DNA from: Bosea vaviloviae
GTDB taxonomy: Bacteria > Pseudomonadota > Alphaproteobacteria > Rhizobiales > Beijerinckiaceae
Assembly (NCBI RefSeq): GCF_001741865.1
Contig: NZ_CP017147.1
Span: 4,765,001 to 4,829,000, forward strand
Reading direction: 5' to 3'
Length of the DNA: 64,000 nucleotides
Position numbers and translations under genes: made by a program
Shown here: positions 1-64,000 of the stretch, piece by piece
How the letters are laid out: each line of letters opens with the position of its first letter
Position numbering within the stretch: the stretch's first letter is position 1
Notes under the pieces: model-generated
Told to the model about the DNA's origin: nothing
The model's database searches: none
The model's input: only the letters and a program-made list of their open reading frames with translations

Positions 1-170
1 TCGGCCGTGAGCGCGCCGATCTGGTGCTCGCGGGCTGCGCCATCTTCGAGGCGATCCGCCGGGCCTTTCCGAGCGACCGTGTCCGCATCGCCGATCGCGG
101 CCTGCGCGAGGGCATCCTGCTCAGGATGATGCACGAGGATCGCGCCTGGTGGCGGCGCAGGCAGGCATGA
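1..170 (+). CDS. Ppx/GppA-type phosphatase, C-terminal end only
   Basis: The reading frame is open from the left edge (codons begin at base 3) and stops at TGA 168-170, giving the last 55 residues of a protein that starts outside the window. The visible part reads LVLAGCAIFEAIRR, then a segment with RIADRGLREGILL and a basic WWRRRQA tail. This resembles the end of the exopolyphosphatase/guanosine pentaphosphatase (Ppx/GppA) family, where a DRGLREG-like segment lies near the end of the actin-like ATPase fold. From memory, ppx directly upstream of rlmE is a common order in Rhizobiales, which supports the call. No catalytic residues are in view, so the exact member of the family cannot be decided. 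Confidence 0.75.
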   Translation, partial: GRERADLVLAGCAIFEAIRRAFPSDRVRIADRGLREGILLRMMHEDRAWWRRRQA

Positions 171-228
171 GGCCGGCACGACGATGAAAGCTGGCTGAGC
201 GCCGGCAAAAGGATATGGGCGAACAGCC

Positions 229-963
229 ATGAGTGTCGGCAAACTGGGCGGCAAATCGAATGTCGCCGGAGCCCGCGACCTGCGGGTCAAGGTCAAGAAG
301 GCGGGGAAGCTCAAGCATTCCTCGCAGCTCTGGCTCGAGCGCCAGCTCAACGATCCCTATGTCAAGCGGGCCCGCGAACTCGGCCATCGCTCGCGCGCCG
401 CCTTCAAGATCGAGGAGATGGACGACCGCTACAAGTTCCTCAAGACGGGACAGAAGCTGATCGATCTCGGCTGCGCGCCCGGCGGCTGGTGCCAGATCGC
501 AGCCAAGCGCGTCGGCCTCGAACAGGGCAAGGGCCGCATCGTCGGCATCGATCTGCTCCATGTCGATCCGATCCCCGGCGTCGATCTGATCGAGATGGAC
601 TTCATGGCGGAGGAGGCCCCCGCCCTCCTGACCGAACGCCTTGGCGGGCGCGCCGACGGCGTGATGTCCGACATGGCGGCCAACACCACCGGCCACAAGA
701 AGACCGACCATCTCAAGATCATCGCGCTGGCCGAGGCCGCGCTCGAATTCGCCAACGGCATCCTGGCGCCGGGCGGCTTCTTCTTGGCGAAACTCTTCCA
801 GGGCGGCGACAGCGCCGAACTGCTCAAGCAGCTCAAGCGCGATTTCACGTTGGTGCGCAACGTCAAGCCAGCGGCGAGCCGTCCGGATTCCTCGGAGCTT
901 TACGTGCTGGCGACGGGATTTCGGCGCAAGCCCGAACCCAGCGACGCAGCGCCGACCGACTGA
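229..963 (+). CDS. rlmE: 23S rRNA (uridine(2552)-2'-O)-methyltransferase RlmE
   Basis: This 244-residue cytosolic enzyme transfers a methyl group from SAM to the 2'-OH of U2552 in 23S rRNA, a late step of 50S assembly. The SAM-binding loop LIDLGCAPGGWCQ lies at residues 78-89. The RrmJ/FtsJ catalytic tetrad is intact: K60, D148 (in VMSDMAANTTGH), K188 (in FFLAKLFQGGD) and E223. The last two spacings match E. coli RrmJ as I remember it. The N-terminal extension of about 22 residues is typical of alphaproteobacterial members. It follows the Ppx-like gene by 58 bases and is followed after one base by the APH-fold gene, so the two may be co-transcribed. Confidence 0.95.
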   Translation: MSVGKLGGKSNVAGARDLRVKVKKAGKLKHSSQLWLERQLNDPYVKRARELGHRSRAAFKIEEMDDRYKFLKTGQKLIDLGCAPGGWCQIAAKRVGLEQGKGRIVGIDLLHVDPIPGVDLIEMDFMAEEAPALLTERLGGRADGVMSDMAANTTGHKKTDHLKIIALAEAALEFANGILAPGGFFLAKLFQGGDSAELLKQLKRDFTLVRNVKPAASRPDSSELYVLATGFRRKPEPSDAAPTD

Positions 964-964
964 G

Positions 965-1924
965 ATGACGGGCCTTCCGTTGTTGGAGACCGGGCAGGCT
1001 TTCGTGGCCTGGCGTACGGACACGGCACGCTGGTTGCCAGCGGCGCTCGACATCGCGCGCAGCCATGGCTTGCCTGCGGGCAATCCTCATATCTTTGCCA
1101 CGGGCACCAATCTCGTCCTGGGTCTCGGCCCGGGTCTCGTCTTGAAGATCTTTCCCCCGGCCCTCAGGAGTCAGTTCGTCTCGGAACGTGCAACGCTGAA
1201 GCAATTGCACGGACGGCTCGATATCCCCACGCCCGAGATCGTCCTCGAAGGCGAGCGGGATCAGTGGCCCTATCTCGCAATGACCCGCCTCAGCGGCACG
1301 CTCGGCTCGGAAGTCTGGCCACTTTTGACGGAAAGCTGGAAGGAAACCGTTCTCCGTCAGATCGGAGAGACGATCGCCCAGGTCCAGCGGGTGCCGATCG
1401 GCGAGCTCGCGCTCATTGAGCCCGGCTGGGCCGAGTTCATCTCCCGGCAGATCGCGGGCTGCCGGGCCCGCCAGATCCGCTTGGGATTGCCGGAGAAATA
1501 CTGGGACGAGCTCGATGCGCTGATCGCCGCCGCCCCGGCCCTGATCCCGATGAAAGCTGCCCCCGTCATCCTGACCGGCGAATATATCCCCGAGAATTTC
1601 CTGCTTGAGCCCGACGGCGATGGCTGGCGGCTCGCCGGCCTCTTCGATTTCGGAGACGTCCTCGCCGGCTGGAGCGAGTATGATCTTCTGGGCCCCAGCG
1701 CCTTCATGACCGAGGGACGACCAGGCCGCGTGCGCAACCTGCTGCAGGGTTTCGGCTATTCGCCCACCGAGATCGATCCGGCCCTGACGCGGCGATTATT
1801 GACGCTGACTTTCCTGCATCGCGCCAGCGATCCCATGAGCAAGATCGCCATCCCGGGCTGGCACGCCAAAGCGGCGACGCTGGCCGAGCTCGAACGCATG
1901 CTGTGGCCGCTCGACGCAATCTAG
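965..1924 (+). CDS. APH-fold phosphotransferase family protein with altered catalytic loop
   Basis: This 319-residue protein has the layout of aminoglycoside phosphotransferase/choline kinase-like enzymes. It has an N-lobe with a candidate ATP lysine K61 (LVLKIF), a hinge near YLAMTRL, a catalytic-loop equivalent at residues 203-214 (LTGEYIPENFLL) and a metal-binding LFDFGD at 226-231. The usual HGD of the loop reads TGE here (T204-G205-E206), while N211 and D228 are kept. Glu could act in place of Asp, or the protein may be a non-antibiotic small-molecule kinase or a pseudokinase. Its substrate cannot be read from sequence, and resistance should not be assumed. It starts one base after the rlmE stop. 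Confidence 0.75.
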   Translation: MTGLPLLETGQAFVAWRTDTARWLPAALDIARSHGLPAGNPHIFATGTNLVLGLGPGLVLKIFPPALRSQFVSERATLKQLHGRLDIPTPEIVLEGERDQWPYLAMTRLSGTLGSEVWPLLTESWKETVLRQIGETIAQVQRVPIGELALIEPGWAEFISRQIAGCRARQIRLGLPEKYWDELDALIAAAPALIPMKAAPVILTGEYIPENFLLEPDGDGWRLAGLFDFGDVLAGWSEYDLLGPSAFMTEGRPGRVRNLLQGFGYSPTEIDPALTRRLLTLTFLHRASDPMSKIAIPGWHAKAATLAELERMLWPLDAI

Positions 1925-1956
1925 CCGCGCGCCCGGCTTTGCCCGCCAAGGCCACG

Positions 1957-3360
1957 TCACCCGAGAAGTGCGTCGAGCGTGGCTGCTGCGGCACGCAACG
2001 CCTCATCGGCGAATCCCGAGAAGCCGAGCACCAGCCCCTGCTGCGGTTGAGCCGTCACGAACATCGACGACAGCGCCCGCGCGCCAACGCCTGCGCCCTT
2101 CGCAGCCGCGACGATCTCGACGTCGGAGCGCGCGGATGTGAGCTTCGCCACCAGATGCAGCCCCTGCTCCGGCGCGGTCACATCCAGAACGCCTGCGCGG
2201 CAAGCCTGAAGTCCCGCCACCAGCGCATCGCGTGCCGCATGGACCCGCCGGCGGCTGCGGCGCAGATGCGCGGCGAAATGGCCCTCGTTCAGCAGATCCG
2301 CCAGCGCGCCTTCGGCCAGGCTCGGCGGATGCCTGTCCGTACGAGCGCGCAGCTCGAGCACAGCATCGAGCAGCGGCTCCGGCACGACGGCGTAGCCGAC
2401 CCTCAACCCTGGAAACAGCACTTTTGAGAAGGTGCCGAGATAGGCGACGCGGCCCGAGGCATCCATGCCCTGCAAGGCGGTGAGAGGCGGCCCGGCATAG
2501 CGGAACTCGCTGTCGTAATCGTCCTCGATGATCCAGGCCTCGTTGCGCCGCGCCCATTCGATCAGGGCCAGGCGGCGGCGCATCGTCATCGTGATGCCAA
2601 GCGGAAACTGATGCGAGGGCGTGACGTAGACGGCCCGCGCCCGTGGGCAGAGCGTCTCGCCGAGAACGGGATCCAGCCCCTCGGAATCGACGGGGACGCC
2701 GACAACATGGCCACCGGAATGGGCGAGCGCTGCGTGCGCCATCGGATAGCAGGGATCCTCGATCCAGACGGCGTCGCCTGGGCGGATCGCCGCGCGGATC
2801 AGCAGATCGAGCCCCTGCTGAGAGCCCGAGGTCACGATGATCTGCTCCGCATCGCAGCGGACGCCCCGTGCCGAGCGGAGATAAGCGGCGATGGCTTGGC
2901 GAAGCGCGAGCCCGCCGCGCGGATCGCCATAGTGGAAATGCTCCGGGCCGGGCCGGGCCAGGCGCCGCGCCAGGAGGCTCCGGAACACCCGGAGCGTCCG
3001 CGCATCGGGTGTGGCCACGCCGAGCGCACAGGGCAGAGGCAGCGAGACCTCAAGATCCGGCCCGCGATCGTTGACGGCCGCCACCGGCAGATGTGGGACC
3101 TGCGCCGCGACGAAGGTTCCGGCGCCGACCCTGGCCTCGGCGAAACCATCGGCCGTCAGCATCTCGAAGGCCGCGACGGCTGAAGCGCGCGAGAGGCCAA
3201 AACGCCGGGCGAGGTCACGCGTCGTCGGCAGCTTGGCTCCGGCCGGCACGACCCCGGCTTCGATCAATCGCCTGATGGCCGCGTAGAGCTCCCTGGTGCG
3301 AGGCCCTTCGCCCGGCAGCACAGGCATGAGCGCCGACCAGTCCGGCAGATTGGTTGTCAT
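1957..3360 (-). CDS. MocR/PdxR-type transcriptional regulator (GntR helix-turn-helix fused to aminotransferase fold)
   Basis: The protein has an N-terminal winged helix-turn-helix of the GntR type (TTRDLARRFGLSRASAVAAF) joined by a linker to a class I aminotransferase-like domain. The PLP-lysine segment is YLGTFSKVLFPGLRVGY. Such MocR regulators sense PLP or an amino-compound adduct and usually control divergent genes for vitamin B6, GABA or taurine metabolism. I chose the ATG at 3360 (MTTNLPDW). An upstream in-frame ATG at 3399 would add 13 residues and overlap the divergent gene. The neighbour on the other strand is a PNPOx-like flavoprotein, so the pair probably forms a regulator-target unit, with a candidate operator at 3373-3394. 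Confidence 0.88.
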   Translation of the reverse strand: MTTNLPDWSALMPVLPGEGPRTRELYAAIRRLIEAGVVPAGAKLPTTRDLARRFGLSRASAVAAFEMLTADGFAEARVGAGTFVAAQVPHLPVAAVNDRGPDLEVSLPLPCALGVATPDARTLRVFRSLLARRLARPGPEHFHYGDPRGGLALRQAIAAYLRSARGVRCDAEQIIVTSGSQQGLDLLIRAAIRPGDAVWIEDPCYPMAHAALAHSGGHVVGVPVDSEGLDPVLGETLCPRARAVYVTPSHQFPLGITMTMRRRLALIEWARRNEAWIIEDDYDSEFRYAGPPLTALQGMDASGRVAYLGTFSKVLFPGLRVGYAVVPEPLLDAVLELRARTDRHPPSLAEGALADLLNEGHFAAHLRRSRRRVHAARDALVAGLQACRAGVLDVTAPEQGLHLVAKLTSARSDVEIVAAAKGAGVGARALSSMFVTAQPQQGLVLGFSGFADEALRAAAATLDALLG

Positions 3361-3372
3361 TTTCAACACAGG

Positions 3373-3394
3373 ATTGGTTCTTTTATGAGCCAAT
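3373..3394. promoter_or_regulatory. Inverted repeat between divergent MocR and flavoprotein genes
   Basis: The arms ATTGGTTC (3373-3380) and GAGCCAAT (3387-3394) match at 7 of 8 positions around a 6-base AT-rich spacer. They lie in the short divergent gap, where a MocR regulator would be expected to bind. This is a candidate operator only. Confidence 0.4.
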
Positions 3395-3397
3395 GGC

Positions 3398-4177
3398 ATG
3401 CCGCAGATTGCACAGGCACGACAGAAGGATGCAAGTGCGGTGACCGACGCTCAGATCGACGAAGCCTTCCCCATCACGAGCCGCAACCGGGTGAAGCGCC
3501 TGCATGAACGCGGCAGCTACGACCGGGGCGCCGTCTTCGCGATCCTCGATGCCGGGCTTCTGTGCCACGTCGCCTATGTGCTCGACGGCCAGCCCTATTG
3601 CACCCCGACGATTCACTGGCGCGAGGACGATGTCCTCTACTGGCACGGCTCCTCGGCCAGCCGCATGCTGCGGCACCTGCGCGCGGGAACGCCGGCCTGC
3701 CTGACCGTCTCCCATCTCGACGGGCTCGTGCTGGCCCGCTCGGGTTTCAATCATTCCGCCAATTACCGCTCGGCGATGTGCTTCGGCACGGCCCGGATCA
3801 TCGACGATCCCGAGGAGAAGGCGCGCGCGCTGCTGGGCGTCGTCAACCGCTTCTATCCCGACCGGGCCGAAACGCTGCGTCAGACCAGCACGCAGGAGGC
3901 CAAGGCCACGATGGTCATCGGCATGCGCATCGAGGAGGCCTCGGCCAAGACCCGCGCCAAGGGCGTCGGCGACGACGAGGAGGACTATGGTCACCCCGTC
4001 TGGGCGGGTGTGATCCCGGTCAGAGCGGTCATCGGCGCCGAAGAGCCCTGCCCGCGCTTGCTGCCGGGCCTCTCGCGGCCGGAGAGCCTTTCAGCCTACC
4101 GCGAAGGCGCGCGGCTGGACGAAGCGCTCACGCAGACCCAGCGCCTCTATGAGCGCGAGCCCGAGCATGAGCATTAG
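3398..4177 (+). CDS. Pyridoxamine 5'-phosphate oxidase-like flavin-binding protein
   Basis: The 259-residue frame has the split beta-barrel signature of the PNPOx-like/flavin reductase group: GAVFAILDAGLLCHVAYV, then PYCTPTIHWREDDVLYWHG and SASRMLRHL, the usual FMN-phosphate contact region. These proteins bind FMN, F420 or heme. Members annotated as B6 oxidase, NimA-like reductase or heme oxygenase cannot be separated by eye. Two starts are possible: ATG 3398, which leaves almost no leader, and GTG 3440 (VTDAQIDEAF), which has AGAAGGA about 11 bases upstream and leaves a normal 79-base divergent promoter region. I think GTG 3440 is at least as likely. Divergence from a MocR-type regulator points to B6 or amino-compound metabolism. 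Confidence 0.8.
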   Translation: MPQIAQARQKDASAVTDAQIDEAFPITSRNRVKRLHERGSYDRGAVFAILDAGLLCHVAYVLDGQPYCTPTIHWREDDVLYWHGSSASRMLRHLRAGTPACLTVSHLDGLVLARSGFNHSANYRSAMCFGTARIIDDPEEKARALLGVVNRFYPDRAETLRQTSTQEAKATMVIGMRIEEASAKTRAKGVGDDEEDYGHPVWAGVIPVRAVIGAEEPCPRLLPGLSRPESLSAYREGARLDEALTQTQRLYEREPEHEH

Positions 4178-4298
4178 CGGATGGCCACAATGTCCTGAGG
4201 CATGCGGTCGGCGCGACGCATTGTTTGCCGCCTCGAAACGCCCCTGACAGAACGGTGCCAGGAGCCTGCTAGAGCTTTCCCCGGCAAGGGGAAGCTCG

Positions 4299-5213
4299 AT
4301 GCATCCAGACAAGGACAATTGGCTCGGCACGCTGCTGATTGTGGCGTCCGCGATCGCCTATAGCTTGTCGGGCTATTTCACGCGCCTGGTCGATCACGAT
4401 GTCTGGACCATATTGTTCTGGCGCGGAATCTTCGGCGGCGTGTTCTTGGGCGCCTATATCGCATGGCGTCATCGGCCTGATCTGCTGGACTCCGTCCGCG
4501 CGATGGGATGGCCCGGGCTCTGGGTCACGATCCTGTCGGCCGCCGCCACGATCTGCTTCATCAATGCTCTGCGGCTGACCCCAGTCGCCGATGTCATGAC
4601 GATCCACGCCGCGATCCCCTTCATGACCGCCGTTCTTGCGCTCGTCATTGCCGGCGAGAAGGAGGATTGGACGACGTGGGCAGCGAGCATTGCTGCGCTT
4701 GCCGGGGTTGCGATCATCGTGAACCCTCAGGCATCGGCAGGGCATCTCGCCGGCTACGCCTTCGCGGTAGGGATGGCGCTGTCATACGCCGCGGTGATGG
4801 TGGTCATCCGCAAGAACCGGCATGTGTCCATGCTGCCGGCGGCCTGCCTGTCGGCCTTCCTCTGCGCGCTCATCGCCCTGCCCTTCGCAAGTCCCGCTCA
4901 TGTCACGGCGACAAGCCTGTTCAACCTGTTCTTGTTCGGCACCGTCCAATTCGGCTTGGGCCTGCTGCTGATGACGACCGGCACGCGCCTGATTTCGGCG
5001 ACACGTTCCGCACTGATCGGCAGCATGGAAAACCCTCTCGCGCCGCTATGGGTTTGGCTGGCATTCAGCGAACGACCGTCCCTGTCCGCCTGGATCGGCG
5101 GCAGCATCGTCATGACCGCCGTCGTCGTCGATGTTCTCGTCAAATCGACGCGAAAGCGGGATCTCGCTGGAGACGTCGAACAGATGTCTCCCTCACCCCC
5201 GCTTTCGCGGTGA
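4299..5213 (+). CDS. DMT-superfamily (EamA) transporter
   Basis: A 304-residue inner-membrane protein with about ten hydrophobic segments arranged as two EamA repeats, roughly residues 8-138 and 150-285. The second repeat ends with the typical ENPLAPLWVWLAFSE motif. DMT carriers of this type usually export amino acids, nucleosides or other metabolites by proton exchange. The specific substrate is unknown. The start ATG 4299 has AAGGGGAAG about 8 bases upstream. The gene stands alone on its strand, and the duplicated tail of the 8161-9603 MFS gene lies just after its stop. Confidence 0.85.
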   Translation: MHPDKDNWLGTLLIVASAIAYSLSGYFTRLVDHDVWTILFWRGIFGGVFLGAYIAWRHRPDLLDSVRAMGWPGLWVTILSAAATICFINALRLTPVADVMTIHAAIPFMTAVLALVIAGEKEDWTTWAASIAALAGVAIIVNPQASAGHLAGYAFAVGMALSYAAVMVVIRKNRHVSMLPAACLSAFLCALIALPFASPAHVTATSLFNLFLFGTVQFGLGLLLMTTGTRLISATRSALIGSMENPLAPLWVWLAFSERPSLSAWIGGSIVMTAVVVDVLVKSTRKRDLAGDVEQMSPSPPLSR

Positions 5214-5250
5214 TCCACCCTGCTTGGAAAGCGGGCTGGCCCCGAACTGC

Positions 5251-5347
5251 TCACTCCAGCGGCTTCTGGTCTGCGATCGCCTCCGCTGTCGCCCGGCGCG
5301 CGCTGAACGGGGCGTGGCCCGAGACCTCCGCACCGGCGTCAGGCGCG
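5251..5347 (-). pseudogene. Detached second copy of the 3' end of the DHA2 MFS transporter gene
   Basis: These 97 bases align without gaps to 8161-8257, the last codons and stop of the MFS exporter, with 5 mismatches by eye. Similarity begins at the stop codon and ends abruptly at 5347. Read on the minus strand it encodes the same C-terminal residues (VSGHAP, SARRATAEAIADQKPLE) with a single V-to-F change. Four of the five differences are silent. There is no start or membrane domain, so it is a remnant. It sits at the left border of the LysR-RidA-aminotransferase islet, while the intact gene sits at the right border. Confidence 0.85.
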
Positions 5348-5385
5348 CTTCGCCTCCATCAAACCGTCGTCGAAGGAAGCAAACC

Positions 5386-6306
5386 TCACACTCGCGAATT
5401 TGGTGCCGGAGCGGACATTGCAGCGACCTCGCTCGTGAGCCATTCGATCACAGCGCGCGTTGCCGGTGAACTCGGCCGTTTCCTGGGCGTAATCAGCCAA
5501 TAGCAAATATCGGGCGACGAAACGGTCTGTGGCAGGGGCTGAACCAGCGTGCCGGCGCGCAGGAGGTCAGCGACGAGCGACAAGCGCCCCATCGCAACAC
5601 CTTGCCCCCCGATCGCAGCTTGAAGGACGATGTTGTAATCCATGAGCTGAATCCGCCGAGAGCCGCCGAAATCGAGCCCGGCTTCCCTGGCCCAGACCTC
5701 CCAGTCCGACGGGCGGGCGTTCAGCAGCAAGGGATATGCGAGCAGGTCGGACGGCATATTGATGTCTTGGCAGCGCGCGAGAAGCGCCGGGCTCGCCACC
5801 GGCGTCACCCACTCATGCAGAAGCAGCCGGCTTTCGACGCCCGCCCAGGCGCCGTTGCCGTACCGAATGGCGAGATCAGCCTCGCCAGCTTCGACATCGG
5901 CGGCGTGCAGACTCGGATCGAGGTCGATCTCGATGTCAGGACGCATCTCGCGCCAAAGCGCGAGGCGCGGCACCAGCCAGTTCGCAGCGAAGGAGGGCAA
6001 CAGGCTGATGCGCACGCGCGTCTGCGCGGCCGTGCCGCGCAATTCGGCTGTGCCTCGCGCAATCGTCGCGAACCCCTCGTTGATCGCGGAGAAATAGCGG
6101 ACACCTTCGGGAGTGAAGGCGATGCCGCGTGACTTGCGAAGGAAAAGCCTGAGCCCCAATGCGCGCTCCAGCACGGCGATATGGTGGCTCACGGCGCTTT
6201 GCGTGATCAGCAGTTCCTCGCCCGCGCGACGGAAGCTCATCAACCGCCCGACCGCCTCAAAGGCACGCAGAGCCGGAAGCGATGGCAGAGCCGAGGAGGA
6301 TCGCAT
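5386..6306 (-). CDS. LysR-family transcriptional regulator (GcvA-like)
   Basis: About 306 residues. An N-terminal winged helix-turn-helix (LRAFEAVGRLMSFRRAGEEL, then ITQSAVSHHIAVLERALG) is followed by a two-lobe effector domain with RISLLPSFAANWLVPRL, the common GcvA-type opening. Start ATG 6306 (MRSSSALPSL) fits the family length. An in-frame start at 6402 would add 32 atypical residues. It is divergent from the RidA-aminotransferase pair with a 144-base gap, the classic LysR arrangement, so it most likely controls that pair. The effector is not known but would be an amino-acid-related compound by context. Confidence 0.88.
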   Translation of the reverse strand: MRSSSALPSLPALRAFEAVGRLMSFRRAGEELLITQSAVSHHIAVLERALGLRLFLRKSRGIAFTPEGVRYFSAINEGFATIARGTAELRGTAAQTRVRISLLPSFAANWLVPRLALWREMRPDIEIDLDPSLHAADVEAGEADLAIRYGNGAWAGVESRLLLHEWVTPVASPALLARCQDINMPSDLLAYPLLLNARPSDWEVWAREAGLDFGGSRRIQLMDYNIVLQAAIGGQGVAMGRLSLVADLLRAGTLVQPLPQTVSSPDICYWLITPRKRPSSPATRAVIEWLTSEVAAMSAPAPNSRV

Positions 6307-6450
6307 GCGCCAGAGACCTGAGCCAGAACCAACGCACTCTAGCTTGTCCGCAAGACATGAGCCAGTTCGATCGCATGCTGCGCAAGTTTGAATTGGTCGC
6401 AAGCCGGGCGCGTCGCCAGTCTGATCGGTGCGCCAGAGGAGTGCTCAGAT

Positions 6451-6918
6451 ATGACTTTGATCGCCGACAAGCTCGCCGAGCTTGGCCACAAATTGCCGAA
6501 TGCTCCGATTCCGGTTGCGAACTACGTGCCATTCACGCGAAGCGGCAACCTGCTGTTCATCGCCGGGCAAATCAGCCAGGCAGACGGCAAGCCGACCCAT
6601 CTCGGCCGCCTGGGGGATGGTCTCGACATCGAAGCGGGGCGTAAGGCGGCGGAAACCGCCACGCTATGCGTACTCGCCCAGATCTCCGCCGCGACCGATG
6701 GCTCTCTGGCGGCCGTTCGCCGCGTTCTCAAGCTCGGCGTTTTCATCGCGAGCGCCCCCGACTTTACCGAACATCCTGCTGTTGCGAACGGCGCTTCGGA
6801 CCTGATGGTCGCGGTCTTTGGAGAAGTGGGCCGCCATGCGCGCGCTGCTGTCGGCGTGGCGGCGCTGCCTCGCGGGGTCAGTATCGAAGTCGACGCCGTC
6901 GTCGAACTGGCGGAGTGA
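6451..6918 (+). CDS. RidA/YjgF-family enamine/imine deaminase
   Basis: A 155-residue cytosolic protein of the RidA (YjgF/YER057c/UK114) family. It has the PVANYVPFTRSGNLLFIAGQ beginning, a central ETATLCVLAQISAATDGSL region and an ending with AVGVAALPRGVSIEVDAVVELAE. The Arg that binds the carboxylate of 2-aminoacrylate-type intermediates in archetypal RidA is usually in a V-R-V-LP context. Here the segment reads AVGVAALPRG, so this belongs to the wider family and may not be the housekeeping deaminase. The ATG at 6451 matches the domain start; the longer frame from 6388 adds residues unlike the family. It lies 4 bases upstream of the aminotransferase gene, so the two are surely co-translated. 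Confidence 0.88.
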   Translation: MTLIADKLAELGHKLPNAPIPVANYVPFTRSGNLLFIAGQISQADGKPTHLGRLGDGLDIEAGRKAAETATLCVLAQISAATDGSLAAVRRVLKLGVFIASAPDFTEHPAVANGASDLMVAVFGEVGRHARAAVGVAALPRGVSIEVDAVVELAE

Positions 6919-6922
6919 GATC

Positions 6923-8107
6923 ATGGCGCTCGACATCGCAGTTCTTCGCGCGGAAACCCCCGGATGCGGCCATGGCATCCACTTCAATCATTCGGGTGCG
7001 TCGCTACCGACCATGGCAACACTCGACGCGATCATCGGGCACCTTCACGACGAGGCGCGGCTAGGCGCCATGGAGGCAGCGGCCCTGATCCAGGATCGCA
7101 TCGAGGCAACCCGCGCCGATGCGGCGGCTCTCCTCGGCGCGAAGCCGTCCGAGATCGCCTGCACCAGCAGCGCCTCTGCCGGTTTCGGCATGGTCTTTGC
7201 CGCGCTTCCGCCGCTCAGGCCCGCCGATCGCATCCTTGTCGGCCGCCAGGAATGGGGCGGCAATCTTGCAACGATGCGCGCCGCCGCCGACCGGGCGGGC
7301 GCGACCGTGGAAACGATTCCCTGTCGCGACGACGGCGGCGTCGATCCGGAGGCGCTCGGCGCCATGATCGATGCACGCGTGAAGCTGATTTCTCTCACCT
7401 GGCTTCCGGCCAATGGCGGCTTGATCAACGACGCCGTCGCGATCGGGCGGGTCGCTCGCGCTGCCGGCGTTCCTTATTTTGTCGATGCCGGACAAGCTTA
7501 TGGCCAAATACCAGTCGATGTCGCCGCCATCGGCTGCGACATGATGAAAGGCACGGGCCGCAAATTCCTGCGCGGACCACGCGGCGTCGCCATTCTCTAT
7601 GTTCGCTCGGACTTCCTCCACAAGCTGACGCCCGCCTATCTCGACGTGCTGTCAGCGCCTTGGAGCGACGGCGGGCCGAAACCGCGATCTGACGCCAGGC
7701 TCTTTGAGACGAGCGAAGCGCCGGTCGCGCTGCTGCTGGGAATGGGCGCGGCGCTTCGTCAGGCCCGGACCCTCGGCATCGCACCCATCCGCAGGCGGAT
7801 CGATGCGCTCGCCTCGAACCTGCGTCGCCAGCTCGCGGATATCCCTAGCGTCACGATCCAGGATCTTGGCGCAGAGCGCTCCGGGCTGGTGTCGTTCACG
7901 CTGGCGGAGGTCGGGGCGCATGAGGTGCGAAGACGGCTTGCCGCCCGGCAGATCGCAGTCGGTGCAAACGGCGTCGCCTACACGCCGATCGATATGAGTG
8001 CGCGGGATCTCACAGAGATCGTGCGGGCGTCGATCTCCTACTTCAATACCGAAGCTGAGATTGATCGGCTGGTAGAGGTGACGCGAGCGATTGCAAAGGA
8101 GGGTTGA
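6923..8107 (+). CDS. Class V aminotransferase (PLP-dependent)
   Basis: A 394-residue fold-type I PLP enzyme of the class V/NifS-like group. The N-terminal segment HGIHFNHSGASLPT corresponds to the substrate-binding loop of isopenicillin-N-epimerase and desulfurase relatives. FVDAGQAYGQIPVD carries the Asp that holds the PLP pyridine nitrogen. GTGRKFLRGPRG contains the Schiff-base lysine, K214 by my count. It lacks an obvious desulfurase active-site cysteine loop, so aminotransferase, lyase or epimerase activity is more likely than sulfur transfer. It is the second gene of the RidA pair and divergent from the LysR regulator. A RidA partner suggests the reaction yields a reactive enamine or imine. 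Confidence 0.85.
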   Translation: MALDIAVLRAETPGCGHGIHFNHSGASLPTMATLDAIIGHLHDEARLGAMEAAALIQDRIEATRADAAALLGAKPSEIACTSSASAGFGMVFAALPPLRPADRILVGRQEWGGNLATMRAAADRAGATVETIPCRDDGGVDPEALGAMIDARVKLISLTWLPANGGLINDAVAIGRVARAAGVPYFVDAGQAYGQIPVDVAAIGCDMMKGTGRKFLRGPRGVAILYVRSDFLHKLTPAYLDVLSAPWSDGGPKPRSDARLFETSEAPVALLLGMGAALRQARTLGIAPIRRRIDALASNLRRQLADIPSVTIQDLGAERSGLVSFTLAEVGAHEVRRRLAARQIAVGANGVAYTPIDMSARDLTEIVRASISYFNTEAEIDRLVEVTRAIAKEG

Positions 8108-8160
8108 TTGCGCCGCGGGCCATTACGCGAAACGCCTCCGCCCGCACATCCCGCCGCCGC

Positions 8161-11415
<3,255 letters not shown>

Positions 11416-11420
11416 GCGCA

Positions 11421-11488
11421 AGAGCAGGATGCGAAAAAGTGGGAACCGGTTTTTCGCATTGGATCCTGCTCTCACTCCTGGATGAGAG
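11421..11488 (+). repeat. Dispersed palindromic repeat, family B, copy 1
   Basis: The unit begins GAGCAGGATGCGAAAAAGTG, folds through AACCGGTT to CGCAT and GATCCTGCTCT, and closes with a small hairpin CTCTCA...TGAGAG. A second copy lies at 11548 and a third, inverted and degenerate, at 44232. It lies directly after the guaB stop and could act as a terminator or mRNA-end structure. Confidence 0.85.
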
Positions 11489-11497
11489 ACGGATTCA

Positions 11498-11536
11498 GAT
11501 TTCAGATGGGATCACTGTGTGAGCCCATCTGAAATC
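11498..11536. repeat. 13-bp perfect inverted repeat between two family B repeats
   Basis: The arms GATTTCAGATGGG (11498-11510) and CCCATCTGAAATC (11524-11536) are perfectly complementary across a 13-base loop. It lies between two direct copies of repeat family B and looks like part of one composite element. Confidence 0.8.
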
Positions 11537-11547
11537 ATCCGGCTCTC

Positions 11548-11615
11548 GAGCAGGATGCGAAAAAGTGGGAACCGGTTTTTCGCATTGATCCCGCTCTCAA
11601 CTCCTAAGATGAGAG
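11548..11615 (+). repeat. Dispersed palindromic repeat, family B, copy 2
   Basis: Near-identical to the copy at 11421-11488 and in the same orientation. It shares the GAGCAGGATGCGAAAAAGTG start and the closing GATGAGAG. It ends about 20 bases before the MAPEG start codon, so it would form part of that gene's leader. Confidence 0.85.
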
Positions 11616-11634
11616 CGGGGAACGGGAGCGCACG

Positions 11635-12045
11635 ATGACGTTGAAACTGGTCTACCCGACATTGGCGATGATCCTGTGGATCTTCGTGGTGCTCGTCATC
11701 GTCTTCCTGCGCCGCCAGGCCGCCTTCAAGAGCAAGCAGGTGCGCCTGGCCGATATCGCCGTCTCCACCGAGGGCTATCCCGAGCCCGCTCGGCTGGCGG
11801 CGGCGAATTTCTCGAACCAGTTCGAGACGCCGGTCATCTTCTTCGCGCTGATCATGCTGGCGATGGAAGTCGGCGCCAGCGGCTATGCGATGGCGGGGCT
11901 GGCCTGGGCCTTCGTCGCCACCCGCGTCGTCCACACACTGATCCATGTCGGCTCGAACGCGATGAAGCCGCGCGCCGGCGTGTACGCACTCGGCGTGCTG
12001 ATCCTGTTCCTGATGTGGATCGGGGTGGTTCTCGCGGTCGTCTGA
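11635..12045 (+). CDS. MAPEG-family membrane protein
   Basis: A 136-residue protein with four hydrophobic segments (about residues 6-26, 63-80, 85-103 and 115-134). The MAPEG core reads AAANFSNQFETPVIFFALIM, then AWAFVATRVVHTLIHVGSN, matching the family pattern of membrane glutathione-transferase/eicosanoid-enzyme relatives. Bacterial members are mostly of unknown substrate. The start ATG 11635 has GGGAG 7-11 bases upstream. It follows guaB but is separated from it by the composite repeat, so co-transcription is uncertain. Confidence 0.85.
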   Translation: MTLKLVYPTLAMILWIFVVLVIVFLRRQAAFKSKQVRLADIAVSTEGYPEPARLAAANFSNQFETPVIFFALIMLAMEVGASGYAMAGLAWAFVATRVVHTLIHVGSNAMKPRAGVYALGVLILFLMWIGVVLAVV

Positions 12046-12252
12046 GACGCCGCACGCCAGAGGCGATTTGCGAGCCTGATATATCCCGTCTGGACGCCTG
12101 TCACATCCTCGCTACATGCCGCGATAAACCGTGTTTATAGCTTGCGCCCCTGACCCAGCGTCGGCATGCTAAATGCTTGCGGCGGTAACGGTTTGGGGAC
12201 AACCGTTTGGTTGGGTTCAGAGGCTCGTCCTCCCTCTGGCGCAAGGCTTGAC

Positions 12253-13494
12253 ATGGCAGTTCTGACTTTTGGGCGCGTGGCTCTTTTGGCCGTCGTCGGC
12301 GCTATAGGCGCAGGCGCGGGTTTTCATTATGCCGGCAAGCCGGTGCCATGGCCTCTCGACAAGATACCCTACGGCAAGGTCATACCACCGCTGACGGAAG
12401 CCGTGCAGCCCGCGCAGCGCGCAGCAGCCCCGCAACGCCCGCCGGTGACGATCGTCACCGCCAAGGCCGAGCGGATGCCGATGCCCGTGCGGCTCGACGC
12501 CATCGGCACGGTGCAGACGCTGTCGGCCGTCACGGTGCGCTCCCGCGTCGAAAGCCAGATCATGGAGGTCGGCTTCAAGGACGGCGATTACGTCAAGAAG
12601 GGTGATCTGCTCTTCCGGCTCGATTCCCGCCAGCTCGAAACGCAGCTCAGGCAGGCCGAGGCGAACGTCGTGCGCGACAAGGCCTCGCTCGTCTCGGCCG
12701 AGGCCGATCTGCGCCGCGCCGAGGAGCTCGCCAAGCGCGACTTCGCCACCGACCAGCGGCTCGAGACGGCGCGCGCCGCGGCTGCGACCTTGCGGGCCTC
12801 GATCCTCGGCGGCGAGGCGGCAGTCGACGGGCTGAAAGTCCAGCTCAGCTACTACACCGTCATCTCGCCGGTTTCGGGCCGCATCGGCGTCGCAGCGCTG
12901 AAGGAGGGCAACATCGCCAAGGTCGGCGATACCTCCGGCGCCTTGGCGACGATCAACCAGATCGACCCGATCTATGCCAGCTTCGCCCTGCCCCAGCGCC
13001 ATCTGCCGGCGATCCGCGCCGCGATGAACGCCAACACCGCCACAGTGCTGGCAACGCAGCAGGGCGTTGCCAAGGGCGTCGAGGGTAAGATCGCGGTGGT
13101 CGACAACATTGTCGACGCCACGACTGGTACGATCCAGCTGCGCGCCATCTTCGACAATGCAGCCGAGACGCTCTGGCCGGGCGCGCTCTGCCAGGTCCGC
13201 GTCACATTGCGCGTCGAGCCCGATGCGCTGACCGTGCCGCGCGAGGCCGTCCAGAACGGCCAGAACGGCCCCTTCGTCTTCGTCATCGAAGACAACATCG
13301 CCAAAGCGCGCAGCGTCGTGCTCGACCGTACCGTGGACGGGCGCGTCGTGCTCGCCTCGGGCCTGAAGGGCGGCGAGGCTATCGTCGTCGACGGCGCGCT
13401 GCTGCTGACCGACGGCGCCCGCACGATCGAGCGCAGTCGCGGCGGCCAGCAAGTGCCGAGCAACCAGACCTCTCAGCGCGGGAGTGCCGGCTGA
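12253..13494 (+). CDS. RND efflux periplasmic adaptor (membrane fusion protein, MdtA/AcrA-like)
   Basis: This 413-residue protein links an RND pump to an outer-membrane channel. An N-terminal hydrophobic anchor (about residues 5-22) is followed by the first lipoyl half (VRSRVESQIMEVGFKDGDYVKKGD). A coiled-coil hairpin rich in Ala, Glu and Arg (about 110-175), the second lipoyl half with VISPVSGRIGV, and a beta-barrel domain then follow. I start it at ATG 12253 (MAVLTFGRV) because that places the anchor at the N-terminus. The frame from 12166 adds an unlikely leader. It overlaps the RND permease gene by one base (TGATG), so the two are translationally coupled. Confidence 0.93.
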   Translation: MAVLTFGRVALLAVVGAIGAGAGFHYAGKPVPWPLDKIPYGKVIPPLTEAVQPAQRAAAPQRPPVTIVTAKAERMPMPVRLDAIGTVQTLSAVTVRSRVESQIMEVGFKDGDYVKKGDLLFRLDSRQLETQLRQAEANVVRDKASLVSAEADLRRAEELAKRDFATDQRLETARAAAATLRASILGGEAAVDGLKVQLSYYTVISPVSGRIGVAALKEGNIAKVGDTSGALATINQIDPIYASFALPQRHLPAIRAAMNANTATVLATQQGVAKGVEGKIAVVDNIVDATTGTIQLRAIFDNAAETLWPGALCQVRVTLRVEPDALTVPREAVQNGQNGPFVFVIEDNIAKARSVVLDRTVDGRVVLASGLKGGEAIVVDGALLLTDGARTIERSRGGQQVPSNQTSQRGSAG

Positions 13495-16400
13495 TGAACC
13501 TGCCCGAGGCCTGCATTCGTCGTCCGGTGATGACGACGTTGATCATGGCGACCTTCTTGATCTTCGGCTTCTTTGCCTTCAAGCAATTGCCGGTCGCGGC
13601 GCTGCCGCGCGTCGATTTCCCGACCATCAATGTCAGCGCCCGCATGCCGGGCGCATCGCCTGAAACGATGGCCTCCTCGATCGCGGCGCCGCTCGAGCGC
13701 GAATTCGCCTCGATCTCCGGCATCACCTCGATGTCCTCGGTCTCGCAGCAGGGCTCGACCTCGATCACGCTGCAATTCGACCTCAACCGCAACATCGACG
13801 GCGCCGCGCTCGACGTGCAGGCGGCGCTGAGCGCCACCGCCCGGCGACTGCCGCCGGAGTTGCCGACGCCGCCGAGCTTCCGCAAGGTCAATCCGGCTGA
13901 TACGCCGATCCTGTTCATGGTGCTGACCTCGGCGACCAAGCCGCTCTACGAGGTCCATGAGTTCGGCGAAAACGTGCTGCAGCAGCAGATTTCGCAGCTC
14001 AACGGCGTCGCTCAGGTCAACATCTTCGGCGCGCAGAAATACGCCGTGCGCGTCAAGATCAATCCCGATGCGGTCTCCTCGCGCGGCCTTGCGCTCTCGG
14101 ATGTGCGCACCGCCATCGCCGCCGCAAATTCGAATTCACCGGTCGGCACGCTGAACGGCGAGAACCAGCGCCTGACGCTGGGCGCAACCGGCCAGATGGA
14201 GCGCGCCGCCGAATACGGCAATCTGATCGTCGCCCAGAAGAACGGCGTGCCGATCCGGCTCGAGGACCTCGCCACTGTCTATGACTCGGTCGAGAACGAC
14301 CAGACCGCGAGCTGGTACAACGGCCAGCGCTCGATCCTGCTCGCCGTCTATCGCCAGTCCGACGCCAATACCGTCGATGTCGTCGACAGCATCAAGGCCC
14401 GGATCGAGAGCTACCGTTCCCAGCTCCCCGCCGCGATCGAGCTGCACGCGCTGAACGACCGCTCGATCCCGATCCGCGAGGCGGTCGAGGACGTCGAGTT
14501 CTCGCTCGTCGTCGCGATCGCGCTCGTGATCATGGTGATCTTCCTCTTCCTGAAGAGCCTGGCTGCAACCGTCATCCCGACGCTGGCGCTGCCGATCTCG
14601 CTGATCGGCACCTTCGCGATCATGTACGCGCTCGGCTATTCGCTCGACAACATATCGCTGCTCGCGCTGACGCTGGCGGTCGGCTTCGTCGTCGACGACG
14701 CCATCGTCATGCTGGAGAATATCATCCGGCATATCGAGATGGGCAAGAAGCCGTTCCAGGCGGCGCTCGACGGCTCGCGCGAGATCGGCTTCACCATCCT
14801 GTCCATCACCATCTCGCTGGTGGCGGTGTTCATCCCGGTCTTCTTCATGGGCGGTGTCGTCGGCAAGGTCTTCGCCGAGTTCGCCGGCACGATCGCCGCC
14901 TCGATCATCGTCTCGGGCTTCGTCTCGCTGACGCTGACGCCGATGCTGTGCGCCCGCTTCCTCAAGGCGCATGACCACCACAAGAAGCCCAACATCGTCG
15001 AGCGGACCTTCGAGGCCGGCTTCCAGGCGATGCTCGACGCCTATCGCTGGACGCTGGACTGGGTCCTCAAGGCTCGCGTCCTGATGCTGATCTTCACGCT
15101 CGGCACCGTCTGGGTCTCGGCGTCGCTCTACACCTCGATCCCGAAGGGCTTTTTCCCCATCGAGGACACCGGCCTGCTGCGCGCCTCGACCGAAGGGCCG
15201 CCCGACACCTCCTTCGAGGCCATGGCCGAGCGCCAGCAGCGGATCTCGGCCATCGTCAAGGCCGATCCCGCAGTCGATTATCTGAACGCCAATATCGGCG
15301 GCTTCAACGCCACCAGCAACGGCTTCATGTTCATCTCGCTGAAGCCGAAGGAGCAGCGCGACAAGGCCGAGGTGGTCATCGCCAGGCTGAGGCGCGCGAC
15401 CACCGAGGTGCCCGGCATCACCGCCGTGTTCCAGCAGGTCCAGAACATCAACCTGAACGCCGGGCGCTCCTCGCGTGCGCAGTACCTCTATTCGCTGCAG
15501 GGGCCGGACCTGAATCAGCTCTTCACCTATGCCCCGCTGATGCAGCAGCGCCTGTCGCAGATCCCGCAATTGCGCGACGCCAATATCGACCTGCAATTGC
15601 GCAACCCGCAGCTTTCGATCGACATCGACCGCGAGCGCGCCGCCAGCCTCGGCATCACCAGCGACCAGATCCGGCAGGCGCTGGGCAACGCCTTCGGCTC
15701 GCGCCAGATCGCGACGATCTTCACCCCGGCGACCGACTATCAGGTCATCATGGAGGCCGACCGCATCTACCAGCAGGACCCGGGCGTGCTCTCGCGCCTG
15801 CAGCTCAAGGCCGCGAACGGCCTCAACGTGCCGCTGGAATCGGTCGCGACGATCAAGCCGAGCGTCGGGCCGCTGGCGGTCAACCGCATCTCGCAGCAGC
15901 CGGCGGTGACGATCTCGTTCAACACCGCGCCGGGCATCTCGCTCGGCGATGCGGTCAACGCCATCCGGGCGGCCGAGCGTGACGTCAACCTGCCCACCAC
16001 GATCGTCACCAGCTTCGCCGGCTCCGCCCAGCTCTTCCAGGATGCGCTGAAGGGCCAGGGCCTGCTGATCTTCGCCGCGATCCTGGTGATCTACATCATC
16101 CTCGGGATCCTCTACGAGAGCTTCATCCATCCCATCACGATCCTGTCCGGCCTGCCCTCGGCCGGCCTTGGTGCCCTGCTCGCGCTCGAATATTTCAGCA
16201 TGGATCTGTCCGTGATCGCGATCATCGGCATCCTGATGCTCGTCGGCATCGTCAAGAAGAACGCGATCATGATGGTCGATTTCGCGATCGAGCGGCGCAA
16301 GATGGGCGATGACGCGCTCAGCGCCATCCGCGAGGCGGCGCTGGTGCGCTTCCGGCCGATCATGATGACGAGCTTCGCCGCGATCTTCGGTGTGCTGCCG

Positions 16401-16637
16401 ATCGCGCTCGGCCATGGCGCCGGTGCCGAATTGCGCCAGCCCCTCGGCATCGCCGTCGTCGGCGGCCTGTTGGTCTCGCAATTGCTGACGCTCTACATCA
16501 CCCCCGTCGTCTATTTCTATCTCGACAAGGTCGACAGCTGGCTCTCGGGCCGCAACCGGCGGGAGAGCCAGCAGGACATGCTCGTACCTGGCGTCCCCGT
16601 GGCGGTGCCCCAGGCTGTCCACAAGCCGGAACTCTGA
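13494..16637 (+). CDS. RND efflux permease (HAE1/MdtB-AcrB-like)
   Basis: A 1047-residue inner-membrane proton-antiport pump. It begins MNLPEACIRRPVMTTLIMAT, the usual RND start, and has the internally duplicated layout of 12 membrane helices with two large periplasmic loops. Transmembrane helix 4 carries the proton-relay pair D401-D402 (FVVDDAIVMLENI). The later IGILMLVGIVKKNAIMMVDF motif is also standard. Substrates are likely hydrophobic drugs or envelope-active compounds. The operon has adaptor plus pump only. No outer-membrane factor or local regulator gene is adjacent, so it must use a channel encoded elsewhere. A clear terminator follows at 16685-16717. Confidence 0.95.
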   Translation: MNLPEACIRRPVMTTLIMATFLIFGFFAFKQLPVAALPRVDFPTINVSARMPGASPETMASSIAAPLEREFASISGITSMSSVSQQGSTSITLQFDLNRNIDGAALDVQAALSATARRLPPELPTPPSFRKVNPADTPILFMVLTSATKPLYEVHEFGENVLQQQISQLNGVAQVNIFGAQKYAVRVKINPDAVSSRGLALSDVRTAIAAANSNSPVGTLNGENQRLTLGATGQMERAAEYGNLIVAQKNGVPIRLEDLATVYDSVENDQTASWYNGQRSILLAVYRQSDANTVDVVDSIKARIESYRSQLPAAIELHALNDRSIPIREAVEDVEFSLVVAIALVIMVIFLFLKSLAATVIPTLALPISLIGTFAIMYALGYSLDNISLLALTLAVGFVVDDAIVMLENIIRHIEMGKKPFQAALDGSREIGFTILSITISLVAVFIPVFFMGGVVGKVFAEFAGTIAASIIVSGFVSLTLTPMLCARFLKAHDHHKKPNIVERTFEAGFQAMLDAYRWTLDWVLKARVLMLIFTLGTVWVSASLYTSIPKGFFPIEDTGLLRASTEGPPDTSFEAMAERQQRISAIVKADPAVDYLNANIGGFNATSNGFMFISLKPKEQRDKAEVVIARLRRATTEVPGITAVFQQVQNINLNAGRSSRAQYLYSLQGPDLNQLFTYAPLMQQRLSQIPQLRDANIDLQLRNPQLSIDIDRERAASLGITSDQIRQALGNAFGSRQIATIFTPATDYQVIMEADRIYQQDPGVLSRLQLKAANGLNVPLESVATIKPSVGPLAVNRISQQPAVTISFNTAPGISLGDAVNAIRAAERDVNLPTTIVTSFAGSAQLFQDALKGQGLLIFAAILVIYIILGILYESFIHPITILSGLPSAGLGALLALEYFSMDLSVIAIIGILMLVGIVKKNAIMMVDFAIERRKMGDDALSAIREAALVRFRPIMMTSFAAIFGVLPIALGHGAGAELRQPLGIAVVGGLLVSQLLTLYITPVVYFYLDKVDSWLSGRNRRESQQDMLVPGVPVAVPQAVHKPEL

Positions 16638-16684
16638 AGCAAAAGGGCGATATTCGCCCCTGTTTTCCTACCCCGCAATCCAAA

Positions 16685-16717
16685 GGGCGCGCTGCGTTAA
16701 GCATCGCGCCCTTTTTT
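16685..16717 (+). terminator. Rho-independent terminator of the RND operon
   Basis: The stem GGGCGCG (16685-16691) and CGCGCCC (16705-16711) is followed by six T. A smaller hairpin, GGGCGA-TAT-TCGCCC, lies just before it at about 16646-16660. Confidence 0.85.
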
Positions 16718-16814
16718 CGTGTGCTGCGCTGCAGCGACGTTGAAGCTTAACAAAAAGTAAACTACACCCATTCGGCGGCGGACGAGTGAACAAGCGTAGG
16801 GTGGAGTCGACGCG

Positions 16815-17957
16815 ATGTTACGTGTCCGTGAAGTTCCGGCGGGAGGTTTTTCCCGCAGCGAAAGTCTTGTCGCCGCAAGCACCGCCGCGCCATCTGCGTC
16901 ACGGGGCAACCGTGCGACCAAGCTCATCGCGATGACGGGGCTGGGCCTGGCGCTCGGCGCAGGCGGCGCGATCTTCACCATCTCTCTCGTCCAGGCCGAG
17001 GATGACGCCGGCGCCCGCACTTTTCTGCTGCAGGAAGGCGCCAATCGCCGCGCCGCGCAGCAGGCTGCCTCGGCACCCGCCGCGCCGACCGCCTACGCGC
17101 CGTCTCGCGGCCGCTGGGAATTACCGCTCTGGCGCACGCAGGCCGATGGGCGCATCGCCCACCCCACGGTCAGCCTCAACCCGTTCCGGCTGCATGACGC
17201 GCCCGCCGGCTTGGCGGAGCGCCAGCACGCCAAGACACTGCAGGCCAGGGCACAGCAGGTTAAGACACAGCAGGTCAAGACGCGGCAAGCGGTCCAGCTC
17301 GATACTGTCTCCGGCGCAGCCGATGTCGCCCGCACCATCTGCGTACGTATGTGCGACGGCTTTCACGCACCGATCGGCTATCTGCGCAATAAGTCCGACA
17401 TGAAGGCGCATGAGTCGCTCTGCCAGGCGATGAATCCGGGCATCCCGGTCAAGGTCTTCCGCGTCGCCGCTGGTGCTGCGACCATCGACGAAGCCCAGGC
17501 CGCCGACGGCAAGCGCTATTCCGCCCTGCCCGTCGCCCATGGCCATGAGACCTCGGCCGATCCCACTTGCCGGCCCGCGATTGTTCAGGCCGGAGAGCGC
17601 CGGGTCTCGCTCTTGCGCGATTTCACCCTGCGTCCCGGCGACAGCGTCGTGCTTGACGGCAAGGTTCGCACCTTCATGGGCGGCTCGCGCTGGCCCTACA
17701 GCACCAGCGACTTCCGCGATTTCCGCAAGGCCTCCGAGCTCAGCAAGGGCCAGCGCCAGCAGATCGACGAGCGCGTCGGTATCTCGCGCATGGAGGCGCA
17801 GGCGCGCGGCCTGCGCCGGCAGATGCTCCTGCGCGAGGCCAGCCTGCATGACGACAGCGTCGTCAGTGACGCGGTCCCTCTGCGCGGCACGCTCGCTCCC
17901 ACCACACGTGGGCAGGCTCGCATCATCCCGATCGCCATATCCCCGACGCAGCCCTGA
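16815..17957 (+). CDS. DUF2865 domain-containing protein
   Basis: A 380-residue protein with one N-terminal hydrophobic segment (about residues 37-60, IAMTGLGLALGAGGAIFTISL) and a basic N-terminus, so probably anchored with the rest in the periplasm. A low-complexity Ala/Gln linker precedes the DUF2865 core: ARTICVRMCDGFHAPIGYL, then conserved Cys residues (SLCQAMNPG, PTCRPAI), and ALPVAHG. This domain is common in Rhizobiales and has no established function as far as I know. The paired cysteines suggest a disulfide-stabilised fold. It stands alone between the RND operon and the iron transporter, with a hairpin after its stop. Confidence 0.8.
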   Translation: MLRVREVPAGGFSRSESLVAASTAAPSASRGNRATKLIAMTGLGLALGAGGAIFTISLVQAEDDAGARTFLLQEGANRRAAQQAASAPAAPTAYAPSRGRWELPLWRTQADGRIAHPTVSLNPFRLHDAPAGLAERQHAKTLQARAQQVKTQQVKTRQAVQLDTVSGAADVARTICVRMCDGFHAPIGYLRNKSDMKAHESLCQAMNPGIPVKVFRVAAGAATIDEAQAADGKRYSALPVAHGHETSADPTCRPAIVQAGERRVSLLRDFTLRPGDSVVLDGKVRTFMGGSRWPYSTSDFRDFRKASELSKGQRQQIDERVGISRMEAQARGLRRQMLLREASLHDDSVVSDAVPLRGTLAPTTRGQARIIPIAISPTQP

Positions 17958-17967
17958 TCCTGGCCTC

Positions 17968-17986
17968 CCCACCGAAAAACGGTGGG
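17968..17986 (+). terminator. Hairpin after the DUF2865 gene
   Basis: The arms CCCACCG and CGGTGGG close an AAAAA loop 10 bases after the stop. There is no strong T run, so it may be a weak or Rho-assisted terminator. Confidence 0.5.
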
Positions 17987-18004
17987 TTGGGCAGCTTCGC
18001 ATTC

Positions 18005-18021
18005 TTTAGAATTATGCTAAA
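18005..18021. promoter_or_regulatory. Irr-type iron control element (ICE-like box)
   Basis: The sequence TTTAGAATTATGCTAAA differs at one base from the rhizobial Irr box as I remember it (TTTAGAA-N3-TTCTAAA). It lies 131 bases upstream of the ferric ABC binding protein. Irr represses iron-uptake genes or activates others according to heme status, so this predicts iron-responsive control. Site position relative to the promoter was not determined. Confidence 0.65.
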
Positions 18022-18151
18022 GTGATGCTAGATTAGAACATCTTCAAGCCTCTGATCTTGCTCCATTTTCTGTTGACGCAACGCCAACCTGCCACTACCC
18101 CTCCCGGCCTCAAGCCCCAGAAGCGGGCCTTTAATCGAGAGGGAGCGCCCC

Positions 18152-19165
18152 ATGATCCACTCCACCCATCTGTCCGCCCTGGCGCTGGCCACCGGCCTGC
18201 TGGCGACACCGGTCATGGCCCAGAGCGTCAACCTCTACACCACGCGTGAGCCCGGCCTGCTCAATCCGGTGCTCGCCGCCTTCACCCAGGACACCGGCAT
18301 CAAGGTCAACGCCGTGTTCCTGAAGGACGGCTTGCAGGAGCGCATCAAGGCGGAAGGCGCCAACAGCCCTGCCGATGTGATGCTGGTGGTCGATGTCGGC
18401 GAGATCAACGCGGCCGTGGATGCCGGCATCACCCAGCCGGTCAAGTCGGCTGCGGTCGACAAGATCGTGCCGGCGCAATTGCGCGGTCCCGACGACAGCT
18501 GGATCACCCTGACCAAGCGTGCCCGCATCGTCATCGTCTCGAAGGACCGGGTGCAGCAGGACGCGATCACCTATGAGGATCTCGCCGACCCGAAATGGAA
18601 GGGCAAGTTCTGCATCCGCGCCGGCCAGCACCCCTATAACAACGCCTTCTTCGCTGCTTACCTCGCCCGTAACGGCGCCGAGAAGACGGAAGGCTATCTC
18701 AAGGCATTGAAGGCCAACACCGCCCGCAAGCCCGGCGGCGGCGACCGCGATGTCGCCCGCGACATCCTCTCGGGCCAGTGCGACATCGCCTTGATCAACA
18801 CCTATTACATCGGCCTGATGAGCCAGGCGAAGAATGAGCAGAAGGGCTGGTACGACGCGATCAAGCCGCTGAAGACCAGCTTCGCCGACGGCGGCACGCA
18901 TGTGAACGTCTCAGCCGCCGCGATCGCCAAGAACGCGCCCAACAAGGACAATGCGGTCAAGCTGATCGAATACATGCTCACCCCGAAGGCGCAGGAGCTC
19001 TATGGCGACGGCAACTTCGAATTCCCGGTCAATGCCGACGTCAAGGAGAGCGCTGCCGTCAAGCTGCTCGGCGCGATCACGCCCGACAAGACGCCGCTGA
19101 CCGACATCGCCAGGAACCGCAAGGCCGCGGCCGACCTCGTCGACAAGGTCGGCTTCGACAATTGA
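18152..19165 (+). CDS. Ferric iron ABC transporter substrate-binding protein (FbpA/AfuA-like)
   Basis: A 337-residue periplasmic protein with a signal peptide (cleavage after TPVMAQS, near residue 24). The type II ferric-binding fold begins VNLYTTREPGLLNPVLAAF. The adjacent tyrosines in LINTYYIGLM are the family's Fe3+ ligands. It captures ferric iron, or a related chelate, for the inner-membrane permease. The permease gene starts inside its stop codon (TTGA overlap at 19162-19165), so the two are coupled. The Irr-type box upstream fits iron regulation. No ATPase gene follows, which is unusual for this transporter type. Confidence 0.92.
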   Translation: MIHSTHLSALALATGLLATPVMAQSVNLYTTREPGLLNPVLAAFTQDTGIKVNAVFLKDGLQERIKAEGANSPADVMLVVDVGEINAAVDAGITQPVKSAAVDKIVPAQLRGPDDSWITLTKRARIVIVSKDRVQQDAITYEDLADPKWKGKFCIRAGQHPYNNAFFAAYLARNGAEKTEGYLKALKANTARKPGGGDRDVARDILSGQCDIALINTYYIGLMSQAKNEQKGWYDAIKPLKTSFADGGTHVNVSAAAIAKNAPNKDNAVKLIEYMLTPKAQELYGDGNFEFPVNADVKESAAVKLLGAITPDKTPLTDIARNRKAAADLVDKVGFDN

Positions 19166-20841
19166 GCCTGGGCGCTCCCGCCAGATCGCTGCGACGGCCG
19201 TCATTCCCATGGCGGCCGTCGACGCGTTTTGCCTGGGCGTCGCTGCTCGGCGCAGGGCTCGTCGCCGCTCCTCTCATCGCGCTGGCCCTGACCGCGCTCT
19301 CGCCGGAGGCCGCGCAGATCTGGCCTCATCTCGCCACCAACGTCATTCCTCGGGCGCTCGGTGACACCTTGCTGCTGCTGCTCGGCGTCGGCGCCGTTTG
19401 CGCGGTGATCGGCGTCGCAACCGCCTGGCTCGTCACGCAATATGACTTTCCGGGTCGGCGCGCCTTCGAATGGCTGCTGGTCCTGCCGCTGGCGATGCCG
19501 ACCTACATCACCGCCTATATCTACGTGGAATTCCTGGGCTTCCAGGGGCCGTTCCAAACGGGTCTGCGGGCTCTCACCGGCTGGCGCTCGCTGCGCGATT
19601 ACTGGTTTCCCGACCCCCGCAATCTCGTCGGCGCGATCGTCATCATGGCGCTCGTGCTCTATCCTTACGTCTATCTCAGCGTGCGGGCGCTCTTCGGCCT
19701 GCAGGGCGCGGCGATGGTCGAGGCGGCGCGGACTTTGGGCGCCTCGCGACGGCGCCTGTTCTGGCGCATCGGCCTGCCGATGGCGCGCCCGGCCCTGGCG
19801 GCCGGCCTGACGCTCGCCTTGCTGGAAACCCTGAACGATGTCGGCGCCACCGAATATCTCGGCGTGCGCTCGTTGACGCTGTCGATCTACACGACCTGGG
19901 TCAATCGCGGCTCGCTACCCGGCGCGGCCCAGATCGCCTGCGTCATGCTGGTGATGGTCGTCGGGCTGATCCTTATCGAGAAACATCTGCGCGGCCAGCG
20001 CCGCTTCGCGCTCTCGGTGCGCCAGCCGCGCCCCGTTGGGCGCATCAGGCTGACCGGGCGCGCAGCCTTCAGTGCCGCGCTCATCTGCGCCCTGCCCGTC
20101 CTGTTCGGCGCGCTCCTGCCGATCGGCTTCCTGCTCGGCGAGGTGCTGTCACGCGGTCTGCTGGAGCAGATCGACGCCGCCTTGCTGCGAAATCTCGCCA
20201 ATGCGCTGCTGCTCGCGAGCCTCGCCTCGGGTCTCGTCGTCGCACTCGGCCTCGCCATCGTGGCGGCCAGCCGGCTTGGGCGCGAGGCCTGGCTCCCGGC
20301 TCTGGCGCGCATAGCCTCGCTCGGCTACGCCGTGCCCGGCACGGTGCTGGCGCTGGGCTTGCTGGTGCCGCTCGCGGCACTGGACAACAGGCTCGCCGAC
20401 GCCGCCCAGACCTGGCTCGGCGTCAATCCGGGCCTCCTTCTGATCGGCTCCGGCGCCGCGCTCGTCATCGCCTATACCGTGCGCTTCCTCTCCATCGCGA
20501 TTGCCGGCATCGAAAGCGGGCTCGCGCGGGTTTCGCCGCGCATCGACGACGCCGCTCGACTGCTCGGCGCCGGAGCGCCCGAATTGCTGCGGCGCGTGCA
20601 TTGGCCGTTGATGCGCCCGGCAATTGCGGCCGCGGCCTTGCTCGTCTTCGTCGATTGCCTGAAGGAGCTGCCGGCGACGCTGCTGCTGCGGCCGCTCAAT
20701 CTCGACACCCTGGCGACGATCGTCTACGGCCACGCCTCGCGCGGCAGCTTCGAGGATGGTGCGCTCGCCAGCCTGTTGATCGTGCTGGCCGGCCTCTATC
20801 CCGCCATCATCCTGGCGCGGGCTGGCGGCAAGCCCGCCTGA
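19162..20841 (+). CDS. Ferric iron ABC transporter permease (FbpB-like, fused two-domain)
   Basis: A 559-residue inner-membrane permease with about 12 hydrophobic segments forming two tandem binding-protein-dependent permease domains, as in FbpB/AfuB. Both EAA-type cytoplasmic loops are visible: EAARTLGASRRRLFWRIGLP near residue 190 and DDAARLLGAGAPELLRRVHW near residue 465. These loops contact the ATPase. The start is TTG at 19162, overlapping the stop of the binding-protein gene. The partner ATPase is not next to it; the downstream gene is an AsmA-like protein after a tandem repeat. Confidence 0.92.
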   Translation: MSLGAPARSLRRPSFPWRPSTRFAWASLLGAGLVAAPLIALALTALSPEAAQIWPHLATNVIPRALGDTLLLLLGVGAVCAVIGVATAWLVTQYDFPGRRAFEWLLVLPLAMPTYITAYIYVEFLGFQGPFQTGLRALTGWRSLRDYWFPDPRNLVGAIVIMALVLYPYVYLSVRALFGLQGAAMVEAARTLGASRRRLFWRIGLPMARPALAAGLTLALLETLNDVGATEYLGVRSLTLSIYTTWVNRGSLPGAAQIACVMLVMVVGLILIEKHLRGQRRFALSVRQPRPVGRIRLTGRAAFSAALICALPVLFGALLPIGFLLGEVLSRGLLEQIDAALLRNLANALLLASLASGLVVALGLAIVAASRLGREAWLPALARIASLGYAVPGTVLALGLLVPLAALDNRLADAAQTWLGVNPGLLLIGSGAALVIAYTVRFLSIAIAGIESGLARVSPRIDDAARLLGAGAPELLRRVHWPLMRPAIAAAALLVFVDCLKELPATLLLRPLNLDTLATIVYGHASRGSFEDGALASLLIVLAGLYPAIILARAGGKPA

Positions 20842-20843
20842 AG

Positions 20844-20965
20844 CACGACAAGACCAGTCATCTCGACAAGGCAGGTTCTCGACAAGCCGGGGCCTCGACA
20901 AGGTCGGTCATCTCGACAAGGTCCATGATCTCGACAAGGTCCATGATCTCGACAAGGTCTTGGCA
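20844..20965 (+). repeat. Short tandem repeat array, CTCGACAAGG units
   Basis: Six exact copies of CTCGACAAGG start at 20862, 20878, 20894, 20912, 20930 and 20948, with spacings of 16, 16, 18, 18 and 18. A degenerate unit begins at 20844. The last full units read ATCTCGACAAGGTCCATG. It fills the gap between the permease stop and the AsmA-like gene. The unit is too short and spacer-free to be a CRISPR array. Confidence 0.9.
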
Positions 20966-21028
20966 TCGTCATAAACCGGTCACCGGCCGAAACCGGCTTC
21001 AGGCCGGATTCCCGCCACGCAAAGGCTC

Positions 21029-22783
21029 ATGACAAGACGCGCCTCCATTCTCGCCTACGGCCTCGTCATCGCCGTCGTGCTGCTCGGATTGCAATCCTGG
21101 AGCATCGCGGTCGGGCGGGTGGAGCAGCGTGTGATCGCGGCCATCGAGCTGCGCACCGGGCTCGAGGTCACCGGGCTCGAACGCGCCGAGATCGCGCTTC
21201 TGCCCTTGCCGCGCATCAGCCTGTCCAAGGTCACATTCCGGCAGCGCGACGACCTCCTGACGGGCTCCGCCCTGCGGATCAAGGCCCGCGCGCGCATTCT
21301 GCCTCTGCTCATCGGGCAGTTCAGGTTCGACCGCATCGAATTGGTCGTGCCGCAGATCGACGTCGCGGTCGCAGGCACGGATGACGGGCTCGGCGACTGG
21401 CTCACGCCGCCCCTGGCCTATCTCGAGAAGCTGAAAGTCCAGAGCCGTATCATCATCACCGCCGGCTCGGTCTTCATGCGGGCGCAGGGCGCGATCCGCA
21501 CCATCCTGCGCGACGTCAACCTCGTCCTCCAGGACCGCGACGCCGGCGAGCCCCTGAGCCTGTCGGGTTCGTTGACCTGGCGCGGCGTGCCTACGCAGGT
21601 CAGCCTGCTCTGGCCGATGGCCGGCGCGAATGCGCGGCTGGCGCTGACGGCGGCCTCGCCCGTGATGAACCTGCAATTCGAAGGCATTCGCAGCGGCCTG
21701 AACGACCCCGTCGTCAACGGCCGGCTCTCGCTTGCGACCAAGGCCTTGCCCGAACTGCTCGGCTGGTTCGGCGAAACGCCGCGTCTGGCCTCCGCGATCG
21801 GCCCTCTGCACCTGACCGCCGACGCGCAGATCAAGCCGCATGAGGCCTCGCTGAGCAACGCCGTCGTCAGCCTCGAAGGCGAGCGGCTCGAGGGCGCGAT
21901 CAAACTCGGCGACGTCGGCGGGCGGCTGGCCCTGTCCGGCACGCTGGCTGGCGCGACGCTCGATCTCGGCCGGCTCTACGGTCGCCTCGGCGTGCTGCCC
22001 GCCACTGCGCCGGAGAACGAGAGCGCCCCGCTCGATTTCGACGCCTGGACCGCCCATGACATCGACCTGCGCATCTCCGTCGATGCGGCCAGGGTCAATG
22101 GCGCGCGGCTCGATGATGTCGCGACCTACCTCCTGGTCAAGAAGGGGCGTTTTGAGGCTGGGCTGCTGCGCGCCGGCGCTTATGGTGGCAGCGTAAAGGG
22201 CCGGCTCCTGGCGCTGGCGGCGCCGGGCGGCGTCGACGTCAAGCTCCAGGGCGGCTTCGACAAGGTCAATCTCGGCAAGGCTGCCGGCGATGTGCCGGAT
22301 CTGGCGAAGCTCAGCGGCACCGGCACGCTGCAAATCGCGCTGGACGGCCTCGGCGCCACCGTCGAAGAGGTCGTCGCCTCTCTTGGTGGCAAGGCCGGCC
22401 TGAGCTTGCGCCAGGGCGAACTCGGCGGCATCGCCTTCGGCGAATTGCTGCGCCGGATGGAGCGCAATCCGAGCCTCGTGCTGCGCGACTGGCGGCAGGG
22501 CAAGACCCCGTTCGAGACAGCGGCCGTCAATCTCAGCATCGCCAATGGCGTCGCGATGGTGACCGATGCGCAGATGATCGGACCGGGCTATCAGTTGACG
22601 CTCGCCGGCCAGGTCTCGCTGCCTGGGCGCGCCTATGAAATGGGCCTCCTGCTCGCGCCCAGCAACGGCCCGCTCCGCCTGCCCTTCACCTTCAAGGGTC
22701 CGCTCGAAAACCCTACGCTGGAGCTCGACACCGAGGCACTATCGCGCGGAGCCACGGCTTTTCCGACACAGCTGCTTCGCTGA
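21029..22783 (+). CDS. AsmA-family envelope protein
   Basis: A 584-residue protein with an N-terminal membrane anchor (about residues 8-26) and a long periplasmic part. The AsmA-type opening reads GLEVTGLERAEIALLPLPRISLSKVTF, a chorein-like repeated-beta region, and the C-terminal portion has the AsmA_2-like pattern (FAVNLSIANG-type, here AAVNLSIANGVAMVTDAQMI). The family includes TamB, YhdP and AsmA, which are implicated in phospholipid movement to the outer membrane. The role of this short member is inferred from family only. It lies downstream of the tandem repeat and is probably not part of the iron operon. Confidence 0.8.
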   Translation: MTRRASILAYGLVIAVVLLGLQSWSIAVGRVEQRVIAAIELRTGLEVTGLERAEIALLPLPRISLSKVTFRQRDDLLTGSALRIKARARILPLLIGQFRFDRIELVVPQIDVAVAGTDDGLGDWLTPPLAYLEKLKVQSRIIITAGSVFMRAQGAIRTILRDVNLVLQDRDAGEPLSLSGSLTWRGVPTQVSLLWPMAGANARLALTAASPVMNLQFEGIRSGLNDPVVNGRLSLATKALPELLGWFGETPRLASAIGPLHLTADAQIKPHEASLSNAVVSLEGERLEGAIKLGDVGGRLALSGTLAGATLDLGRLYGRLGVLPATAPENESAPLDFDAWTAHDIDLRISVDAARVNGARLDDVATYLLVKKGRFEAGLLRAGAYGGSVKGRLLALAAPGGVDVKLQGGFDKVNLGKAAGDVPDLAKLSGTGTLQIALDGLGATVEEVVASLGGKAGLSLRQGELGGIAFGELLRRMERNPSLVLRDWRQGKTPFETAAVNLSIANGVAMVTDAQMIGPGYQLTLAGQVSLPGRAYEMGLLLAPSNGPLRLPFTFKGPLENPTLELDTEALSRGATAFPTQLLR

Positions 22784-22898
22784 GCGGAGCCAGGCGGGCA
22801 AGGTCCAGCGCCGCTTTTTACGGCTTTCATTGCGGGGCGAATTCCGCTCTCATGCCTCCCAAGGTCGCCTGACGACCGTTCAAGGGGAGGATATCGGC

Positions 22899-24092
22899 AT
22901 GAAGCATTGGATTGCGGGCGCGGTTGGCGTCGTGGGACTGATGATGACGGGCATGATCACGACGGGCGCGGCCGAAGCGCAGGAGCTGATCGTCGAAAAG
23001 AAGATCTTCGAACTGCCGAGCTACACCACGCAGGGCGGCCGAACCCTCAAGAACGTCAAGGTCGGCTGGGAGAGCTACGGCACGCTCAACGCCGACAAAT
23101 CGAACGCGATCCTGATCTGCCATTTCTTCTCCGGCAATTCGCACGCCGCCGGCAAATATGCCGCCGCCGACGCCGCGCCCGGCTATTGGGACGCCATCGT
23201 CGGCCCCGGCAAGGCGATCGACACGAACAAATATTTCGTCCTCTCCTCCGACACGCTGGTCAACCTCAACACCGGCGACCCAAAGACCACGACGACCGGC
23301 CCCGCTTCGATCGACCCCGACACCGGCAAGCCCTATGCGCTCGACTTCCCGGTCGTGACCGTCGGCGACTTCGTCAATGTCCAGAAGGCCTTGGTCGAAA
23401 GTCTCGGCATCAAGAAGCTCGCCTTGGTCGCCGGCCCCTCGATGGGCGCCCTCCAGACCTATGAATGGGCGGCGAGCTATCCCGAGATGGTCGCCAAGGC
23501 GATGCCGGTGATCGGCGCGGCCGAGGCCGACGCGCAGCTCATCGCCTGGCTCGACGTTTGGGCTGCGCCCATCCTGGTCGACCAGAACTGGAACAAGGGT
23601 GATTACTACGGCAAGACCCCGCCCAATGCCGGCCTCGCCAAGGCGCTGGCCGTGGTCACGCTCCAGGCCAATCACGGCGACTGGACCAACGGCACCTTCG
23701 GCCGCCGTCCCGCCAAGGAGGGCGACGCTCCAGCCAAGGCGCTCGCCAACAAGTTCCAGGTCCAGAGCATCTTGGACAATGCCGGCGAGGCCCGCGCAAA
23801 AGTCTCGGACGCCAACCATTTCCTCTACCTGGTCAAGGCCAACCAGCTCTATGCCGCCGGCGGCATCTCGCTCGCGGACGCGGCCAGCAAGATCAAGGCG
23901 CCCATGCTGCTGATCAGCCAGCCCAAGGACCTCGTCTTCACCACGGACGCGATCGAGCGCACCGCCGAGACGCTTAGGAAGGGCGGCGTCAACCTCACCC
24001 AGGCCTTCATCCAGGGCACACGCGGCCATCTCGACGGCGTCATCTCGATGAAGCAGGCCGAAGGCGCGATCCGGGCGTTTCTGGAGAAATAG
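22899..24092 (+). CDS. Secreted alpha/beta hydrolase of the homoserine O-acetyltransferase (MetX)-like group
   Basis: A 397-residue protein with a signal peptide (about residues 1-27, ending GAAEAQE). The fold is MetX-like: NVKVGWESYGTLN, an ILICHFFSGNSHAAG oxyanion region, nucleophile S181 in AGPSMGALQ, acid Asp in SQPKDLVF and His in TRGHLDGV. Cytosolic MetX acetylates homoserine. A periplasmic location makes that unlikely here, so it is better viewed as an exported acyltransferase or esterase of unknown substrate. Start ATG 22899 has a strong AAGGGGAGG at 22882-22890, which decides against the longer frame from 22635. Confidence 0.85.
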   Translation: MKHWIAGAVGVVGLMMTGMITTGAAEAQELIVEKKIFELPSYTTQGGRTLKNVKVGWESYGTLNADKSNAILICHFFSGNSHAAGKYAAADAAPGYWDAIVGPGKAIDTNKYFVLSSDTLVNLNTGDPKTTTTGPASIDPDTGKPYALDFPVVTVGDFVNVQKALVESLGIKKLALVAGPSMGALQTYEWAASYPEMVAKAMPVIGAAEADAQLIAWLDVWAAPILVDQNWNKGDYYGKTPPNAGLAKALAVVTLQANHGDWTNGTFGRRPAKEGDAPAKALANKFQVQSILDNAGEARAKVSDANHFLYLVKANQLYAAGGISLADAASKIKAPMLLISQPKDLVFTTDAIERTAETLRKGGVNLTQAFIQGTRGHLDGVISMKQAEGAIRAFLEK

Positions 24093-24124
24093 GCCTCGTC
24101 CCTTTTCGACCAACCGCGCCTGCG

Positions 24125-24346
24125 CCCTTCTCCCCTCGCGGGAGAAGGTGGCGCGCAGCGCCGGATGAGGGGGCGCCGTGCCCTGTCCGGTTAGCGTCGT
24201 GTTCGGCCGGGCGGAGAACTCACAGCGCCCCCTCATCCGTCTCGGCTGCGCCGATCCACCTTCTCCCGCATCAAAGTCGGCTGTTGCCGACTTTGACACT
24301 TTGGGTTGCCCATCTCGGGCAAGCCCGAGATGGGTGGGAGAAGGGA
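24125..24346 (+). repeat. Mosaic palindromic repeat, family A, copy 1 (modules D then R)
   Basis: The element opens CCCTTCTCCCCTCGCGGGAG and contains module D (24152-24255), bounded by GGAGAAGGTGG and CCACCTTCTCC. Module R follows, with two hairpins (AAGTCGG...CCGACTT and CCATCTCGGG...CCCGAGATGG), and the element ends GGGAGAAGG. Related elements lie at 57153, 57456, 60175 and 31053. It occupies nearly all of the gene-free stretch 24093-24418. Confidence 0.9.
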
Positions 24347-24418
24347 AGAGTGCGCCGCTTTCTGAAGCATGCGAGAGCGGCGTTCCCCCGCCCCGCCAGA
24401 GCCACGGGTACGCCTCTA

Positions 24419-24616
24419 TCAGCCAGAACGGCTGTCTTGCTCCCGGCGCCAGGCGATCAGGGACAACAATAGCGGCCCTACGGTTACGCCGAGGATGGCG
24501 CCGCCTGCTGTCCATCCCAGCGCGCCTCCGCCGATCAATTCGTCGCCTACAAACGCCGCGGCGAAGACTCCCACGAGCGCGAGCAAGACCTTGGCAATCC
24601 AACCGCCCTTGGTCAT
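24419..24616 (-). CDS. Small two-helix membrane protein, function unknown
   Basis: A 65-residue frame starting at ATG 24616 with GGAGCT about 6 bases upstream. It has two hydrophobic stretches (about residues 9-25, VLLALVGVFAAAFVGDE, and 31-53, GWTAGGAILGVTVGPLLLSLI) with a glycine-rich turn between them and a charged WRREQDSRSG tail. I do not recognise a family. The helix-turn-helix membrane layout and the ribosome site argue that it is real, but no neighbour helps. The longer in-frame start at 24736 adds a non-hydrophobic leader with no clear ribosome site. Confidence 0.55.
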   Translation of the reverse strand: MTKGGWIAKVLLALVGVFAAAFVGDELIGGGALGWTAGGAILGVTVGPLLLSLIAWRREQDSRSG

Positions 24617-24763
24617 CGAGAGCTCCGTCCAGTTTCCGTCACATGAAAATCGCGCGTCTTCGGCCTGGGGAGGCGCCTTCGGAGCCGCCGACAGGGGTAG
24701 CGATTTATGGGATGTCCGCAATGGGGCGGCAAGCAACCCTCACCGCACGACCATCTTCAGTCG

Positions 24764-24831
24764 CCTTAAGCTGAGCTTAAGGTTGGGGCTCTTACGAGGG
24801 GAGCCGCGACCAAAGCATAACCATGCTTTGG
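24764..24831. repeat. Two perfect inverted repeats upstream of the peptide-binding protein gene
   Basis: CCTTAAGC-TGA-GCTTAAGG lies at 24764-24782. CCAAAGCAT-AACC-ATGCTTTGG lies at 24810-24831 and is followed by an A/T-rich stretch. The first could be an operator. The second could be a leader hairpin or terminator. No gene is seen between 24617 and 24903. Confidence 0.5.
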
Positions 24832-24903
24832 ATTTAATAAAATGAGGCTAGATCCGGTCAATTTATTGATCGACATCTTGTCGATGCGATGCGAAGGCAA
24901 GTT

Positions 24904-26691
24904 ATGAATAGTAAACATATCCAAGGCATGGTGCAAAATCTAAAAGAAGGACGCCTATCGCGACGCACCTTCATCCAGAAGATGGCGGCATTTGGCATCG
25001 GCGCTCCGATCGCAAGCCAGATTCTCGCCTGGAACAACGTAGCGATGGCGAACGCCACGCTCGAATACAAGCCGAGCAAGGCCGGCGGCGGCGGGCCGCT
25101 GAAGCTCCTGCTCTGGCAGGCGCCGACGCTGCTGAACCCGCATTTCGCCTCGGGCACCAAGGACCAGATCGCCTCGCGCATCTTCTATGAGCCGCTGGCC
25201 GGCTGGGACAAGGAGGGCAACCTCATCCCGCAGCTCGCCGCCGCGGTTCCGAGCAAGGAGAATGGCGGCCTGTCGGAAGACGGCACGAGCGTCACCTGGA
25301 AGCTGAAGCCGGGCGTGAAGTGGCATGACGGCAAGCCGCTCACCGCCGACGACGTCGTCTTCACCTGGGAGTATGCCGCCGATCCGGCGACCGCCGCCTA
25401 CACCACCGGCGCCTACAAGGATATCAAGGTCGAGAAGGTCGACGATCTCACCGTCAAGGTGATCTTCAGCAAGCCGACGCCGTTCTGGGCCGACCCCTTC
25501 GTCGGCGTCGCCGGCATGATCATCCCGAAGCATCATTTCGCCGAGTACAAGGGCGCCAAATCGCGCGAAGCCCCGGCCAATCTGAAGCCCGTCGGCACCG
25601 GTCCCTACAAGTTCGCCGATTTCAAGCCCGGCGACATCCTCGCCGGCACGCGCAACGAGGACTATCACGTCAAGAACCAGCCCCATTTCGACACGCTCGA
25701 GGTGAAGGGCGGTGGTGACGCGGTCTCGGCGGCGCGCGCCGTGCTGCAGACCGGCGAGTACGATTATGCCTGGGATACGCTGGTCGAGGACGAAGTGCTC
25801 AAGCGCCTGGAGACCGGTGGCCGCGGCAAGGTCAGCGCAGCGCCCGCAGGCGATGTCGAGTTCATCACCCTGAACACGACCGATCCGTGGACCGAGGTCG
25901 ATGGCGAGCGCTCCAGCATCAAGACCAGGCACCCGACGCTGTCCGACCCGGCCGTTCGCCAGGCGATCAACCTGCTGATCGACCGCGACTCGATCCAGAA
26001 GTTCATCTATGGCCGCGGCGGCACCGCAACCGCGAGCTTCGTCAACGAGCCCAAGCAGTTCAAGTCGAGCATGCTGAAATACGAATTCAGCATCGAGAAG
26101 GCCAACAAGGTCCTTGACGAGGCGGGCTGGAAGAAGGGCGCCGACGGCATCCGTGAAAAGGATGGCAAGAAGCTCAAATTCGTCTTCCAGACCTCGATCA
26201 ACGCCCCGCGCCAGAAGGTCCAGGCCATCGTCAAGCAGGCCTGCCAGCGCGCCGGCATCGACCTCGAGCTCAAGTCGGTCACGGCCTCGGTGTTCTTCTC
26301 CTCCGACGTTGCCAACCCCGACACCTACACCAAGCTCTATGTCGACATGGAGATGTACACCACGACGCAGCCACAGCCCGATCCGGAGCGCTTCCTCAAC
26401 CAGTTCACCTCCTGGGAAATCGCCAACAAGGAGAACAAGTGGCTGGGCCGCAACGTCTCGCGCTATTCCGACCCCGCTGCCGACGAGGCCTATAAGGCGG
26501 CGCAGAAGGAGCTCGATCCGGCCAAGCGCGCCGCGCTGCTGATCAAGGTCAACGAGATCTTCTGCGAGGCCAACGTCATCCTCCCGGTCCTTTCAAGGAC
26601 CAAGGTCGTGGCGGCGGCGCGAAGCCTTTCGCATGACCACAGCGGCTGGGACGTCGACACCTGGAACCTCGCGGCCTGGTATCGCAGCTAA
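24904..26691 (+). CDS. ABC transporter substrate-binding protein, peptide/opine/nickel family (SBP_bac_5), Tat-exported
   Basis: A periplasmic binding protein of about 595 residues. The twin-arginine motif LSRRTFIQKM precedes a hydrophobic stretch, so it is probably exported folded. The family 5 core is clear: FEPLAGWD-type opening (FYEPLAGWDKEGNLIPQLA), the signature VTWKLKPGVKWHDGKPLTAD, then DPAVRQAINLLIDRDSI. Ligands in this family are peptides and many other small compounds, so the substrate is open. I prefer ATG 24904, with AAGG nearby, over ATG 24889. No permease or ATPase genes are adjacent. A terminator follows. Confidence 0.9.
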   Translation: MNSKHIQGMVQNLKEGRLSRRTFIQKMAAFGIGAPIASQILAWNNVAMANATLEYKPSKAGGGGPLKLLLWQAPTLLNPHFASGTKDQIASRIFYEPLAGWDKEGNLIPQLAAAVPSKENGGLSEDGTSVTWKLKPGVKWHDGKPLTADDVVFTWEYAADPATAAYTTGAYKDIKVEKVDDLTVKVIFSKPTPFWADPFVGVAGMIIPKHHFAEYKGAKSREAPANLKPVGTGPYKFADFKPGDILAGTRNEDYHVKNQPHFDTLEVKGGGDAVSAARAVLQTGEYDYAWDTLVEDEVLKRLETGGRGKVSAAPAGDVEFITLNTTDPWTEVDGERSSIKTRHPTLSDPAVRQAINLLIDRDSIQKFIYGRGGTATASFVNEPKQFKSSMLKYEFSIEKANKVLDEAGWKKGADGIREKDGKKLKFVFQTSINAPRQKVQAIVKQACQRAGIDLELKSVTASVFFSSDVANPDTYTKLYVDMEMYTTTQPQPDPERFLNQFTSWEIANKENKWLGRNVSRYSDPAADEAYKAAQKELDPAKRAALLIKVNEIFCEANVILPVLSRTKVVAAARSLSHDHSGWDVDTWNLAAWYRS

Positions 26692-26702
26692 GCGCTAAAC
26701 AG

Positions 26703-26735
26703 CCCCTCGCCAAGACACCATCTCGGCGAGGGGTT
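26703..26735. terminator. Terminator between the convergent SBP and marC genes
   Basis: The stem CCCCTCGCC (26703-26711) and GGCGAGGGG (26725-26733) is followed by TTGCTT. It lies 11 bases after the SBP stop. Confidence 0.75.
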
Positions 26736-26815
26736 GCTTCGCAAGGCCAGGGCCCGGCGGGATTGATCCGCCGGGCTCTTCCTATTTGGTCAGCACCGGG
26801 ACGGAGCGAACCGCC

Positions 26816-27448
26816 CTACCCCGCCGTGATCACCGCCTTCACCCCATCGATCACGAACTGCACCGCGAGCGCCGCCAGGATCACGCCGAGCAGGCGCGTC
26901 AGCACGACATTGCCGGTAACGCCGAGCAGGCGCGCCATCGGCACCGCCAGCAGGAAGACGACGAGGCAGGACAGGATCACCAGGCCACAGATCACGGCGA
27001 GCGAGGCCAGCATAAGCGGGTTGCCCTCGGCCCTGCCAGCCAGCAGCATCATCGCCGTCAGCGCGCCCGGTCCCGCCATCAGCGGGATCGCCAGCGGGAA
27101 GGCCGCGACATTGCGGATATGGTCCTGCGTGATCGCGATCTCGGCGGTCTGCGCCTTGCGCTCGTTGCGGCGCTCGAACACCATCTCGAACGAGATCCAG
27201 AACAGCAGCAAACCGCCGGCGATGCGGAAGGCCGGCAGCGAGACGCCGAGCGCCTTCAGCACGATGTCTCCCGCCACGCCGAAGAAGGCCATGATGCCGA
27301 ATGCGATGATGCAGGCGCGAACCGCGACCTGCCTGCGCTCGTCACCCGTCATGCCGCGCGTCAGCGACAGGAAGATCGGCGCGAGCCCTGGCGGGTCGAG
27401 CGTGACCAGAAGCGTCACCAGCGCAGAGGTGAGGAAATCGAGATTCAT
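26816..27448 (-). CDS. MarC-family integral membrane protein
   Basis: A 210-residue protein with six predicted membrane segments. It shows the MarC/UPF0056 pattern: VTLDPPGLAPIFLSLT near the N-terminus and FPLAIPLMAGPGALTAMMLL near the middle, with a pseudo-repeat of the two halves. Its function is unresolved, and the old link to multiple antibiotic resistance is no longer accepted, as I recall. Start ATG 27448 (MNLDFLTSALV) matches the family; the frame to 27511 adds a polar leader. marC close to gyrA and ssb is a neighbourhood I associate with Rhizobiales. Confidence 0.9.
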   Translation of the reverse strand: MNLDFLTSALVTLLVTLDPPGLAPIFLSLTRGMTGDERRQVAVRACIIAFGIMAFFGVAGDIVLKALGVSLPAFRIAGGLLLFWISFEMVFERRNERKAQTAEIAITQDHIRNVAAFPLAIPLMAGPGALTAMMLLAGRAEGNPLMLASLAVICGLVILSCLVVFLLAVPMARLLGVTGNVVLTRLLGVILAALAVQFVIDGVKAVITAG

Positions 27449-27498
27449 TGCGCACAACTCATGATAGTATGTTTTCTGAGAACTGAGTTCTGTGGCAC

Positions 27499-28032
27499 TT
27501 GATGCTATCAAACGATCGCAACGATGTTACCGGCATGAATCTGCGGCATCGCGAAGACCTTTGGCGCTCGCTCGGCACTATGGCGATTTGCGCTTGGCTC
27601 ATCTATCGCATGTTCAAATCGAGTGAACCCTGGGGATTGTTCCGGATCGCGGCCGTGGCCCTCGCCCTTTATCTACTTTTCTACACCGTCCGCACGCTCG
27701 CCGGTGCGTTCAACAACTCGGTCAAGTTGTCTTTCGACCGTGATGGCATATTTGTCGCTGCGCTTTCCGAACGAAGGATACCGTGGGCGGCGATCGAGAG
27801 CTATTCGCTGCCGCCCCCAGAAGACGACCGCCCGATTCTGTCGATCAAGATCGCCGACCCCGAAGCGCTCGGGATAATGCGGCGCAATCCGATTGCAATG
27901 TGGGCAGGCAAACGCTGGGGCTTCCGAATACCGTTCGACCGGATCGCATGCGACAGCAACGACCTTGCCCTGGGCTTCTGGCGTTTCGCTCCATGGATTC
28001 CCAGGTGCGCCCCGCTTCGCAGGCTTTGGTGA
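27499..28032 (+). CDS. Hypothetical membrane protein with PH-like cytosolic part
   Basis: A 177-residue frame with two membrane segments (about residues 25-40 and 47-66) followed by a soluble part. The soluble part reads SVKLSFDRDGIFVAALSERR, IPWAAIESYSLPPPEDDRP and LSIKIADPEAL, a pattern like bacterial PH or STM3941-type proteins, where a W-x-x-I strand follows a short beta-meander. I do not know a function. ATG 27535 (MNLRHRED) is an alternative start. It is divergent from marC and precedes gyrA by about 200 bases; in that gap I see only AT-rich sequence. Confidence 0.6.
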   Translation: MMLSNDRNDVTGMNLRHREDLWRSLGTMAICAWLIYRMFKSSEPWGLFRIAAVALALYLLFYTVRTLAGAFNNSVKLSFDRDGIFVAALSERRIPWAAIESYSLPPPEDDRPILSIKIADPEALGIMRRNPIAMWAGKRWGFRIPFDRIACDSNDLALGFWRFAPWIPRCAPLRRLW

Positions 28033-28240
28033 CAGGCCGTCGTCGTTCGATCGCGCCTGCTCTTAGGCCAATTGCGGCAGGATTGCTGCAGAGCCTCCGA
28101 AATCGATTCGGAAACACAATCTAACATATTGATTTAAAATAAGAAATTTTCGTGTTGAGATCGAGCTGTTTCGCTGGCGCACAGGTCCGAAATCGGGTAG
28201 CCAGAAGCCTGAAAAATAGCAGGAATCGGGACCCAATCCC

Positions 28241-31006
28241 TTGAGCGACGACACAGACGACAAGCGCCCGGACGAGCCGCATTTCGGCGGCGACATCAAG
28301 CCGATCGCGATCACCGACGAGATGAAGAAGAGCTATCTCGATTACGCCATGAGCGTGATTGTGAGCCGCGCTCTGCCCGACGTCCGCGACGGCCTGAAGC
28401 CGGTGCATCGGCGCATCCTGTTCTCGATGCACGAGAACAAGAACACGCCCGACCGGTCCTACACCAAATGCGCCCGCATCGTCGGCGACACGATGGGTAA
28501 ATACCATCCGCACGGCAATCTCGCGGTCTATGACGCACTGGTGCGCATGGCGCAGGATTTCTCGCTGCGTCTGCCGCTGATCGACGGCCAGGGCAATTTC
28601 GGCTCGATGGACGGCGATAGCGCCGCGGCCGATCGTTATACCGAAGCCAGGCTCGACAAGGCGGCGATGTCGCTGCTGGAGGATCTCGACCTCGACACGG
28701 TCGAGTTCCAGCCGAACTATGACGGCAAGGAGCTTGAGCCGAAGGTCCTGCCGGCGCGCTTCCCCAATCTGCTCGTCAACGGCGCCGGCGGCATCGCGGT
28801 CGGCATGGCGACCAATATTCCGCCGCATAATCTCGGCGAGGTCATCGATGCCTGCATTGCCTTGATCGAGAACCCCGAGATCTCGATCGACGAATTGATC
28901 GAGATCGTGCCCGGCCCGGATTTCCCGACCGGCGCCTCGATCATGGGCCGCAGCGGCATCCACTCCGCCTATCATACCGGCCGCGGCTCGATCGTGATGC
29001 GTTCGAAGACGCATATCGAGGAACTGCGCAAGGAGCGCGAGGCGATCATCGTCACCGAGGTTCCCTATCAGGTGAACAAGGCCTCGATGGTCGAGAAGAT
29101 CGCCGATCTGGTGCGTGAGAAGCGCATCGAGGGCATCTCGGACCTGCGCGACGAATCCAGCCGCGAGGGCGTCCGCGTCGTCATCGAGATCAAGCGCGAT
29201 GCGGTCGCCGATGTCGTGCTGAACCAGCTCTACCGCTTCACCCCGCTGCAGACCTCGTTTGGCGCCAATATGGTGGCGTTGACCGGCGGCCGACCGGAGG
29301 TCCTGAACCTCAAGGACTTCATCGCGGCCTTCGTCGAGTTCCGCGAAGAGGTCGTCTCGCGGCGCACCCGCTTCCTGCTCAACAAGGCCCGCGAGCGCGC
29401 CCATGTGCTCTGCGGCCTCGCCACCGCGGTTGCCAATATCGACGAGGTCATCCGCCTGATCCGGACCGCGCCGACGCCGGCCGCCGCCCATGCTTCATTG
29501 ATGGAGCGCAACTGGCCGGCAGAAGACATCGCGCCGCTGATCGCGCTGGTCGACGATCCGCGCCATCCGATGAATGCCGACGGCACCTACAAGCTGTCGG
29601 ACGCCCAGGCCAAGGCGATCCTCGAACTGCGCCTCGCCCGCCTGACGGCTCTGGGCCGCGACGAAATCGGCGAGGAGCTGTCGAAGCTCGCCACCGAGAT
29701 CGCCGATTATCTCGACATCCTGCGTTCGCGCGTCCGCATCCAGACGATCATCAAGGACGAGCTCGCCGCGGTGAAGGCCGCCTTCGCCACGCCGCGCCGC
29801 ACGGTGATCCAGGATTGGGGTTCCGACCTCGACGACGAGGATCTGATCGCGCGCGAGGACATGGTCGTCACCGTGTCTCATGCCGGCTACATCAAGCGCG
29901 TGCCGCTCTCGACCTATCGGGCGCAGAAGCGCGGCGGCAAGGGCCGTTCCGGCATGGCGACCCGCGACGAGGATTTCGTCGCGCGTCTCTTCGTTGCCTC
30001 GACGCACACACCGGTGCTGTTCTTCTCCTCGCATGGCCAGGTCTACAAGGAGAAGGTCTGGCGGCTGCCGCTGGCGGCGCCGAACGCGCGCGGCAAGGCG
30101 CTGGTCAACATGCTGCCGCTCGACCAGAGCGAGCGCATCACCACGATCATGCCGCTGCCGGAGGATGAGGAGAGCTGGGAGAAGCTCGACGTGATGTTCG
30201 CCACCGCCTCGGGCGGGGTCAGGCGCAACAAGCTGTCGGACTTCGTCAACGTCAACCGCGCCGGCAAGATCGCGATGAAGCTCGATGAGGGCGACGCCAT
30301 CGTCGACGTGCAGATCTGCACCGAGGACAACGACGTGCTGCTGACCACGGCGCTGGGCCAGTGCATCCGCTTCCCGGTGCCGGAGGTCCGCGTCTTCAAG
30401 GGCCGCGATTCCACCGGCGTGCGCGGCATCAACCTGGCTTCGGGCGACATCGTCATCTCGATGGCGATCCTGCGCCATGTCGAGGCCGACGGCGAGACCC
30501 GCCAGGCCTATCTCAAGCTGCGCCGCGCCATCGCCGGCGAGATCGGCGAGGACACCACGGCGAGCGACGGCGAAGAAGCGACCGGCAATGCCGAGATCAG
30601 CCAGGAGCGCTATGTCGAGCTCTCCGAGGCCGAGGAGGTCATCCTGACCCTCTCGGTGAACGGCTATGGCAAGCGCACCTCGGCCTATGAGTACCGGATC
30701 ACCGGGCGCGGCGGCAAAGGCATCGTCGCCATGGCCACCACCGAGCGCAACGGCAATCTGATCGCCTCCTTCCCGGTGGAGGAGAGCGACCAGATCATGC
30801 TGGTGACCGATGGCGGCCAGCTCATCCGCTGCCCGGTCGACCAGATCGGCGTCAAGGGCCGCTCGACGCAGGGCGTCACCATCTTCAACACCGCCGACGG
30901 CGAGAAGGTCGTCTCGGTCGAACGCGTCAGCGACGATGGCGGGGACGATGAGGGCGAAGGCGAGGCCGAGGCCGGCCCGGCGCCGGAGGAGAGCAGCGGG
31001 GAGTGA
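28241..31006 (+). CDS. gyrA: DNA gyrase subunit A
   Basis: A 921-residue type IIA topoisomerase subunit that breaks and rejoins DNA during negative supercoiling. The breakage domain has the active-site tyrosine Y133 (ADRYTEARL). Six beta-pinwheel repeats form the C-terminal DNA-wrapping domain, including the GyrA box-like QKRGGKG near 28% from the domain start. The C-terminus is acidic. Start TTG 28241 gives [18 protein letters not shown]. In the quinolone pocket, E. coli D82-S83-A84-V85-Y86-D87 reads N93-L94-A-V-Y-D98, that is, Leu at the S83 site. The gene stands alone, with a family A-like repeat downstream. Confidence 0.97.
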
Positions 31007-31052
31007 TCCCCTCGCCGCTGTTCCCAGCCAGCACGGGAACCTCGACAGAGAA

Positions 31053-31260
31053 CCCTCTCCCGCATCGAAGTCGGGTCTACCCGACTTCGACACTCCAAGT
31101 GCTGAACCCGGGTATACCCGGGTTCAGTGAGAGGGCAGGGTGAGGGGTCGGCCGTTTGACGCTTTGGCCGTGACCTCACCGCTGCTTCGCTGTGGCGATA
31201 TCACGCTACTGGTCCAGGGGCCTACACCTCACCCCTGCCCCTCTCCTTACAGGAGAGGGG
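31053..31260 (+). repeat. Mosaic palindromic repeat, family A, copy 5 (module R before D, divergent)
   Basis: It begins CCCTCTCCCGCATCGAAGTC and has an R-type module: hairpin AAGTCGG/CCGACTT, CACT spacer, then palindrome GAACCCGGGTATACCCGGGTTC truncated here to its key GGGTATACCC centre. A D-like module flanked by GGTGAGG and CCTCACC follows, and the element ends AGGAGAGGGG. Module order is reversed relative to the copy at 24125. It fills most of 31007-31300. Confidence 0.75.
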
Positions 31261-31300
31261 TTCCCCGCGCTCTTTCGATATCCGACAGGGCCGCCCCCCC

Positions 31301-32416
31301 TCAAATCGTCTCCAGCAGACCCTTGATCAGCGCCCGGCGCGGCGCGATCGAGGAGACCAGCCCGAATTCGGCGAGCGTATGGGCGCCGCCGCCATCGATG
31401 CCGAGGCCGTCCAGCGTGGGGATGCCCAGCGCCGCGGTGAAATTGCCGTCCGAGCCGCCGCCCGTCATCGGCACATCCTGCAGGTCGAAGCCGATCCCCG
31501 CCGCAATGCCGCGCGCCGTCTCGAACAGCCCGGCCACAGCGGTCGACTTCTCGTAAGGCGGCCGGTTCATCCCGCCCGTGACCTTGATCACGACATCAGG
31601 ATCGCGCGGCGCCAAGTCGATGATGCGGTTCTCCATCATCACACCATCGGCAAGGCTGGTGACGCGGCAATCGACGGAAAACCAGGCGTGCTGCGGAATC
31701 ACATTGGCCGCGGTGCCGCCGCCGACCAGCGCGACCGAGGTCGTGATGCCGCGCGCATAATCGGTCATGCCCTCGATCGCCAGGATCTGATGCGCCGCCT
31801 CGCGGATGGCGCTGCGGCCATCGGCATGGCGCGTTCCGGAATGGGCGGGCCTGCCCTCGAGCCTGACGTCGAAGCGGCCGACGCCCTTGCGCGCGGTGAC
31901 GATCCGGCCGCCATCGCGTGCCGGCTCCGTCACCAGAACGGCTGCCGATTTGCGCCCGATCTCCTCGATCACGCCGCGCGTCGTCGGCGAGCCGATCTCC
32001 TCATCGGGCGTGAACAGGAAGACCATCGGCCGCTTGGCCGAGCCCGCGATCGCGACCTCCTTGAAGGCCTGCAGCGCAAGCCAGGCCCCGCCCTTCATGT
32101 CGCAGGCGCCCGGCCCATAAAGCTTGTCGCCCTCGACGCGCACCGGCAGATCCTTGGCGCTCGTGCCGACCGGATGGACCGTGTCGAGATGCGACATCAC
32201 CGCGACGGCAAGCTCGCCATTATTGGGGCCGGCGCGCAAGATCAGGCTGTCGCCGAGCCCGTCGCGGCCCGGCAAGCGCTCGACCGCGATCGGCAACCCT
32301 TCGACCTCCTTGGCGACGAGATCCATCATCCCGTTCACGCCGGGCGCATGATGGGTCGGGCTCTCCAGGGCAAGCCAGACGGACAGGGCGGAGATGGTGG
32401 GATCGACGGTGCTCAT
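31301..32416 (-). CDS. M20-family metallopeptidase (carboxypeptidase G2-like)
   Basis: A 371-residue di-zinc hydrolase of the M20 family. Metal ligands appear in order: H in VMSHLDTVHP, the bridging D in YGPGACDMKGG, the catalytic base E and ligand E in LFTPDEEIGS, a further acidic residue at VTEPARDG, and His in DGGGAHTLAE near the end. A dimerisation domain (RFDVRLEGRPAHSG) lies in the middle. It probably cleaves a C-terminal glutamate or an N-acyl amino acid. No signal peptide is seen. Start ATG 32416 (MSTVDPTIS) fits; the frame to 32518 adds a poor leader that would enter the palindrome region. Confidence 0.88.
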   Translation of the reverse strand: MSTVDPTISALSVWLALESPTHHAPGVNGMMDLVAKEVEGLPIAVERLPGRDGLGDSLILRAGPNNGELAVAVMSHLDTVHPVGTSAKDLPVRVEGDKLYGPGACDMKGGAWLALQAFKEVAIAGSAKRPMVFLFTPDEEIGSPTTRGVIEEIGRKSAAVLVTEPARDGGRIVTARKGVGRFDVRLEGRPAHSGTRHADGRSAIREAAHQILAIEGMTDYARGITTSVALVGGGTAANVIPQHAWFSVDCRVTSLADGVMMENRIIDLAPRDPDVVIKVTGGMNRPPYEKSTAVAGLFETARGIAAGIGFDLQDVPMTGGGSDGNFTAALGIPTLDGLGIDGGGAHTLAEFGLVSSIAPRRALIKGLLETI

Positions 32417-32519
32417 GCCGCGAGCTTCGCCAAGAAGCATGGCGCAAGCAAGGACGCGGCCTGGCGCGGCACCCCTGCCCTCACCGCATGGCGAGCTGCG
32501 ATTGCGGGTTGACATCACG

Positions 32520-32559
32520 TACCGTCTCTACTTAACCATATGGTTAAGTAGAGACGGTA
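32520..32559. promoter_or_regulatory. Perfect 40-bp palindrome, probable operator
   Basis: The left half TACCGTCTCTACTTAACCAT (32520-32539) is followed directly by its exact reverse complement. The core TTAACCATATGGTTAA resembles sites I associate with ArsR-type repressors that accompany SRPBCC and VOC genes. It lies 35 bases upstream of the VOC gene start and 103 bases upstream of the divergent M20 peptidase start. Confidence 0.75.
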
Positions 32560-32594
32560 ACCAACCCCACCGCGACAGCCCCGACGGAGACAAC

Positions 32595-33074
32595 ATGCCC
32601 AGCATCCAGAAGATCACGCCCTTCCTGTGGTTCGACAATCAGGCCGAGGAGGCAGTCGCCTTCTATCTCTCGGTCTTCAAGAACGCGAAGGCCGGCCGCG
32701 TGATGCGCTGCGGCGATGCGGGTCCCGGCCCCAAGGGCAGCGTGCTCTGCGCATTCTTCGAGCTCGAGGGCATGCAGTTCACCGCGCTGAACGGCGGGCC
32801 GCATTTCAAGTTCACCGAAGCGATCTCGCTCCTGATCCATTGCGGCTCGCAGGAGGAGGTCGATTATTTCTGGGAGAAGCTTGGCGAAGGCGGCCAGACC
32901 AGCCAATGCGGCTGGCTCAAGGACAAATACGGCCTGTCCTGGCAGGTCACGCCCGACCGGCTGCTGGAACTCAACATGGACCCGGACCCCGCCAAGGCAG
33001 GCCGGGTCATGCAGGCCATGATGCAGATGACCAAGATCGACATCGCTGCGCTGGAGCGCGCCGCGGCGGGGTGA
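32595..33074 (+). CDS. VOC-family protein (PhnB/YjdN-like, 3-demethylubiquinone methyltransferase-type domain)
   Basis: A 159-residue protein of the glyoxalase/VOC superfamily, subgroup PhnB-like. The first repeat reads KITPFLWFDNQAEEAVAFYL with the typical F-x-Y/F-L pattern. FELEGMQFTALNGGPHFKF and SQEEVDYFWEKLGEGGQTSQ, then CGWLKDKYGLSWQVTP, complete the family signature. Despite the common annotation, methyltransferase activity is unproven. Start ATG 32595 has GGAGA 7 bases upstream. In other bacteria such genes often sit in ArsR-SRPBCC-VOC operons. Here it is alone behind the 40-bp palindrome. Confidence 0.9.
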   Translation: MPSIQKITPFLWFDNQAEEAVAFYLSVFKNAKAGRVMRCGDAGPGPKGSVLCAFFELEGMQFTALNGGPHFKFTEAISLLIHCGSQEEVDYFWEKLGEGGQTSQCGWLKDKYGLSWQVTPDRLLELNMDPDPAKAGRVMQAMMQMTKIDIAALERAAAG

Positions 33075-33096
33075 GCGATCTCCCATATGTGAAGCG

Positions 33097-33181
33097 CGTC
33101 ATGGTCGGGCTTGACCCGACCATCTCGTAAACCAGAACCCTCTGGTCATGAGATTCTCAGGGCACAAGCCCGAGAATGACG
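33097..33181. repeat. Palindromic intergenic repeat (family F-like)
   Basis: CGTCATGGTCGGGCTTGACC with its inner stem GGTCGGG/CCCGACC is followed by a second stem-loop ending in GAGAATGACG. It lies between the convergent VOC and SBP genes. It is similar in layout to 59566-59658. Confidence 0.7.
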
Positions 33182-33208
33182 CTCTACAATGGCTTCAGGC
33201 CTCTCCCC

Positions 33209-34795
33209 TCACACCCGCTTGACGTTCCAGAAGGTCGGGAAGCTCGCCAGCACACCGGTCAGCGTCTTGCGATAGGCCGTCGGCTGGAAATACTGGCCGA
33301 GCGGCGCATAGGGCACGTCCTCGAAGACCTGTTTCTGGATATCGGCCGCGATCGCCTTCTGCGCGGCAAGGTCGGGCGCCTCGATCCAGGCATCGCGCAG
33401 CGCCTCGATCTTGGGCGCCACCGGCCAACCCGGCCAGGCATTGGCGCCATTGCCGCGCAGCGAGAGATGGCCGACGGGATCGAACATGTCGAGCCCGGCC
33501 CAGCCGGTGAAGAAGCAGTTCCAGCCGCCCTGCGCCGGCGGCTCCTTCTTGGCGCGCCGCGCCACGACGGTGCCCCAATCCATGGCCTGATAGTCGACAT
33601 TCATGCCGATGCGCATCAGCATCTCGTTGGCGACCTCGCATTCGGCCTTGAGATTGGCGAGGTCGGTGACGCCGAGCAGCACAACCTTCTCGCCATTATA
33701 GCCGGCCGCCGCCAGCGCCTGCTTGACCTTAGCCGGGTCGCGCGGGCCGTTGAGCACCTCCATGCCGGCATCGCTCGCCAGTGGCGTGCCCGGCGGGAAG
33801 ACGCCGACGCCAGGGCGCCACAGGCTCTTGTCGGGTCCGCCGACCGCTTCCATGAACTCGGACTGGTCGATCGCCAGCAGGATCGCGCGGCGGATCGCCG
33901 GATTGTCGAAGGGCGGATGCAGGTGGTTCATCCGCATGATCGCAACCGCACCAGTCGTCTCCTTGATCACGACCTCGATTGCGGGATTCTTCGCCAGCAT
34001 CGGCAGCAGATCGGGCAAGGGCTGCTCGACCCAGTCGATCTCGCCGCTCTGCAGCGCGGCCGCCGCCGTCGCGGGGTCGGGCAGCGTGTGCCATTCGACC
34101 CGGTCGAAATTCACGATCTTGGGCCCGGCGGTGCGGCCGGGCACGCCACCGCTGCGCGGAACATAGCCGGCGAACTTCTCATAGACGGCACGGCTGCCCG
34201 ATTGGCGCTCAGCCGCGACGAAGCGGAACGGGCCGCTGCCGATGACCTCGGTGACCTGGGTGAAGGCGTCAGTGTTCGCCAGCCGCTCCGGCATGATCAC
34301 CGGCATGAAGGCGGTCATCTTGGCGAGCGCATCGGGCAGGAGCGGGAACGGCTTCTTCAAGCGGAATTGCAGCGTCTTGTCGTCGACGGCCGTGAGTTCG
34401 TCGGTCAAACCCAGCAGCGTCTGGCCGAAGGAATCGCGCTTGCCCCAGCGCTTCAGGCTCGCCACGCAGTCGCGGGCCAGTACGCGCGCGCCGTCATGAA
34501 AGACGAGACCGTCGCGCAGCTTGATCGTCCAGACCTTGCCGTCGGCATCGGCAACCGCGCCCTCGGCCATTTGCGGCTGGGCCTTGTAGGTTTCGTCCTG
34601 CCCAAACAGCGTATCGTAGACCATGAAGGCGTGGTTGCGCGTCACCGTCGCCGTCGTCCAGATCGGATCGACCACGGCGAGATCGGCCTGCGGCACGAAT
34701 TTCAGCACGCTCTTGTCGGCCGCACGCCCGATATTCGGAGCGGGCAAGGCCAGCGCCGCGGCGCCAAGCTGAATAAACCTACGCCGTGTCGGCAT
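33209..34795 (-). CDS. ABC transporter substrate-binding protein (SBP_bac_5), Tat-type signal
   Basis: A 528-residue periplasmic binding protein of family 5. The N-terminus MPTRRRFIQLGAAALALP has a twin-arginine-like motif, and cleavage is likely near IGRAADK. Family landmarks include VDPIWTTATVTRNHAFMVYD, WTIKLRDGLVFHDGARVLAR and AILLAIDQSEFMEAVGG. The ligand is unknown. Start ATG 34795 gives the export signal at the N-terminus, and the longer frame to 34855 is rejected for that reason. It is a lone binding protein with no permease or ATPase gene nearby. It shares family but no close sequence with 24904-26691. Confidence 0.9.
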   Translation of the reverse strand: MPTRRRFIQLGAAALALPAPNIGRAADKSVLKFVPQADLAVVDPIWTTATVTRNHAFMVYDTLFGQDETYKAQPQMAEGAVADADGKVWTIKLRDGLVFHDGARVLARDCVASLKRWGKRDSFGQTLLGLTDELTAVDDKTLQFRLKKPFPLLPDALAKMTAFMPVIMPERLANTDAFTQVTEVIGSGPFRFVAAERQSGSRAVYEKFAGYVPRSGGVPGRTAGPKIVNFDRVEWHTLPDPATAAAALQSGEIDWVEQPLPDLLPMLAKNPAIEVVIKETTGAVAIMRMNHLHPPFDNPAIRRAILLAIDQSEFMEAVGGPDKSLWRPGVGVFPPGTPLASDAGMEVLNGPRDPAKVKQALAAAGYNGEKVVLLGVTDLANLKAECEVANEMLMRIGMNVDYQAMDWGTVVARRAKKEPPAQGGWNCFFTGWAGLDMFDPVGHLSLRGNGANAWPGWPVAPKIEALRDAWIEAPDLAAQKAIAADIQKQVFEDVPYAPLGQYFQPTAYRKTLTGVLASFPTFWNVKRV

Positions 34796-34908
34796 GATCG
34801 ACCTCCTCTCGCTGAACCGGAAGTGCAGCACAAGCGAGAGCCTATCCTGCGGCAAGGATCAGGCAAGCGGCATGCCAATGCGCGGCGGCCGCACCGGGGG
34901 AGACGATC

Positions 34909-34943
34909 AAAAAAGGGCGGCCCGGACCTCGTCCGAACCGCCC
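34909..34943 (-). terminator. Rho-independent terminator of ssb
   Basis: On the minus strand a 12-bp GC-rich stem (two G-U pairs) between 34932-34943 and 34915-34926 is followed by six T at 34909-34914. It lies about 60 bases after the ssb stop and before the divergently placed SBP gene start region. Confidence 0.85.
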
Positions 34944-35004
34944 GTTTTGAATGCTTGCCTAAGCGAAAAGCCGACTTCTCTCGCCGCCCGGAGCCTGGAA
35001 CGGC

Positions 35005-35547
35005 CTAGAACGGAATATCGTCGTCGAGATGGGTCGAGGATGAACGGCCGCCACCGCCGCCGCCACCCGCCATGGCGGGCTGGCGCGGTGCAGCGCCGCC
35101 GCCCATCGGGCTCGACCGGCCAAAGGAGCTGCCGCCGCCCGAGCGATCCTCCATCGCGCCGCTGCCTTCGCCATATTCGTCCGAACCGCCCTGCCCCCGG
35201 CTGTCGAGGATGGTCAGTTCACCACGGAAGCGCTGCAGCACGATCTCGGTGGTGTATTTCTCGACACCCGACTGATCCTGCCATTTGCGGGTCTGGAGCT
35301 GGCCCTCGATATAGATCTTCGAGCCCTTCTTCAGATATTGCTCGGCGACCTTGGCGAGGTTCTCGTTGAAGATCACCACCGAGTGCCACTCGGTGCGCTC
35401 CTTCTTCTCGCCCGACTGCTTGTCGCGCCAGGTTTCGGAGGTCGCGATCCGCAGATTGACCACGGGTTCGCCGCTGCCGAGACGCCGTACCTCGGGATCG
35501 CGCCCGAGATTGCCGACCAGAATGACCTTGTTGACGCTACCAGCCAT
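35005..35547 (-). CDS. ssb: Single-stranded DNA-binding protein
   Basis: A 180-residue SSB that coats single-stranded DNA in replication, repair and recombination. The OB fold begins [20 protein letters not shown] and includes [20 protein letters not shown] and [20 protein letters not shown] Gly/Ser-rich linker (about residues 118-170) leads to the acidic tip DDDIPF that recruits partner proteins. I prefer ATG 35547 (MAGSVNK), which has GGAGCC 5 bases upstream, over ATG 35559. A GTTC-N7-GTTC SOS box lies 85 bases upstream. uvrA, usually its divergent neighbour in alphaproteobacteria as I recall, is 18 kb away here. Confidence 0.97.
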
Positions 35548-35631
35548 GAGAGGCTCCATTTCCTGCGCACATCGAAACCGGCCATCGACCGGAGCCGGAC
35601 CCTACCGATCCGTGACGCCACTATCAACGAT

Positions 35632-35646
35632 GTTCTTGCTTTGTTC
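35632..35646. promoter_or_regulatory. LexA (SOS) box of the alphaproteobacterial type
   Basis: GTTCTTGCTTTGTTC is an exact match to the direct-repeat LexA consensus of alphaproteobacteria, GTTC-N7-GTTC. It lies 85 bases upstream of the ssb start codon and predicts DNA-damage induction of ssb. Confidence 0.8.
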
Positions 35647-35747
35647 AAGAGCCTTCGCCAGGGTTGTCCCCGGAATTCGTGATTCGATTTTGCCGGAGCT
35701 CGAAGCTGCCGCGATCAGCTCCGAAGTGCGGCCGACTCCGGCAGGAT

Positions 35748-37187
35748 CTAGTCGGGCAGAAGCTTGTCGGGCAGGACCTTGCCAGGATTGAGGATGCCGA
35801 GCGGGTCGAGCGCCTGCTTGATCGCGCGCATGACGTCGACCGCCTCGCCATGCTCGCGCTCCATGAACTGCGCCTTGCCATAACCGATGCCATGCTCGCC
35901 GGTGCAGGTGCCGTCGCAGGCGATGGCGCGCTCGATCAGGCGTTCGTTCAGGCGTTTCGCTTCAGCCAGCTCGGCTGGCGAGTTCGGGTCGATCACCAGG
36001 CCGAGATGGAAATTGCCGTCGCCGACATGGCCGACCGTGCCGATATAGAAGCTCGCCGCCTCGATGTCGTCCTGCGTTGCCGCAAGGCAGGGCGCGAGCT
36101 GCGAGATCGGTACGCAGACATCGGTGCTCCAGATCCGCGCATCCGGGCGCATCGCCTGCAGCGCGTAATGGATGTTGTGCCGGGCGCGCCAGAGCCGGCG
36201 CCGCTCTTCCGCGTCGGTCGCCCAGGCGAGATGCGTCGCGCCATGCTCGCCGACGATCCCCTCCACCGTCCTGGCCTGCTGCTCGACCTCGGAGGGGCTG
36301 CCATGCAGCTCGAAGAACAGGGTCGGTGTCTCCGCGAGCTCCAGCTTCGAATGCCGGTTCACCGCCGCGATCGCCCGCGCATCGACCAGTTCCACCCGCG
36401 CCACCGGCACGGCGCATTGGATCACCGCCGTAACGGCCTCGACCGCGCCCGCCACTGTGGCGAAGGAGCAGACCAGCGCCGAGACGGCCTCGGGCAACGG
36501 GTGCAGGCGCAGCGTCACCTCGGTGATGATCCCGAGCGTTCCCTCCGAGCCGACGAACAGCCGGGTCAGATCGTAGCCGGCCGAGGATTTGCGCGCCCGC
36601 CCGCCGGTCTTGATGATGCGCCCATCGGCCATCACCACGGTAAGCGTCACCACATTCTCGCGCATCGTGCCGTAGCGCACCGCATTGGTGCCCGAGGCGC
36701 GCGTCGCCGCCATTCCGCCCAGCGTGCATTCGGCGCCCGGATCGACCGGGAAGAACAGCCCGACATCGCGCAGCGCGGCATCGAGTTGCTGGCGGGTGAC
36801 GCCGGCCTCGACCGTCGCGTCGAAATCCTCCGGCCGGATCGCCAGGATCCGCGTCATGCCGGAGAGATCGAGGCTCACCCCGCCCTGCAAGGCCGCGATA
36901 TGGCCCTCCAACGAGGTGCCCGCGCCGAAGGCGATCACGGGGGTCTCGTGCTCAGCGCAAAGCCGCACGATCCCCGCGACCTCCTCGGTCGACTGCGCCC
37001 TGCAGACGGCATCGGGCGGGCGGCTGGCATGGTAGGATTCGCCGCGGCCATGATGCTCGCGCTCGGCCAGCGAGGTCGAGAAGCGGGCGCCAAGCAACGC
37101 GCGCAGCGCCTCCGCCAGCGCCGGGGCGAGCCCGCCCGCCGCGGGAGCCGTATCGAGGGAGCGCGAGGCTGGCAGGACGGCTGTCAC
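35748..37187 (-). CDS. FAD-linked oxidase, D-lactate/glycolate dehydrogenase type (GlcD/Dld-like)
   Basis: A 479-residue flavoprotein of the PCMH/VAO type that oxidises a 2-hydroxy acid. The FAD-binding segment is VIAFGAGTSLEGHI, then DPGAECTLGGMAATRASGTN and SSAGYDLTRLFVGSEGTLGI. The C-terminal FAD-oxidase domain has GHVGDGNFHLG with the metal-binding His pair and ends at the usual CTGEHGIGYGK and LDPLGILNPGKVLP. Start GTG 37187. It is divergent from the isocitrate-lyase-family gene, and a shared operator lies near that gene's start, so the two are likely co-regulated. Substrate could be D-lactate, glycolate or a longer 2-hydroxy acid. Confidence 0.92.
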   Translation of the reverse strand: MTAVLPASRSLDTAPAAGGLAPALAEALRALLGARFSTSLAEREHHGRGESYHASRPPDAVCRAQSTEEVAGIVRLCAEHETPVIAFGAGTSLEGHIAALQGGVSLDLSGMTRILAIRPEDFDATVEAGVTRQQLDAALRDVGLFFPVDPGAECTLGGMAATRASGTNAVRYGTMRENVVTLTVVMADGRIIKTGGRARKSSAGYDLTRLFVGSEGTLGIITEVTLRLHPLPEAVSALVCSFATVAGAVEAVTAVIQCAVPVARVELVDARAIAAVNRHSKLELAETPTLFFELHGSPSEVEQQARTVEGIVGEHGATHLAWATDAEERRRLWRARHNIHYALQAMRPDARIWSTDVCVPISQLAPCLAATQDDIEAASFYIGTVGHVGDGNFHLGLVIDPNSPAELAEAKRLNERLIERAIACDGTCTGEHGIGYGKAQFMEREHGEAVDVMRAIKQALDPLGILNPGKVLPDKLLPD

Positions 37188-37314
37188 GGCGGCGTCTCCG
37201 ATCGAAACGGGCGGGTCGAAACTGGTTCGGGTCGAAACGGGCTCGAGCGGGCGCGGCTGCGCCCCGTCCCGGCGTCACCGAGGACTGGCATACAAGCCCA
37301 TCTCGTGCAAGGCT

Positions 37315-37331
37315 CTGTATCTTGCATACAG
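37315..37331. promoter_or_regulatory. GntR-type operator CTGTATCTTGCATACAG
   Basis: Perfect 6-bp arms CTGTAT and ATACAG flank 5 bases, 14 bases before the GTG of the lyase gene. The last 13 bases, ATCTTGCATACAG, recur exactly at 39340-39352 upstream of the binding-protein gene. A half site GGCATACAAG lies at 37287-37296. A GntR gene lies between the two sites. Confidence 0.65.
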
Positions 37332-37344
37332 GACGGAGATTGCC

Positions 37345-38181
37345 GTGAGCCCTCGCCATTCCCTCGCCGACAGGCTGCGCCAGCCCGGCCTCGTCGTCGC
37401 CCCCGGCTGCCATGATGCGATCGGCGCGCGGGCCATCGCGCAGGCCGGCTTCGAGGCGGTCTACATGACCGGCAACGGCCTCTCCGCCAGCCTGATCGGC
37501 GCGCCCGATATCGGCCTCCTGACCATGACCGAGATGGTGGCGCGCGGCCGCGCCTTGGCCGCCGCCGTCCCGGTTCCGGTCATCGCGGATGCCGACACCG
37601 GCTATGGCAACCTCAACAACGTCGCCCGCACGGTCGCCGAATACGAGGCCGCAGGCGTCGCCGCGATCCATCTCGAGGACCAGGTCACGCCCAAACGCTG
37701 CGGCGCCATGGCCGGCCTTGCCCTGGTCTCGCGCGAGGAGCATGCCGAGAAGATCCGCATCGCTGTCGCGACACGGCGCGATCCCGATTTCCTGATCATC
37801 GGGCGCTCGGATGCGCGCCTGCCGCTGGGCCTCGACGAGGCGATCACGCGCGGGAAGGCTTATGCGCAGGCCGGGGCCGATCTCGTCCTGCTGGAGATGC
37901 TGCAATCCGAAGACGAGATGCGCCAGGCCCTGCGCGAGATCGAAGCGCCCCTGATGTTCAACTATGTCGAGGGCCGCGTGCCTTCACTTACTGCCGAAGA
38001 GTTCGGCCGCATCGGTTTCAAACTGCTCAGCTATCCCGTCTCGTCCACCCTCGCCTACGCCCATATGATGACGGCCTTCGCCCGCGAATTGAAGCGCAGC
38101 GGCACCACGCGCGGCCTGGAGGCCAACATGCTGGATCTGCCGAGCTATGAAGCCTTTCTCGGCCGCGAGCATTATGCCTGA
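37345..38181 (+). CDS. Isocitrate lyase/PEP mutase-family enzyme (2-methylisocitrate lyase or oxaloacetate decarboxylase-like)
   Basis: A 278-residue TIM-barrel enzyme. Mg-binding residues lie in ADADTGYGN (D82, D84) and IHLEDQ (E111, D112). The lyase-loop cysteine C119 is present in KRCGAMAG, which favours carbon-carbon lyase over phosphonomutase activity, although the usual His after KRCG is replaced by Ala. Likely reactions are cleavage or decarboxylation of a short dicarboxylate such as 2-methylisocitrate, dimethylmalate or oxaloacetate. Start GTG 37345 has GGACGGAG nearby. It is the first gene before a GntR regulator and carries a palindromic operator over its leader. Confidence 0.87.
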   Translation: MSPRHSLADRLRQPGLVVAPGCHDAIGARAIAQAGFEAVYMTGNGLSASLIGAPDIGLLTMTEMVARGRALAAAVPVPVIADADTGYGNLNNVARTVAEYEAAGVAAIHLEDQVTPKRCGAMAGLALVSREEHAEKIRIAVATRRDPDFLIIGRSDARLPLGLDEAITRGKAYAQAGADLVLLEMLQSEDEMRQALREIEAPLMFNYVEGRVPSLTAEEFGRIGFKLLSYPVSSTLAYAHMMTAFARELKRSGTTRGLEANMLDLPSYEAFLGREHYA

Positions 38182-38211
38182 TACCGGCGTCGAATCGCGG
38201 AGGGCCGAAAC

Positions 38212-38904
38212 GTGACGAGCATGAAGGCGATCAGGCGTTTCAAGGTCCAGCAGCCGAAATCGCTGGTCACCATCGTCGAGGAACGCCTGCGCAAGGCGAT
38301 CATCGACGCCGAGATGCGCTTCGGCGAGGCGCTCTCGGAGGATGCGCTGAGCAGCGCACTCGGCGTCAGCCGCACGCCGGTGCGCGAAGCGCTGGCCCGC
38401 CTCCAGCTCCAGGGCCTCGTCACCATTGTGCCGAAGAAGGGCACCTTCGTCTTCGCGCCCACGGCGGAGGACGTCGCCGAGCTCTGCACCTTCCGCTTCA
38501 TGCTGGAAACCAACGCGCTGCGCGAATGCCTGGCAACGGCGCGGGAGGCGACGCTGGACGGCATGACGGGTGCGATCGCGGCCATGGATGCGGCCCAGGC
38601 CAGCGGCACGCGCCATGATTATGCCCGCGCCGATACCGGCTTCCACGAGGTCTTCTTCCTGCATTGCGGCAACCGTTATCTCGGCAATGCCTATCGCAGC
38701 GTCTCGGGCCGGGTCGCGGCGCTGCGCACGCATCTCTCGGTGCCGCTTGAAGGCGAGCAGGCCCGCTCCATGAGCGAGCACCGCCTGATGGTCGAGGCCT
38801 TCGCCAATGGCCGCCTGGCGGATCTCGACGGCCTCCTGCGCCAGCACATCCTGCGCGCCCGGGACGCCTATGGCGATGTCCTGCGTCGCGCGAGCGCCGG
38901 CTGA
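38212..38904 (+). CDS. GntR-family transcriptional regulator (FCD/FadR subfamily)
   Basis: A 230-residue repressor-type protein. The N-terminal winged helix reads LSEDALSSALGVSRTPVREA, and the C-terminal all-helical FCD effector domain has the metal-binding pattern of D/H residues (DTGFHEVFFLHCGN, SEHRLMVEAFANGR). Such regulators often sense the substrate or product of the enzymes they control. Start GTG 38212 has GGAGGG upstream; ATG 38221 is the alternative. It sits 30 bases after the lyase gene, so it is probably autoregulated through the same operator. A second site lies upstream of the next gene. Confidence 0.92.
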   Translation: MTSMKAIRRFKVQQPKSLVTIVEERLRKAIIDAEMRFGEALSEDALSSALGVSRTPVREALARLQLQGLVTIVPKKGTFVFAPTAEDVAELCTFRFMLETNALRECLATAREATLDGMTGAIAAMDAAQASGTRHDYARADTGFHEVFFLHCGNRYLGNAYRSVSGRVAALRTHLSVPLEGEQARSMSEHRLMVEAFANGRLADLDGLLRQHILRARDAYGDVLRRASAG

Positions 38905-39026
38905 GCGACTCTTTGGAGACCCCTGAGCCCTCATCCTTCGAGACGGACCTGCGACGTCCCTCAGAGCCATGTCTAAAATTAACATAGAAATATCAAAATC
39001 TTCTGATCTGTTTCGGTCTGCCGCAC

Positions 39027-39135
39027 CGTCATCCTGGACAAGCGGCGAAGCCGCGCAGCTCCGGGATCCATCGTAGAGTTCCGGAGCCCTCCGATGGATC
39101 CCGGGATTTCGCTGCGCGAAACCCAGGATGACGGC
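39027..39135. repeat. Palindromic intergenic repeat, family C, copy 1
   Basis: Outer arms CGTCATCCTGG and CCAGGATGACG enclose GGATCCATCGTAGAG, GAGCCCTCCGATGGATCCCG. The same inner phrase occurs at 49129-49238. Confidence 0.85.
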
Positions 39136-39325
39136 GCGCAGGTGATCAAGACAGAGCCATTCAAATCATTGGCTTCATTCCAGGCCAATCTCTCAAGATG
39201 AGGGCGGCGCGGCTGAGCGGGCTCCGAGCAAGACAGCCCCGTTCAGCCGCATCGCTCCCTTCCCCGCCGCGATCGCGCTGCCCCTTCCCCAATAAGTCTA
39301 TCCTGGCCGCCGCCCGCCAGACCAA

Positions 39326-39352
39326 CTGTACGCAAATCCATCTTGCATACAG
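39326..39352. promoter_or_regulatory. Second GntR-type operator upstream of the amino-acid/acid binding protein
   Basis: The arms CTGTACGCA (39326-39334) and TGCATACAG (39344-39352) match at 8 of 9 positions. The right part, ATCTTGCATACAG, is identical to 37319-37331. It lies 64 bases before the start codon. Confidence 0.6.
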
Positions 39353-39415
39353 TGTGCTACGGATTATGATCGCGACCAGAGCCATTCAAGGCCGCTGTGA
39401 TCTCGGGAGGATCCA

Positions 39416-40555
39416 ATGAAGTTCATGCTGAAGGCGGTCGCATTGGCGGCTGCGCTCACTGCTGCGTCGCCGGCGCTCGCCCAGGACAAGGTCAAGCTCG
39501 TCACCATCGCCGAGCTCTCCGGCCCCGGCGCCACGGCGGGCGTCAATTGGAAGAGCGGGATCGAGCTCGCCGTCGAGGAGATCAACGCCAAGGGCGGCAT
39601 TCTCGGCCGCAAGATCGACTTCGTCGCCTACGACACCCAGACCAATCCGGCCAATGCGCGCGCCGCCGTGCAACGCGCCATCGACGAGGGCACCCATGCC
39701 GTGCTCGGCCCGGTCTATACCGGCTCGATCCTGGCCTCGATGCAGGTGGCGCAGCGCGCCGAGATCGCCCAGCTCGCGGCCGGCGACGGCGCGGCCTACA
39801 CCCAGCAGGGCAACCCCTTCATCTTCCGCACCTCGCTCAGCCAGACGGCGGCGATGCCCAAGATCGCGGCCTATCTCAAGGACGTGGTCAAGGTGAAGTC
39901 GGTCGCCGTGGTCTGGGTCAATAACGACTTCGGCAAGGGCGGCCATGACGCCATCGTCAAGGAGCTTGCGAGCCGCGACATCAAGGTCGCTGCCGACCTC
40001 TCGACCGAGCAAGGCCAGGCCGATTTCACCAATGACGCGATCAAGATCAAGAACGTCCAGGCCGACGCCGTCTTCGTCTATCTGAACGAGGAGGAGAGCG
40101 CCCGGCTGCTCGTCGCCCTGAACGACCAGAAGGTCGGCAAGCCGATCATCGGCGAGACCACGATCCTCAGCTCCAAGGTGATCGAGCTCGCCGGCAAGGC
40201 GGCGGAGGGCGTGCGCGGCCATGTCGGCCAGACGATCGATGCCCCGATCCCGGCCTTGCAGGAGTTCGGCAAGCGCTTCCAGGCGCGCTTCAACTTCCTG
40301 CCCGACCATAACGGCATCAAAGGCTATATGGCGGTCCACGCCGTGAAATGGGCGACGGAGAAGCAAGGCAAGTTCGAGCCGACCAAGCTCGCCGCGACCC
40401 TGCGCGGCGCCACCATCACGCCCGCCGAGGAGCCCGGCATCCTGATGGAGACCACCTTCGACAAAAATGGCGACGTCCAGCGCGAAAGCTTCCTCGCCGA
40501 GGTCGTCGATGGCCGCCAGAAGATCATCGGCCGCCTGCCGAAGATCAGCAACTGA
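39416..40555 (+). CDS. ABC transporter substrate-binding protein, branched-chain amino acid/carboxylate type (LivK-like)
   Basis: A 379-residue periplasmic binding protein of the Peripla_BP_6 family. A signal peptide (residues 1-22, ending SPALAQD) is followed by KLVTIAELSGPGATAGVNWK and GIELAVEEINAKGGILGRKI, the family's opening. AVLGPVYTGSILASMQVAQR is the usual ligand-site strand. Related proteins bind branched-chain amino acids, amides or organic acids. Start ATG 39416 has GGGAGG 7 bases upstream. It shares an operator motif with the lyase gene, so its ligand is probably the compound metabolised by that module. The permease and ATPase genes are not present. Confidence 0.92.
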   Translation: MKFMLKAVALAAALTAASPALAQDKVKLVTIAELSGPGATAGVNWKSGIELAVEEINAKGGILGRKIDFVAYDTQTNPANARAAVQRAIDEGTHAVLGPVYTGSILASMQVAQRAEIAQLAAGDGAAYTQQGNPFIFRTSLSQTAAMPKIAAYLKDVVKVKSVAVVWVNNDFGKGGHDAIVKELASRDIKVAADLSTEQGQADFTNDAIKIKNVQADAVFVYLNEEESARLLVALNDQKVGKPIIGETTILSSKVIELAGKAAEGVRGHVGQTIDAPIPALQEFGKRFQARFNFLPDHNGIKGYMAVHAVKWATEKQGKFEPTKLAATLRGATITPAEEPGILMETTFDKNGDVQRESFLAEVVDGRQKIIGRLPKISN

Positions 40556-40607
40556 GGCTGCCTCGGCCGGACCGGTCCCATGACCGGCCCGGCCGCGGTT
40601 CCAAGTC

Positions 40608-43600
40608 TCAGAAGGCGTAGCGCAGCCTGAGCGAGCCGGCATAGCTGGTCGTGCTCGACGACAATTCGCTGTCGAGGCGCGCGCCCAGGCTCATCTGCGA
40701 GCTCAGCTTCACATCCGCGCCGACGCTGAGCAGTGCCGCGTCGCGGGCGGGCTTTGCCCCCTCGGTGACGAAGCTCGCGCCGCTCAGGCCGACGAGACCA
40801 GCCGAAAACCCTGCATCGCGCACATAGTAATGCGCCCAGGCCGCCTTGGCGTAGAGATTGACCTGCGCCCCGGCGAGCACGGTGTCGAAGCCGAGCTTCG
40901 CGCCCAATTCGCTGCGCACGGTGCTGTTGGTGCGTCCAAGCGAGGTCACGCCGAAGGCCGCCCCCGTGAAGCCATTCGTTTCGGTGAAGCCCGGCGTCCT
41001 GACGCTCTGCGCCTGGATCGCGGCGATGGGCGACAAGGTAACGCCGGCGAAGGTCGCGGCGGCCCAGGCCGCTTCCAGCCGCCCGCTCCAGCTTTCCGCC
41101 CGGTACGAGCCCTTGACCGAATTGACGCCGAGCACCGGAACCGCCCGCTTGGTTTCGACCTGCAGGGAGGAATAGGCGCCCGACGCACCCAAGCTGAACG
41201 CCCCGAACCGGGTCATGCCGTAGAGACCGGCCTGATAGACATCAGCGTTGGCCGAACCCATGCCGTTGCCGAGCGTCGCGTCCGACTGGCCGCCTGAGAC
41301 GGCGATGCCCGCGATCGTGCCGGGCAGGATCGCGACATCGACGCCAACAGCGACATGCCCGTCGGACGTCTTGTTGCGGGCCGAGCCCGCGACAGTATCG
41401 CCATCGAGGCGGGCCGATCCGCCAGCCACCGCACCCCAGACGCGATAGTTTTTGGGCGCCTCGCGCAGGACAGGCCGCGGCCCCTTGCCGCTCGGCAGCT
41501 CGACTGCGCTGCGGCTGGCGGAGAACGCCGCCGCGCCGAACCCGGCCTCGGCGGCCGAGACCAGCGCGCCGTCACGGCCATTGGCGAAGGGGTCGAGCAT
41601 CATGCCCAGAAACTGGTTGGACGCCTGGACCGCCATCGTATTGGCGCTGGTATGGACCTCGCCCGACAGCGAATTCAACGCCCCCGGAAGGGCGCCGGCC
41701 TGGGTGTTGTAGAGGTTGAAATAGGCGGACGGGTCGGCCCCGCCGGCGACGGCCCGGTCGAAGCCCGCAGCGACGCCGAGCGCGTTGCGGCTGAGCGGTG
41801 TGCTGCCGACCACCGAGAGGATGGCGTTGGGATCGAGGCTCAGCAGCACATCCGTGCCGGTATAGCTCACATTCGTCCGGATCGCGGGGCCAAACGAGCC
41901 CTGCGTATCCACCGTGGCGAAGCTGCCGGAGCGGCCGCCCTGCGCCGAGATCAGCGTATAATTCGTCCTGAAGGCATAGGGGCCAGCCAGCGGCACGAGC
42001 CGCAGCGTGCCGGCAAGCGCCGCGGTTCCGCTGACGTTGATGCGGTCGGCCGCCGCGCCCTGGATTTCCATCACCGTAGTCGATCCCGCGCTCAGCGTCA
42101 GGTTGCCGTTGATCGTGATGGTACCGATGGAGTTGCCGGGCGAGATCGTACCGCCGCTGGCGATGGTGACGCTCGGCAAGGTCGAGTTGCCGCCGAGAAT
42201 GCCGCCCGCGCCGACAGTCAGGCCCGACGAGCCGCTGATCGTGCCGTTGATATGCACGGCGCCCGACTGGATCAGCGTCGTCGCGAACCCGCTGATATTG
42301 CCGTCGAGGGTGAAAACCCCACCCTGGCCCAGCGCGAAGTTCAGCGTGTTGCTGCCGCTGCCGGCCCTCAAATTGCCGGTGATGCTGCCGCCCTGGATGG
42401 TGACGCTGTTGTTGCCGTTGCCGAACAGCACCGCCGTGCCGGCCGCGCTCGCAGCCGTGATCTTGCCCGAGCTGGTCAGGCTGTTGTTGCCGTCGCCGAA
42501 CTGGATGGCGGGGCCCGTGCCGCTCGCCGAGATCGTGCCGGTATTGACGACAGTGTTGTTGCCATTGCCGTTGAAGAACAGCGCCGGCTCCGAACCCGTC
42601 CCCGAGATCAGGCCGGAATTGGTGACCGAATTGGCGAAATTGCCGACGACCGTCACGCCCGAACCGGCAAGGCCCTGGATCGTGCCGGCATTGTTGATCG
42701 TGATCGCGCCATAGGCCGAGCCATTGGCGCCGTCATCGATGAGGATGCCCCTGGTCGCGCCGGAGATCAGGGCGCCATAGGCGTTCTCGATCAGGCCCCC
42801 GCCCATGGCGATACCTTCGGAGCCGTTGGGGCGGCCGCCGGAATCGACGCCGCCGGCGCCGGTGCCCTGGATGATGCCGAAATTGCGCACCGTGCCGATC
42901 AGGTCGATGTCGACGCCGTCGCCATCCCCGTTCAACGAAGCGGTGCCGTCCGAGTTGAAGATGTTGCCGGCCCCGGCATAGGCCCCGGTGATGGTGCCGT
43001 AATTCGTCACCGTGCCGGCGCCGTCCGAGCCAACGCCGGAACCGTTGCGCCCGATGATCGTGCCGCCGGCCAGGTTGAACACCGTGATGTCGGTATCGGC
43101 GGTGATGCCGTGGCGCGCGCCCGAGATCAGCCCGGTGCCGGTGTTGGTGACCACGATCCCGGTACGCCCGCCCGCATCGATGCCATCGGCCGTGCCGTTG
43201 GCGCCGCCGGAGGTGTTGGCCCCGAAGCTGCGGATGATCCCGGAATTGCTGATCGAGGTCGCCTGGCCCGGCCTGACCGCGTCATCGGTCAAGGATTCGA
43301 TGATGCCGGTCGCGCGGTTGATGATGCTGACGCTGTTGCCCGAGGTCGCGGTGATCCCGCGCAGATCGAGCGCCTGCCCGAGCCCCGCATAGCCGGTTCC
43401 GCCCGCCCGGATCAGCCCGGCATTGTCGATCAGGATGGTGCTGCCGGTCACGGCCGTGTTGATGCGGACGGCGTCGTTCTGGGTCGAGCGCAGGATGGCG
43501 CCCGCCTCGTTGACGAATGTGTAGTTGCGCGGCGTCAGGGTGCCGCCCGAGGTGTCGACCGCACGCCCCGTGCCGGTTTGCTCGATGATGCCGCGATTGG

Positions 43601-43886
43601 TCAGGATCACATTGCTGGCGGTGTTGTTCCAGGTCACTGCCACGGTCGCGCCCGAAGTGCTCAGGGTGCCGCCGGCCTCGACGGTTCCGGTCTGCGTCCC
43701 GTTCAGCGTCTTGGCGGTATTGTCGGTCGTTCCCGTGGTGACCGTGAAGGTCTGCGCTATTGCTGCCGGCGCCTCGAACATGACCAGCGCGGCCGCGACC
43801 AGCGCCGTGCTGCACAACAACACGCGACGACGTGATGTCAGGGAAACGCGCACATCGCGGGCAGGACAGATCGCGGCAGAACTCAT
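40608..43886 (-). CDS. Autotransporter (type Va secretion) with beta-helix passenger
   Basis: A 1092-residue outer-membrane/surface protein. A long signal region (RRRVLLCSTALVAAALVMFE, cleavage near AIAQTF) is followed by a Gly/Asn/Thr-rich passenger of repeated parallel-beta-helix rungs, for example NNTVVNTGTISASGTGPAIQ and NNSLTSSGKITAASAAGTAV. A PATR-like segment (GTISPGNSIGTITINGNLTL) precedes the C-terminal beta-barrel, about residues 820-1092, which ends in aromatic LRLRYAF as expected for BAM insertion. Function could be adhesion or a surface enzyme; no protease triad is obvious. Start ATG 43886 has GGAG upstream and is preferred to 43934. Confidence 0.92.
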   Translation of the reverse strand: MSSAAICPARDVRVSLTSRRRVLLCSTALVAAALVMFEAPAAIAQTFTVTTGTTDNTAKTLNGTQTGTVEAGGTLSTSGATVAVTWNNTASNVILTNRGIIEQTGTGRAVDTSGGTLTPRNYTFVNEAGAILRSTQNDAVRINTAVTGSTILIDNAGLIRAGGTGYAGLGQALDLRGITATSGNSVSIINRATGIIESLTDDAVRPGQATSISNSGIIRSFGANTSGGANGTADGIDAGGRTGIVVTNTGTGLISGARHGITADTDITVFNLAGGTIIGRNGSGVGSDGAGTVTNYGTITGAYAGAGNIFNSDGTASLNGDGDGVDIDLIGTVRNFGIIQGTGAGGVDSGGRPNGSEGIAMGGGLIENAYGALISGATRGILIDDGANGSAYGAITINNAGTIQGLAGSGVTVVGNFANSVTNSGLISGTGSEPALFFNGNGNNTVVNTGTISASGTGPAIQFGDGNNSLTSSGKITAASAAGTAVLFGNGNNSVTIQGGSITGNLRAGSGSNTLNFALGQGGVFTLDGNISGFATTLIQSGAVHINGTISGSSGLTVGAGGILGGNSTLPSVTIASGGTISPGNSIGTITINGNLTLSAGSTTVMEIQGAAADRINVSGTAALAGTLRLVPLAGPYAFRTNYTLISAQGGRSGSFATVDTQGSFGPAIRTNVSYTGTDVLLSLDPNAILSVVGSTPLSRNALGVAAGFDRAVAGGADPSAYFNLYNTQAGALPGALNSLSGEVHTSANTMAVQASNQFLGMMLDPFANGRDGALVSAAEAGFGAAAFSASRSAVELPSGKGPRPVLREAPKNYRVWGAVAGGSARLDGDTVAGSARNKTSDGHVAVGVDVAILPGTIAGIAVSGGQSDATLGNGMGSANADVYQAGLYGMTRFGAFSLGASGAYSSLQVETKRAVPVLGVNSVKGSYRAESWSGRLEAAWAAATFAGVTLSPIAAIQAQSVRTPGFTETNGFTGAAFGVTSLGRTNSTVRSELGAKLGFDTVLAGAQVNLYAKAAWAHYYVRDAGFSAGLVGLSGASFVTEGAKPARDAALLSVGADVKLSSQMSLGARLDSELSSSTTSYAGSLRLRYAF

Positions 43887-44362
43887 CGAAGAGGCTCCAG
43901 ATCGAAGTGAGAGAGCGGCTCTTCGGACGAGCAAACAGCGCGGCTCTTCAGGACGAACCTGATCGGAAATTCCGATAGGTCAGTCCGGCACAAGAGCGAG
44001 CCCAGACATGAGTTTTATGACAAACCGACACAAACCGCTGCGAACCCCGCGAGGGTTGCTCTTCGGTTAGCCCATTGTTGCGAACTGTTGCATTTACAAC
44101 ACGCAGCAACAGCCCCTTCCCCATCCGTCAGCGGCTCCTCGCCGGCTCGCGAATGCGGGCGCCCTGCCATCCCGGCATTCCAGCCCTGCGTGACGCGAAC
44201 AATTGCGCTGCTGCGTCCGCGCGCAATCCGGCTCTCATCACAAAATGAGAGCAAATCGATGCTAAAAACCGGTTTCCCCTTTTTCGCATCCTGCTCTAAG
44301 GCCATCGCCAATCATCGGCCCTGCGCGCCAGGACAGCCGGGCAAGATATTGGGGATTTCGAG
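43887..44362. other. Divergent intergenic region before the class V aminotransferase gene
   Basis: No gene is supported in these 476 bases. They contain the promoter regions of the two divergent genes and the inverted family B repeat at 44232-44298. A hairpin of weak complementarity lies around 44050-44100, but I attach no meaning to it. Confidence 0.5.
44232..44298 (-). repeat. Dispersed palindromic repeat, family B, copy 3 (inverted, degenerate)
   Basis: Read on the minus strand it gives AGAGCAGGATGCGAAAAAGG, AACCGGTTTTTAGCATCGAT and a closing hairpin TGAGAG...CTCTCA equivalent, as in the copies at 11421 and 11548. It ends 65 bases before the aminotransferase start. Confidence 0.8.
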
Positions 44363-45544
44363 ATGAGCGTCGCAAACGGCCGGGCTTTCCTGGCGACTCC
44401 AGGCCCGACCAATATTCCCGACCGGGTTCTCCAGGCGATGATGCGCCCGGCCGAGGAGCTCAGCTCGGCGACGATCGTCAACCTCACCGAGTCGGTGCTC
44501 GACGACCTCAAGCAGATCTTCCGCACCACCGGCGAAACCTTCGTCTACACCGCCAACGGCCATGGCGGCTGGGAGGCGGCTCTGAGCAATGTGCTCTCGC
44601 GCGGCGACAAGGTGCTGGTGCTGGCGAGCGGGCGCTTCGCCGTCGGCTGGGGCGAAATGGCGCACTTCATGGGCGCCGAGGTCGAGGTTCTCGCCGGGAC
44701 CTGGCGCCGGGCGGTCGATCCCGCCGCCGTCGAGGAGCGCCTGCGGCAAGACACCCGGCATGAGATCAAGGCCGTGCTGATGGTCCAGATCGACACCGCC
44801 TCGGGCGTCGTCAACGACGTGCCCGCGGTGCGCAAGGCGTTGGACGCCGTCGGCCACCCGGCCTTGTTCATGGTCGACGGCGTCGCCTCGGTCGGCTGCA
44901 TGCCCTTCGAGATGGATGCCTGGGGCATCGATGTCGCGATGTCGGCCTCGCAGAAGGGGCTGATGTCCTCGCCCGGCCTCGCCTTCGTCGCCGCCAATGA
45001 AAAGGCGATGCAGGCCCATCAGACCGCGACGATGAAGACGCTCTACTGGGACTGGTCGTCCCGCATGAACACGCTGGCCTATATGAAGCATTGCGGCACG
45101 GCCCCGGAGCATCTGCTCTTCGGCCAGCGCGCCGCGCTCGACATGATCCTGAGCGAGGGGCTGGAGGCGGTTTGGAAGCGCCATGAGCTGCTCGCCGGCG
45201 CGACCCATGCGGCGGTGTCGAAATGGATCGAGGGCCAGGCGCTGGCCTTCAACATCCCGGAGCCCTCGCAGCGCGCGCCCTCGGTGACGACGATCCTGAC
45301 GCAAGGCGTCGAGGCCGCGACGATCACCGACCATGCCCGCGACATCTGCGGCGTGACGCTGGGTCTCGGCATCGGCGAGCTGACCGGAAAAGCCTTCCGC
45401 ATCGCCCATATGGGCCATGTCAACGCGCCGATGGTGCTGGGCGCGCTCGGCGCCGTCGAGATGACGCTGCAGGCCAAGGGCATCCCCCATGGCAGCGGCG
45501 GCGTCGCGGCGGCAGTGGCCTTCCTGGCGGAAGGCGTGCGCTAA
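44363..45544 (+). CDS. Class V aminotransferase, serine-glyoxylate/alanine-glyoxylate type
   Basis: A 393-residue fold-type I PLP enzyme. It begins with the family's FLATPGPTNIPDRVLQAM substrate loop. ALFMVDGVASVGCMPFEMD holds the PLP-nitrogen Asp, and the Schiff-base lysine is K198 in MSASQKGLMSSPGL. Archetypal serine-glyoxylate aminotransferase (SgaA) converts serine and glyoxylate to hydroxypyruvate and glycine in C1 or photorespiratory-type metabolism. Relatives act on alanine, aspartate or purine-derived substrates, so the donor is uncertain. It is monocistronic. A glyoxylate or glycolate link to the GlcD-like oxidase 7 kb away is possible but unproven. Confidence 0.88.
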   Translation: MSVANGRAFLATPGPTNIPDRVLQAMMRPAEELSSATIVNLTESVLDDLKQIFRTTGETFVYTANGHGGWEAALSNVLSRGDKVLVLASGRFAVGWGEMAHFMGAEVEVLAGTWRRAVDPAAVEERLRQDTRHEIKAVLMVQIDTASGVVNDVPAVRKALDAVGHPALFMVDGVASVGCMPFEMDAWGIDVAMSASQKGLMSSPGLAFVAANEKAMQAHQTATMKTLYWDWSSRMNTLAYMKHCGTAPEHLLFGQRAALDMILSEGLEAVWKRHELLAGATHAAVSKWIEGQALAFNIPEPSQRAPSVTTILTQGVEAATITDHARDICGVTLGLGIGELTGKAFRIAHMGHVNAPMVLGALGAVEMTLQAKGIPHGSGGVAAAVAFLAEGVR

Positions 45545-45558
45545 GGCAGCGCAAGCCC

Positions 45559-45637
45559 CGTCATTGCGAGCGCAGCGAAGCAATCCAGGAGGCTCGCACG
45601 ACGGCCCCTGGATTGCTTCGCTGCGCTCGCAATGACG
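45559..45637. repeat. Long perfect inverted repeat, family D
   Basis: Two 31-base arms, 45559-45589 (beginning CGTCATTGCGAGCGCAGCGA) and 45607-45637, are exactly complementary around a 17-base loop. It lies between convergent genes and could terminate both. Elements beginning CGTCATTGCGAGCG are common in many proteobacterial genomes as I recall. Confidence 0.9.
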
Positions 45638-45672
45638 ATCAAGCCCTGTGGCAAACGATCTGGCCCGGCGGC

Positions 45673-46593
45673 TCAGCCCCCAGCAGACCCAGCCGGAACG
45701 ACGCCCTCAAAGCCATAAAGCCTGTGCGCGTTGTCGACGAAGACGCGCTTGCGCGCCGCCTCGTCCGGCACCCACTCGGCCAGGAGGTCGAGCAGGTCGC
45801 CGACATTCATCATCACCTGCCAATGCGCGACATGGGGCCAGTCCGAGCCCCAGACGCAGCGCTCGGGCGCCGCCTCATGCAGCAGCCGGGCGAAGGGAAT
45901 GGTGTCCGCATAGGGCGGTCCCTCTACGCTGTTGCGGTAGGCGCCCGAGAGCTTGACCCAACCGCCATCGCGCAGGAGCGAGAGCAGCGTCTGGAAGCCC
46001 GGATCGTCGAGGCCGCGCGAGACCGGGAAATGGCCCCAATGGTCGAGCACGAAGGGAACCGGCAGCTTCCCCAGCCTCGGCGCGAGCGGGACGAGATCGC
46101 GCGCATCGATCAGGAATTGCAGATGCCAGCCCATCTCCCGGGCCAGCGCCGCATAGGCGTCGAGCTGCTCGAAGCCGATGCCGCCGCCATAGAGGATGTT
46201 GAGCCTGAGACCGACGATGCCGGTCTCCTGCAGCTCCGCAAGCTCCCGGTCGCGCAGGCCGAGCGGGATGACGGCAATGCCGCGCAGCCTGTCGCGATGG
46301 GCCCTCAGGGTCTCGACGGTCAATCGATTGTCGGTGCCATGCACGCTGACCTGGACGAGCACGCCATAGCTCATGCCGGTGGCATCGAGCATGGCAAGAT
46401 AGCGGTCCGCCGTCGCCTCCGGCGGGGTGTAGCTGCGGCTCTCCACGAAGGGATAGGCCGGTGGCAGGCCGATGACATGGGCGTGGCTGTCGACCGCGCC
46501 TGGCGGCACGCGATAACGCGTCGGCCCATGCGGGCGAGGATCGGGCCCCGGGCATGCCGGAGCCCGATCCTGATTGGAGCTCGCCTCACGCAT
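45673..46593 (-). CDS. Amidohydrolase_2-family hydrolase (2-pyrone-4,6-dicarboxylate lactonase-like)
   Basis: A 306-residue TIM-barrel hydrolase of the cog3618 group. It has DSHAHVIG after strand 1, a His/Asp-rich VLDHWGHFP after the middle strands and CVWGSDWPH near the end, where the Asp acts as general base. LigI of this group hydrolyses 2-pyrone-4,6-dicarboxylate in protocatechuate breakdown; others open sugar lactones. The substrate here is inferred only. ATG 46593 overlaps the end of the MFS gene by 8 bases, so the two are coupled on the minus strand, and a transported lactone or aromatic acid is plausible. Confidence 0.85.
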   Translation of the reverse strand: MREASSNQDRAPACPGPDPRPHGPTRYRVPPGAVDSHAHVIGLPPAYPFVESRSYTPPEATADRYLAMLDATGMSYGVLVQVSVHGTDNRLTVETLRAHRDRLRGIAVIPLGLRDRELAELQETGIVGLRLNILYGGGIGFEQLDAYAALAREMGWHLQFLIDARDLVPLAPRLGKLPVPFVLDHWGHFPVSRGLDDPGFQTLLSLLRDGGWVKLSGAYRNSVEGPPYADTIPFARLLHEAAPERCVWGSDWPHVAHWQVMMNVGDLLDLLAEWVPDEAARKRVFVDNAHRLYGFEGVVPAGSAGG

Positions 46594-47872
46594 CGGCATG
46601 GAGCACCTTGCCGCGGGTTTCAGGCAAAGCGTAGGCCGCCGCGAAGAACACCACATAGGCGATGACGGCGAAGATGCAGATCGCGTTGGCGAGCGTCGTG
46701 GTCTGCGAGAGATAGCCGACGAGGAAGGGGAAGAGCGCGCCCATGCCGCGTCCGAAATTATAGCAGAAGCCCTGGCCCGAGCCGCGCAGCCTTGTGGGAT
46801 AGAGCTCGGTCAGGAACGCCCCCATGCCGGAGAAATAGCCGGAGGCGAAGAATCCGAGCGGGAAGCCGAGCACCCACAGCACCTCGTTCGATAGCGGCAA
46901 TTGCGTATAGGCCGCGACGACCGCGATCGCGCCGAGCGAGAAGACCAGGAAGAGGTTCCTGCGGCCGAATCTATCGGCATACCAGGCCCCGACGAGATAA
47001 CCGGCGAAGGAGCCGACGATCAGCGCCGCGAGATAGCCCGTCGAGCTGACGATCGAGAGCTTGCGCTCGGTCGTCAGGAAGCGCGGCACCCAGAAGGTGA
47101 TGGCGTAATAGCCGCCCTGGCAGCCCATCGAGACGAGGGAGGCGAGGACCGTGACCTTCAGGATCGGGCCCTGGAAGATTTCGAGGATGGAGGGGCTCTC
47201 GCCCTTGGCGGCGACCTTGGCGCGCGTTTGCGCCGCGACCTCGGGCTCCTTCACATAGGCGCGCAGATAAAGCACCAGCAGCGCCGGCAGCGCACCGATC
47301 GCGAACATCCAGCGCCAGGCCTGTTCGGGCGGCAGGTAGGAGAACAGGGCAGCCTGCGCCAGCACGGCGAGCCCCCAGCCGACGGCCCAGCCCGATTGCA
47401 CGGAACCAACGGCGCGGCCGCGATATTGCGCCCGGATGGTCTCGCCCATCAGCACGGCGCCGGCCGCCCATTCGCCGCCGAAGCCCAGGCCGAGCAAGGC
47501 GCGGCAGATCAGGAGCTGGTCGAAATTCTGCGCGAAGGCGCACAGCAGCGAGAAAAACGAGAACCAGATGATCGTGAGCTGGAGCGTCCGCACCCGGCCG
47601 ATCCTGTCGGCGAGATAGCCCGCGCCCCAGCCGCCGAGCGCCGAGGCCAGCAAGGTCACCGTGCCGGCGAGGCCAGCGGTACCGGGATCGACGTTCCAGA
47701 GCTGGATGATCGTGCCGATCACCAGCGGGTAGATCATGAAATCCATGCCATCGAGGGCCCAGCCGGTGGCGCAGGCCCAGAAGGTGCGCTTCTCCGGGAC
47801 GGTCATGTCCTTGTAGAAGCCGGTCAGGCTCGTATCCTCGATCGGAACGATCGTTGCTGGTGTCGTCGACAT
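46586..47872 (-). CDS. MFS transporter, aromatic acid/sialate/lactate:H+ symporter type
   Basis: A 428-residue, 12-helix inner-membrane symporter. The signatures are GWALDGMDFMIYPLVIGTII in helix 1, the motif A loop GYLADRIGRVRTLQL, and RALLGLGFGGEWAAGAVLMG in helix 4, which is typical of the AAHS/SHS carboxylate branches. It probably imports an aromatic or hydroxy acid. It is followed on the same strand by the overlapping amidohydrolase gene and preceded by the AraC gene after 126 bases, forming a regulator-uptake-hydrolase module. Confidence 0.9.
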   Translation of the reverse strand: MSTTPATIVPIEDTSLTGFYKDMTVPEKRTFWACATGWALDGMDFMIYPLVIGTIIQLWNVDPGTAGLAGTVTLLASALGGWGAGYLADRIGRVRTLQLTIIWFSFFSLLCAFAQNFDQLLICRALLGLGFGGEWAAGAVLMGETIRAQYRGRAVGSVQSGWAVGWGLAVLAQAALFSYLPPEQAWRWMFAIGALPALLVLYLRAYVKEPEVAAQTRAKVAAKGESPSILEIFQGPILKVTVLASLVSMGCQGGYYAITFWVPRFLTTERKLSIVSSTGYLAALIVGSFAGYLVGAWYADRFGRRNLFLVFSLGAIAVVAAYTQLPLSNEVLWVLGFPLGFFASGYFSGMGAFLTELYPTRLRGSGQGFCYNFGRGMGALFPFLVGYLSQTTTLANAICIFAVIAYVVFFAAAYALPETRGKVLHADA

Positions 47873-47998
47873 TCTTGCCTCCCTGGCCTCGCCTTCGGTC
47901 GGGCGAGCGCTGAAGCGGGACGATGTTGCGATGCCGCCGGGAATGTCTGCCGGAAAACAGGCGCGTGGCCCCCGGAAGCCGGCGCTTTTGTCAGAAAA

Positions 47999-48901
47999 TC
48001 ACTCTTCGCCGCGCTTGAGGCGCCGAAAGCGCGCCGGGCTCAGCCCGGTGATCGTCCGGAACGCCGTCCCGAGATGGGATTGCGAGGAGAAACCGACGGC
48101 GAGCGCGATCTCGGCGATCGTCATCCCGGAAGCGCAGAGAAGATCGCCGGCCGCCTCTACCCGTTGCTCGACGACGAAACGATGCGGCGTCTGGCCGGTG
48201 GAGCGCTTGAAGCTGCGGATGAAGGCGGAGGGGCTGAGACCCGACAGTTTCGCCATGTCGGAGAGCGTGATGTCGCGCCCCGGATCGGCACGAACGAAAT
48301 CCGCGATCCGCGCGCGCATGCCGGCGTCGAGATCGCGGAGGTGCTCGCCTGATGCGCTGCTCGGGGCGGCGTAACGGTCCGACAGATGCAGCGCCAGCGT
48401 ATAGGCGAGCTGCTCGGCCAGCAGAGATTGGCCGGAATGGGCGGCCTCACTGGCCTCGACCAGCCGCTGGGCGGCCTGCGACAGAAACGGGTCGTCGACG
48501 TCCCAGGCCTTGTCCATCAGTTCGATCGGCGTCGATCTGCCCTGGCCAGCCCCGACATCCCTGAGCAGCGCATCGCCCAGATAAAGCAGTAGCAGCTTTC
48601 CGGACGGGACATCGGGAACCGCGTCGACGAAGACCTTCCGTCCCGGCTGCCCGATGCGGAAACGCCCGGCCGCAACGCGGCCATCACGACGGACCCGGCC
48701 GTCCTCGATCAGCACATGACGGCGCACATCATAGAGGGTGATCGCGACGGTCGCGACAGGCAGCTCGCCATAGTCATAGAGATGCGGGCCCGTGACCTCG
48801 CTCAGCGCCGCGGCAAACCCCGTCTTCGACCACAGGTCGACGAGTGCCGACTGCCTGCGGCCGGTCACGAACTCCGCGTGCCGAACTGGATCTAGCCTCA
48901 T
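47999..48901 (-). CDS. AraC-family transcriptional regulator
   Basis: About 300 residues. The AraC-binding-like N-terminal part (LVDLWSKTGFAAALSEVTG, then GRFRIGQPGRKVFVD) is followed by the two helix-turn-helix motifs: ITLSDMAKLSGLSPSAFIRS and MTIAEIALAVGFSSQSHLGT, ending with FRTITGLSPARFRR. It is likely an activator responding to an aromatic or acidic compound. I choose ATG 48901 (MRLDPVRHAEF) rather than 48961. It is encoded just upstream of the MFS and amidohydrolase genes in the same direction and is the natural regulator for them. Confidence 0.88.
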   Translation of the reverse strand: MRLDPVRHAEFVTGRRQSALVDLWSKTGFAAALSEVTGPHLYDYGELPVATVAITLYDVRRHVLIEDGRVRRDGRVAAGRFRIGQPGRKVFVDAVPDVPSGKLLLLYLGDALLRDVGAGQGRSTPIELMDKAWDVDDPFLSQAAQRLVEASEAAHSGQSLLAEQLAYTLALHLSDRYAAPSSASGEHLRDLDAGMRARIADFVRADPGRDITLSDMAKLSGLSPSAFIRSFKRSTGQTPHRFVVEQRVEAAGDLLCASGMTIAEIALAVGFSSQSHLGTAFRTITGLSPARFRRLKRGEE

Positions 48902-49307
48902 GGGAAACAAACCGGCTTCAGACGATCGGCGACTTTCCGCACACAAGCGCCGCAACCGCAAGAGAGAGCCGCAAAGACCGCTGATTTCGCTGCTGACGCG
49001 ACCGGCGGCCGGCTCCGCGTAACCTTTCCGCGCATCGCTCGGGTCGAAGTCGGCCTTCCGGCCCCGCAGAGAGCCCGGCCTGCGGTGAAGCCAAAGATTT
49101 CAATGGCTTCGTCCTGACCATCTCTGCGCCGTCATTCCGGACGCAGCGCAGCGGAGCTCCGGAATCCATCATAGAGCTCCTGAGCCCTCCGATGGATTCC
49201 GGATCGGCGCCGCTAGCGCGGCTTGTCCGGAATGACGGCGCGGGTGATGCCCAGCGATCGGAGGTTATCGCTCGATCGATTTCAAGTCAGACTCTCTGGA
49301 TGAGGGC
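48902..49307. other. Gene-free region with a family C repeat
   Basis: No gene is supported in these 406 bases. The only structure I see is the palindromic repeat at 49129-49238. Confidence 0.55.
49129..49238. repeat. Palindromic intergenic repeat, family C, copy 2
   Basis: Outer arms CCGTCATTCCGGA and TCCGGAATGACGG enclose GGAATCCATCATAGAG and GAGCCCTCCGATGGATTCCG, matching the inner part of 39027-39135. Confidence 0.85.
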
Positions 49308-50240
49308 TCAGGAGGTTTGCCGCCCTTCGCCCGCAAGCCCGCCCTCGGCGGGTGCCTCCTCCGACAGCGCCTTCAGCGCCTTGACCGTCTCCCTGAGGCC
49401 GCGATGCAAGAGCTTGTCGCGGCGGATCACGACCGCGAGCGTACGATGCAGTCGCGGCGAGACTGGGTGCACCACAAAACTGTCTCGGTTCTTGTCCTTG
49501 CTCACGGCCATGCCCGGCAGCACGGCGCAGCCGAGCCCCGCGCCGACCATCTCCTTGATCGCCTCGACGCTGCCCAGCGACATGATCGGTTTCAGGCTCA
49601 CGCCGCCGCGCGCGAACCATTCATCGGCGATCCGCCTCGTATTGCCGCCGGGTTCGTAGAGCAGCACCGGCAGGCCCGACAGCGCCGCCGCGGTGACGCG
49701 CGCGGGCAGGCGCATCTCGGGCGGCGCGATCACAACGAATTCATCCTCCAGGATCGGCGTGATCTCGAGGATGCGGCCGGAGACCGGCAGCGAGACCAGC
49801 CCGACATCGAGCAGGTTCTCGTCGATCGCCTTGACCATGTCCGAGGTGTTGCCGGTGCTGACCGTGATCTCGAGCGTCGGGAAGCGCCGGCGCAGTTCAC
49901 GCAGGATCGGCGGCAGCAGGAAGGTGCAGGCGGTCGCGCCGGTGCCGAGCCGCACCCGTCCCATCGCCCCCGTGGCGTGCCGGGCCATGCCGTCGCGCGC
50001 AGCCGACACCACGGCCTCGATCTGGCCGGCATGGCCGAGCAATTCGACGCCGGCCACGGTGGGCCGCGCCCGCCTTCCGACGCGCTCGATCAGCATCACG
50101 CCGAGACGCCGTTCGAGCTGGCGGATCTGCAGGCTCACCGCCGGCTGGCTCAGATTCAGCTTTTCGGCGGCAGCGGTGAAACTGCCGAGCGCGATGACGT
50201 CGCAGAAGGTCTGAAGCTGGTCGAGATTGAAATCGCGCAT
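49308..50240 (-). CDS. LysR-family transcriptional regulator
   Basis: A 310-residue protein. The helix-turn-helix is FTAAAEKLNLSQPAVSLQIR, preceded by FNLDQLQTFCDVIALGS. The effector domain begins GRVRLGTGATACTFLLPPIL and has ENLLDVGLVSLPV, the common CysB/CbbR-like hinge pattern. Start ATG 50240 (MRDFNLDQL) fits the family; the frame to 50309 adds a poor leader. It is divergent from the DUF1127-GNAT-MFS genes with a short AT-rich gap, so it may regulate them. The inducer is unknown. Confidence 0.88.
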   Translation of the reverse strand: MRDFNLDQLQTFCDVIALGSFTAAAEKLNLSQPAVSLQIRQLERRLGVMLIERVGRRARPTVAGVELLGHAGQIEAVVSAARDGMARHATGAMGRVRLGTGATACTFLLPPILRELRRRFPTLEITVSTGNTSDMVKAIDENLLDVGLVSLPVSGRILEITPILEDEFVVIAPPEMRLPARVTAAALSGLPVLLYEPGGNTRRIADEWFARGGVSLKPIMSLGSVEAIKEMVGAGLGCAVLPGMAVSKDKNRDSFVVHPVSPRLHRTLAVVIRRDKLLHRGLRETVKALKALSEEAPAEGGLAGEGRQTS

Positions 50241-50289
50241 GCCCAAAGGGCTTCCTTTGCCAAGAGCTTCTCTTACCAAAGAATTTCTC

Positions 50290-50649
50290 ATGCTTTGCAT
50301 AATTGGCAAAAGCTTCTTTTATCGAAGGCGCTCCGGCAATGTCACCCGGTCGCTCGGAAATGAACCGGGCTCGTTCAGGCCGCCCTCTCATGCCGACAGA
50401 CTTGCCCATGCCAACAGACCTGCCCATGCCGACAGATTGGCTCGCGATCGCACGCTCCTGCGCGAATTTGGCCGCCCCCTCGCCAGCCCGCCGCTGTCGC
50501 GCCATCACCAGATGCCGGCCCTGTATGAGCTGGATGATCGGTTCCTGGCCGATCTCGGCATCTCGCGTCTCGAAGCCGAGCATGGCTCGCCCCTGAAGCC
50601 ATCCCTACCCCACAAGATCGGCCGCGCCCGGCCGGAGGAGAATCCGTGA
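50290..50649 (+). CDS. DUF1127-domain protein with HADRLA-type repeats
   Basis: The C-terminal part, PALYELDDRFLADLGISRLE, carries the DUF1127/YjiS pattern (L-x-x-LDDR-x-L-x-DLG-I-SR). Small proteins with this motif in rhizobia are linked to phosphate and RNA metabolism or stress. Three 18-base repeats at 50390-50440 encode a HADRLA, HANRPA, HADRLA series in front of it. The frame ends in TGA 50647-50649, which overlaps the GTG of the GNAT gene (GTGA), and this supports translation. The N-terminal start is uncertain: ATG 50290 has no clear ribosome site, and ATG 50509 would give just the core. Confidence 0.55.
   Translation: MLCIIGKSFFYRRRSGNVTRSLGNEPGSFRPPSHADRLAHANRPAHADRLARDRTLLREFGRPLASPPLSRHHQMPALYELDDRFLADLGISRLEAEHGSPLKPSLPHKIGRARPEENP
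50390..50440 (+). repeat. 18-bp tandem repeat inside the DUF1127 gene
   Basis: Three units begin ATGCCGACAGACTTGCCC, ATGCCAACAGACCTGCCC and ATGCCGACAGATTGG. The unit length is a multiple of three, so repeat number can change without frameshift. Confidence 0.9.
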
Positions 50650-51236
50650 GAAATCTGGAATTGCATGAAGCCGCTGCCAGCCGGCCGGCGATCCTTGTTC
50701 GGGATGCGGTCGAGGCCGACATGGCCGCCGTGCAGGCGATCTACGCCCATCACGTCCTGCATGGGCTGGCGAGCTTCGAGGAGACACCGCCCGGCATCGA
50801 CGAATTGCTGGCGCGCCGCGCCGCCGTGCTGGAGCTCGGCCTGCCCTATCTCGTCGCCGAGCTCGACGGCAGGGTCGCCGGCTATTGCTACGCCACGGCC
50901 TATCGCCCCCGGGCGGCCTATCGGCACACCATCGAGGATTCCGTCTATGTCGCCGACGCACTTGGCGGGCACGGCATCGGCACGGCGCTGCTCGCAGCCT
51001 TGATCGCCCGCTGCGACGCCGGCCCCTGGCGGCAGATGCTCGCCAATATCGGCAATAGCGGCAATGCCGGTTCGATCGCGCTGCACCGGCGCTTCGGATT
51101 CGAGCCCGCCGGCACCCTGCGCTCCGTCGGCTTCAAACTCGGCCAGTGGGTCGATACCATCCTGATGCAGCGCCCCCTGGGCGTGGGAGACAGCACGCTT
51201 CCCGCGATCGGCTTCAGCTCAGAACCCAGCTCTTGA
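50646..51236 (+). CDS. GNAT N-acetyltransferase, phosphinothricin acetyltransferase-like
   Basis: A 196-residue acetyl-CoA-dependent enzyme of the Pat/Bar/MnaT group. It has VQAIYAHHVLHGLASFEETPP at the N-terminus, shown here in part, the AYRPRAAYRHTIEDSVYV strand pair, the acetyl-CoA pyrophosphate loop GGHGIGTALL, and a FGFEPAGTLRSVGFKLGQWV ending. Chromosomal members commonly acetylate methionine sulfoximine or sulfone or act as detoxifiers. Start GTG 50646 overlaps the DUF1127 stop (GTGA). Its own stop overlaps the TTG start of the MFS gene (TTGA), giving a three-gene coupled chain. Confidence 0.88.
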   Translation: MRNLELHEAAASRPAILVRDAVEADMAAVQAIYAHHVLHGLASFEETPPGIDELLARRAAVLELGLPYLVAELDGRVAGYCYATAYRPRAAYRHTIEDSVYVADALGGHGIGTALLAALIARCDAGPWRQMLANIGNSGNAGSIALHRRFGFEPAGTLRSVGFKLGQWVDTILMQRPLGVGDSTLPAIGFSSEPSS

Positions 51237-52417
51237 TCCCGCGCCGGACCACCCTTTGCCTTGGCCTGTCGCAGCTCATCTCCTGGGGCATCTCCTATTA
51301 CCTGATCGGCAGTTTCGGCGAATTGATCGCCAATGATCTCGGCTGGTCGGGCGCTGTCGTCTATGGCGGCTTTTCCGCCGCGCTGCTGGTGATGGGCCTG
51401 ACCTCGCCCCTCGTCGGACGCCTGGTCGACCGTCATGGCGGCCTGCCCGTGATGGCGGCGGGCGCGCTGCTCAACGCCGCCGGCTGCGCCGGGCTCGCTC
51501 TCGCCGAAACGGTGCCGGCCTATTACGTCGCCTGGATCTGCCTCGGCCTGGCGATGCGCCTGACGCTCTATGACGCCGCCTTCGCGGCGCTGGCCCGGAT
51601 CGGCGGGCCGCAGGCGCGCGGCCCGATCGCGCAGATCACGCTGCTCGGCGGGCTCGCCTCCACCCTGTTCTGGCCCCTCGGGGCCGAGCTCGCCGCGCAT
51701 TTCGGCTGGCGCGGCGCGCTCATGGTCTATGCCGGCATCGCGCTGCTCTCCGCACCGCTTTATCTGGCTATCCCGAACCGCCGCTACCAAAACCCCGTCC
51801 CGCGCGGCACCGCGACCGAGCAGCGCCCACTCGCCACCAGCCCGCGCGACATCGCGATCGCCGGCGCGCTTTATGCGGCGATTGCGACGCTCGCCAATTT
51901 CCTCAATGCCGGCATGTCCGCCCATATGATCGGCATCCTGGCCGGCCTCGGTCTCGCGGCCTCGGTCTCGGTCTGGATCGCCACGCTGCGCGGCGTCGGC
52001 CAGTCGCTGGCGCGCCTCTGCGAGGTCCTGTTCGGCCGGCGGATCGAGCCATTGACCCTCAATCTCATGGCCTGCGTGCTGCTGCCGTTCTGCTTCGTCG
52101 CGGGCCTCGCCAGCGGGCACTCCAGCATCGCGGCCTTCGCCTTCGCCTTCTGCTATGGCGCCGGCAACGGCATCCTGACGATCACCCGCGGCACCTTGCC
52201 CCTGCTGCTCTTCGACCACCGCAGCTATGGCAGCGTCGTCGGCAGGCTGCTCGCGCCGAGCTTCTTCCTCTCCGCCACCGCGCCGGTCGCCTACGCTTCC
52301 GTCATCCGGCATTTCGGCGAGACGGGAGCGCTCTACCTGTCGATCGCCATCGCCGTCCTCATGCTGATCGCGGCCGCCCTGCTCAGGCTGCGTTTCCGAT
52401 CGCCGCAGGCTAGGTGA
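51233..52417 (+). CDS. MFS transporter
   Basis: A 394-residue, 12-helix membrane protein. Helix 1 is [20 protein letters not shown], the motif A loop reads [16 protein letters not shown], and the second half mirrors the first. The SQLISWG opening occurs in a group of small carrier proteins of unknown substrate, many near acetyltransferases. Start TTG 51233 overlaps the GNAT stop codon; earlier in-frame starts lie inside the GNAT gene and lack hydrophobic sequence. With GNAT it may export an acetylated product. The gene overlaps the convergent chemoreceptor gene by 8 bases. Confidence 0.87.
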
Positions 52418-53807
52418 TAGCCAGCCAGCCGACGAAATCGCCGATATCGCTGTCGAGCTCCACAGAGGTCAACCTGAGTTGCTTGGCCAGGTCGCGCGCC
52501 TGTCCGGTCGTCTCATGCAGGATACCGACCGCATTTTTGACAATGCCGGCGCTCGTCATGGTTCCTTCCGCAATCGTCGATACCTCCGCAGCATCGCCAT
52601 AAATCAGCGCTGTGGCAGCGCTCTGCTTTGAAGCCAGTTCCGAGATCGACCGCATCTCCGTTTCCATCTCGCGAATGGTCGCGGAGATCGATTTCACCTC
52701 GAGGATGGAGCCGTTTGCGATCGCCTGCAGTGCGCTGATCTGTGCCGAGATATCCCTGGTCGCCAACTCCGTCTGGCCGGCCAGGGCCTTCACTTCGCCG
52801 GCGATCACGGCAAAGCCGCGGCCTGCCGGACCAGCCCGCGCGGCCTCGATGGCGGCATTGAGCGCCAGGAGATTGGTTTGCGCCGCGATGGCCGCGATCA
52901 GGCCGACGACGGAACCGATCTGGTTTGCACCCGCGCCAAGGCTTTCGACATTGGCGGAGAGCCTGAGCGCGTCCGCAACGCCACGGACGGCGATGTCCCG
53001 GTTCCGCTCCATCGTGCTGCCGATCTCCGCGGCGGCCATCGAGAGCTCTTCCGTCGCCGAGGCGGTCACGGCTGCGCTTTCCTGGGTCCGGCGCGCCGCC
53101 GAGCTGACCTCGGCGGTTTCGTGGGCCGCAGCCTCGCTCATCTGCGAGGCGCGATCGGCGCTTTTGAGAAAACGGTCGGATGAATCGTAGACGGCCTGAT
53201 TCAACTCGCGCATTTTCGTCTGGAAATCGGCGGCACCCTCGGCGAGGCGTATTTGTCGCGCGGCGCCATCATCCGAGAGCTTCTGCTGCTCCAGGGCGAT
53301 GGTCGTATTGATATCCAGCGTGAAGACCCGCCCGACGATCTCCATGTCGCGCGCCATTCCTGCCGGCGAGAAACGGTTTTTCCGGGCCAGAACCAGCGCG
53401 ATCGGCTCGAGCAGACGCATCGCGATCGACAGGCGCGACCGGGCGCCGAGCGACGATTCAATCTCGATATTGCGGAACCTGACGACTGACGCGACGTATT
53501 CCTCGTCGAAATTCGCAGCGAACAACACGCTGAAATGGCTCGAAGCACAGGCAACCATTTCGTCCATTCTGGTCGAAATATCCGCCACCTTGTCGGCATG
53601 GACGGCCAGAGCCCGTGCGTAATCGAGGTAACACAGCCTCTCGATATTCTTCTCGACAACCGGTTTCAGCCACCGGAGGAGCGACCGTGTCTTATGATCG
53701 AGCGCGAACATCGGCAGACGTTTGCCGATCTCATGCCTGACGATTTCGATGAGGGCTGTCACAGGACGGCCAGACGGTTGGATACTGAGGCCGAGACTAC
53801 GCGGCAA
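52410..53807 (-). CDS. Soluble chemoreceptor with globin-like N-terminal domain (MCP signalling domain)
   Basis: A cytosolic methyl-accepting protein of about 465 residues without membrane segments. The C-terminal half has the chemoreceptor core, including the hairpin tip [24 protein letters not shown] sequence (here [20 protein letters not shown]) and [20 protein letters not shown]. The N-terminal part (about 35-185) resembles the globin-coupled sensor Hem[14 protein letters not shown] and [16 protein letters not shown] align without gaps. At the position of the HemAT proximal His, however, the residue is E115. Start is uncertain between TTG 53807 and ATG 53711; the globin-like domain remains either way. 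It may signal by redox, another ligand or protein contact. Confidence 0.85.
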
Positions 53808-54046
53808 TTTCGTTAACGGCTCGTTACGAATCGCGCCGATCGGAAAAGCCGATCGCCCGAACCCTCAGTCATGCAGTGGCCGGCCAGGTCGCGGCGGGGT
53901 GACTCGGCACTGCTGACAGGAGCTGTCAGTGGAAGCCACTCCTGTCGGCCACACTGCGTGATAGACATACCGGCCAGCGCAGGCCGGGGCTGGCATGGCC
54001 CGGCTTTTGCCCTATCTCTACGCCTTGCCCCCGAACGGACATCACC

Positions 54047-57013
<2,967 letters not shown>

Positions 57014-57152
57014 GGGGGCGGATACGCCAATGACTGACCTCAGGCAACATCCCGAAATGCTGCCGGGTCGGCTTTTGGCCGGCCAAAGGACAAAGGCTCA
57101 GCGCAGACCCGCGAATCCTGGACTGGACGAGGCATCGGAGCCTCAGCGCTTT

Positions 57153-57373
57153 CCCTTCTCCCCTCGCGGGAGAAGGTGGATCGGCGCAGCCGAGACGGAT
57201 GAGGGGCGCTGTGAGATCTCCGCCTAGCCGAACACGACGCTAATTGGACAGGGCACGGCGCCCCCTCATCCGGCGCTGCGCGCCACCTTCTCCCGCATCA
57301 AAGTCGGCTGTTGCCGACTTTGACACTTTGAGTTGCCCATCTCGGGCAAGCCCGAGATGGGTGGGAGAAGGGA
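57153..57373 (+). repeat. Mosaic palindromic repeat, family A, copy 2 (module D inverted, then R)
   Basis: The ends match copy 1 at 24125. The inner module D (57180-57282, bounded by GGAGAAGGTGG and CCACCTTCTCC) is the reverse complement of 24152-24255 apart from a few substitutions, while module R on the right is in the same orientation and nearly identical. Confidence 0.9.
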
Positions 57374-57455
57374 AGAAGAGGCGCGTCATTCTCGGGCGGA
57401 GCGAAGCGCAGACCCGAGAATCTCAAGCCGGAAAAGGCGCCGGAGCCTCCGCGTC

Positions 57456-57645
57456 TTCCCTTCTCCCCTCGGGGGAGAAGGTGGCAGCGCGTAGCGCTGA
57501 CGGATGAGGGAAGGATGGCTCACCCGGTCGCAGCGCCCTCATCCGCCCCTGCCGGGGCACCTTCTCCCAGCCATCTCGGGCTTGCCCGAGATGGGCAACC
57601 CCTAAGTATCAAAGTCGGCAACAGCCTACTTTGATGGGGGAGAAG
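57456..57645 (+). repeat. Mosaic palindromic repeat, family A, copy 3 (module R inverted)
   Basis: It begins TTCCCTTCTCCCCTCGGGGG, has a shorter D-like module, then CCATCTCGGGCTTGCCCGAG and ATCAAAGTCGGCAACAGCC, which is the R module of copies 1 and 2 in reverse complement. It ends GGGGGAGAAGG. Confidence 0.88.
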
Positions 57646-57666
57646 GAAGAGAGCGTCGCCCCCGGA

Positions 57667-58029
57667 TCAAGCGTGCGGCTGCAAGGTCCCGTTCGGGCTG
57701 AGCGCATTGATCAGCGTCGGCAGATGGGCGGCGAGGAAGCCTGCCACCTCGTCGGGCGAGCGGTTGAAGGTCGAGGCGATCTTGCCGATGATGGTGTCGC
57801 CGAGCGCCGCCTCGATCTGCTCCGCCGTCACCGGTTGGTTGGCGCCGCTGCCAAGCCAGGACGCGACCTGCGGGCCAAGGCCCGAGGCTTGCAACTTCTC
57901 GAGCAGGCCCTGCAGCGAGCCGAGGCTGGTGCTGGCCAGGGCCTTCGATAGCAATTCGGGCAGCAGCTGCGCCTGCGCCTGTTCGACGAGGCCGCCAAGC
58001 GCGCCCTTCAATCCATCAAGCAAACTCAT
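57667..58029 (-). CDS. YidB/DUF937-family protein
   Basis: A 120-residue soluble protein. It starts MSLLDGLKGALGGLVEQAQA and has the DUF937 pattern of Gly-rich amphipathic helices (GLLEKLQASGLGPQVASWLG), then ANQPVTAEQIEAALGDTIIG and a closing SPDEVAGFLAAHLPTLINAL. The family function is not established. Start ATG 58029 matches the family; an upstream in-frame start at 58086 adds an unlikely leader. It follows the PsiF-like gene on the same strand after about 100 bases of hairpin-rich DNA. Confidence 0.88.
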   Translation of the reverse strand: MSLLDGLKGALGGLVEQAQAQLLPELLSKALASTSLGSLQGLLEKLQASGLGPQVASWLGSGANQPVTAEQIEAALGDTIIGKIASTFNRSPDEVAGFLAAHLPTLINALSPNGTLQPHA

Positions 58030-58095
58030 CTCGCCCCACCCCTTTCTGGAAACCTCGAAAAGGCCCGGCGCCGCGAGACGGCGCACGGGCCTCTT

Positions 58096-58146
58096 GTTCA
58101 GGCTTTCATCGTGTTCAGGCCTTCATCGTGCTCAGGCTTTCTTGCA
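58096..58146 (-). repeat. 17-bp tandem repeat spanning the end of the PsiF-like gene
   Basis: Three units (58096-58112, 58113-58129 and a diverging one from 58130) read GTTCAGGCTTTCATCGT on the plus strand. Each holds the AGCCTGA or GGCCTGA stop context of the PsiF-like gene, so the stop region was duplicated in tandem. Confidence 0.8.
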
Positions 58147-58425
58147 GGCGTCGCGGAATTTTTTGCGCTCCTTGCCGTGCAGACCCTTCTGGTCGGCCTG
58201 TACAGAGCATTCCTTGGATTTTGCCGTCCGCGTCGCGGGGGCTGCGGCGGCAGGCTTGGCAGCAGCAGGCTTGGCGGCAGCGGGAGCCGTGGTCGTCGCA
58301 GGCGCGGTCACCGCCGGCTTGGCGGCGGGCGTCGCCGGTGTGGCGGGCGTCGTCTGCGCGCCGGCAAACGACATCGTCATCAGAAGCAGACCGGCCGCGC
58401 CTGAGAGAATTGTGAAGTGTTTCAT
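58132..58425 (-). CDS. PsiF-repeat periplasmic protein
   Basis: A 97-residue protein with a signal peptide (residues 1-23, ending SFAGAQT). An Ala/Pro/Lys/Thr-rich spacer (TPATPATPAAKPAVTAPATT) leads to one PsiF repeat: ECSVQADQKGLHGKERKKFRDACKKA, given here only as its key ECSVQA, GKERKKF and ACKKA parts. PsiF is phosphate-starvation-inducible in E. coli, with unknown function. The two cysteines probably form a disulfide. Start ATG 58425 gives the signal peptide. Its stop lies in the 17-bp repeat. Confidence 0.82.
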   Translation of the reverse strand: MKHFTILSGAAGLLLMTMSFAGAQTTPATPATPAAKPAVTAPATTTAPAAAKPAAAKPAAAAPATRTAKSKECSVQADQKGLHGKERKKFRDACKKA

Positions 58426-58721
58426 GATGAACCTCGCTGCGGTGGCCCCTGCCCCGGCAGATCCAGGCAAGGGATGACTGAAAAGAGGCCGAATTCAGGC
58501 GCGCGTGAATTGTCCAGACACAGTCATCGCGCCCGCATTGCTGCCGCAACGGAAGTTTTCGCCAGGCGGATACTTGGCAGGCGGATGCTTGCGCGGATCG
58601 AGCCCGGCCGGCGAACCCCGCCCGCGATTTGCGCAGCGCCGCCACAAGGCGCAACTCTCCCCGCTGAAGCTCGACTCGGCATCGCGCCGTAGCCGGGGAC
58701 GATGCAACCGACGAGACGACA

Positions 58722-59549
58722 ATGCCTCACAGCGCGCCCCTCACCGCCCCGGACCTCACCGCCTATCTCGCCCGGATCGGCTATGACGGTGCGGTCGCCC
58801 CGACGCGGGCTGCGCTGAACGCCCTGCATCTCCTGCACCCGCAAGCGATCCCCTTCGAGAATCTCGACCCGCTCTCGGGCCGCACGCCGCCGCTCGACCT
58901 GCCGGCGCTGGTCGCGAAACTGGTGCATTCCCGACGCGGCGGCTATTGCTTCGAGCAGAACACGCTGTTCAAGGCGGTGCTGGAGGCCTTCGGCTTCACG
59001 GTCGTGCAGATGTCGGGCCGCGTCATGCTCGGCAAGCCCGAGGAGGCGCAGGTCGCGCGCACCCACAAGGTACTGCGCCTGACCTGCGAGGGGCAGGACC
59101 TGCTCTGCGATATCGGCCTCGGCGGCCAGGTCCTGACCGGCCCGATGCGGCTCGTGCCCGAGATCGAGCAGCCGACCCCGCACGAGCCCTACCGACTCGA
59201 CCGCACCGGCGAGATCTGGTGGCTGCGCGCCAAAGTCGCCGGCGAATGGCGCCTGCTCTACCGCTTCACCCTCGACGAAACCTGGCCGATCGACGACCAG
59301 GTCGCCAACCATTATGTCGCGACCCACCCCGCCTCGCATTTCACCTACAGCCTGATCGCCGCCCGCGTGCTGCCGAAAGGCCGGCTCGCCTTGCTGAACC
59401 GGCGCTTGACGGAGCACCGGCTGGGCGAAGCGTCCGTCATCCAGGAGATCGCGGATAATGACGCGCTCAGGGCCGTGCTGGCGCAGCGCTTCGGAATCGA
59501 GGTCGAGGACGAGGCCTGGGCGAAGGCGGCGGGCAATATCGCGGGGTGA
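58722..59549 (+). CDS. Arylamine N-acetyltransferase
   Basis: A 275-residue cytosolic enzyme that transfers acetyl from acetyl-CoA to aromatic amines, hydrazines and hydroxylamines. The catalytic triad is intact: C76 (RRGGYCFEQN), H115 (VARTHKVLRL) and D130 (LLCDIGLGG). The N-terminal IPFENLDP motif is also standard. Length is normal for bacterial NATs. It is monocistronic; natural substrates are unclear and detoxification is the usual view. Start ATG 58722 has no strong ribosome site but matches the family N-terminus (LTAPDLTAYLARIGY). Confidence 0.93.
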   Translation: MPHSAPLTAPDLTAYLARIGYDGAVAPTRAALNALHLLHPQAIPFENLDPLSGRTPPLDLPALVAKLVHSRRGGYCFEQNTLFKAVLEAFGFTVVQMSGRVMLGKPEEAQVARTHKVLRLTCEGQDLLCDIGLGGQVLTGPMRLVPEIEQPTPHEPYRLDRTGEIWWLRAKVAGEWRLLYRFTLDETWPIDDQVANHYVATHPASHFTYSLIAARVLPKGRLALLNRRLTEHRLGEASVIQEIADNDALRAVLAQRFGIEVEDEAWAKAAGNIAG

Positions 59550-59565
59550 GCGCGGAGGCCGCGTC

Positions 59566-59658
59566 CGTCATGGTCGCCCTTGTGGCGACCATCCACGCCT
59601 TCGCCGGTCGAAGGCGGCGTTCAAGACGTGGATGCTCGGGACAAGCCCGAGCATGACG
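59566..59658. repeat. Palindromic intergenic repeat, family F
   Basis: CGTCATGGTCGCC/GGCGACCATCCACG is followed by CGTGGATGCTCGGG and CCCGAGCATGACGG, a double stem-loop structure. It occupies much of the 308-base gap before the next gene. Confidence 0.75.
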
Positions 59659-59857
59659 GAATGAACCGCGCCACGTCCCCGCGAGCCGGGGGTCCAAGGA
59701 TGCAAGGCAGCACCGGGGCGGAGCAAAATAGCAGCCAGATTATTCAGCGATGCCTTTGCGGCAGAGGTCGGCAATTGCGAGTTTGCGCAAGTGTCGACAG
59801 CACCCTAAGGTTGCATTTATGCGGCAGACCTCATCTAGACACAAGGGTGACTTCCGA

Positions 59858-60118
59858 ATGAAGTCTATTTCATTGCTCGGCATCGCATCACTTTGCAGCA
59901 TCGGCCTGTCATCGATGGCTTTCGCCCAGTTTGGCGGGACGCCTCAGGAATGCCGGACGTTCAGGGACCGAGTCTCATGCGCATGCGCGCTCGAGAATGG
60001 CGGCAGCATCTATCCCGACCCTCACCGTCCCGGCCACATGCGCTGGCGGTCGGCAAAGCGCGGCACCCCGGCGCATATGGCCTTCATGAATTGCACCAGC
60101 ATGAGAAGCTTCCGCTGA
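59858..60118 (+). CDS. Small secreted cysteine-containing protein, unknown
   Basis: An 86-residue protein. A signal peptide (residues 1-22, KSISLLGIASLCSIGLSSMA, cleavage near AFAQ) is followed by a short mature region with four cysteines (ECRTF, SCACA, NCTSM). I do not recognise a family. The Cys spacing suggests a disulfide-bonded periplasmic or secreted peptide. Start ATG 59858 is chosen because it places the signal at the N-terminus; AAGGGTGA is 8-15 bases upstream. Neighbours give no clue. Confidence 0.6.
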   Translation: MKSISLLGIASLCSIGLSSMAFAQFGGTPQECRTFRDRVSCACALENGGSIYPDPHRPGHMRWRSAKRGTPAHMAFMNCTSMRSFR

Positions 60119-60174
60119 GAGCGGAGCGAGGTGCCGCCCCGCGCAACGATGCAATCCGGAAAAGGCGCGGGGAA

Positions 60175-60314
60175 CCCTTCTCCCGGATGGGAGAAGGGCA
60201 GGGATGAGGGTGTGCCGCTGATTATTGGAGCGCGACTGCGCCGCAGCACCTCCTATTGAGAGGGCACACCCTCATCCGGCGCTCCGCGCCACCTTCTCCC
60301 ATCCGGGAGAAGGA
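60175..60314. repeat. Mosaic palindromic repeat, family A, copy 4 (short)
   Basis: Ends CCCTTCTCCC/GGGAGAAGG with inner arms GATGAGGGTGTGCC and GGGCACACCCTCATC. It carries one D-like module and no R module. It fills most of 60119-60341. Confidence 0.8.
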
Positions 60315-60341
60315 AAGGCGGCGCTTTAGTCAGTCGCAGCC

Positions 60342-61253
60342 TCACACCACCCCGTAGGTCTTGAACCAGGCCAGCATCCGGGCCCAGCCGTCATCGGCCG
60401 CCGCCTTGCGGTAGCTCGGGCGGTAATCGGCATGGAAGCCGTGCGGCGTGTCCGGAAAGATCACGATCTCGACCGTCTTTCCGGCCGCCTTGGCGGCGTC
60501 GCGCTGCTTCTCGACATCGGCCACCGGAATGCCGGTATCGGCAGCGCCGTAGAGACCCAGCACCGGGGCCTTGAGCTCGCCGACCACATCGGCTGCCGTT
60601 TTGGGCTGGATGTCGCTGCGATTGCCGCCGAGCGGGCCGTACCAGGCGACGCCGGCCTTCAGCGCCGGGTTGTGGGCGCAGTAGAGCCAGACGCCACGCC
60701 CGCCGCGGCAGAAACCGGTGACGCCGAGCTTCTGGATATTGCCCTTCGAGCTGGCCGCGGCCCAGGCCACGGTCGCGTCGAGATCCGACAGCATCTCGGC
60801 GTCGGGCTTCTTCGCGATCACCTCGCGCACGATCTGCTGCACGTCGGTCATCTTGGTGAGATCGCCCTGCCGGGCAAAAAGCTCGGGCGCGACGGCGCAG
60901 TAGCCGAGCTTGGCGAGGCGGCGGCAGGTGTCCTTGATATATTCGTGGACGCCGAATATCTCCTCGATCACGAGGATGACCGGGAACGGCCCTGCCCCGC
61001 TCGGCATGGCCCGGTAGCCCGGCATCATGCCGTCGCTGGTCGGGATCTTGACCTCGCCGGCCTCGAGCCCCGTCGCATCGGTGGAAATGGTCTGGCCCTG
61101 CACCACTGTGGTGGCGGCGGTGAAACCGGTGACCAGCCCGGTCATGACGAAGCCACGGCGCGAGAAGGGCTCGCGCACGAGGCCGTCCAGGCCCTCCAAC
61201 AGGGGTTTGGCGGCTTTCGCGATGGTGCTGCTCGTCACGGTGCTGCTCGTCAT
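60342..61253 (-). CDS. Dienelactone hydrolase-family protein, Tat-type N-terminus
   Basis: A 303-residue alpha/beta hydrolase. The DLH core reads PVILVIEEIFGVHEYIKDTC, the nucleophile elbow GFCRGGRG holds Cys as in dienelactone hydrolase, and FPDTPHGFHADYRPSY holds the His; Asp lies in GLYGAADTGIP. An FSRRGFVMTGLVTGFTAA motif near residue 30 looks like a twin-arginine signal placed a little inside. Tat export of DLH relatives is common in alphaproteobacteria. Substrates are unknown. The start is ambiguous between 61253, used here, and 61268; a longer frame to 61424 is unlikely. Confidence 0.87.
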   Translation of the reverse strand: MTSSTVTSSTIAKAAKPLLEGLDGLVREPFSRRGFVMTGLVTGFTAATTVVQGQTISTDATGLEAGEVKIPTSDGMMPGYRAMPSGAGPFPVILVIEEIFGVHEYIKDTCRRLAKLGYCAVAPELFARQGDLTKMTDVQQIVREVIAKKPDAEMLSDLDATVAWAAASSKGNIQKLGVTGFCRGGRGVWLYCAHNPALKAGVAWYGPLGGNRSDIQPKTAADVVGELKAPVLGLYGAADTGIPVADVEKQRDAAKAAGKTVEIVIFPDTPHGFHADYRPSYRKAAADDGWARMLAWFKTYGVV

Positions 61254-61756
61254 GGCGGTTACTCGCATATCGGAAGGGGCGGCAGAGTGCGGCGGCGCGG
61301 ACGCACTGCCAAGGGGCCGAATCGGAGCAATCGGGCGCAAATGGTCACAGCTGCGTGATCGCAAGGTTCTCGATCGCGGAAAACGCGAATCTTTTCGCGC
61401 AAAACCACCTGTTTGGTCCGACACCCCTTACGTCAGAACGCCGACCCGGTACTCACGCATGGACTGAGCAGGTGCAACATGCCTAGAAAAGAGGCAAAGC
61501 AGCGCTTTGTTAACGGCAAAGCACTCGAATGGCGATCGAATAGGCAGAATCGAGCGGCCCTCGATGACCTTGCCAGACCTTCACTGCGGGACAACGCCTG
61601 ATTTATGAAGCATTTCTTAAATCGACATGCGCAAAGCGCATAACGGAACTGATCTAGCGCCTCTGTTTCAGGCAAGGGTGCTCCCATATATGCAGTGCAC
61701 AACGAATTCATCGCTGTCAGGGCCAAAAGGCCCCGAAAAAACCGAGGACTTTCACC
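61254..61756. other. Mostly empty intergenic region
   Basis: I see no supported gene in these 503 bases. A GGGCC-AAAA-GGCCC hairpin lies at about 61719-61732, before the DUF1127 gene, and a TGCGC-AAA-GCGCA repeat at about 61628-61640. Neither has a clear role. Confidence 0.45.
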
Positions 61757-61912
61757 ATGTTCGTCACCATGATTGCTGCCAAGATCCGCTCTTATCTGCG
61801 TTACCGTGAGACCGTTCGCGAGCTGTCGCGTTTGACCGACCGCGAGCTGGACGATCTCGGCCTGTCGCGTTCGGAAATCGCTTTCGTCGCGCGGACCCAC
61901 GCCGCCGTCTGA
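61757..61912 (+). CDS. DUF1127-domain small protein (51 residues)
   Basis: A 51-residue protein starting MFVTMIAAKIRSYLRYRETV and carrying the full DUF1127 motif LSRLTDRELDDLGLSRSEI, with an ending VARTHAAV. Family members of this size are numerous in Rhizobiales and have been linked to phosphate, RNA turnover and stress responses. It starts at ATG 61757 after GAGGACTTTCACC. A strong terminator at 61980-62013 fits a monocistronic message. Confidence 0.85.
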   Translation: MFVTMIAAKIRSYLRYRETVRELSRLTDRELDDLGLSRSEIAFVARTHAAV

Positions 61913-61979
61913 GCCTTCACGGCTTCTACAAGTAGTTCTCCCGGGTTCGTGTCCTCCCCTCGGACCTGGTCGAAGAGCG

Positions 61980-62013
61980 AATGCCCGCTTTCGAGCGGGC
62001 ATTTTGCGTTTTG
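61980..62013 (+). terminator. Rho-independent terminator after the DUF1127 gene
   Basis: AATGCCCGCT-TTCG-AGCGGGCATT forms a stem with a stable TTCG loop and is followed by TTGCGTTTT. Confidence 0.9.
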
Positions 62014-62136
62014 GGCCCTGGATGCGGCCCGATCGCGGCTTCGCGCTGGCGAAAAGCGGCAGCCGGCCGCCGGATAACGCCGAGCAAGATCGATCCATCT
62101 CTTGACCGCGCGCGCCTGTGGCGACACATCGCTGGC

Positions 62137-63549
62137 ATGACAGTCAAACCCATACACATCATCGGCGGCGGCCTTGCCGGTTCCGAAGCCGCCTGGCAGA
62201 TCGCGGAGGCCGGCGTGCCGGTCGTGCTGCACGAGATGCGGCCGGTGCGCGGCACCGAGGCGCACAAGACGGAAGGCCTGGCCGAGCTCGTCTGCTCCAA
62301 CTCCTTCCGCTCCGACGATTCGCTCAGCAATGCGGTCGGGCAGCTCCATTGGGAGATGCGCCGGCTCGGCTCGGTGATCATTGCCAAGGGCGACGCGCAT
62401 CAGGTGCCGGCCGGCGGCGCGCTCGCGGTCGACCGCGACGGCTTCTCGCAAGCCGTGACGGCCGCGCTCGAAGGCCATCCGCTGATCACGATCGACCGCG
62501 CCGAGATCGCCGGCCTGCCGCCCGCCGATTGGGACAATGTCATCATCGCGACCGGCCCCCTCACCTCGCCGGCGCTGGCGCAAGGTATCCAGTCGCTCAC
62601 CGGCGAGGATTCGCTCGCCTTCTTCGACGCCATCGCACCGATCGTGCATTTCGACTCCGTCGACATGGACCAGGCCTGGTTCCAGTCGCGCTACGACAAG
62701 GTCGGCCCGGGCGGTACCGGCGCCGACTACATCAACTGCCCGCTCGACCGCGACCAGTACGAGGCCTTCATCGATGCGCTTTTGGCCGCCGAGAAGACCG
62801 AGTTCAAGGAATGGGAGGGCACGCCCTATTTCGACGGCTGCCTGCCGATCGAGGTCATGGCCGAGCGCGGCCGCGAGACCTTGCGCTGGGGACCGATGAA
62901 GCCGGTCGGGCTGACCAACAAGCACAACCCGACGGTCAAGGCTTATGCCGTGGTGCAACTGCGCCAGGACAATGCGCTGGGCACGCTGTTCAACATGACC
63001 GGCTTCCAGACCAAGCTGAAATATGGCGAGCAGGCCGCGATCTTCCGGATGATCCCGGGGCTGCAGAACGCCGAATTCGCCCGGCTCGGCGGCATCCACC
63101 GCAACACCTATCTGAACTCGCCAAAGCTGCTCGACGAGCGGCTGCGCCTGAAAGCCGATCCGCGCCTGCGCTTCGCCGGCCAGATCACCGGCTGCGAGGG
63201 CTATGTCGAGAGCGCCGCGATCGGCCTGCTGGCGGGCCGCATGGCCGCCGCCCAGCGGCTCGGCCGGGAACTCGCCCTGCCGCCCGCGACGACGGCCCTG
63301 GGCGCGCTGGTCAACCACATCACCGGCGGCCATATCGTCACCATCGACGAGGGCCCGCGCTCCTTCCAGCCGATGAACATCAATTTCGGCCTGTTCCCGC
63401 ATATCGAGGGCCAGGCGACGCATGGCCCCGACGGCAAGAAGCTGAAAGGCCCGGCCAAGAGCGTCGCGCGCAAGCACGCGCTGACGGCAAGGGCGAAGGC
63501 GGAGATGGAGGCCTGGGCGGGCGGGGTCGAGGTTCAGGCGGCGGAGTAG
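62137..63549 (+). CDS. trmFO: Methylenetetrahydrofolate-tRNA-(uracil-5-)-methyltransferase TrmFO
   Basis: A 470-residue FAD enzyme that makes m5U54 in the T loop of tRNA using methylene-THF and reduced flavin. The FAD-binding start is [20 protein letters not shown]. Conserved cysteines occur in [13 protein letters not shown] and [15 protein letters not shown], one being the nucleophile. Later [20 protein letters not shown] and [20 protein letters not shown] are family landmarks. Length and ending are normal. Start ATG 62137 fits the N-terminal glycine motif; the frame is open upstream to 61981 through the terminator, so that part is rejected. Confidence 0.96.
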
Positions 63550-63568
63550 CGTCACTCACGAACCGCAT

Positions 63569-63715
63569 CGTCATTCCGGGGCTTCGCGTAGCGAAGAGCC
63601 CGGAACCCAGAACCGATGCGGGTTCAGGGACCAGCGTCGGACATCAAAGCCTAGACAAAGAAGCGCATCGGTTCTGGGTTCCGGGCTCAGGCCTTCGGCC
63701 TGCCCCGGAATGACG
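63569..63715. repeat. Long palindromic intergenic repeat, family E
   Basis: Arms CGTCATTCCGGGGCTTCG...GAGCCCGGAACCCAGAACCG and its near complement ending CCCCGGAATGACG surround a 35-base middle. It lies between convergent trmFO and the synthase gene. Confidence 0.85.
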
Positions 63716-63743
63716 GCGTTCTTGTCGGAAATGACAGCGACAG

Positions 63744-64000
63744 CTACCGCGCCGCTTTCGCCGCCCGCCAGATCGTCCATTGCCGCTGCCAGGCCGGCAG
63801 CGCGATGATCGTGCGATAGGGGTCGTAGCCGCTGCGCTCCATGCGCTTGAGATAGGGCTCGACCAGCGCAACGGGCAGGAAGGCGGGAGCGACCGCCGAA
63901 GGCACCGTCTCGCGCATCTCGCGCAGCTTCTTGAGATGCTTGCGCGCTATCTCGCGCAGCTCCTTCAGCGAATAGAGCACGCCGGGCCCGCCGCGCCCGC
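63744..64000 (-). CDS. Squalene/phytoene synthase-family protein, C-terminal end (partial)
   Basis: The frame runs off the right edge. The visible end reads GVLYSLKELREIARKHL, EPYLKRMERSGYDP and LPAWQRQWTIWRA, as in a squalene/phytoene synthase-like group of alphaproteobacteria related to NDUFAF6. The Asp-rich catalytic motifs lie outside the window, so activity cannot be judged. It is convergent with trmFO. Its start is not visible. Confidence 0.7.
   Translation of the reverse strand, partial: GRGGPGVLYSLKELREIARKHLKKLREMRETVPSAVAPAFLPVALVEPYLKRMERSGYDPYRTIIALPAWQRQWTIWRAAKAAR

Follow-up and report, generated by a model that had tools for sequence, protein, structure and literature searches.

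Background

Mosaic intergenic palindromes have long been known in rhizobia. The RIME and A/B/C palindromes of Sinorhizobium and Rhizobium are intergenic, palindromic and mosaic according to literature that cites Osteras et al. (1995), and they share these properties, and their occurrence in Hyphomicrobiales, with the element called D in this study. BIME and REP palindromes are described as insertion targets that are hit at a fixed point, some of them at the symmetry axis, and the cases include ISRm22 and ISRm19 of S. meliloti (PMC1525189). Small hairpin elements, among them tandem double hairpins, are described in the organelle genomes of sponges (PMC2800124), and palindromes within other palindromes in those of Volvox (PMC2670323). 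MITEs are defined, in the source used here, as non-coding elements of 70-300 bp with terminal inverted repeats of 15-30 bp (PMC3733652).

We analysed a window of 64,000 nucleotides (G000:C1:4765001-4829000) of the 6.7-Mb genome of Bosea vaviloviae, called G000 below. A preliminary description of this window had reported a mosaic repeat family and had attributed its mosaic structure to inversion of short segments, as in a shufflon. Our analysis suggests, at a probability of about 0.6, that the main source of the mosaic is instead the docking of a small cassette, R, together with exchange of segments at fixed addresses.

Results

Mosaic repeats in the window

The repeats in the window (Table 1) are mosaics whose modules are found in both orientations and orders, as had been described. 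The copies at 24125-24346 and 57153-57374 have their ends and R in common (99% identity over 89 bases) and carry D in opposite directions, with 57166-57296 being the reverse complement of D and its arms at 95% identity. The copy at 57456 holds R reversed, at 57568-57637 on the minus strand, again in agreement with the preliminary description. The length of D, given there as 104 bases, is 103 at 57153. The body at 57458, which had been taken for D, is a related body, E, with a like layout of h and tip hairpins and a different centre. At 31053 an R-type module does come first (31062-31129, 76.7 bits, E = 1.3e-16), but the body beside it belongs to a different family and is not D-like as had been thought. 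This element has the arms CCCTCTC/GAGAGGG and not the CTTCTCC/GGAGAAG arms that had been described.

The pattern CTTCTCCC-N2..8-GGGAGAAG occurs 5 times in the window and CTTCTCCC-N65..85-GGGAGAAG 3 times, each against none in 100 shuffles; chance is excluded as the origin of these boundary patterns. Single-strand DNA folds of the two copies give z values of -11.5 and -11.8 against shuffles, a stability that is expected of palindromes and does not discriminate between explanations. An Rfam search of 24000-24500 returned 12 matches up to E 5, all under the gathering scores and mostly to microRNA families. A further element at 60177-60312, with two boundary hairpins of another loop type (GGAT/ATCC), is probably a third body family; an element similar to it is present in G032 at the site of G000 2540774.

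Table 1. Repeat features of the window, in window positions.
Feature	Position	Strand	Basis or detail
h, empty (loop CTCGC), left end of D	24125..24148	+	read directly; exact pattern match 24127-24147
D interior, type I centre	24152..24255	+	sequence reading
14-bp perfect arms around the D interior at 24152..24255	24138-24151 and 24256-24269		
h at right D end, filled, R replacing the short loop	24260..24343	+	arms CTTCTCCC / GGGAGAAG
R, double-hairpin cassette, two perfect stems of 11 and 12 bp	24268..24336	+	94.2 bits
R-type cassette (31062-31129) in another hairpin (CCCTCTC / GAGAGGG), then another body family	31053..31136	+	
h, empty (loop CTCGC)	57153..57176	+	pattern match
D interior, type I centre	57180..57282	-	sequence reading
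R in hairpin at m1 end of D	57295..57363	+	arms 57287-57294, 57363-57370
h of E-type body	57458..57481	+	pattern match
Body E, h / tip hairpin / stem layout like D, other centre	57482..57560		
R, opposite orientation, in right hairpin of E body	57568..57637	-	arms 57561-57568, 57638-57645

Anatomy of the modules

D is an element of about 158 bp with inverted ends of about 27 bp, each end holding a complete hairpin, h (CTTCTCCC-5 nt-GGGAGAAG). Its parts follow in the order h, tip hairpin m1, stem GGATGAGGGGGCGC, centre, complementary stem, tip hairpin m2 and h. In copies with both h empty the inverted-repeat ends, with h included in each, reach up to 27 bp, and the D at 6460406 of G032 has 27-bp perfect inverted ends. 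The centres of D come in two types, I and II. E has the layout of D, another centre and more varied tip hairpins. The terminal repeats, size and non-coding nature of D are those of a MITE, and the alignments read held no clean empty D site at which a target duplication could be seen. As in mosaic repeats of the RIME or BIME type, intergenic palindromic modules are joined here in varied orders. In four D copies (G000:C1:2349016 and 5843327, G001:C4:436893 and C9:233) one end is cut off by a common sequence with no relation to D (GTATCTTTGATTTGCCAGTCGGTTTTGTACCGGCGAGG), which may be the terminus of an insertion sequence that targets D.

The loop of h is a polar unit of 5 nt. In the outward reading from the body, GCGAG and GCCAG predominate beside D, and CCGAG beside E. 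Among 150 short-loop hairpins that adjoin a body on just one side, this reading gives GCGAG in 45, GCCAG in 44 and CCGAG in 22, and it gives CTCGC, CTGGC or CTCGG in none.

R is 69 bp long and consists of an 11-bp stem, a spacer of about 13 nt and a 12-bp stem, both stems being usually perfect among 104 copies. In an alignment of 28 sequences, five of them from other genera, both partners vary in 13 of the 23 pairs, and covariation scores 0.340, compared with 0.120 for shuffles and no more than 0.060 after sliding. The stem cells comprise 608 Watson-Crick pairs, 12 G-T pairs and 23 others, and this scarcity of G-T pairs suggests constraint or correction at the level of DNA. R differs from a REPIN, in which inverted copies of one palindrome form one long hairpin, in having two separate stems of different sequence. 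Its adjacent hairpins, covarying stems and dispersed copies are those of a double-hairpin element, as is the mobility that its presence and absence suggest.

R lies inside hairpin loops and tends to face D

CTTCTCC and GGAGAAG, with at most 1 mismatch, flank 65 of the 67 R copies that have at least 90% identity and 60 nt, compared with 28 of 20,000 random positions. The stretches fetched from four genomes contain 110 R hits and 85 D hits; they were chosen for holding copies, so these counts are not a measure of density.

Hairpin 1 of R faces the body in 18 of 20 cases beside D and in 10 of 23 beside E in the four genomes (Fisher p = 0.0017), with binomial p values of 0.0004 and 0.68, respectively; these tests assume independent copies, which copying would violate. 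The counts are based on a list of 84 bodies that lacks copies with more mismatches, e.g. those at G000 864801 and G032 2219028, whose addition gives one more hairpin-1 and one more hairpin-2 case. In the own genome all nine D-R composites have hairpin 1 toward D, with R at the m1 end in six and at the m2 end in three. Each of these two ends is represented by one of the copies at 24125 and 57153. Where relatives carry the same D and no R, D is unturned; R has accordingly been gained or lost there, and it is the D end holding R that sets how D and R are related.

Filled and empty hairpins at orthologous sites

We compared four partly sampled Bosea genomes, one per species (G000, G001, G008 and G032), by matching the flanks of element groups between genomes and then reading the sequences side by side. 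The presence of R differs in 6 of 13 orthologous D clusters and the orientation of D in 1 of 13; to be counted, a D hit had to cover 85% of D or more, an R pair had to reach 75% identity, and the flanks could lie no more than 1300 bases apart. At G032 4367585 / G001 83188 the two D are alike (96% identity), the right flank is common and R is present in one genome only, the hairpin reading CTTCTCCC-gc-R-t-GGGAGAAG when filled and CTTCTCCC-gcgag-GGGAGAAG when empty. A filled and an empty h with the orientation of D kept are also found at G000 5152765 / G032 1927142, at G001 24708 / G032 6460406 (D 99% identical) and at G008 112843 / G001 534874, where the empty hairpin has decayed. Such a pair occurs at G000 833730 / G001 330111 as well, a site (site 3) that falls outside the 13 D clusters because of the limits given above.

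The site of G000 864801 shows three states with D in constant orientation: G000 carries R at the m2 end, G001 carries it at the m1 end, and G032 lacks it. At this site and at G000 4822180 the presence of R goes together with a changed D centre, and hence D and R may have arrived there jointly. The G008 ortholog of the locus at 57153 has D in like orientation with a type II centre and no R.

Exchange at fixed addresses

The contents of the bodies differ between orthologs as well, in centre type in 3 of 13 D clusters and in tip-hairpin family in 3 of 13. Site 42 holds E with R in G000 and G001 and D without R in G032; the outer arms are common to them, and G000 resembles G032 in an unusual left tip hairpin. 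G000 and G008 agree at site 35 in the right tip hairpin and in a variant of R but differ in the centre, which is that of E in one genome and that of D in the other. They also agree in a left-arm variant at site 40, where G000 has a type I and G008 a type II centre. These patterns fit a process in which inner segments are overwritten with copies of another element and the breakpoints fall in shared stems, for which we infer gene conversion or template switching as the cause.

Orientation is mostly kept between orthologs

The preliminary description had made its reading depend on variation between orthologous loci, and such variation does exist among the four Bosea genomes. The orientation of D is kept in 12 of 13 clusters, or 13 of 15 with looser spacing, and that of R in every pair of 14 of 17 clusters, or 16 of 21 with looser spacing. 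The limits removed two D pairs, one opposite (the locus at 24125, G000 / G032) and one same. The R pairs beyond the spacing limit comprise three opposite ones (G000 1844928 / G032 5369674, G008 71007 / G032 2219143 and G008 70847 / G032 327413, the other partner of G008 70847, at 328802, agreeing in R orientation), the rest being same; R pairs below 75% identity comprise one opposite and one same. In-place inversion is therefore not the common event that it is in a shufflon, and the exceptions include the locus at 24125.

The exception among the 13 D clusters, G000 2237615 / G032 4863229, differs in centre type at 79% identity, and 23 and 54 of 59 other copies are closer; both members have an uncommon m1 loop (6 of 61 copies). 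Such nearest-paralog counts are hard to read because the copies lie near a common consensus, and type and arm variants were added as evidence. Among the clusters with opposite R, G000 864916 / G001 24627 has R at opposite D ends, and those of G000 2816420 and G008 70847 contain an extra R, the closer partner agreeing in direction. At G000 1844928 / G032 5369674 the left arm is common, R is reversed and a further body is present in G032 only. The fifth such cluster is the locus at 24125. Among the clusters with uniform R, the Rs of G000 3720240 / G001 32376 lie in different hairpins.

A stretch of about 1.2 kb adjoins R at G032 5369674, in the loop of a boundary hairpin (L275, G032:C2:5360000-5379900). 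It has the ends GGATTCCTCTGCGAAA / TTTCGCAGAGAAATCC with ATTC on both sides (CTTCTCCCATTC ... ATTCGGGAGAAG) and looks like an insertion sequence.

The locus at 24125

The gene flanking this locus has 94-95% identity in G001, G008 and G032. The arrangement is h - D - h(R) in G000, a reversed R alone between outer arms that match G000 in G008, a damaged h with loop CTCGC in G001, and h(R) - D reversed - h in G032, with the right boundary as in G000. The G032 element follows a second copy of the end of the gene, about 2 kb away. In G032:C2:2218900-2221400 the end of the upstream gene is duplicated about 2 kb apart, with an R module after each copy, the outer one partial.

The D of G032 and that of G000 have 92% identity, with 6 and 1 of 59 other copies closer, and both have the less common TGC m2 loop (12 of 61 D copies). 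Judged by these sequence variants, descent of D with inversion is plausible for G000 and G032, and no other locus offers as good a case for in-place turning of a body, replacement by another copy being a possible alternative. A turn of the whole element would reverse R, yet R has the same direction in G000 and G032, so one inversion is insufficient. The R of G008 adjoins the GC side of the CTCGC loop, and docking in a single h therefore explains its direction. Inversion as proposed in the preliminary description would account in part for the turned D at this locus (G000 versus G032); as a general, shufflon-like cause it is not supported, since orientation is mostly kept.

R-type cassettes in other genera

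R was found by BLAST in 15 of 297 genomes of the host's order, and R-type cassettes were found by a covariance model, scoring at most 20 candidates per genome, in 39 of 249 genomes and 25 of 112 genera of that order, the own genome being included in both searches. We read the arms at 21 loci, one per genome, from the 38 matching genomes other than G000. At 11 of the 21 the inverted arms reach at least the 99th percentile of a control of 2,000 random positions. These arms differ (CCTTCTCCC, ACCTCTCCC, CCCCTCCCC, CCCTCTCCC, a 16-bp arm and others), and CTCCC occurs in all 11; four of the 11 (L348, L350, L352 and L358) are in the model alignment and had been found with an arm-containing query, and without them the count is 7 of 17. 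At the other 10 loci, one of which (L366) was mis-cut, the arms are not above the control.

One of these 10, the R-type double hairpin of G236 (L367:1501-1569), lies in a cobN frame that is open throughout 356 codons. The frame matches CobN in Pfam above the cut-off and in NCBIfam with 292.8 bits, below the whole-protein cut-off because only part of the gene was submitted. By match coordinates the site has 7, 5 and 3 nt in the congeners G318, G208 and G100, compared with 70, 68 and 66 in G236, so that each of the three is shorter by 63, and a reading of their short stretches agrees with this. For G142 the empty site is given by match coordinates only. A second presence/absence comparison, in the genus of G153, yielded no clean empty site. 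The strongest evidence for mobility of R-type cassettes is this precise, in-frame presence and absence in cobN.

The search for a mover enzyme covered Y1 transposases. These have matches in all four Bosea genomes, and a BLAST search that reached about 1.5 kb from five of the Y1 genes (L328-L332) in these genomes detected neither D nor R; the Y1 locus read most closely has repeats other than D or R. Over 249 genomes, 39 have R-type cassettes, 40 have Y1 matches and 8 have both, against 6.3 expected (Fisher p = 0.48), and the R-rich G281, G301, G147, G107, G224 and G186 are outside the 40. Within this search no mover of R was found, and no target duplication of R was seen. At L329 (G000:C1:3105053-3108388), a Y1 (RAYT-like) gene is present three times in tandem, in whole or in part, at positions 791-2148, and AAATTAAGTAAACTGTCCCCGTAATTC-type repeats follow.

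Gene context

In the own genome, 18 of 41 classified sites lie between convergent genes compared with 68 of 289 other gaps (p = 0.008), and 4 of 41 lie between divergent genes compared with 71 of 289 (p = 0.045). The genes were called by a crude heuristic of G+C at the third position, and the comparison gaps come from the same stretches; left out were 6 sites remote from any called gene, 4 that fall within a called frame and 2 that lack a called neighbour.

Discussion

In the explanation that we prefer, these are nested palindromic intergenic repeats built of hairpins, in which a body, D or E, has inverted ends that each hold h, and R would be a separate double-hairpin cassette of about 69 bp that enters the h loop, usually with hairpin 1 on the body side at D and in either direction at E. 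A D with R at one end would then mimic, beside a D with R at the other, an inverted D, and neither need have turned. Centres, tip hairpins and whole bodies are independently swapped at fixed addresses, in this explanation between dispersed copies and with breakpoints within shared stems, and a rare turn of a body in place may occur. We infer that R has been gained more often than lost and moves as a unit, and the exchange of bodies would be ectopic gene conversion or replication template switching that uses hairpin arms as short homology. An empty h may also have arisen by precise loss of R, and inversion is possible at a minority of loci, including the one at 24125.

Gene conversion or template switching might also have moved everything, R included, which would then be a loop variant copied by way of the CTTCTCCC/GGGAGAAG arms. 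Body centres and tip hairpins are swapped with the arms kept, R and the D centre change together at two sites, and the facing bias beside D could stem from extra homology with D-R donors, all of which this explanation accommodates. We nevertheless consider it rather unlikely, since R-type cassettes in other genera occupy hairpins with other arms and bodies and lie also outside hairpins, once in a gene at a site that is empty in congeners, and since R differs at several sites where D is nearly unchanged (0.96 and 0.99 identity). In-place inversion by a site-specific recombinase or by recombination of the inverted arms, which the preliminary description favoured as the main source, is improbable in our judgement. 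It agrees with the presence of both orientations among the copies, with a D turned in 2 of 15 orthologous clusters, including the locus at 24125 with its closely related D, and with R reversed at a common left arm at two loci, where the neighbouring content differs. Against this, 12 of 13 D clusters (13 of 15 with looser spacing) and 14 of 17 R clusters (16 of 21) have a constant orientation, and D is unturned where R has been gained or lost. Inversion cannot change centres, bodies or the presence of R, and no single inversion converts the arrangement of G000 into that of G008 or of G032.

Two other explanations concern the spread and the function of the elements. A REPIN-like or PATE-like spread, with a Y1 transposase (RAYT or IS200-IS605) acting in trans on two hairpins, would agree with two terminal hairpins, with no target duplication being seen and with Y1 matches in 4 of 4 Bosea genomes; given the lack of D or R near the five Y1 genes and of co-occurrence over 249 genomes, we regard it as very improbable. 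The elements could also be functional 3'-end structures, i.e. bidirectional terminators or mRNA ends, kept by selection with the mosaic as a by-product. The excess of own-genome sites between convergent genes and their deficit between divergent genes speak for such a role, but content is gained, lost and replaced at one address, and the stems have few G-T pairs, as DNA palindromes do and unlike RNA helices, so that we give this explanation a small chance.

Beyond docking and exchange in Bosea, we speculate, as a tentative proposal that is less likely to hold than to fail, that R-type cassettes (about 69 bp, two covarying hairpins) are a widespread mobile DNA of bacteria. They would spread without Y1, prefer the loops of CTCCC/GGGAG hairpins and move probably via single-stranded DNA at replication forks, and their docking would combine with exchange of hairpin modules at fixed addresses to build the mosaics of Hyphomicrobiales. 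The orthologous loci display candidate steps in the recombination of modules, namely hairpin loops with and without a cassette, a rule of orientation, and the replacement of a single hairpin or centre with the address unchanged, and these make such recombination testable by comparison of strains. If R moves alone, it would be a very small mobile DNA whose target is set largely by DNA shape. The R-type cassette in the open cobN frame shows that such cassettes can enter genes.

Comparison with known systems

The part of D that consists of h, tip hairpin and stem (within query positions 1-61) matches 106 plasmid records, 80 from Rhizobium and 16 from Shinella, with 83-94% identity among the best 20 of the 106, and the layout is readable in L344-L346. 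The matching rhizobial records carry no repeat annotation. By this shared sequence D appears to be RIME-like, through an h-tip-stem part common to rhizobial intergenic repeats. A match to 80% of the D-R composite is reached by none of the 106 records, and a search of plasmids with R found nothing. The RIME descriptions, as far as these were available, mention neither docking of R nor exchange at orthologous addresses. In the literature within reach, which left out most subscription papers, we found no description of a double-hairpin cassette that docks in bacterial hairpin loops, and no account of how rhizobial mosaic modules recombine.

The inserts in BIME and REP targets are full insertion sequences with a transposase and often with direct repeats in the cases described (PMC1525189), whereas R is a non-coding 69-bp unit with no duplication seen. 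The double-hairpin and nested elements of organelles are unrelated to R in sequence as far as known, and the available parts of their descriptions contain no orientation rule and no filled and empty hairpins at orthologous sites (PMC2670323, PMC2800124). REPINs resemble R as non-coding mobile DNA of similar size with compensatory changes, but a REPIN is described as two inverted REPs that form one long hairpin and are linked to RAYT (PMC3116915), and R has two different adjoining hairpins and no RAYT link. The palindromic elements of Rickettsia belong to another host and are unrelated in sequence as far as known. They are described as small palindromic repeats that lie in frame in genes (PMC3733652), and this they have in common with the R-type cassette in the cobN of G236, the one in-gene case that we looked at.
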